From: an uncultured Bacilli bacterium
Lineage (GTDB): Bacteria > Bacillota_I > Bacilli_A > RF39 > UBA660
Assembly (NCBI GenBank): GCA_947627435.1
Contig: CANQWB010000001.1
Span: 71,952-104,434, forward strand
Length of the DNA stretch: 32,483 nt
Direction: 5' to 3'
Below are positions 1-32,483 of this stretch, piece after piece; the first letter of the stretch is position 1; the number at the start of each line of letters is the position of its first letter. The notes beneath the pieces are model-generated. The model was not told where the DNA came from. It saw only the letters and a list, made by a program, of their open reading frames with translations, and did not search any database. Both the position numbers and the translations under genes were made by a program.

Positions 1-423
1 AAAATCTTTATATTCCATAGAATCATAAATATATTGTAATTCATCTATAAAAAAACTTGCATTTTTAGAAAACCGATATTTTAATCGCATATCAGTGAAT
101 CTTATTTTATTAGAAAAGCAACCATATCTTTCTGCCTCTTCTTTAGGACATGCTGTATAATATTTGCAATCTAATTCTTCATCATATACTTTTTTAATCG
201 GAAATGCTTCTTTCAAAATCCCAGCTCCGTCATAATATGAAAAAGGTTTCTTTTGATACCATACTAATATTGGATAATTTGAATAGATATTGTTATTAAA
301 AACATATGAGTTTTTTATTCTATGAAAGAATGGATTTTCTTTTTTAAAAAGTTTGATCGCAATTCTAGTCATATTTAATGTTTTCCCATGACCTGGTGGG
401 GCACTTAATACTCTAACTGCCAT
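1..423 (-). CDS. Zot/pI-like filamentous phage morphogenesis ATPase (3' end lies outside window)
   Basis: Not in the ORF track because it runs off the window. Reverse-strand translation from 423: MAVRVLSAPPGHGKTLNMTRIAIKLFKKENPFFHRIKNSYVFNNNIYSNYPILVWYQKKPFSYYDGAG...KNASFFIDELQYIYDSMEYKDF. Walker A (APPGHGKT) at the extreme N-terminus and Walker B-like FFIDELQ, as in Zot/gpI proteins. Confidence 0.8.
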   Translation of the reverse strand, partial: MAVRVLSAPPGHGKTLNMTRIAIKLFKKENPFFHRIKNSYVFNNNIYSNYPILVWYQKKPFSYYDGAGILKEAFPIKKVYDEELDCKYYTACPKEEAERYGCFSNKIRFTDMRLKYRFSKNASFFIDELQYIYDSMEYKDF

Positions 424-565
424 ATTTTTTATCATTCCTTTCTTTGTTATCGACACAATAACATTTTTAAATTTTTGTACAAGGGTACGTAGTACCATTT
501 GAAAAATGGCTTTGCCCTTGACAATATAATTACTAAAAATGAAGATAATTTAGTAACAAAGAAAA

Positions 566-724
566 TCAATATCTTCTTCTGTGTCTTGCTGCAGAAAAAA
601 TCATACAGAATGGGCTTACTAATAATATAAAAAATGCGATCGTTTCTACTATATAGAAAACTCCGTATACCCATTCTAGACTTTTTGGTAAATTAGGTAA
701 TAATGTTTGTGCTAATTCTATCAT
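566..724 (-). CDS. 52-aa single-TM phage protein (coat-like)
   Basis: MIELAQTLLPNLPKSLEWVYGVFYIVETIAFFILLVSPFCMIFSAARHRRRY; start overlaps the stop of the upstream ORF (ATGA), TM followed by basic C-terminus. Confidence 0.6.
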   Translation of the reverse strand: MIELAQTLLPNLPKSLEWVYGVFYIVETIAFFILLVSPFCMIFSAARHRRRY

Positions 725-882
725 CTAACATTCACTCTCATTTCTTTTAACATTTTACATATTTGATATATTATAAAATCAAATACAAACATACCAATCA
801 ATATTTGATAAAAATGAAATCCTTTATCATATAATCCTACTATAAAATTATTAATGACATTTGCTATATTATGAAATATCAT
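721..882 (-). CDS. 53-aa small phage protein, one hydrophobic segment
   Basis: MIFHNIANVINNFIVGLYDKGFHFYQILIGMFVFDFIIYQICKMLKEMRVNVR; overlapping start/stop with neighbours. Confidence 0.5.
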   Translation of the reverse strand: MIFHNIANVINNFIVGLYDKGFHFYQILIGMFVFDFIIYQICKMLKEMRVNVR

Positions 883-1063
883 TTTGATCACTTCCTATCA
901 TGTCTAAATCTATTGAATCATCTATAAAATTATTTAAAATTTGTTTTTCTAAATTCTTTTTAAATCCTTTAAATGAATATTTATATATTAGAAAAAATAT
1001 TAATGAAGATATTACATTTAATGTAATTGAAATTCCTAAAATTATTTTTAACATTTTATGCAC
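869..1063 (-). CDS. 64-aa membrane protein of the phage cluster
   Basis: ORF track; hydrophobic N-terminal segment LKIILGISITLNVISSLIFFLIYKY. Confidence 0.5.
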   Translation of the reverse strand: MHKMLKIILGISITLNVISSLIFFLIYKYSFKGFKKNLEKQILNNFIDDSIDLDMIGSDQNDIS

Positions 1064-1208
1064 CTCTATTATTCGAAATCCTTACTATTATGTGAAAAAT
1101 TATTAATATAGATGTTAAAAAAATTAAGTACGTATATATTTTTATTCCAAGAATTTTAAATGACAAAATTTTTTCTATAAATTCTATTAAAATTGGAATA
1201 ATACTCAT
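1056..1208 (-). CDS. 50-aa membrane protein of the phage cluster
   Basis: MSIIPILIEFIEKILSFKILGIKIYTYLIFLTSILIIFHIIVRISNNRGA; fits between neighbouring minus-strand ORFs with short overlaps. Confidence 0.5.
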   Translation of the reverse strand: MSIIPILIEFIEKILSFKILGIKIYTYLIFLTSILIIFHIIVRISNNRGA

Positions 1209-1390
1209 TATTTAATAAACCTATAAATAAGCAATATTACTAAAATCGTAACACCTATTGAAATAATAATAACAAAATCATTTGGAAGTGTATTTAATAC
1301 ATTTCCAATAAAATCTGGTAATTTAAATAGTAAATTAATTATTTCTTTTACACCATCTATAATTTTTGATACTACATTACTAAAATCCAT
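1208..1390 (-). CDS. 60-aa coat-like protein (amphipathic N-terminus, C-terminal TM, basic tail)
   Basis: ORF track: MDFSNVVSKIIDGVKEIINLLFKLPDFIGNVLNTLPNDFVIIISIGVTILVILLIYRFIK; AAAGGAGCAATATT precedes ATG. Confidence 0.6.
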   Translation of the reverse strand: MDFSNVVSKIIDGVKEIINLLFKLPDFIGNVLNTLPNDFVIIISIGVTILVILLIYRFIK

Positions 1391-1407
1391 AATATTGCTC
1401 CTTTCTA

Positions 1408-3192
1408 TTATCTATTTACACCAGTAACAATTAACGCAATAATTGTTCCCGTAATTAGAATTAAAAAATACGTACTTATTTTACTGTTTTTAAAATAATT
1501 CCAAATTTCATTAAGAAGTTGTTTAATTTCTGTCGTATCTTCAGTATTTATTTTATTAAAATAAGAAAATATATCTTCATAACTAAAATTTTGATCTATT
1601 TCTTCTTTACTTCCAGTATGATGTTGTCCACTAGGATCTGTCCATTCATAATCTTCATTTATGGATACAATAGAAACATAATAACCTTTTGGAACCCAAA
1701 AACTAACCCAATTAGATAGATCCGCATCTACTTTAGTTTTTAAAAGTAAAATTTCCGAATCATTATAACTAAAATGAAAATCAGCATAACTATAAATAGT
1801 ATTATTTTCATATATTTTTGTGATATATTGTAAACCAAGTTGTTTTGTAGAAAAATTATAATTATATAATTCTAAATTAGTTGAATCATTTTTAGTAAAA
1901 TATATTCTTCCGTCATTATCTGTTTTATTTGAACTAATTAAAGCATAATTATCAGAACCGTGAATTTCAAAATATTGATAATCTCTTAAAAAATCTAAAT
2001 ATGCATTCCACCAAGATAATTTTTTAAAAAATGATCCTGTACTATCTAAATCGTCATATACTTTTATTTTATAAGTTAATGTATTTTCAAAATAAAATTC
2101 TATTTTATACATTGTATGAACACACATGTTAGGCGGTGTATTTAACGTTATTGTATATTCATAATCAACATCATTTATATTTTCAATATTTATATCGGAA
2201 AAATATTCATATTCATCTTCTTGTAATTCTTCCCAATAATTATCGTAATCACTATCAACATTAGTTCCATATAATTTATATCCAGTTAACATAGGATAAT
2301 TTTCAGTTTCGGAAATAAAACCTCCTACACCATTATCCCAATTGAATTTAAAATGTGCTTGACCTGGTGTAGTCATTGCCTCTTCATAAAAAATAACTTC
2401 AATTTTTGATAAATTTTCTCCATAATTTTCATACCTATATTCTTCTTTTAATTCTAAAGTATAAGGCATTGTTAATTTTCCGTTTTCATCAAAAATTTGT
2501 TGCTCATTCTCATAAGAAATAGTACGATCAGTAGAAACATCATGAAACGATAATTCTAATTGATATACATAATCATACTTTAATGATTTTATTTTGACAT
2601 CTGTATTTAATTTTATAGGTAGACTTGTATCAACATACATTTTAAAATCTAAACTATCATAATTCATTATTCGAGTCTTATAACTACCTACTCTTTGAGT
2701 TGTACTGTCGCCAATGTTATAAGTATCCCAGTCATTAGAATAAGTAGTAGATGTAACATTACCAGTAGAACTATCAATAACAAAAGAAGTATAATAAGAA
2801 ACTTTGCTTTGTCGATATACAAGTGAAAAAAATACTATATAATAATCATAGAAAGTATTTTCATATACATTGATTGGTAAATAATCAAACATTAAATCAT
2901 CCAATGTATACATATACGCAACATATCTACTACCACCGTCCGAAAGAATACAATAATCAGTATATCTACTATTCGTTTTCAAATAATTTTTTGCATAATC
3001 TCTTATTTTAAAATATTGTTCATAATTTGGAATTTCCGCATTTATAATTTCCTCATCAGTCATATTACGCAAATTGTATGAATTAGTAGGATCATACTCC
3101 AAAGTTAAACTTTTTGCTTTTGCTTGAATTAAAAAATTAGGAAAAACAAATATCGATATTCCAATAAGCAAACTAAATAAAAATTTTTTCAT
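1408..3192 (-). CDS. 594-aa secreted, C-terminally anchored protein; candidate adsorption (pIII-like) protein
   Basis: Signal peptide MKKFLFSLLIGISIFVFPNFLIQAKA, long polar Tyr/Asp/Asn-rich ectodomain, C-terminal TM YFLILITGTIIALIVTGVNR; by far the largest gene in the phage-like cluster. Confidence 0.6.
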   Translation of the reverse strand: MKKFLFSLLIGISIFVFPNFLIQAKAKSLTLEYDPTNSYNLRNMTDEEIINAEIPNYEQYFKIRDYAKNYLKTNSRYTDYCILSDGGSRYVAYMYTLDDLMFDYLPINVYENTFYDYYIVFFSLVYRQSKVSYYTSFVIDSSTGNVTSTTYSNDWDTYNIGDSTTQRVGSYKTRIMNYDSLDFKMYVDTSLPIKLNTDVKIKSLKYDYVYQLELSFHDVSTDRTISYENEQQIFDENGKLTMPYTLELKEEYRYENYGENLSKIEVIFYEEAMTTPGQAHFKFNWDNGVGGFISETENYPMLTGYKLYGTNVDSDYDNYWEELQEDEYEYFSDINIENINDVDYEYTITLNTPPNMCVHTMYKIEFYFENTLTYKIKVYDDLDSTGSFFKKLSWWNAYLDFLRDYQYFEIHGSDNYALISSNKTDNDGRIYFTKNDSTNLELYNYNFSTKQLGLQYITKIYENNTIYSYADFHFSYNDSEILLLKTKVDADLSNWVSFWVPKGYYVSIVSINEDYEWTDPSGQHHTGSKEEIDQNFSYEDIFSYFNKINTEDTTEIKQLLNEIWNYFKNSKISTYFLILITGTIIALIVTGVNR

Positions 3193-3202
3193 ATTTCACC
3201 TC

Positions 3203-3313
3203 TTATTTTAAAAATCCTTTTCCGATCAAAAAACCAATGATAAAAAATATAATATAAAATAACGAATTGATTAATCTATGCAATTTTGCTTTTACTCTAA
3301 AAATATTATTCAT
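3203..3313 (-). CDS. 36-aa single-TM peptide
   Basis: MNNIFRVKAKLHRLINSLFYIIFFIIGFLIGKGFLK; fills the gap between flanking phage ORFs. Confidence 0.4.
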   Translation of the reverse strand: MNNIFRVKAKLHRLINSLFYIIFFIIGFLIGKGFLK

Positions 3314-3315
3314 AA

Positions 3316-3537
3316 TTATTCCACCTTTTTGTTTTCATTCGATTTTTTATTATTGAATATGTTTTTTAAAATATTAATTAGTAAAAAAACTAAATTTATT
3401 ACTAAATAGATAAGAAGTGAAAATAATATTGTTTTAAAAAGATTATTATTTATTAGATTTTCATATATTATTTTCACAATATTTAATAGATGAATTGGAA
3501 CACTTTTAATTGTATTTAAAAATTCTTGATATGACAT
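3316..3537 (-). CDS. 73-aa membrane protein, coat-like topology
   Basis: ORF track; long hydrophobic segment then Lys/Asn-rich C-terminus. Confidence 0.5.
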   Translation of the reverse strand: MSYQEFLNTIKSVPIHLLNIVKIIYENLINNNLFKTILFSLLIYLVINLVFLLINILKNIFNNKKSNENKKVE

Positions 3538-3538
3538 A

Positions 3539-3718
3539 TTAATTCTTCATATTTATAATTGCATATATAATCCCAATGAAAATTGCAATTAAAATTGTAA
3601 ATAAGATAATTTCGCCAACAACAGTTGATATTAACCAATTATAAAATGTTCCCATAAGTTCGAATATCATATTAAAAAATAATTTAAAATCATTTAAAAA
3701 TGTACTCATATTATTCAT
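3539..3718 (-). CDS. 59-aa coat-like protein
   Basis: MNNMSTFLNDFKLFFNMIFELMGTFYNWLISTVVGEIILFTILIAIFIGIIYAIINMKN; shares an LMGT motif and TM layout with the 63-aa protein next to it. Confidence 0.55.
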   Translation of the reverse strand: MNNMSTFLNDFKLFFNMIFELMGTFYNWLISTVVGEIILFTILIAIFIGIIYAIINMKN

Positions 3719-3820
3719 CTTCTTTCATTTTTAATTTTCATCTTTGATTTTAAATTCTACTATTAAAAAAAGTCAAATTTTTTGACAAAAAATTTTTTTC
3801 ATATGATAAAAAAAGGACGA

Positions 3821-4012
3821 TTAACGTCCTCTTTTACGGATTTTTCTAACTAATGTAAATACAATACCCATACCGATACCGAATACAACTACACCAAGTG
3901 TAATTTGGAATAATTCATTTTTCAATAATGCAGCAGACATTGTACCCATTAAAGTAACAATATTAGTAACTACATCAGTAATACCAGTCCATAATGCTTC
4001 CATAGATTCCAT
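3821..4012 (-). CDS. Candidate major coat protein, 63 aa
   Basis: MESMEALWTGITDVVTNIVTLMGTMSAALLKNELFQITLGVVVFGIGMGIVFTLVRKIRKRGR; RBS AGAAAGGAGAAAAT before ATG at 4012 (start shortened from the track's 4057); acidic/amphipathic N-terminus, TM, basic C-terminus as in pVIII-type proteins; own strong-looking promoter. Confidence 0.65.
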   Translation of the reverse strand: MESMEALWTGITDVVTNIVTLMGTMSAALLKNELFQITLGVVVFGIGMGIVFTLVRKIRKRGR

Positions 4013-4197
4013 ATTTTCTCCTTTCTGTACAAAAAAAGGAATATTAGTAATGTGCACACTAATATTCCATTGAAACTTAAAAAGTAAAAGTATAGAAGTA
4101 ATATAAATTTTTTAAGAAGTAGATATAATTTTTTTAAATAGTTTAAAATGATTGTTCATATTTTTGGATTTGACAAATACTTTTTAAGTTTATTCAC

Positions 4198-4227
4198 ATT
4201 ATAATAGACATATTTTTAAAATGTCAA
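4198..4227 (-). promoter_or_regulatory. Promoter for the candidate major coat gene
   Basis: Minus strand TTGACA (4222-4227), 18-nt spacer, TATAAT (4198-4203). Confidence 0.6.
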
Positions 4228-4244
4228 ATTTTTTAATCATTTTT

Positions 4245-4517
4245 TTAATTCTCTATAAAAATATTATTAACTTTTGTTTTTCCACTAATGATATTATCAG
4301 TTGTGGTGTAATAAGTATTAATATTTTTATTATCTACTGCTTTTTTTAAATCCTCTTTTAATTTTTCATTTAGTGGTAAAAAAATAAAAGTTGATTCATC
4401 TCCATAATAATTATCACGATTTGATTTAATTGACATACAAATACGTAACATCATTTCTCCTGTATCTTTTACTGTACATTCTTGAAAACCTAATATTTTA
4501 CATTCTTTCTTTTCCAT
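4245..4517 (-). CDS. 90-aa protein, candidate ssDNA-binding (gpV/SSB-like) protein
   Basis: RBS GAAAGGAG upstream of internal ATG at 4517 (track start 4547). Sequence MEKKECKILGFQECTVKDTGEMMLRICMSIKSNRDNYYGDESTFIFLPLNE... is beta-rich and small, placed before the coat genes as in inoviruses; fold assignment is inference. Confidence 0.45.
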   Translation of the reverse strand: MEKKECKILGFQECTVKDTGEMMLRICMSIKSNRDNYYGDESTFIFLPLNEKLKEDLKKAVDNKNINTYYTTTDNIISGKTKVNNIFIEN

Positions 4518-4548
4518 ATATTTTATTCTCCTTTCATAAGTTTTCATT

Positions 4549-4592
4549 TTGATTTTAAATTCTATTATCGAAAAATGTCAAATTTTTTGATA
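4549..4592 (-). promoter_or_regulatory. Promoter-like repeat upstream of the 90-aa gene
   Basis: Minus strand TCAAAAAATTTGACATTTTTCGATAATAGAATTTAAAATCAAA: TTGACA, 17-18 nt, TTAAAA/TAAAAT. 39/43 identical to 3743-3785. Confidence 0.45.
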
Positions 4593-4658
4593 GTTTTTTT
4601 TATATAATAAATAAAAAAATTATTTAAATGAATATTTATATATATTTATATATATAGG

Positions 4659-4699
4659 GTACCAAAATGGGAACTACATTAGTACCAAAATGGGAACTA
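4659..4699. repeat. Two direct repeats GTACCAAAATGGGAACTA (iteron-like)
   Basis: Exact 18-bp copies at 4659-4676 and 4682-4699; related GGTACCAAATATGGTATC at 4705-4722. Confidence 0.7.
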
Positions 4700-4728
4700 A
4701 AAAAGGTACCAAATATGGTATCAATTTC

Positions 4729-4767
4729 GCGTTTTTTGGTACCAAATGTGGTACCACCAAAAAACGC
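4729..4767. promoter_or_regulatory. Long hairpin, candidate replication origin / packaging signal
   Basis: GCGTTTTTTGGTACCA-AATG-TGGTACCACCAAAAAACGC: 16-nt arm pairs fully with the opposite arm except for a 3-nt bulge. Confidence 0.65.
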
Positions 4768-4792
4768 AATAAAAAAAACAATATTTGTTGTT

Positions 4793-4960
4793 TTAATTAC
4801 CAATTGCAATAACAATTGCAAATACTATTATTATTAAAATAAATATTATAATAGAACTCATACAACTACCTAATGCATTTCCTAATGAACTTTTAAAAGA
4901 ATCCATAAACGGAGATTTTTGTTTACTCTCTACATTTATATCGTGTCTTTCCTCATTCAT
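4793..4960 (-). CDS. 55-aa single-TM protein
   Basis: MNEERHDINVESKQKSPFMDSFKSSLGNALGSCMSSIIIFILIIIVFAIVIAIGN; AGGTGTTTAT upstream. Confidence 0.55.
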   Translation of the reverse strand: MNEERHDINVESKQKSPFMDSFKSSLGNALGSCMSSIIIFILIIIVFAIVIAIGN

Positions 4961-5010
4961 ATAAACACCTCATTTTCTTTATTAAATATAACATAAAAAG
5001 AAGATATTTT

Positions 5011-5181
5011 CTATCTTCTTTTCAACTCTTTTAATAAATTTTCATAATATTTTCTACGATTTCTATATTCATAACTTTTTTCTAAAAAACATTGTGCTAT
5101 ATTTAATAAACATTCTGATAGAGCAAATATTAGAAAAAATACACCTACAAAAAATACTGATTCAATTGTAATGTTACTCAT
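5011..5181 (-). CDS. 56-aa small protein with N-terminal TM
   Basis: MSNITIESVFFVGVFFLIFALSECLLNIAQCFLEKSYEYRNRRKYYENLLKELKRR; start overlaps the upstream stop (ATGAGTAA). Confidence 0.5.
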   Translation of the reverse strand: MSNITIESVFFVGVFFLIFALSECLLNIAQCFLEKSYEYRNRRKYYENLLKELKRR

Positions 5182-5350
5182 TCTTGATCATCTCCCTTTT
5201 TTCTAATATTTCTAATAATTCTTTATTCATGCGTTGATATAATCCCCATAAATCTTTATCAAAACAAATAATATGATTTTCTTTATATTTATTAAGCATA
5301 TTATATATGTGTTTTATTTTTAAAAATAGTTCTTCTATTTCTCTATTCAT
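5174..5350 (-). CDS. 58-aa hypothetical protein
   Basis: MNREIEELFLKIKHIYNMLNKYKENHIICFDKDLWGLYQRMNKELLEILEKREMIKNE; AGGAGGTGTTTATATG upstream. Confidence 0.55.
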   Translation of the reverse strand: MNREIEELFLKIKHIYNMLNKYKENHIICFDKDLWGLYQRMNKELLEILEKREMIKNE

Positions 5351-5366
5351 ATAAACACCTCCTTAT

Positions 5367-5633
5367 TTAATAAATACTATGTTCATCAAAGAACTTATCT
5401 TGTTCCTCTTTTGACATTTCTAAAAATTTTATTAGCATTTCTTTTTTATTTATAACTACCTGTTGTTGAGTTTCAAAATTACATAAAAGAATAGAATCAT
5501 CACAATCTAAGGTTGTATAATAGTAATCACCAAATAATATATTATCTATATTTTCATTATCATCTAGTGCAACACTTATTTTATGATAATTATTATATAA
5601 TTTATCTATTTTCTTTAAATTTTCTTTAGTCAT
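5367..5633 (-). CDS. 88-aa hypothetical phage protein
   Basis: ORF track; overlaps the upstream ORF by 8 nt. Confidence 0.6.
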   Translation of the reverse strand: MTKENLKKIDKLYNNYHKISVALDDNENIDNILFGDYYYTTLDCDDSILLCNFETQQQVVINKKEMLIKFLEMSKEEQDKFFDEHSIY

Positions 5634-5949
5634 TTAACCACCCAATTTCTTTGCATTTGTTATATATTGCTTGGTGTAATTCTATCGATATAAGACAATC
5701 CGTTTTTCTCCATTCTCCATATCTAGCACAATGTTTTAAATTTTCTTCTCTTTTTTCCATAGGAAGCCAACCATCGCTTTTATTGTCCCACCAAGCAAAA
5801 AAACAAATATCATAAGTAGGATTTTTACCTAGTCTAAAGAAGATACTATAATCTACATAATCCGTTTTATGTTTATAAATTATCATCTCATCATCTTGTG
5901 AAAATAATTTATATCCTAAATCTTCTAATGTAATATTTTTATTATTCAT
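5626..5949 (-). CDS. 107-aa hypothetical phage protein
   Basis: ORF track; Trp-rich, tight coupling with neighbours. Confidence 0.6.
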   Translation of the reverse strand: MNNKNITLEDLGYKLFSQDDEMIIYKHKTDYVDYSIFFRLGKNPTYDICFFAWWDNKSDGWLPMEKREENLKHCARYGEWRKTDCLISIELHQAIYNKCKEIGWLND

Positions 5950-6314
5950 TATTTATCACTCCTTATAATAATTGGTTCTTCGTATTCATACTCTTCATCA
6001 TCTTCTAACCAATTATAATCTTCTTCTTTTACATTTTTTGTTTCTCTTATAGGATCTATATCATATTTTGCAAAATTAAAATATCTCTTACGTCCTTTAT
6101 AGAAAATTACAATAATTTTATCTTCTACCATTTGATGCAATAAACCAATTAGTCTATGTTTTCTAATATGTAACATATTCATTAATTTTCTATTTGGAAT
6201 ATAATAATCTTGAAAATAATATAGATTTGATAATATTATCATTAATTTTGAATAATTATTAACATGTTTGTTATAAAGCAGTAATTTAGTAATTTTGATT
6301 TTCTCATTTTTCAT
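5949..6314 (-). CDS. 121-aa winged-helix-like DNA-binding protein
   Basis: Helix-turn-helix-like core YYIPNRKLMNMLHIRKHRLIGLLHQMVEDKIIVIFYKGRKRYFNFAKYD then acidic tail; candidate regulator or initiator. Confidence 0.55.
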   Translation of the reverse strand: MKNEKIKITKLLLYNKHVNNYSKLMIILSNLYYFQDYYIPNRKLMNMLHIRKHRLIGLLHQMVEDKIIVIFYKGRKRYFNFAKYDIDPIRETKNVKEEDYNWLEDDEEYEYEEPIIIRSDK

Positions 6315-6516
6315 TTTTTTTCGTTTTTTTCATTTTATTGATTATCACTAAATTAACTGTATCTATGATTTCCAAAGTATTAAAAATATCATTCTTATCA
6401 TACAATGGATTTTCTAGATAATATCTTAACTGCTTTAATAATATTTTTTGATAGCAAAATAACCTATCAATAGTTAAAAATTTTAATTCTTTAACAGAAA
6501 TTTTTTCTTCTTTCAA
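6304..6516 (-). CDS. 70-aa hypothetical protein (TTG start)
   Basis: ORF track; AGGAGGTATTTA immediately upstream of TTG on the minus strand. Confidence 0.5.
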   Translation of the reverse strand: MKEEKISVKELKFLTIDRLFCYQKILLKQLRYYLENPLYDKNDIFNTLEIIDTVNLVIINKMKKTKKNEK

Positions 6517-6608
6517 TTAAATACCTCCTATTTTGCAATTTTAAAGGCATTTTTCGAATATTTAGAATTTTAGTGATATTTCCTGTTTTCCCGACCATTT
6601 AGAAAATG

Positions 6609-6638
6609 AAGAACTTGATATAAAGTTCTTTTTTTTTT
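6609..6638 (+). terminator. Rho-independent terminator
   Basis: AAGAACTT-GATATA-AAGTTCTT followed by a T tract. Confidence 0.65.
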
Positions 6639-6895
6639 ACCAAGTCAAATTATTCTTTCAAGTGCTCATGTAAAAAAACTTTTGTATCAATAATACCAAT
6701 CTTATATTGGTTTCTAATAGTTTTTATTAAGAATCATATATATTTAGCGATTCAAAAGAATGATCAGGCAATAAATAGTGGCAAAAGAATATAATATCAT
6801 ATGCATTACTATTTGCTAGAAAAATACTTTGAAAACTTGCCTTTTAAGAAAAAGTGGTGTATTATATTAAGTATTTTAGTAAGGAGGAGTTTGTT

Positions 6896-9800
6896 TTGAA
6901 AAAAGTTGTAACCATTTTATTAGCACTTGCCGTTTTCTTAAATCCTTTTCTACCATTTCTTTATGTGAATGCGGGAGAAACAGAAACGATAGAAAACATT
7001 AAGAAAAATAGCGATAGTTATTGGAGTACGAAAAATGCACCAATATTTTATGGTGCTACTAAAATAACAATTAAAAAAGGAATTATAAATAACTTTGATG
7101 TTTTAGATGCCAGATTTAGAATTTTTGCGAAGGATTTTGAAGATGGCGATTTAACACCTAATATTACGTATACTGGTACAGTAGATGTAAATCAGGTTGG
7201 TACTTATGCAATCACTTATAGAGTAAAAGATTCTCATAATAATGAAACGACGTTATCGGTTCCTGTTATTGTAACAGATGATGAAAATGCAAAAATCAAT
7301 GTCGAAAGAACATTATATACTATTCCATCTGTATGGAATATGGATTTAGCAGGATTTTCAAGATGTAATTATGGAGATCGTCAAATTCTTGGTATTTATA
7401 TGCCAAAAGGAACTAGTGTAAGAGCGAGAATTCTATCTTCTGATAATAATATTGATGTAAATTTTATCACGAATGATACAGCCAAAGAAATTTCACAAAC
7501 ACTTAACCAAGACGGAAGTTGGATTACGCTACAAAATAAACTGAATAATGGTACCTATGAAGATGCTGTTCCTTATTTTAGAACAACAGTTTTATCAACT
7601 GGTGATCTTTCAAAAACTTTCAAGATAGAACTAGAATATGGTACAGATGTCTCTGAATTAAATTATTATCACTATAAAGACAATGAAACAGGATATTTTG
7701 CTGATTGGAGAGCAAACAAAGCTACTTATTCTGTTGTTGAAAATGAAGTGGTATCAATTGTAGTGCCATTTACTGATATTGATAAAATGGTAAATCATAA
7801 GGCATATGATAATGTTTTTCCAACGTTAGATTCCTTTTTGGAATATTATAAAAAAGTAGTTGACAAAATGGATGAATATGTAGGACTAGATTTAAATCCA
7901 GTCAAATTAACAGATCAAAATGTTAGAACAAAATATTTAGTCAGAGCCAATATTCATGGTGCGGGAGCTGCTTATTATAATGGAAATCATGTAGGAGTCA
8001 ACGGTGCTTCTGTATATTCTTTCTTCCAGATGAACTGGGGAGGTCTTCATGAGCTTGCCCATGGTTATCAAGGTAATCTTGGAAAAGGAAATATGGGTTT
8101 AGGAGAAACCTCTAACAACATTCTTGGACATTATATTCAAATTGATAAAAATATCTATTTTTACCCTGGTGATTGGCTAGGAAGCTTAAATAAAATTGAA
8201 GAAAATAAAAATTCTGAGCGTTTAGAAGGAAAAGCTTTTACTTCCATCGACGTTTCAACAAGACTTTATATGTTGATCAATTTATTTGATTATTTTGAGG
8301 GTGCAACAACATATGCAAAAATATTTAGTTGGTACCGTGAAAAATTGAATAATGGAACTTTGCCTACTAGTAAGGATGCGAATCAAGATATTTATCCATT
8401 AGCAATTGCGGATATTTATCATGTGGATATTACACCATATATGGAAGCTTGGAATCTGACTGTTTCAAGTTCTGTAAAAGAGGAAATCTATAGTAAAAAT
8501 TATCCAACGCTTACCATTTTAAAAGATATGGTTTCAGATGACTCTTTAAATACGATTATGCAAGGAGAAAATCTCGATATTAAATATGGATTAGTTCAAA
8601 ATGATATTTATGAAAAATATCATATTACGGGAGATTTAACGCTAAATATTGCAATTGATGATATGACCAATTTAAAAGGAAAAAAACTTGTCATAAAATC
8701 TGGTAACAAGACGGTAAAAACAGTAGAGATTACTTCTTCTTCTATGAAAATAGAAGGTCTGAATTTAGGTTCTTATTATTTACAAATGCCTATTTTAAAT
8801 GGTTATGATCAAGACAGCGCAAATGTTTTGATTAAGGAAGGAAATCAAAATAGTTATACTTATTCTTATACAAAATTAGAAAATATTGAATTGAACAATT
8901 ATCTTTCTGTTACATTGCAAGGAGTATATGAAACAGTTGGTTGTAAACTTACATTTATGGATCACTATAAAAAGGCAAACATCGAATTTGGTGGAGCCGA
9001 CTTTAGAGGTATTCAAAATGCTTCTGTTAAAATTACGGACCAAGCTGGAAAGGTAATTTTAGAGGAGACAAAAGGATATGATGCGCAAGGGAACTTCATT
9101 CCAAATGATGCAAACGGTAGATACTTTAATTTTAATAAAGGTTCTTATGAGGTAGCATTAAAGCCAGGTTATATTATAGAAATTACACATTCTAGGTATA
9201 GTAATAGAGTAAAATGGAATAGTACAATTTCAAATACACTTGTGCCAGAATATTCTCCTACGAGCGAAACTACAAGATATATTGTAATGGAAGATGGAAT
9301 ACGTGTAGAAGGAATGGATGAATCTACAGCAGCCAATTTAGCGTATACTTCTTTGAAACAGTATATTGTAAGTCAAATTGAGAATTATAAGGAGAATGCA
9401 ACCGAAGAAGAATTAAGCAATCGCTTAGTTAACTTTAAAGAAAAAGCACGAATTATCTATTTACATAGTATGTTAAAAGAAGAAGATCAAAAAGCATATA
9501 ATGATTTGATTAAAAAAGTGAAACAAGGTGGATTACCAGTCATTACTTATCATGGTAATTCTGAATACAAAGTAGGAACGAATATTGATTTATATTCTTT
9601 AATTAGCTCTGTTGATAATGAAGATGGTAATATCATTATTGATAAGAATAGTACAAAAATTGATTCTAATTTGAACATAAACAAAGTAGGAACTTATAGT
9701 ATTACTTATTCTGTAACAGATTCTGATTTGAATGTTTCTGTATATAAAGTAAAAATCAAAATAGTAAAAGAACCTAATTTAAACGAATCAGAGGAAAATA

Positions 9801-10240
9801 AAAAAGAACCAGAGATGAAAAATCCTGAAGAAGAAAGCAAATCAGAAGTTAAGAATCCTGAGGAAGCTCAAAAAGAAGAAAATAAATCAGAAACTTCTCC
9901 TAGTTCGTCTGAAAATAAATCAGAAACTTCTTCTAGTTCGTCTACGAAACCAGATAGTAACATTGAAAATAATAAAACACAACAGCCTTCATCAATAACT
10001 CAAGGTGAAGAAAACAAGGAAGGATCTTCTTTAACGGAATCAAGTGATTCTAAAGAGGAAATGAAAGATACTTCTACTACAACAAAAGAGGATCAAGATG
10101 TTTCTGAAACAAAACAAGAAAAGAAAAAAACATTCTTAGATAAGTGGTTAGATGATGAATATACTATTTTTGAAGGTGTAATTGCAGTATTGATTATGCT
10201 TGCTATGGCATTTATATTAGAATACTTAACGCGAAAATAA
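6896..10240 (+). CDS. Surface-anchored M60-family zinc metalloprotease (mucinase-like) with DUF5011/Ig-like domains
   Basis: TTG start after AAGGAGGAG; signal peptide MKKVVTILLALAVFLNPFLPFLYVNA; zinc motif GGLHELAHGYQG...LGETSNN; Ig-like repeats (FEDGDLTPNITYTGTVDVNQVGTYAITYRVKDSHNN and NEDGNIIIDKN...VGTYSITYSVTDSD); Glu/Ser-rich linker; C-terminal TM EGVIAVLIMLAMAFILEYLTRK. Confidence 0.85.
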   Translation: MKKVVTILLALAVFLNPFLPFLYVNAGETETIENIKKNSDSYWSTKNAPIFYGATKITIKKGIINNFDVLDARFRIFAKDFEDGDLTPNITYTGTVDVNQVGTYAITYRVKDSHNNETTLSVPVIVTDDENAKINVERTLYTIPSVWNMDLAGFSRCNYGDRQILGIYMPKGTSVRARILSSDNNIDVNFITNDTAKEISQTLNQDGSWITLQNKLNNGTYEDAVPYFRTTVLSTGDLSKTFKIELEYGTDVSELNYYHYKDNETGYFADWRANKATYSVVENEVVSIVVPFTDIDKMVNHKAYDNVFPTLDSFLEYYKKVVDKMDEYVGLDLNPVKLTDQNVRTKYLVRANIHGAGAAYYNGNHVGVNGASVYSFFQMNWGGLHELAHGYQGNLGKGNMGLGETSNNILGHYIQIDKNIYFYPGDWLGSLNKIEENKNSERLEGKAFTSIDVSTRLYMLINLFDYFEGATTYAKIFSWYREKLNNGTLPTSKDANQDIYPLAIADIYHVDITPYMEAWNLTVSSSVKEEIYSKNYPTLTILKDMVSDDSLNTIMQGENLDIKYGLVQNDIYEKYHITGDLTLNIAIDDMTNLKGKKLVIKSGNKTVKTVEITSSSMKIEGLNLGSYYLQMPILNGYDQDSANVLIKEGNQNSYTYSYTKLENIELNNYLSVTLQGVYETVGCKLTFMDHYKKANIEFGGADFRGIQNASVKITDQAGKVILEETKGYDAQGNFIPNDANGRYFNFNKGSYEVALKPGYIIEITHSRYSNRVKWNSTISNTLVPEYSPTSETTRYIVMEDGIRVEGMDESTAANLAYTSLKQYIVSQIENYKENATEEELSNRLVNFKEKARIIYLHSMLKEEDQKAYNDLIKKVKQGGLPVITYHGNSEYKVGTNIDLYSLISSVDNEDGNIIIDKNSTKIDSNLNINKVGTYSITYSVTDSDLNVSVYKVKIKIVKEPNLNESEENKKEPEMKNPEEESKSEVKNPEEAQKEENKSETSPSSSENKSETSSSSSTKPDSNIENNKTQQPSSITQGEENKEGSSLTESSDSKEEMKDTSTTTKEDQDVSETKQEKKKTFLDKWLDDEYTIFEGVIAVLIMLAMAFILEYLTRK

Positions 10241-10257
10241 ACAGAATTTTATAAATG

Positions 10258-10282
10258 AGAACTTGTGAATAAGTTCTTTTTT
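10258..10282 (+). terminator. Rho-independent terminator after the M60 gene
   Basis: AGAACTT-GTGAAT-AAGTTCT then T tract. Confidence 0.7.
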
Positions 10283-10418
10283 ATAGCTGTAATCTTTGTT
10301 TTTATCCTAAGAATACTTAAATGAGCAATTTCTTATATACTCTTGCATGTTATACTTCTAGCATTTATAGGAATATTTTGTTATAATAAAATAGAACGAA
10401 ATAGAATGGAATGATTGC

Positions 10419-11687
10419 ATGCGAAAGATAAATGAGTGGATTAAAACACATATTACAACTATTATATTTTGGATGTTAATTTTAGGACCTGTCTTTGATT
10501 GTGTGACATCGCTTTCCATACATTTATTACACGTTCAATTGACAGCTATTATGCTTTTCAAAATTTTATTTTTAGGAATCTTGATTTATGATTTATTTTT
10601 TATTAGTAAATGTCGGTATAAGAAAAAAATATCGTTGATGGTAACTGCTATCATTATATATATGATTACATATATGGTTATTGTTCTATTGCATAAAGGT
10701 CCCGATGTTTTCTTATATGAATGTCAAAGTATGTTAAGAACTTTCTTCTTTCCTATTGTATTATTGACATTGTATAATTTATATTTAGAAAAAAGATTGA
10801 CAGTGAACCGTACATATTTACATATTATTTTAATTACGTATATTGCCTTTATTTTGATTCCTATTTTAACGCATACAGGATTTGATAGTTATGCTTATAG
10901 TAAAGTAGGCACAATTGGATGGTTTTATTCTTCTAATGAAATTGGAGGAATTTTATCTATACTTTTTCCTTTTTTCGCATACTTTCTTTTTCAACAAAAA
11001 AAATTGTGGGGTATTGTTTTAATCGGTGTTATTGTAGGAGTTTATTTTGCAATTGGAACAAAGGTACCAATTCTCAGTATCGGAATTACTTTTGCATTCT
11101 TTATGATAACTTACATTATCTATCTATTTCAAAAACAAAAATGGAAACAACTTTCTTGTTTTGGCCTTTTGGTAGTCATTGGCATCATTTCATTACTATT
11201 GGTACTTCCAAAAACTTCTTTTTATAAGAATATTCAAATTCATTTAGAATTTTTAGAAATAGATTCCATTTCCGATTTACTTACACTAGATCATATTGAT
11301 CATTTTGTATTTAGTGAACGTATACGTTTTATGAAGCATACAAAAGAAAATTATATAAATGCTGATTGGAGTGAAAAGTTATTAGGTATTGGTTATATTG
11401 AAAATTATGCAACAGACGAAGTAAATACCAAATTGATTGAAATGGATTACTATGATATTTTCTTTCGACATGGTGTGATTGGTAGTGCAATTTACTTTAT
11501 TCCATTCCTTTGGATTTTGATAAAAGTAATTCACCAAATGATAAAGCATATTTCCATACCTGATGTGACGAGTGTGATCTTGATTTTACTGTTATCTTTA
11601 TTTTCGGGACATATCATTACCGCTCCTTCTGTGAGTATTTTAGTTGCATATATATTGATGTGTTGTTTGGAAGGTGAGCATGCATGA
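10419..11687 (+). CDS. O-antigen ligase/polymerase (Wzy-like) membrane protein
   Basis: Multiple TM segments and large loop, position in glycan cluster. Confidence 0.7.
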   Translation: MRKINEWIKTHITTIIFWMLILGPVFDCVTSLSIHLLHVQLTAIMLFKILFLGILIYDLFFISKCRYKKKISLMVTAIIIYMITYMVIVLLHKGPDVFLYECQSMLRTFFFPIVLLTLYNLYLEKRLTVNRTYLHIILITYIAFILIPILTHTGFDSYAYSKVGTIGWFYSSNEIGGILSILFPFFAYFLFQQKKLWGIVLIGVIVGVYFAIGTKVPILSIGITFAFFMITYIIYLFQKQKWKQLSCFGLLVVIGIISLLLVLPKTSFYKNIQIHLEFLEIDSISDLLTLDHIDHFVFSERIRFMKHTKENYINADWSEKLLGIGYIENYATDEVNTKLIEMDYYDIFFRHGVIGSAIYFIPFLWILIKVIHQMIKHISIPDVTSVILILLLSLFSGHIITAPSVSILVAYILMCCLEGEHA

Positions 11688-12529
11688 GAAAAACGGGAAT
11701 GGTCATGGTCAATTATAATGATTCTGAAAATGTAAAAAAAATGGTTCATATGTTAGAAAATTATTCAATTATTGATAAAATTGTGATTGTTGATAACGCA
11801 TCTACCGATGATTCATTGAAAAAAATTAAATTATTAGAAAACGATAGAGTAATTGTTTTAGAAAGTAATCACAATGGTGGGTATGGCGCAGGGATTAATA
11901 TTGGTGCAAAGTACTTGAATGAACTTTATGATAATCCAAATATCATTATTAGTAATACGGATATTATTTTATATGGGGAATCAGATTTAAAGGAGTTATT
12001 GAATACACTGGATGATGAAACAGCAGTTGTAGGTCCTGTGATTCGTGAACATGAAGGTTATAACTGTGGATGGAAAATCCCAACACCTTGGCAAGACATA
12101 TTACTCAGTATGCCATATATTTACAAAAAATTTAAAAAGAAATTAGAGTATAGTAGAGAACAAATTGGGACAAGTACCATAGAAGTGGATGCGGTTTCAG
12201 GTAGTTTCTTTATTATAAGGGGATCAATCTTAGAACAAGTAGGTTATTTTGATGAAAATATATTTTTATATTATGAGGAAAATGTATTATCTAAAAAATT
12301 ACAAAATATTGGGAAGAAAGTAAAAATCAATGGTAAAGTAGAAATTTTCCATAATCATTCTATTACGATTGACAAGGTACATACGAGTGTCCAGAAATAT
12401 AAAAATTTGAAAAGTAGTCAATATTATTTTCAGATGAAATATAATCATGCGGGATTGCTCAACCGTATGATCATGAGAATACTGTTTGGTATAGGAGCAA
12501 TAGGTTTAAATATTCGTAATCATAAATAA
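11684..12529 (+). CDS. GT2 family glycosyltransferase (rhamnosyltransferase-like)
   Basis: MVNYNDSENVKKMVHML...IVDNASTDDSLKKI...NGGYGAGINIGAKYL...NTDI motifs. Confidence 0.85.
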   Translation: MRKTGMVMVNYNDSENVKKMVHMLENYSIIDKIVIVDNASTDDSLKKIKLLENDRVIVLESNHNGGYGAGINIGAKYLNELYDNPNIIISNTDIILYGESDLKELLNTLDDETAVVGPVIREHEGYNCGWKIPTPWQDILLSMPYIYKKFKKKLEYSREQIGTSTIEVDAVSGSFFIIRGSILEQVGYFDENIFLYYEENVLSKKLQNIGKKVKINGKVEIFHNHSITIDKVHTSVQKYKNLKSSQYYFQMKYNHAGLLNRMIMRILFGIGAIGLNIRNHK

Positions 12530-12589
12530 AAATATAAAAATAATGGGAATATATGATATAATAAATATAATTGTATGATGGAGGTATTT

Positions 12590-13327
12590 ATGAAAAAACA
12601 AGATACTGCGATTGAAGTAGAAAATATGACAAAATCATTTAAGTTATTTTATGATAAACCTTCAACGTTAAAGGAACGCTTAGTATTTTGGAACCATAAA
12701 AAAAGTGATTGTAGAACAGTTCTTGAAAATATTAATTTAACCATAAAAAAAGGAGAAACTGTTGCTTTAATTGGTACCAATGGAAGTGGAAAGAGTACGT
12801 TGTTAAAATTGATGACAAAAATTATCTATCCAACCAAAGGGAAAATTAAAACAAATGGAAAATTAACTTCTTTATTGGAGTTAGGAGCAGGGTTTCATCC
12901 GGATTTTACAGGTAGAGAGAATATTTATTTCAATGCATCTATTTTTGGGTTAACAAGAAAAGAAATTGAAAAACGAATGGATGATATCATATCTTTTTCT
13001 GAACTAGAAGAATTTATTGATAGTCCTGTTCGTACTTATTCATCAGGAATGTACATGCGTCTTGCTTTTTCAATTGCAATTAATGTAGATGCAGAAATCC
13101 TCTTGATTGATGAAATTTTGGCGGTAGGAGATCAACATTTTCAAGATAAATGTTTTCAAAAATTGCAAGAACTAAAAGAAAGCGATAAGACCATTGTAAT
13201 TGTAAGTCATAGTTTAGACTCAATTAAACAATTATGCAGTCGTGCCATTTGGATTTATGAAGGCAAAATTCGAATGGATGGTAATGTAAGCAAGGTAGTA
13301 GATGAGTATATCAAAGTATGCGGGTAG
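12590..13327 (+). CDS. Polysaccharide/teichoic-acid-type ABC exporter ATP-binding protein (Wzt/TagH-like)
   Basis: Walker A GTNGSGKST, signature YSSGMYMRLAFSIA, Walker B ILLIDEILAVGD; ATG at 12590 after GGAGG. Confidence 0.92.
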   Translation: MKKQDTAIEVENMTKSFKLFYDKPSTLKERLVFWNHKKSDCRTVLENINLTIKKGETVALIGTNGSGKSTLLKLMTKIIYPTKGKIKTNGKLTSLLELGAGFHPDFTGRENIYFNASIFGLTRKEIEKRMDDIISFSELEEFIDSPVRTYSSGMYMRLAFSIAINVDAEILLIDEILAVGDQHFQDKCFQKLQELKESDKTIVIVSHSLDSIKQLCSRAIWIYEGKIRMDGNVSKVVDEYIKVCG

Positions 13328-13334
13328 GTGACAT

Positions 13335-14105
13335 ATGTTTAAAGACTTATATCAATATAGGGAATTGCTAAGAAGCAATATCAAAAAAGAGATTAGAGGA
13401 AAATATAAGGGCTCATTCTTAGGAGTTTTATGGTCATTTGTGAACCCTTTATTGCAAGTACTTGTATATGCGATTGTGTTTCCTTTCATTTTAAGAGATA
13501 CAATGGACAATTACATTGTATACTTGATTATTGGAATTTTACCATGGACATGGTTTACTACTTCCATTAGTCAAGGCACATTTACTATTTTAGGAAATGC
13601 TGGAATTATTAAAAAAGTATATTTTCCAAGAGAAATATTACCAATATCGGTTGTGACAAGTGGATTAATAAATTTTTTAATTTCATGTTTAATTATTTTT
13701 GTATTTTTAATTTTTAGTGGCATTGGATTTAGTATTAATTTATTATATTTACCATTGGTAATTCTAGTACAATACATAATTTCATTAGGACTTGTATTTA
13801 TTACAAGTGCGATTAATGTATACGTAAGAGATGCAGAATATATTATTAATTTTATTGTTAATATGTTATTTTATGCAACGCCTATTTTATATTCTCCAGA
13901 TGTATTTGCTAACAGTAAGTTAAGTTTCATATTTGATTTTAATCCAATGGCAATTATTATTACGGGGTATCGTGATATTTTATATGCAAAGGTATCACCA
14001 AATGTAAGTTCTTTGATGATTGTACTAATTGGAAGCCTTATTTTATTGTTAGTTGGTGTAAAAATATTTAAAAAATTGCAAAAAGGATTTGCAGAAGAAG
14101 TATGA
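13335..14105 (+). CDS. ABC-2 type exporter permease (Wzm/TagG-like)
   Basis: ELLRSNIKKEIRGKYKGSFLGVLWSFVNPLLQVLVYAIVFPFI; multiple TMs; next to the ATPase. Confidence 0.92.
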   Translation: MFKDLYQYRELLRSNIKKEIRGKYKGSFLGVLWSFVNPLLQVLVYAIVFPFILRDTMDNYIVYLIIGILPWTWFTTSISQGTFTILGNAGIIKKVYFPREILPISVVTSGLINFLISCLIIFVFLIFSGIGFSINLLYLPLVILVQYIISLGLVFITSAINVYVRDAEYIINFIVNMLFYATPILYSPDVFANSKLSFIFDFNPMAIIITGYRDILYAKVSPNVSSLMIVLIGSLILLLVGVKIFKKLQKGFAEEV

Positions 14106-14956
14106 TAAAATATTGTTTTATTATCTTGCATTATAATAATATCAAAGATACCCAAGAATGTATTCAATCCATTCGTAATCTTGATACTCCATCTAAAATT
14201 ATTGTGGTATCTAATTCCAAAGATTTGGAGCAATTGAACCATCTAAAATTATTGGTTGACGATTTGATTATCAACGAAGAAAATATGGGTTTTGCAAAGG
14301 CAAATAATATTGGTGCAAAAAAAGCAATTGAACGATTCCACCCAGAATTTTTAATTGTTATCAATAATGATACCATCATTGAACAAGCAAATTTTTTGCA
14401 TGTCATTGAGTATGATTATGAAAAATATCGATTTGATGTGTTAGGACCACGTATCGATACAGATGGCGGCGATTCTGTAAATCCTTTTTATACATACGAT
14501 ACATTGGAAAATATCAATAAACAAATTCATGGATGTAAAAAAACAATAAAAATTTATTCAAACATATTTTTTCGATATGTATATCAAATATTAAGAATGA
14601 TAAAACACTTATTTGTAAAATCTAAAACAGTGTTTACAAATGGAAATCAAATGAAATTTAATGTATCTTTGCATGGATGTGCACTTGTATTTTCAAAACA
14701 ATATTATGAAAGATTCGATTACCCATTTTATAATGGTACCTTTTTATATCATGAAGAAGAATTTTTATCATATCGAAGGAGAAAATACCATCTTACTTTT
14801 ATGTATGATCCTGTACTTAGAATTTTTCACAAAGAAGGTGCTTCATTGAATTACTCTTATAATACCAATTATAAGAAAGTAATTTTTAAAGCACAAGAAC
14901 GATTAAAATCATTAGAAAAATTAAAGTATATCATAGAAAATAATTTAGATATTTAG
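14102..14956 (+). CDS. GT2 family glycosyltransferase
   Basis: FIILHYNNIKDTQECIQSI...NMGFAKANNIGAKKA...INNDTII. Confidence 0.85.
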   Translation: MIKYCFIILHYNNIKDTQECIQSIRNLDTPSKIIVVSNSKDLEQLNHLKLLVDDLIINEENMGFAKANNIGAKKAIERFHPEFLIVINNDTIIEQANFLHVIEYDYEKYRFDVLGPRIDTDGGDSVNPFYTYDTLENINKQIHGCKKTIKIYSNIFFRYVYQILRMIKHLFVKSKTVFTNGNQMKFNVSLHGCALVFSKQYYERFDYPFYNGTFLYHEEEFLSYRRRKYHLTFMYDPVLRIFHKEGASLNYSYNTNYKKVIFKAQERLKSLEKLKYIIENNLDI

Positions 14957-14964
14957 GAGGATTT

Positions 14965-16902
14965 ATGATGAAGAAAATATCAGTTATTATATGTTGTTAT
15001 AATACTGAAAAATATGTCGAAAAATGCATTAATTCTATTTTAAATCAAACTTATCAAAATATAGAAATTATAATAGTAGAGGATCATTCTACTGATAATA
15101 CAAAAGAAAAATTGTTGACATATAAAAGTAATCCAAAAGTAAGAATTCTTATGAATGAACAAAATAAAGGTTTATCATACTCACGCAACCGTGCGTTAGA
15201 AATAGCGACAGGGGATTACATAGGGTACATTGATTCTGATGATTATGTAGAACCAACGTATTATGAGAGGTTAATGCAGTCTATTCAAGATAATCATTCT
15301 GAGGTAGCTATTTGTGGTATAAAAGTTGTAGATGAAGATGGAAATCTTGACCATATTAATCCATGTTATCAAAATAATGCCGGTATACTTTCATTTATTG
15401 ATAACGGTCTTGCAGCATCTGCTTGTAATAAATTATTTCAAAAAGAAGCAATTTCAAAGTATCCATTTTCAGTTGGGAAAGTAAATGAAGATATTGCTGT
15501 AGTGATTCCAACTCTTATGAATGCATGTAAAGTAAGCTATGCAAATGATACGTATTATTATTATGTGCAGAGAAATCATTCCATCCAAAATTCTAGTTTT
15601 TCAGAAAAACGATTTGATATTTTTTATGGCGTAGATTTAACATTAGAAAGAATCAAAAATCACTGTGAATATATGCAAGCAAAAGAAGCATTGGTATTCA
15701 ATCAATTGATAGTTTTATTGTTATATGTGATACCAAAAGAACCTAATTTTTGGAAAAGAAATCAGATTCTAAAAAAATATAATAAATTGATACAAAAATA
15801 TCATATTGAAAATAATTCATTATTAAATAAATATCTAGAAAGCCAAACGGGAAAATCTGGTATGTATGTACGTTTTCTCATAAAATGTACGATTCAAAAA
15901 TGGAATATGTTGGAAAATATTATGATTGCATTTTATCGCTTTTTAAAAAGTCACAAAAAATCGGTGATTCCTAATGTAATTAGGATAGAAGATTTGGTAA
16001 AATGTGCAAAAAAGCAACAACAATTACCTGAAAAAATATCTATTACTGCTGTTATTCCAAATTATAATTATGAAAAATTCTTATATCAGAGATTTTATAG
16101 TGTGTTGAATCAAAATGTGAAGATTAAAGAAATTGTGATATTGGATGATTGTTCTACAGATTACAGTCGTAATGTAATAGATGAAATTGTCACGCAGATT
16201 TCTCCTTACATTACAATCAAAAAAATATATAATAAGCAAAATAGTGGTTCAGCCTTTCGTCAATGGCAGAAAGGGCTAAAAGAAGCAAGTGGTGACTATG
16301 TTTGGATTGCTGAAGCAGATGATTATTGCCAGTCTAATATGATTGAAAATCTAACAAAGCCATTAGAAAAAAATTCAGATGTTATAATTTCTTATTGTGA
16401 TACTGCTTTTATCAATACAAATGGTTATATTACTTATAAATCAATTATTCCTGAAATTGATATTATGAAAACAGGACATTGGAATTGTAACTATGTCATA
16501 GATGGTATCAAGGAGTATGAACATTATTCATTTTTGAATTGTACAATTGCTAATGTCTCTTCTTGTATATTTCGCAAAGGCGATTATGATACTATACTAG
16601 AACAAGCAGGTACATATAAACAAGCAGGTGATTGGTTCTTTTATGTATATTTAATGCATATGGGAAAAGTAGCATTTTGTAATAAAACGTTGAATTATTA
16701 TAGGGAACATGGAAATAATGTTAGTAGTATTACTAAAAAAGAAGCACATATGCAAGAAATTAAAAGTATCCATCAATATTTTAAAGCAAATTATGGATTA
16801 AATGAAGACCAAGAAAAACATATTCACGAACGATACGAGTTTTTGAAGATTGTATGGGATTTAGAAAAGAAGGTAGATTATGATAAAAAAATTGATACCT
16901 AA
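14965..16902 (+). CDS. Two-domain GT2 glycosyltransferase
   Basis: Two GT2 starts: KISVIICCYNTEKYVEKCINSILNQTY and ITAVIPNYNYEKFLYQRFYSVLNQN...ILDDCSTD. Confidence 0.88.
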   Translation: MMKKISVIICCYNTEKYVEKCINSILNQTYQNIEIIIVEDHSTDNTKEKLLTYKSNPKVRILMNEQNKGLSYSRNRALEIATGDYIGYIDSDDYVEPTYYERLMQSIQDNHSEVAICGIKVVDEDGNLDHINPCYQNNAGILSFIDNGLAASACNKLFQKEAISKYPFSVGKVNEDIAVVIPTLMNACKVSYANDTYYYYVQRNHSIQNSSFSEKRFDIFYGVDLTLERIKNHCEYMQAKEALVFNQLIVLLLYVIPKEPNFWKRNQILKKYNKLIQKYHIENNSLLNKYLESQTGKSGMYVRFLIKCTIQKWNMLENIMIAFYRFLKSHKKSVIPNVIRIEDLVKCAKKQQQLPEKISITAVIPNYNYEKFLYQRFYSVLNQNVKIKEIVILDDCSTDYSRNVIDEIVTQISPYITIKKIYNKQNSGSAFRQWQKGLKEASGDYVWIAEADDYCQSNMIENLTKPLEKNSDVIISYCDTAFINTNGYITYKSIIPEIDIMKTGHWNCNYVIDGIKEYEHYSFLNCTIANVSSCIFRKGDYDTILEQAGTYKQAGDWFFYVYLMHMGKVAFCNKTLNYYREHGNNVSSITKKEAHMQEIKSIHQYFKANYGLNEDQEKHIHERYEFLKIVWDLEKKVDYDKKIDT

Positions 16903-19057
16903 AAGGGTGTTAAATACATATCGTCAAGTGAAGAAAAATCATGGAGTCAATATATATAAACAACATGGAAAACTTGTGAAAAACCATGTGCAAAAAGTAT
17001 CAGTAGTGATTCCAAATTACAATTATGAAAAGTTAATTGTTGAGAGAATTGATTCTATTATAAGACAAACTTATCCTATATATGAAATTATTGTATTAGA
17101 TGATTGCTCAAAAGATAATAGTGTTGCTGTAATAAAGAACAAGTTAAAAACGATTCAACATATAAAAACAAAGTTAATTGTTAATGATAAAAATAGTGGT
17201 TCTGTGTTTAAACAATGGCAAAAAGGGTTTGAAGAAGCAAAAGGTGATTATGTTTGGATTGCTGAGGCAGATGATAGTGCTAATTGTCATTTTTTAGAAA
17301 CTGCCATGAGGGGTTTCGAAGATAAAGATGTTATATTATCATATACAGAAAGTATGAGAATAGATTTAAATAATAAAATTATCCAAAATTCTTGTCGCGA
17401 TTGGATGGAAGGTGTAAGTAGTACTAGATGGAACAAAAGTTATATTGTAGATGGCAAAGATGAAATTATAAATTGTCTAAGTATTTGCAATACGATACCT
17501 AATGTTTCCGCAGTTGTATGGAAAAAACAAGACTATCACGATATTTTTAAAGAAGCTCAAAAATTTAAAATTAGTGGGGACTGGTATATTTACTATCATG
17601 CACTTCAAAATGGGAAAATTGCATACCATAAAAAAAGTCTAAATTATTTTAGAAAGCATAATCAATCTGCTAGTACAGTTGTAAAAGTAGAAATGGAATT
17701 AAAAGAATTATTATGGATCCAAAAAGACATTCGTGATCATTATGTGTTACCAAGTAATATTATCCATAAACAATCTTATCGATATGGAACAATTATTCAA
17801 AAAGTGGATGAAAAGGTAAAAAAAGAAGTAGAACCATTCATTGCAAAGAAAATTGCATGGATTATTCCAGCTCCAATTAAAGGATCAGGCGGCATTCGTA
17901 CTATGATTCAAAATGCAAATGCCCTTGTGAAAAAAGGATATGAATGTGATATATATATTGAAGAAGATTATATAAATGATTCAATGAGTATGAAACGTCG
18001 TATTGAGAACTACTATGGGGAATGTTTGGCTGATGTATATGTTGGAATTGAATTTCGAAAACAATACGATTTAGCTTTTTGTACTTATTCTATATTAACG
18101 GCTGATTATTTAAACTTTATGGATGTACCTAGAAAAGCATACTTTATTCAAGACTTTGAACCATGGTTTGAACCAATGGGAGGTCTATATTTGCAAATGG
18201 AAAAATCATATAAATATCATTTCTATGGTATTAGTATTGGAAAATGGCTTACATATAAGTTATCAAATGAATTCGATATGTCTATGAATTACTTTGACTT
18301 TTGTGCAGATTTGAACATTTACCATAAATTAGATGGTGTAGAAAAAGAAGATGCAGTTTGTTTTATTTATCAACCTGAAAAGGCCAGAAGATGCAGTAAC
18401 TTAGGAATAGATGCACTCAGATTGGTAAAAAAGTTGCGCCCTGAAATTAAAATCTACTTATATGGATCTGATCAAGCTTGGAAAGATAATCTAGAAGTGG
18501 AAAATTTAAATATTATTTCGTTAGCCGAATGTAACAAATTGTATAACAAGTGTAAGGTAGGATTATGTATTAGTGCATCTAATCCTTCTAGAATTCCATT
18601 TGAAATGATGGCCGCTGGATTACCAGTGGTAGATTTATATCGTGAAAATAATTTATATGATGTACCAGATGGTGGCGTATTACTGGCAGATTCTACACCA
18701 GAAGCAATTGCAACCGCAATTATTAAAATATACGATGATGAAAAATTGCAAAAGAAAATGTCTACAATTGGGGAATCATATATGAAAAATCATCCAATTG
18801 AAAAAGGCTTTGAACAGTTTTATCAATTTGTAGAAGATGTATTAAATGATAAGATAAAACCAAATAACAAGATAAAATCACTCTATAAAACAGAAAAAAT
18901 AACTCCTTCTGATGAAGTGTTAAATGTTTCTAATATAGTGCGAGCTATTCCAGTTGCTATTTCACATCATTCTAAAATGATTCGACAAATGGTAAGAATA
19001 AAAAAGAAAATTGAACGTGAAGTAAAAGAATTGGTAAGAAAGGTATTTGGTCTTTGA
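16880..19057 (+). CDS. GT2 + GT4 (WsaF-like) bifunctional glycosyltransferase
   Basis: N-terminal VSVVIPNYNYEKLIVERIDSI...LDDCSKDNS; C-terminal KIAWIIPAPIKGSGGIRTMIQNANAL...RKAYFIQDFEPWFEPMGG. Confidence 0.82.
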   Translation: MIKKLIPKRVLNTYRQVKKNHGVNIYKQHGKLVKNHVQKVSVVIPNYNYEKLIVERIDSIIRQTYPIYEIIVLDDCSKDNSVAVIKNKLKTIQHIKTKLIVNDKNSGSVFKQWQKGFEEAKGDYVWIAEADDSANCHFLETAMRGFEDKDVILSYTESMRIDLNNKIIQNSCRDWMEGVSSTRWNKSYIVDGKDEIINCLSICNTIPNVSAVVWKKQDYHDIFKEAQKFKISGDWYIYYHALQNGKIAYHKKSLNYFRKHNQSASTVVKVEMELKELLWIQKDIRDHYVLPSNIIHKQSYRYGTIIQKVDEKVKKEVEPFIAKKIAWIIPAPIKGSGGIRTMIQNANALVKKGYECDIYIEEDYINDSMSMKRRIENYYGECLADVYVGIEFRKQYDLAFCTYSILTADYLNFMDVPRKAYFIQDFEPWFEPMGGLYLQMEKSYKYHFYGISIGKWLTYKLSNEFDMSMNYFDFCADLNIYHKLDGVEKEDAVCFIYQPEKARRCSNLGIDALRLVKKLRPEIKIYLYGSDQAWKDNLEVENLNIISLAECNKLYNKCKVGLCISASNPSRIPFEMMAAGLPVVDLYRENNLYDVPDGGVLLADSTPEAIATAIIKIYDDEKLQKKMSTIGESYMKNHPIEKGFEQFYQFVEDVLNDKIKPNNKIKSLYKTEKITPSDEVLNVSNIVRAIPVAISHHSKMIRQMVRIKKKIEREVKELVRKVFGL

Positions 19058-20877
19058 TGAAGAAAATGTTATATAAATTTGCACAATTAGGATACCGTTT
19101 GATTCCACTTCGTGCGGATCGAAAAAAGAAAATTGTAGCAATAATTACACAAAAAAGGAAAATGACTAAAAAACAATTGATACATAAAATTCAAAAGTAC
19201 CAAGTTATTTCTTTTGATATTTTTGATACTTTGATTACACGTACACTTTATCAACCAGATGATTTATTTCAGATCATTGGTGAAATAGAAAATATCCCTG
19301 ATTTTTTAAATATGCGTAAGCAGGCCGAGATAGAAGCTAATCGCAAATGGAATCATGATTGCAATTTGGATGAGATATATGAGGAATTAAATCACTTATA
19401 CCATTTAGATTCTAAAAAATTAAAAGAATTAGAAATTTCTTTAGAATTAGAATTTTGTATTCCTCGAAAGGATATGCTTGATGTATTTTATAAAATAAAA
19501 AAGAATCATAAAATTATTTTGGTAAGTGATATGTACTTGAATCGAGAAATTATTGAAAAAATGCTAGCAAAATGTGGTTATAGTGGTTATGACAAACTGT
19601 ATCTATCCAATGAACTCAATAAAAGAAAAGATAACAAAACAATATGGGATGATGTATTACAAGAAAATAAGAATATTGTACATATTGGTGATAATCTGTT
19701 GTCTGATTATGAATATCCAAAAGAGTTTCATATAGACACAATCAAAATTGAAAGCGGCATTTCAATTTTACAAAAATCTAAAGCTAATATTTTTCTGAAA
19801 GATTGCAATTCATCTGGTTCCAATTCTATATTTTTAGGATTAATTATTAATAAGATTTTATGTAATTCTCCATTTTCAGATGGGAATATCGTTACACTAG
19901 AACAATTTGGCTATACATTAATTGCACCTTTTATGTTTGAATTTATGAAATTCATAGATGAACAGGAAGGCCCTCTATTGTTTTTAGCACGTGAAGGGTA
20001 TCAATTACAAAAACTATATGTAAAATATTGTGACATATTTAAAAAAAAGCAAAAACAGAATTTTTACTTTCTAAGTTCCCGAAAAGCTTCAACTATATAT
20101 GAAACAAAAGAAGACATTGAAAAGAGTTGTAGTCAGGTATTTAATGGCAGTATTGCCAATTTTTTAGAACAAATATTTGATATAAAAGTAGAAAATAATA
20201 TGCTGATTGAATTACCAAAAGATAAAGATACTGTCATTCCTATTGTACTTTCTTATGCCGAGGACATCATTGCACAATCTTTAGAAAATAAAAAAAATTA
20301 TATTTCATATATGAAAAAAATGATTCCAAATTACCAAAAAGTAGATCTTACTTTGGTTGACTTAGGTTACTCCGGAACTATTCAATACAATTTAAGTCGT
20401 ATATTAAACCAACATATCAAAGGTTGTTATTTAACTAATTCTGATTCTGTTAAAAGATTTTTTTCTGATAGTATTTTAGAGTTTTGCTTCGATATTCATG
20501 AAGACCCATTATATCAAAAAATATATCATTATTCTTTAATATTAGAATTTTTCTTATCTGCACCGTTTGGACAATTATTAAAATTTGCAGAACAAGAAGG
20601 AGAAATTATTCCAATTTACAATCAAGAAAAGATGGATTCTATCAAAGAACATACATTGGATACTATTTTTAATGGTGTGATATCTTATATGGAAGATATT
20701 CATCATATTTGTGAAGTATTTCATATAGATATAGATAAAAGGCTAATTGCACAAATCTATATTGGTTTTATTGAAACATCTAGTATCAGTTATGAAGTAA
20801 AAGATCAGTTTAGATTTCAAGATGCCTACTGTGGAACAAAGGAATATAATGTATTTAAAAAGATAAGTCGTTATTAA
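19054..20877 (+). CDS. HAD-superfamily hydrolase of glycan clusters (COG5610-like)
   Basis: VISFDIFDTLITRTLYQPDDLF, ILVSDMYLNREII, IHIGDNLLSDYEYP-type HAD motifs. Confidence 0.8.
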   Translation: MMKKMLYKFAQLGYRLIPLRADRKKKIVAIITQKRKMTKKQLIHKIQKYQVISFDIFDTLITRTLYQPDDLFQIIGEIENIPDFLNMRKQAEIEANRKWNHDCNLDEIYEELNHLYHLDSKKLKELEISLELEFCIPRKDMLDVFYKIKKNHKIILVSDMYLNREIIEKMLAKCGYSGYDKLYLSNELNKRKDNKTIWDDVLQENKNIVHIGDNLLSDYEYPKEFHIDTIKIESGISILQKSKANIFLKDCNSSGSNSIFLGLIINKILCNSPFSDGNIVTLEQFGYTLIAPFMFEFMKFIDEQEGPLLFLAREGYQLQKLYVKYCDIFKKKQKQNFYFLSSRKASTIYETKEDIEKSCSQVFNGSIANFLEQIFDIKVENNMLIELPKDKDTVIPIVLSYAEDIIAQSLENKKNYISYMKKMIPNYQKVDLTLVDLGYSGTIQYNLSRILNQHIKGCYLTNSDSVKRFFSDSILEFCFDIHEDPLYQKIYHYSLILEFFLSAPFGQLLKFAEQEGEIIPIYNQEKMDSIKEHTLDTIFNGVISYMEDIHHICEVFHIDIDKRLIAQIYIGFIETSSISYEVKDQFRFQDAYCGTKEYNVFKKISRY

Positions 20878-20890
20878 GGAGAAATATAAT

Positions 20891-21271
20891 ATGAAACAAT
20901 TATTAAAACAAATTATAAGATTTGGTATTGTAGGGGTAATTGCTTTTCTTATTGATTATTCATTACTATATGTATTTACTGAATTTATACATATTCATTA
21001 TCTTATTTCATCTGTTATGTCGTTTACAATATCACTTATTTTTAATTACATTGCGAGTATCTATTGGGTATTTGATGTAAAAAAGAAACAAACATATAAA
21101 GAAGTAATTATATTTGTAGTACTAAGTGTGATTGGTCTTGGAATTAATCAACTTGTGATGTATGTGATGACTGATTTATGGAAAATATACTATATGTTAA
21201 GTAAATTAGTTGCAACCGCAATTGTCATGGTATGGAATTTTATCACAAGAAAAATATTTATAGAAAAATAA
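20891..21271 (+). CDS. GtrA family membrane protein
   Basis: KQIIRFGIVGVIAFLIDYSLLYVFTEF...NYIASIYWVF; four TM segments. Confidence 0.85.
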   Translation: MKQLLKQIIRFGIVGVIAFLIDYSLLYVFTEFIHIHYLISSVMSFTISLIFNYIASIYWVFDVKKKQTYKEVIIFVVLSVIGLGINQLVMYVMTDLWKIYYMLSKLVATAIVMVWNFITRKIFIEK

Positions 21272-21297
21272 TTATAGACAAATGTCTATAATTTTTT
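21270..21297 (+). terminator. Rho-independent terminator
   Basis: AATTATAGACA/TGTCTATAATT inverted repeat followed by T tract. Confidence 0.7.
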
Positions 21298-21311
21298 GTT
21301 ATATATGAAAC

Positions 21312-21340
21312 TTTACTCCCACATTATTTTGTCGTATAAT
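21312..21340 (+). promoter_or_regulatory. Promoter for the GT4-Alg14-Alg13-GT2 operon
   Basis: TTTACT, 17-nt spacer, TATAAT; lies inside the track's over-extended ORF start. Confidence 0.6.
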
Positions 21341-21355
21341 AAAAGTGGTGATTCT

Positions 21356-22489
21356 ATGAAAAAGGTAACCATTTTCGCACTTCATTTAGGGTATGGAGGC
21401 ATTGAAAGATGTATATCGATGCTTGCAAATGCATTATGTGATGAATATCAAGTAGAGATTATCTCTACTTATGAATTAGGTGAACATCCTGCCTTTTTCT
21501 TAAATAAACAAATTCAAGTTCAATATTTATTAAAAGAAACAAGTCCTAATCGTCAGGAATTTTTAAGAGCTCTTAAGAGTTTTCATTTCATTCAAGCATG
21601 GAAAGAAGGCATGAGAGCAATTCACATTCTAAAATGGAAAAAAGAGAAAATGATTGGAGCCATGCAAGAATGCAATAGTGATATTATGATTGCAACAAGG
21701 GATATTCATAATAAATGGTTAGGAAAATACGGTAAAAAAAGTGCATATAAAATTGGTTGGGAACATAATCATCCACATGGCAATCAAAGGTATATGAAAA
21801 AAGTAATTGAGTCAGTCAAAAATCTAGATGCATTTGTGCTCGTTTCTCCTGAGTTAAAAAAACTATATGAGTCAAAAGTAACATGCCCTTGTATATATAT
21901 TCCAAATGCGATTGAAGATTTTCAAAATGAATTGTCAAAACAGACAGAAAAAAAGATTATTTCTATTGGAAGATTATCTAAAGAAAAAGGATATTCTGAT
22001 TTAATAGATGTGTTTGATATGGTACATAAATTATTTCCAGATTGGCATTTGGATATTATTGGAGATGGAATAGAACGAGATAGTCTCGTACACAAAATTA
22101 ATCACTATCAATTACAAAAGGATATTACATTACATGGTTATCAAGGAAAAGAATATATCAATAATTTATTAGAACATTCTTCCATTTATGTCATGTCATC
22201 GTTTACAGAGTCATTTGGCATTGTATTATTAGAAGCATTTTCGTTTGGATTACCTTGTGTCGCTTTTGATAGTGCCGAGGGTGCGAATTTGCTAATTAGT
22301 AATAATTGGGATGGCTATCTAATTAAAAATCGAGATAAAGAACAGATGGCTAAACGCATTTGTGAATTGATTCAAAATCAAAATAGAAGAATTGTTATGG
22401 GCGATAATGGTATGAAAAAAGCAACTACTTATCAAATGAGTGAAGTTAAAAAACAGTGGCTTGCTTTATTAGAAAAGGAAACAATATGA
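21356..22489 (+). CDS. GT4 family glycosyltransferase
   Basis: MKKVTIFALHLGYGGIERCISMLANAL...SIGRLSKEKGYSDLIDVF...SFTESFGIVLLEAFSFGLPCVAFD; start corrected to 21356. Confidence 0.9.
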   Translation: MKKVTIFALHLGYGGIERCISMLANALCDEYQVEIISTYELGEHPAFFLNKQIQVQYLLKETSPNRQEFLRALKSFHFIQAWKEGMRAIHILKWKKEKMIGAMQECNSDIMIATRDIHNKWLGKYGKKSAYKIGWEHNHPHGNQRYMKKVIESVKNLDAFVLVSPELKKLYESKVTCPCIYIPNAIEDFQNELSKQTEKKIISIGRLSKEKGYSDLIDVFDMVHKLFPDWHLDIIGDGIERDSLVHKINHYQLQKDITLHGYQGKEYINNLLEHSSIYVMSSFTESFGIVLLEAFSFGLPCVAFDSAEGANLLISNNWDGYLIKNRDKEQMAKRICELIQNQNRRIVMGDNGMKKATTYQMSEVKKQWLALLEKETI

Positions 22490-22956
22490 AAAAAGTATTA
22501 TGGATTTCGAGTCAAGGGGGTCATTTAAATGAGTTGTTACAACTAGATTCCTTATTTTCAAAATATGACTCTTATTTTATGACAGAAAAAACGAAAACAA
22601 CTATATTTTTAAAAGACAAATATAAAAATACGTCTTACTTACTTTATGGGACAAGACATCATATGTGGTGCTATCCATTTATTTTATTGGCAAATTGTTT
22701 GATTAGTTTGCATCAATATTTGAAAATACGTCCTGATTATGTAGTCACGACAGGTACCCATACTGCTGGGCCTATGTGCATGATTGCTAAAATTATGGGC
22801 AGTAAAGTGATTTATATTGAAACGTTTGCTAATATAGAAAATAAAACAGCAACAGGTAGACTGCTTGCCCCATTCGCAGATTTATTGATTGTTCAGTGGG
22901 AAAGTATGTTAGATGTATACCCAAAAGCAAAGTTTGGGGGGTGTATTTTTAAATGA
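22486..22956 (+). CDS. Alg14/PssD-like glycosyltransferase subunit
   Basis: MKKVLWISSQGGHLNELLQL...PDYVVTTGTHTAGPMCMIAKIMGSKVIYIETFANI. Confidence 0.88.
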   Translation: MKKVLWISSQGGHLNELLQLDSLFSKYDSYFMTEKTKTTIFLKDKYKNTSYLLYGTRHHMWCYPFILLANCLISLHQYLKIRPDYVVTTGTHTAGPMCMIAKIMGSKVIYIETFANIENKTATGRLLAPFADLLIVQWESMLDVYPKAKFGGCIFK

Positions 22957-23762
22957 TATTTGTGATATTAGGCACACAAGATAAAAAGTTTCCAAGATTA
23001 CTTGAAGAAGTAGAAAAGTTGATTTTGGATGGTACCATTCAAGAAAAGGTTATTGTTCAATCAGGTAATACTCCATATCATTCTAAGGTAATGGAAATTT
23101 ATTCTAGTTTAAGTCCTAAGAAGTTTTTAAGTTTTATGGAACAAAGTGATTATATTATTACACATGGTGGTGTTGGAACCATTCTAGATGCACTCAAAAT
23201 GAATAAAAAAATAATTGCTGTTCCAAGAAGAAAAGAATATAAGGAACATGAGAATAATCATCAAATACAAATTGTTCAAAAATTCAATCAAGAACATTAT
23301 ATTATTGGATGTGATGAAGTAGAAGATTTAAAAAAGAAAATTGCAAAAGTAAGTACTTTTAAGCCCAAAACATATGCTTTCAACAATGATCAAATGGTAT
23401 CAATGATAGCAACTTATATGGATGAAACTTCTACAAAAAGAAAAGAATTAATGATTTTTCTTTTCTATGCATTTTTAACATTATTCATACAACTTGGGAT
23501 TTATTTTTTAGGTAAGGTAGGACAATCAGGTTTCAATCATATGTGGCTTGGATGGCTCATTTCATATATTGTACTGATTTGCCTACATTACCGTAAAAAA
23601 AGTTATGTATTTGAAATTGTGTGGGGAGTTTTTCTTGCAATTGCACAATGGTTTTGGTTTACTTATTTTGAACAAATTAGTTCGATGATAATGATAACAA
23701 TAGTTGCTGATATGATAACTTATATAGGTCATACCATGTTTTATACAGGGAGGTTAAAATGA
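22953..23762 (+). CDS. Alg13/PssE-like glycosyltransferase subunit with extra C-terminal TM domain
   Basis: MIFVILGTQDKKFPRLLEEV...ITHGGVGTILDALKMNKKIIAVPRRKEYKEHENNHQ, then about 100 aa with 3-4 TM segments. Confidence 0.85.
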   Translation: MIFVILGTQDKKFPRLLEEVEKLILDGTIQEKVIVQSGNTPYHSKVMEIYSSLSPKKFLSFMEQSDYIITHGGVGTILDALKMNKKIIAVPRRKEYKEHENNHQIQIVQKFNQEHYIIGCDEVEDLKKKIAKVSTFKPKTYAFNNDQMVSMIATYMDETSTKRKELMIFLFYAFLTLFIQLGIYFLGKVGQSGFNHMWLGWLISYIVLICLHYRKKSYVFEIVWGVFLAIAQWFWFTYFEQISSMIMITIVADMITYIGHTMFYTGRLK

Positions 23763-24697
23763 AAAAAGAATTATTGACAGTAATTGTACCATGTTATAAT
23801 GAACAAGAATCTCTCTTTTATTTTTATGAAGAGATTGTTAAAATCGCTGAACAAATGAAATCTTTGAATTTTGAATTTTTATTTGTAAATGATGGTTCCA
23901 AAGATCAAACGCTATCTATCATAAAAGAGCTTAGTCATAAAGATAAGAGAGTTCGTTATGTATCTTTTTCTAGAAACTTTGGAAAAGAAGCTGCAATGTA
24001 TGCAGGATTAGAACATTCTAAGGGAGATTATGTAACGTTGATGGATGCAGATTTACAGGACCCTCCTGCTTTATTAATTGAAATGTATTCTGCAATAAAA
24101 AATGATGGTTATGATGTAGTAGGAACTAGACGTGTTACTCGTAAAGGGGAACCTCCTATTCGTAGTTTCTTCGCAAGATGTTTTTATAAACTCATCAATC
24201 GTATGTCAAAAGTGGAAATGGTAGATGGAGCGAGAGATTATCGTTTAATGACACGTCAAGTAGTAGACGCAATTTTATCATTAAAAGAATACAATCGTTA
24301 TTCAAAAGGATTATTTAGTTTTGTAGGTTTTGATACCAAATGGATTGAATATGAAAATGTAAAAAGAGTTGCAGGAGAGACAAAATGGTCTTTTTGGAAA
24401 TTATTTATCTATGCGTTAAATGGTATTACTGCATTTTCAACAGTACCTTTGATACTTTCAGGAGTAATTGGAATCTTATTTTGTTTGATTTCATTTATTG
24501 CTATTATTGTAATTATCATTAAAACTCTTACTGTTGGAGATCCAACTGTTGGATGGCCATCTTTGGTATGTATCATTTTTTTTGTGAGTGGTGTACAGTT
24601 ATTTTGTATTGGAATTATGGGACAATATTTGTCTAAAACATATTTAGAAACAAAACATAGACCTATTTATGTTGTTAAAGAAACGGATAAAAATTAA
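23759..24697 (+). CDS. GtrB/dolichol-phosphate mannosyltransferase-like GT2 with C-terminal TMs
   Basis: LTVIVPCYNEQESLFYFYEEI...VNDGSKDQTLSII...MDADLQDPP; two C-terminal TMs. Confidence 0.9.
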   Translation: MKKELLTVIVPCYNEQESLFYFYEEIVKIAEQMKSLNFEFLFVNDGSKDQTLSIIKELSHKDKRVRYVSFSRNFGKEAAMYAGLEHSKGDYVTLMDADLQDPPALLIEMYSAIKNDGYDVVGTRRVTRKGEPPIRSFFARCFYKLINRMSKVEMVDGARDYRLMTRQVVDAILSLKEYNRYSKGLFSFVGFDTKWIEYENVKRVAGETKWSFWKLFIYALNGITAFSTVPLILSGVIGILFCLISFIAIIVIIIKTLTVGDPTVGWPSLVCIIFFVSGVQLFCIGIMGQYLSKTYLETKHRPIYVVKETDKN

Positions 24698-24702
24698 TAT
24701 GT

Positions 24703-24758
24703 AATTTTTTCAAAAACTATCAATTTTAAATATTTGTGAAAATGAATCTATAGAAAAA
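24703..24758. repeat. 56-bp direct repeat, copy 1 (flanks the pilin-like gene)
   Basis: AATTTTTTCAAAAACTATCAATTTTAAATATTTGTGAAAATGAATCTATAGAAAAA; 54/56 identical to 26575-26630. Confidence 0.85.
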
Positions 24759-24781
24759 AATTCAAAGCATATTGAATGATA

Positions 24782-24809
24782 AAGAATCTTGTCAAAGAGA
24801 TTCTTTTTT
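24782..24809 (+). terminator. Rho-independent terminator of the glycan operon
   Basis: AAGAATCT-8 nt-AGATTCTT then T6. Confidence 0.7.
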
Positions 24810-24817
24810 GTTATAAT
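24789..24817 (+). promoter_or_regulatory. Promoter of the pilin-like gene, overlapping the terminator
   Basis: TTGTCA (24789-24794), 17-nt spacer, TATAAT (24812-24817). Confidence 0.6.
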
Positions 24818-24935
24818 GAATATGTCAAATAAATCATAAAATAGTTTGCGAAGAGCAACAAAGGGAATGAGAGGGTAACCCCCTCTAAAAGTTGTCTAAA
24901 AAAATGATAACATCCAAAGTATGCTATTTGTAAAC

Positions 24936-24960
24936 GGGGGGGGGGTAATCCCCTTTTTTT
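24936..24960 (+). promoter_or_regulatory. G10 homopolymer joined to a terminator-like hairpin (GGGG-TAAT-CCCC-T7) in the leader
   Basis: CGGGGGGGGGGTAATCCCCTTTTTTT directly upstream of the RBS. Confidence 0.6.
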
Positions 24961-24982
24961 ATTGTCTAAAGGAGTGAAAGAA

Positions 24983-26452
24983 ATGAAGAAAATGAAGAAA
25001 AAAGGATTTACATTAATTGAATTATTGGCGGTAATCGTAATATTAGCAATTATCGCACTAATTACAACGCCAATGATAATGAATGTAATAGAGAAAACAA
25101 GAAAAGGAGCAGCCATTCAATCAGTCAATGGATTACTAGAAGCAGGAGAACAATATCAAGTAGAATCTATGATGGATGGAAAACCTTCAAATGTAATTGA
25201 TTTAACGAGTGATGCCTTAAGTACAAAAGGAAGTAAACCAGAAAGTGGCTTATTAGTAATAGATTCCTCTGGAGATATGAGTATTATAGCAAAATATGGA
25301 AAATACTGTATAGAAAAGAAATATGAAGATGAAGAACCAACAATAGTAGAAAAAAATCTATGTGTAATGGAAGAAGATGAAGTAGATGTTAAAATCTATG
25401 GAGTAAGAAGAAAAATCAATAGTTCATCAACAGAGTGGGAGAGAATTAATAATAGTGTTGGATTAGAAGCGAATGCCCAAATAGGAACAGAAAATACAGA
25501 AGTAACAAATGATTTTGATACTATTTATCCATGGAGTGGTATCTATACTTACAGTTGGAATAAAGAAACAAAAGAAGAAACCAAATGGGATGAAGAAGGA
25601 TTTTCATATACCAATGATTATATATTTACAAAAATACCAGAATTTTACTATAGAAGATATCAAGAAAATGGATATGAATATGTTTTAATAAGTAATAAAA
25701 ACATAGATGGATATACAAAAAGTGATGAATTTTCAATAGGAAGATATACGATGTCTGGGTCTGAAGCAGGAGTTTATAGTAAAAGTGGGGTAAAACCATT
25801 ACAAGAGAAAATAATTACAGATTTTAGGAACTATGCAAGAGCATTAGGAAATGAATTTAGTCAATTAGATTATCATTACTTTATAATCCAATTATTATAT
25901 TTAGTGGAATATGCAGACTATAATTCACAAGAAAAATTAGGAAAGGGATATACTGCTAGTAATACTGCCCCTGTTGAAAGCGGTGGATGTGATGATTTAG
26001 GAATGAAATCAGGAACACTCAATAATGATGGACAACATTCCATGATATACCGAGGAATAGAAGATATATATGGAAATATATGGCAATTTGTAGATGGAAT
26101 CAATATAAAAGATAATCAAGCATATGTATGTTATAATCCAAGTGAATATGATTCAGATAAGTTTGAAGGATGTTATCAACAATTAGGATATGTAAATGCA
26201 ACTAATAATGGTTATATAACTAAATTAGGGTATGATTCTAAAAATCCATTAATAGCTTTTCCAATAGAAATAGGTGGAAGTAATAGTACATATATCCCAG
26301 ATAATTATTGGCAAGCATCTGGAGATAAAATAGCTCTTGTCGGCGACAATTGGTTTCACGATTCTCAGGCTGGCTTGTGGTGTTGGAATATGAATGACAT
26401 TTCGTCTAATGTGTGGACTGGCCACGGTGCTCGACTTCTTAAAACCAGTTAA
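24983..26452 (+). CDS. Type IV prepilin-like protein with C-terminal C-type-lectin/FGE-like domain; candidate DGR target protein
   Basis: RBS AAAGGAGTG; MKKMKKKGFTLIELLAVIVILAIIALITTPMIMNVIEKTRKGA; C-terminus EDIYGNIWQFVDGIN...ALVGDNWFHDSQAGLWCWNMNDISSNVWTGHGARLLKTS matching the layout of DGR variable proteins. Confidence 0.8.
   Translation: MKKMKKKGFTLIELLAVIVILAIIALITTPMIMNVIEKTRKGAAIQSVNGLLEAGEQYQVESMMDGKPSNVIDLTSDALSTKGSKPESGLLVIDSSGDMSIIAKYGKYCIEKKYEDEEPTIVEKNLCVMEEDEVDVKIYGVRRKINSSSTEWERINNSVGLEANAQIGTENTEVTNDFDTIYPWSGIYTYSWNKETKEETKWDEEGFSYTNDYIFTKIPEFYYRRYQENGYEYVLISNKNIDGYTKSDEFSIGRYTMSGSEAGVYSKSGVKPLQEKIITDFRNYARALGNEFSQLDYHYFIIQLLYLVEYADYNSQEKLGKGYTASNTAPVESGGCDDLGMKSGTLNNDGQHSMIYRGIEDIYGNIWQFVDGINIKDNQAYVCYNPSEYDSDKFEGCYQQLGYVNATNNGYITKLGYDSKNPLIAFPIEIGGSNSTYIPDNYWQASGDKIALVGDNWFHDSQAGLWCWNMNDISSNVWTGHGARLLKTS
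26334..26452 (+). other. Putative DGR variable region (VR) with IMH-like 3' end
   Basis: Hand-counted GC 52/110 (26341-26450) against 36/120 in 26221-26340; Trp/Asn/Asp/Ser/His-rich codons at the end of a CLec-like domain; invariant-looking GARLLKTS end; hairpin just downstream. Confidence 0.6.
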
Positions 26453-26461
26453 AACGGAGGT

Positions 26462-26482
26462 TTGGAGGCGGTCAGCCTCCAA
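26462..26482 (+). promoter_or_regulatory. Hairpin downstream of VR (DGR homing hairpin/cruciform candidate)
   Basis: TTGGAGGC-GGTCA-GCCTCCAA, perfect 8-bp stem, no T tract. Confidence 0.6.
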
Positions 26483-26522
26483 TAATTCTAGAGTACCTTA
26501 ACAAATATAAAACCCTTGATTA

Positions 26523-26548
26523 AAACAGAAGTCTTACTTCTGTTTTTT
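26523..26548 (+). terminator. Rho-independent terminator of the pilin-like gene
   Basis: AAACAGAAGT-CTT-ACTTCTGTTT then T tract. Confidence 0.75.
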
Positions 26549-26574
26549 ATGAATATAAATATGTAATATTTAAA

Positions 26575-26630
26575 AATTTTTTCAAAAACTATCAATTTTA
26601 AATATTGGTAAAAATGAATCTATAGAAAAA
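26575..26630. repeat. 56-bp direct repeat, copy 2
   Basis: AATTTTTTCAAAAACTATCAATTTTAAATATTGGTAAAAATGAATCTATAGAAAAA. Confidence 0.85.
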
Positions 26631-26707
26631 TAATATCTGTATCAAAGAAAATAAAAAATAGATTTAAAAAGTATTAAAAATAAAGAAAAATATTCATTTT
26701 ACAAGAA

Positions 26708-26745
26708 AAATCTCCTTTGTTAAGATGCATAAAGAAAGGAGATTT
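26708..26745 (+). promoter_or_regulatory. RBS-sequestering / terminator-like hairpin
   Basis: AAATCTCCTTT...AAAGGAGATTT, perfect 11-bp stem whose 3' arm holds the SD of the following gene. Confidence 0.7.
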
Positions 26746-26750
26746 TTTAG

Positions 26751-27581
26751 ATGATAGAAACAAAAATCAATTTATTCAATGATGCGATGTTTAAAGCAAT
26801 TTTCAGAAATCCAAAAAATAGAAAGATAATATCCGAATTCTTATCAGAAGTAACAGGAGTTAAACAAGAATTATTAGAACAAGCCAATTATCAAGGAGGA
26901 GAAATCCCAAAAAAGAAACTAGAAGAAAAAGGAAAGATAGCAGATTTGATTATTAAGATAGAAGATAATCAACAAATTATCGTAGAGATGAATCAATATA
27001 GAAGCAATTATATATTTGAAAAGAATACAAGTTATGCTTTTTCCATATCATCAGAAAGTAGTAAAAAAGGAAGAAGAGAATATCCAAGAGTAATATTAGT
27101 GAATCTAGATAAATTCAATCCATTTCAAACAAAAGAAGGAATCATACGATTTCAATTAAGAGATGAAGAAGGACATGTAGAAACAGAAATATATGAATCG
27201 ATTCATATCATACTTGAAAATATAATAGACAAGCAGTATAATAATAACAAGATAAAAAAGTTTATAGAATTCATGGCGAGTGAAACGATAGAAGAGATGG
27301 AAGAGAAGTTTAAAGGAGATGAAGAATATATGGCGGCGATAAGGACGGTAGAAGAATTATCGACAGATCCAAACTTTGTAGGATATTATGATTTAGAGGA
27401 AGCGCATAAGCAAGAATTAGAAGATATGAGAGAAACTGGATATGATGATGGAATGGAAAAAGGTAAAATAGAAGTAGCAAGAGCCATGTATGAAGAAGGA
27501 TTACCACTTGAAATGATATCAAAGATTACAAAATTAACAATCGAAGAGATTCAAACAATACAAAATGGATCAGAAATGTAA
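26751..27581 (+). CDS. Rpn family / PD-(D/E)XK nuclease family transposase-like protein
   Basis: LFNDAMFKAIFRNPKNRKIISEFLSEVTG...KGKIADLIIKIEDNQQIIVEMNQYRS; C-terminal GYDDGMEKGKIEVARAMYEEGLPLEMISKITKLTIEEIQTI. Confidence 0.85.
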   Translation: MIETKINLFNDAMFKAIFRNPKNRKIISEFLSEVTGVKQELLEQANYQGGEIPKKKLEEKGKIADLIIKIEDNQQIIVEMNQYRSNYIFEKNTSYAFSISSESSKKGRREYPRVILVNLDKFNPFQTKEGIIRFQLRDEEGHVETEIYESIHIILENIIDKQYNNNKIKKFIEFMASETIEEMEEKFKGDEEYMAAIRTVEELSTDPNFVGYYDLEEAHKQELEDMRETGYDDGMEKGKIEVARAMYEEGLPLEMISKITKLTIEEIQTIQNGSEM

Positions 27582-27607
27582 GGTATTGTATATCTTACCA
27601 TCAAAAA

Positions 27608-27641
27608 AACTGATAATAAGTTATAAAACTTTTTATCAGTT
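27608..27641. terminator. Terminator between convergent genes
   Basis: AACTGATAA...TTATCAGTT flanked by A and T tracts. Confidence 0.6.
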
Positions 27642-27645
27642 TTTA

Positions 27646-28977
27646 TTAGCTTTCTTTGATAAAGTATTGTCTTACTTTTTCTAAATGCATTCCTCTTGAA
27701 CCTTTTAAGGCAATCAGTTTATTTTGTGTATTCATTTTTATTAAATATGCAATGAGAGATTCTATATTATCAAAATGAAGCATATTTTTTCCAGTATATG
27801 ATTTCGTTGCTTCACCAACAGACAATATGGTAGTATGCTTCATTTTTTGTAATTGTTTTTTAAGCTTTTTATGAATTTTATGACTAAAATTTCCTAGCTC
27901 TAAGATATCTCCTAAAATAATAATTTTTTCTTTTTTTTGATGATTTAAAAATGTAAATAAACTTGTGCATGATTCATAACTTGCATTATAACAGTCATCA
28001 ATGAAAGTAAATTGATCTGTTTGAATTACATTCATACGCTCTTGAAAAGGTTTGAAATTTCTTAAAGATTCAATGATTGTTTGAATATCAATATGTAAAT
28101 ATAAAGCTACTTCCATTGCAAGTAAAATATTACTTAAAAATTGTTTTCCTGAAATAGGAACAAAAACATCATATATTTCTTTTTGATATTTTATTTTAAA
28201 GGATAATGAGTCTAAATTTTCTTGAATCGCAAATGGTTGTAAATAATATGAATGTTTATTTCCTACATGGATGACTCGGTAATTGTTATGGCTTTTTATT
28301 TTTCTTAAGTAAGGATCATCACCATTTACAAATAATGTGCCATCTTCCATTCCTTTTACTATTTCCATTTTGGCTTGTAGAATTTTTTTCTTAGAACCTA
28401 AGTTTCCAATATGTGAAGTACCTATATTGGTAATTACTCCTAAATCGGGTTCTACCATTTTCGATAAGTGCTCAATTTCTCCTAGATGGTTCATACCCAT
28501 TTCTAAAAGTACTATATTATAGTCCTCGTTTAATTGAAAAAGAGTAAGAGGAATACCAATATGATTGTTGTGATTTTTTTCACTTTTGAGTACGGAATAT
28601 GTAGTAGATAAAATAGTATAAAGTAGTTCTCTCGTCGTTGTTTTTCCTACACTTCCAGTAACTGCAATTGTATATGCAGGGTAGGTTTTTCGGTAATAGA
28701 CTGCCAAGTCTTCTAAACTTTTCATGGTGTCTTCTACATAGAGGATAGGAATTTCTGTTTCAATCGAAACAGGTTTGGATGCTACAATTAAAGATGCTCC
28801 TTTTTGAATTGCATCTTCAATAAAGTCGTGTCCATCTAAATTTTTTCCAACAATTGCGATATAAACATCATTTTCATTTAATTTTCTAGTATCAATTTGT
28901 ATTTGATTTATTTCTTTGTCAGGACATACCTTTTCCATTTTACCGTGAATAATTTGTGCTAATGTATGTATGGTCAT
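27646..28977 (-). CDS. murF: UDP-N-acetylmuramoyl-tripeptide--D-alanyl-D-alanine ligase
   Basis: IQIDTRKLNENDVYIAIVGKNLDGHDFIEDAI...AVTGSVGKTTTRELLYTIL...LEMGMNHLGEIEHLS...IDDCYNASYES; start corrected to ATG at 28977 after AAAAGGAG. Confidence 0.92.
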   Translation of the reverse strand: MTIHTLAQIIHGKMEKVCPDKEINQIQIDTRKLNENDVYIAIVGKNLDGHDFIEDAIQKGASLIVASKPVSIETEIPILYVEDTMKSLEDLAVYYRKTYPAYTIAVTGSVGKTTTRELLYTILSTTYSVLKSEKNHNNHIGIPLTLFQLNEDYNIVLLEMGMNHLGEIEHLSKMVEPDLGVITNIGTSHIGNLGSKKKILQAKMEIVKGMEDGTLFVNGDDPYLRKIKSHNNYRVIHVGNKHSYYLQPFAIQENLDSLSFKIKYQKEIYDVFVPISGKQFLSNILLAMEVALYLHIDIQTIIESLRNFKPFQERMNVIQTDQFTFIDDCYNASYESCTSLFTFLNHQKKEKIIILGDILELGNFSHKIHKKLKKQLQKMKHTTILSVGEATKSYTGKNMLHFDNIESLIAYLIKMNTQNKLIALKGSRGMHLEKVRQYFIKES

Positions 28978-29071
28978 AGTCATTCTCCTTTTGACTATTA
29001 TATGAGAAATATTATCTTCATATGTTTCCGATTGTTCATAATGTGGTACAATAGAAGAAGAAAGCAGTGAT

Positions 29072-31168
29072 ATGATGAACCTTGATTTTTTAAATGAACA
29101 ACAAAAAGAAGCAGTTATGACAACGGAAGGGCCAGTTTTAGTCATTGCAGGTGCAGGAAGTGGAAAGACAAGAGTTTTAACAACACGTATTGCCTATTTA
29201 GTCGAAGAAAAACATGTAAATCCAAATCATATTTTAGCAATTACATTTACCAATAAAGCAGCCGGAGAAATGAAAGATCGCGTGTTATCCATGTTAGGTC
29301 CTGTTGCCTATCAAATACAAATATCGACATTCCATTCATTTGGCTTACAATTGATTAAAGAAAATTATGATATATTAGGATATCATTCTAATTTTACAAT
29401 TATGGATAGTGATGATACTGTTACTGTCATTAAAAAAATTATTAAAGAATTAGGATATGATCCCAAAGAATATAATCCAAAATCAATTCGTAGTAAGATT
29501 AGTGGTGCGAAAAATGAACTGATGAGTCCCAAAGAGTATGAAAAATATGCAGCTACTACATTTGAAGAGGTAGTTGTGAAAGTATATGAACATTATGAAC
29601 AAAAATTAAAATCGAACAATTCTTTTGATTTTGATGATTTACTAATTAAACCAATTGAATTATTCCACAGTCATCCAGAAATTCTAAAAAAATATCAGGA
29701 ACGTTTCCAATATGTTTTAATTGATGAGTATCAGGATACCAATGAAGCACAATATATATTATCAAAGATGATGAGTGCAAAATATAAAAATATATGTGTG
29801 GTTGGAGACGATTCACAAGCTATCTATGCTTGGAGAGGTGCGAACTATAAAAATATTTTAAATTTTGAGCATGATTTTAAAAACACAAAAGTCATTTTAT
29901 TAGAAGAAAATTATCGTTCTACTAAAAATATTTTAAGTGCTGCCAATGATATTATTAAAAACAACAAACAAAGAAAAGAAAAAAAATTGTGGACGGCTAA
30001 CGAAGAAGGACTAAAAATCAAATACCATAAAGCCGATAATGAGATGGATGAAGCACATTATGTGGTAAAAGAAATTCAAACATTGTTAGATCAAGGTGAA
30101 GAATTAAAAGAAATCGCAGTATTATATCGAACGAATGCCCAATCCCGTAATATGGAAGAAGCATTGCTACAGGAAAATATTCCTTATAAAGTAGTCGGTA
30201 GTTTTTATTTCTATAATCGAAAAGAGATTAAAGATTTGATTTGTTATTTAAAGTTAATTTATAATCCAAATGATGATGTTTCTTTTATGCGAGTAGTGAA
30301 TGTTCCTAAAAGAGGAATTGGTGATAAAACGATTGAAGCATTAAGTCTAAAAGCAATGAATGAACATACCAGTTTATTTGACGCAATTACATCTGGAAAA
30401 GAATTAGATTTTAAAACTATGATTGCATCCATTCAAAAAACAGATTGTTCTTTAACGGAATTAGTAGATTTAGTATTAGAAAAAACAGGTATGAAGCATG
30501 AGTTGGAACAAGAAAAAACACTAGAAGCCGATATTCGTTTAGAAAATTTGGAAGAATTTAAAACAATTACGAAGACATTTGAAGAAAAAAATGGTATTAT
30601 ATCTTTAGAAGACTTTTTGAATGAAATTAGTCTTGTGTCTGATATTGAGGAACATAAAAACAATAATGATGTTGTAACTCTTATGACAGTACATTCAGCA
30701 AAGGGTCTTGAATTCAATCATGTATTCTTAATTGGGATGGAAGAGGGACTGTTTCCACATAATAATTCTTTAATGGATTTAGAACAAATTGAAGAAGAAA
30801 GGCGTCTATGTTATGTAGCCGTAACCAGAGCCAAAAAAACTCTTCATTTAGTCAATGCGAGAAGAAGAACAATATTTGGTGATGTAAATTATAATCTACC
30901 AAGCCGTTTCATAGAGGAAATCAGTGATGAATATCTAGAAGTGGATTCTGATATTGTGATGGGAACAAAACCACAATTTAAAAAAGAGAATATGATAGAC
31001 TCTTCTATTGAATATCGTGTAGGCGAAAAAATAGAACATGATAGTTTTGGTATTGGGATGATTGTTGGAGTGGAAGCAAGTATTCTGACAGTAGCCTTTC
31101 CATACCCATATGGAATTAAAAAATTGTTAAAAGGTCATAAGACTTTTAGAAAGGTAACAGGTGATTAG
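29072..31168 (+). CDS. pcrA: UvrD/PcrA-family ATP-dependent DNA helicase
   Basis: LNEQQKEAVMTTEGPVLVIAGAGSGKTRVLTTRIAYL...VLIDEYQDTNEAQY...VGDDSQAIYAWRGA...MTVHSAKGLEFNHVFLIGMEEGLFPH. Confidence 0.95.
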   Translation: MMNLDFLNEQQKEAVMTTEGPVLVIAGAGSGKTRVLTTRIAYLVEEKHVNPNHILAITFTNKAAGEMKDRVLSMLGPVAYQIQISTFHSFGLQLIKENYDILGYHSNFTIMDSDDTVTVIKKIIKELGYDPKEYNPKSIRSKISGAKNELMSPKEYEKYAATTFEEVVVKVYEHYEQKLKSNNSFDFDDLLIKPIELFHSHPEILKKYQERFQYVLIDEYQDTNEAQYILSKMMSAKYKNICVVGDDSQAIYAWRGANYKNILNFEHDFKNTKVILLEENYRSTKNILSAANDIIKNNKQRKEKKLWTANEEGLKIKYHKADNEMDEAHYVVKEIQTLLDQGEELKEIAVLYRTNAQSRNMEEALLQENIPYKVVGSFYFYNRKEIKDLICYLKLIYNPNDDVSFMRVVNVPKRGIGDKTIEALSLKAMNEHTSLFDAITSGKELDFKTMIASIQKTDCSLTELVDLVLEKTGMKHELEQEKTLEADIRLENLEEFKTITKTFEEKNGIISLEDFLNEISLVSDIEEHKNNNDVVTLMTVHSAKGLEFNHVFLIGMEEGLFPHNNSLMDLEQIEEERRLCYVAVTRAKKTLHLVNARRRTIFGDVNYNLPSRFIEEISDEYLEVDSDIVMGTKPQFKKENMIDSSIEYRVGEKIEHDSFGIGMIVGVEASILTVAFPYPYGIKKLLKGHKTFRKVTGD

Positions 31169-31169
31169 T

Positions 31170-31325
31170 ATGGTATTAAGTATTATTGATAGTATCAACA
31201 AAGTAGCAAAGGATTTTCAAGGATGGATTATTGAACATGGGAATAATCCAGTATTATGGGTAGGATTATTTTTCCTAGGTATTTTGATTTTCTATATTAC
31301 CTACAATGCATTACATAAAGATTAA
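31170..31325 (+). CDS. 51-aa single-TM protein
   Basis: MVLSIIDSINKVAKDFQGWIIEHGNNPVLWVGLFFLGILIFYITYNALHKD; follows pcrA with a 1-nt gap. Confidence 0.55.
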   Translation: MVLSIIDSINKVAKDFQGWIIEHGNNPVLWVGLFFLGILIFYITYNALHKD

Positions 31326-31361
31326 TATTTTGTATGGAATTTTTTAGTGAATCTTAGTTTG

Positions 31362-31385
31362 AAAAGTATAGCAATATACTTTTTA
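31362..31385 (+). terminator. Rho-independent terminator
   Basis: AAAAGTATA-GCAA-TATACTTTT then T. Confidence 0.65.
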
Positions 31386-31448
31386 AAAATATTTCTTGCA
31401 CTATAAATGAAATATGTTAGGATAAACAATTAACAGTGAGGTGGAAAA

Positions 31449-32483
31449 ATGAAAGTAGAAACAATGAAAATGATGGCGAATGAAGTTCCAAATTTGGACA
31501 TGGCTAAAAAATTAATGGAAAGTTTAAATCATTTATCTGATAATGATATAAAATTATTATTACAGGAACTCAAGAATTGTGATTATAACGAAAATGCATA
31601 TAAAATTGTTATCAATTCAGAAGTATTAGAAAAAAGAACAACCAAAGAACAAATTCAATTAATGAAGGTCTTTAAAAATTGCGACTATAACAAATATGCA
31701 TATAAAATTGTTACCGATTCAGAAGTATTAGAGAAAAGAACAACCAAAGAACAAATTCAATTAATGAAGGTCTTTAAAAATTGCGATTATAACAAATATG
31801 CATATAAAATTGTTACCGATTCAGAAGTATTAGAGAAAAGAACAACCAAAGAACAAATTCAGTTAATGAAGGTCTTCAAAAATTGCGATTATAACAAATA
31901 TGCATATAGAATTGTTACCGATTCAAATGTGTTGAAAGTAAGAACAATCGAAGAACAAATTCAGCTAATAGAAACCCTCAAGAATTGTGACTGCAATAAA
32001 TATGCAAGTAATATAGCTACCAATTTCAATGTATTAGAAGCAAGAACAACTGCAGAGCAAATTAGGTTAATGGAAGCCCTAAAGAATTGTGATTATCATG
32101 AATATGCAAGTAATATAGCTACTAATTCAAATGTATTAGAAAAAAGAACAACTGAAGAGCAAATTCAGTTAATGAAAGCTTTCAAGAATTGTGACTATGA
32201 TTACTGTGCATATAAAATAGTTGTCAATTCAGATGTATTAGAAAAAAGAACAACTGAAGAGCAAATCAAGTTAATGGAAGAACTCAAGAATTGCGATTAT
32301 AATGAATATGCAAGTAATATAGCTACCGATCCTAATGTATTAAAAGAAAGAACAGCTGAAGAACAAATTAGGTTAATGGAAGCCCTCAACAATTGTGACT
32401 ATAATAAATATGCAAGTAATATAGCTACCGATCCTAATGTATTAAAAGAAAGAACAGCTGAAGAACAAATTAGGTTAATGGAA
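31449..32483 (+). CDS. Tandem-repeat protein (34-aa repeats, probable alpha-solenoid), 3' end outside window
   Basis: Not in track (no stop in window). RBS GAGGTGG. At least nine units of the form LKNCDYNxYAxxIxTDxxVLxxRTxEEQIxLMxA. Confidence 0.8.
   Translation, partial: MKVETMKMMANEVPNLDMAKKLMESLNHLSDNDIKLLLQELKNCDYNENAYKIVINSEVLEKRTTKEQIQLMKVFKNCDYNKYAYKIVTDSEVLEKRTTKEQIQLMKVFKNCDYNKYAYKIVTDSEVLEKRTTKEQIQLMKVFKNCDYNKYAYRIVTDSNVLKVRTIEEQIQLIETLKNCDCNKYASNIATNFNVLEARTTAEQIRLMEALKNCDYHEYASNIATNSNVLEKRTTEEQIQLMKAFKNCDYDYCAYKIVVNSDVLEKRTTEEQIKLMEELKNCDYNEYASNIATDPNVLKERTAEEQIRLMEALNNCDYNKYASNIATDPNVLKERTAEEQIRLME
31537..32483 (+). repeat. 102-bp tandem coding repeats
   Basis: Units at 31639-31740 and 31741-31842 differ at one position; the same 102-nt phase recurs at 32352/32454. 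Confidence 0.85.

Follow-up and report, generated by a model that had tools for sequence, protein, structure and literature searches.

A prepilin-like gene with a phage-tail-like ectodomain

The window (the whole stretch of 32,483 nucleotides analysed here) lies on contig C1 of G000, a 1.21-Mb draft genome of an uncultured Bacilli bacterium made of 55 contigs and 87% complete. The gene under study and the features in and around it are listed in Table 1, where DGR stands for diversity-generating retroelement. Elsewhere in the window, positions 6854-10240 encode a large protein, predicted from the sequence to be secreted and to be anchored in the membrane by its C-terminus; it contains a HELAHG motif and might be a mucin-type peptidase.

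Table 1 Features in and around the prepilin-like gene
Feature	Position	Strand	Details
Direct repeat, left copy flanking the cassette	24703..24758	+	56 nt, 96% identical to 26575-26630
Conserved leader with G10 tract (24936-24945) and terminator-like GGGG-TAAT-CCCC-T7	24921..24978	+	candidate phase-variation element
Prepilin-like gene, probable DGR target	24983..26452	+	489 aa; ATG 24983, stop 26450-26452
Prepilin cleavage/methylation motif and hydrophobic helix	24995..25096 (approximate)	+	PF07963, TIGR02532; model helix 11-38
Phage-tail-like ectodomain, residues ~139-489, predicted C-type-lectin (FGE-type) fold	25397..26449	+	L182 fibre identity, Foldseek
DGR variable repeat (VR), 101 nt	26336..26436	+	nearest template L182:7532
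IMH-like 3' end GGTGCTCGACTTCTTAAAACCAG, common to phage DGR targets	26426..26448	+	alignment; overlaps VR end
DNA hairpin TTGGAGGC-GGTCA-GCCTCCAA right after the stop codon	26462..26482	+	GC-rich, 8-bp stem; folding as DNA -8.8 kcal/mol, z -4.2
Direct repeat, right copy flanking the cassette	26575..26630	+	56 nt, pairs with 24703-24758
PDDEXK_2-family gene	26751..27581	+	PF12784 E 6e-16; near-identical to ~27430 in duplicated C18 copy

The open reading frame is intact and scored above the cut-off for both PF07963 N_methyl (E 4e-8) and TIGR02532 prepilin (E 6e-8); a GFTxxE methylation motif and a hydrophobic helix are both present at the N-terminus. These matches bear out the proposal of the first-pass annotation, made from the letters alone, that a prepilin N-terminus is fused to a large ectodomain. 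The presence in G000 of a PilB-type ATPase and a prepilin peptidase, both encoded on contig C10, suggests that the product may be exported by the cell's own type IV pilus machinery and serve as a variable adhesin.

The ectodomain matches PHROG 5302, a tail protein (E 1e-49), and is 59% identical to the tail fibre of L182, a prophage in another, rabbit-gut Bacilli genome that has no such prepilins. The AlphaFold2 model of the protein had a mean pLDDT of 80, with most of the ectodomain above 90. Foldseek comparison with the PDB returned chains of TaqVP and Mtd as the top eight matches, all of them DGR variable proteins; TaqVP was the best (E 1e-10), with moderate global TM-scores (0.37-0.40). 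TaqVP was also the sole match below E 1 in a sequence-profile search, with VR aligned on VR (E 0.014). Model and structural matches therefore agree on a C-type-lectin variable domain at the C-terminus, as had been anticipated. The closest solved structure, Thermus aquaticus TaqVP (PDB 5VF4; PMC6328139), comes from a prophage, consists of a single domain and lacks the prepilin N-terminus.

The first-pass annotation had also pointed to a jump in composition at the 3' end of the gene. The jump is real, but the exact counts were off by two: GC is 50/110 at the end and 38/120 upstream, instead of 52/110 and 36/120. GC3 is 0.47 in the last 114 nt versus 0.14 in the remainder of the gene, and GC content reaches 0.45 in the last 110 nt, compared with at most 0.41 in any other non-overlapping 110-nt stretch. 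We take this jump to be more than chance, since the interleaving of invariant and hypervariable residues that goes with it is repeated by ~18 paralogs in G000.

Variation among paralogs is confined to the variable repeat

The paralogs have the same ectodomain, most with prepilin N-termini; four congeners contain many more homologues, part of them on different N-terminal anchors. The G000 paralogs have a C-terminal frame in common, VGG....AGLW.W....SS......GARL(I/L)K, with hypervariable positions in between, and their mean column entropy is 1.79 bits across residues 452-489 versus 0.58-1.05 in the upstream ectodomain. In every one of the 37 paralog pairs that are at least 0.8 identical upstream, the VR was less alike than the upstream sequence (mean 0.59 vs 0.84). 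A pair from two other species (L321/L323) gave the same picture, with 98% identity in the 3' flank, 80% upstream and 56% in the VR.

The clearest comparison is offered by a duplicated copy on contig C18. Its 3' flank is identical to that of the studied gene at 60/60 positions and its upstream sequence at 87/96, whereas the VR is identical at 54/101 (53%). Past the VR the two copies stay nearly identical across most of the following gene, and the hairpin stem is intact in both. Because the flanks are near-identical and the VR is not, the last copying of the flanks was followed by a rewriting of the VR, or the two events were independent. The predicted excess of variation in the C-terminal stretch is thus seen between paralogs.

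Flanking direct repeats and the duplicated PDDEXK_2 gene suggest that the cassette may have spread by recombination. Near-identical blocks and the flanking direct repeats show that recombination does copy these loci, and with many paralogs in one genome, VR cassettes might be shuffled by gene conversion as in pilE/pilS, without reverse transcription. We consider such shuffling improbable, because no variable segment is common to any two G000 VRs, the longest strings that two of them have in common (18-27 nt) coming from the invariant AGLW motif or from the 3' end. Gene conversion also does not predict the asymmetry at template adenines described below.

Variable repeats differ from prophage templates mainly at adenines

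A prophage of genome G001 (L087) encodes a tail-fibre target and a reverse transcriptase (RT) of 356 aa, and contains several template-like repeats in series. A scan with this RT gathered viral and genomic loci in which the VR and template repeats of ~101 nt could be aligned directly. Phage VR/template pairs of this RT clade differed at a template A in 153/154 mismatches (14 loci, some closely related), which identifies the clade as DGR. The VRs of L183 (with its duplicate L262) and L186 did not fit the templates compared.

The VR of the studied gene, near the 3' end of the ORF, differs from its nearest template, which belongs to the prophage of another host, at 10/101 positions, 6 of them at a template A and 4 not (hypergeometric p 0.009). 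With 4 of the 10 mismatches off template A, the share at adenines lies below the usual criterion of at least 75% when this cross-species template is used. The VR of a G000 paralog (C8c) had 13/18 mismatches at template A (p 7e-7), and further cellular VRs had 14/19 (L317 in G003), 14/23 (L302 in G001) and 16/27 (L312 in G003). In the mismatches of the four cellular VRs that are at most 25 mismatches away from a template, the A belonged to the template in 47 cases and to the VR in 3 (p 4e-11). When phage VRs were used as pseudo-templates, this skew was gone (14 vs 17). Ordinary divergence would be symmetric. A mosaic model drawing on the whole pool favoured adenine in 31/38 cellular VRs; since this model is permissive (37 templates, free switching), we relied on the single-template asymmetry and its control. 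The expectation that variation would match template adenines is therefore strongly upheld for the family, and only modestly for the studied gene taken alone.

The L087 array was considered as the source of L302, a chromosomal VR in the same genome, and rejected, as it gave no exact account and left 9 mismatches off template A; co-resident diversification in G001 is therefore not demonstrated. Many paralog VRs in G000 fit no known template well and the hairpin is kept in only 2/18 paralogs, as would be expected of old or decayed targets.

Several prophage DGRs carry tandem template-repeat-like units ~150 bp apart (L087:3922-4660, L101:6805-7850 and L183:7299-7870), with up to seven units in L101/L102. 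In L087 and L101 the most RT-distal unit contains few adenines (12 and 10 A versus 24-25 in the nearest unit) and is perhaps worn out. For the VR at L087:3693-3793, the best reading is a mosaic in which positions 1-33 come from one template and 34-101 from another, with 8/8 mismatches at template A. Template switching would explain this mosaic, the alternative being recombination between VRs. On multi-template DGRs, the literature searched yielded nothing but 'multiple TRs' in Treponema denticola metagenomes.

The 3' end and hairpin are those of phage DGR targets

The last codons, the stop codon and the hairpin that follows are alike in the studied gene and in phage targets; beyond the hairpin there is no similarity. 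The hairpin is borne by ~30 phage DGR targets, in nearly all of them with the loop GG[TC]CA or GACCA; the stems differ in sequence yet remain paired, some with a G-T pair. An Rfam search gave no match, and an exact search of viral contigs for the hairpin of the studied gene found nothing. The IMH-like motif occurs 13 times in G000, each time at the end of a paralogous target gene.

In Bordetella phage BPP-1, the hairpin is required for retrohoming and has a GC-rich stem of 7-10 bp and a 4-nt loop (PMC3240598). The studied gene resembles the BPP-1 target Mtd in its C-terminal VR, post-stop hairpin and C-lectin fold, and also in A-directed differences, which are modest for this gene alone. It differs in that the target is a chromosomal prepilin with no RT or template repeat nearby, and in that the hairpin loop has 5 nt rather than the 4 nt (GRNA) of BPP-1. 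Surface proteins do evolve rapidly, and the VR could in principle reflect ordinary fast evolution of adhesin surface loops, with the GC jump a matter of codon bias; given the sharp VR boundaries, the adenine asymmetry, the DGR hairpin and structural matches to DGR proteins only, we regard this as very improbable.

Reverse transcriptase and template in related genomes

The first-pass annotation had placed an RT and a template repeat elsewhere in the genome. Neither was found in the assembly: an RVT_1 profile search gave no match in G000 (87% complete), DNA searches for a template repeat in the same assembly matched only paralogs or chance sequences (among the latter, weak matches on C46 and C44), and searches for the IMH-like motif led only to paralog ends. 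Their absence from the genome is not proven, because the assembly is incomplete. An exact search of viral contigs for a template like that of the studied VR also found nothing. The RT for this gene may be unassembled, transient (phage-borne and acting in trans) or lost.

RVT_1 had at least one match in each of the four congeners and in many other genomes of the family. The match in G003 is a group II intron-like protein and was discarded as a DGR RT. The RTs of G002 and G004 were likewise rejected as machinery for the prepilins, since their DGRs are of a different type, in which an ATPase gene is the neighbour and the VR is unrelated. This second type (L088 and L089, on G002:C2 and G004:C55) lies beside MoxR-like ATPase and VWA-like genes and includes a small VR-like protein (MLDFTFLETEQIF...) that bears no relation to the prepilin targets.

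An arrangement in cis was found in a genome of the same family and another genus, G030. Locus L014 (G030:C8:1-4236) encodes a 470-aa prepilin with a VR; downstream of it lie a template repeat and an RT of DGR type that is frameshifted in its assembly. The prepilin VR has 21 mismatches with the adjacent template, 18 of them at a template A and none with A in the VR (p 2e-9). Prepilins of this bacterial family thus are, or were, DGR targets.

A poly-G leader precedes surface genes

The leader upstream of the studied gene follows a pattern, GTAAAC-G(8-11)-TA..CCCC-T(6-8), that occurs 31 times in G000 (this copy included) and 20, 12 and 24 times in three congeners. The count was 0 in a genome of another family, as it was for the reversed pattern. 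Wherever the downstream sequence could be read (29/29 copies), the leader stands before an ORF whose product is a surface protein anchored at its N-terminus; these surface genes are prepilin-like or of the KKKGFATSAILYT type. The leader reaches on to a GGGGTAAA/TTTACCCC palindrome in some copies, and RNA fold z-scores range from -1.2 to -2.2. The G tract, at a regulatory position, varies from G8 to G11 among the copies in G000.

Judged from its sequence, the leader is a candidate phase-variable attenuator of a surface regulon of ~30 genes. It resembles simple-sequence contingency loci (poly-G) in that a G tract of variable length, here compared among copies of one genome, stands before surface genes. 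Unlike in those loci, the tract forms the left arm of a terminator-like leader hairpin.

Discussion

Template matches, 3' end, hairpin, predicted fold and confined variation support the central claim of the first-pass annotation, a DGR-type VR on a C-type-lectin domain. We conclude, with a probability of roughly 0.85, that a DGR has genuinely targeted this gene, in which a type IV prepilin is joined to a phage-tail-type C-lectin domain. On this reading, adenine-mutagenic retrohoming wrote the 101-nt VR, and the template repeat belonged to the DGR clade that prophages carry in this bacterial family. The RT was probably supplied in trans, by the DGR of a prophage or of another mobile element, which is either no longer present or missing from the assembly. 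We favour a phage-type DGR that worked in trans at some time, since the template, the hairpin and the 3' end each fit the prophage clade.

It is also possible, though doubtful, that in the distant past the prepilin genes acquired their 3' end, VR and hairpin included, from a phage tail-fibre gene, that copies were duplicated and that retrohoming has ceased, leaving ordinary mutation and recombination. The RT and template are absent from the assembly, the ectodomain is phage-tail-like, most paralogs have lost the hairpin, and isolates of T. denticola likewise retain leftover targets without RT (PMC4891356). Against this history stand the C18 pair, near-identical around a divergent VR with both stems intact, and the prepilin with template and RT in cis in G030. 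Moreover, the gene is not a fresh capture, since ahead of the VR it has only moderate homology to phage fibres.

T. denticola offers a close parallel. TvpA and the remote or leftover targets include several chromosomal genes, as here, and some isolates have neither RT nor TR; one leftover VR fits the TR of another strain, with 19/21 mutations at adenines (PMC4891356). Those targets are not prepilins, and a phage link was not found there (PMC4891356). DGR-diversified tip pilins of the Bacteroides type V pilus are, as the source describes them, also pilus-type surface targets, but they are lipoprotein type V pilins and not type IV prepilins (cited in PMC12632263). No type IV prepilin was found as a DGR target in the literature searched. 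New beyond the first-pass annotation are the ~18 paralogs, the prophage DGR arrays of up to seven template-like units, the mosaic VR and the poly-G leader.

A hypermutable lectin tip on a pilus-type protein would let a small-genome gut bacterium alter its own binding, or the binding of phages to it. The host family and the phage DGRs have target signals in common, so editing of host genes by phage DGRs is directly testable. More speculatively, and on balance we think it unlikely, transient prophages might lend their DGR in trans, with tandem templates and switching rewriting the tips of ~18 host prepilin-type adhesins and poly-G attenuators choosing those that are shown. If true, this would place two layers of programmed variation on one surface repertoire.
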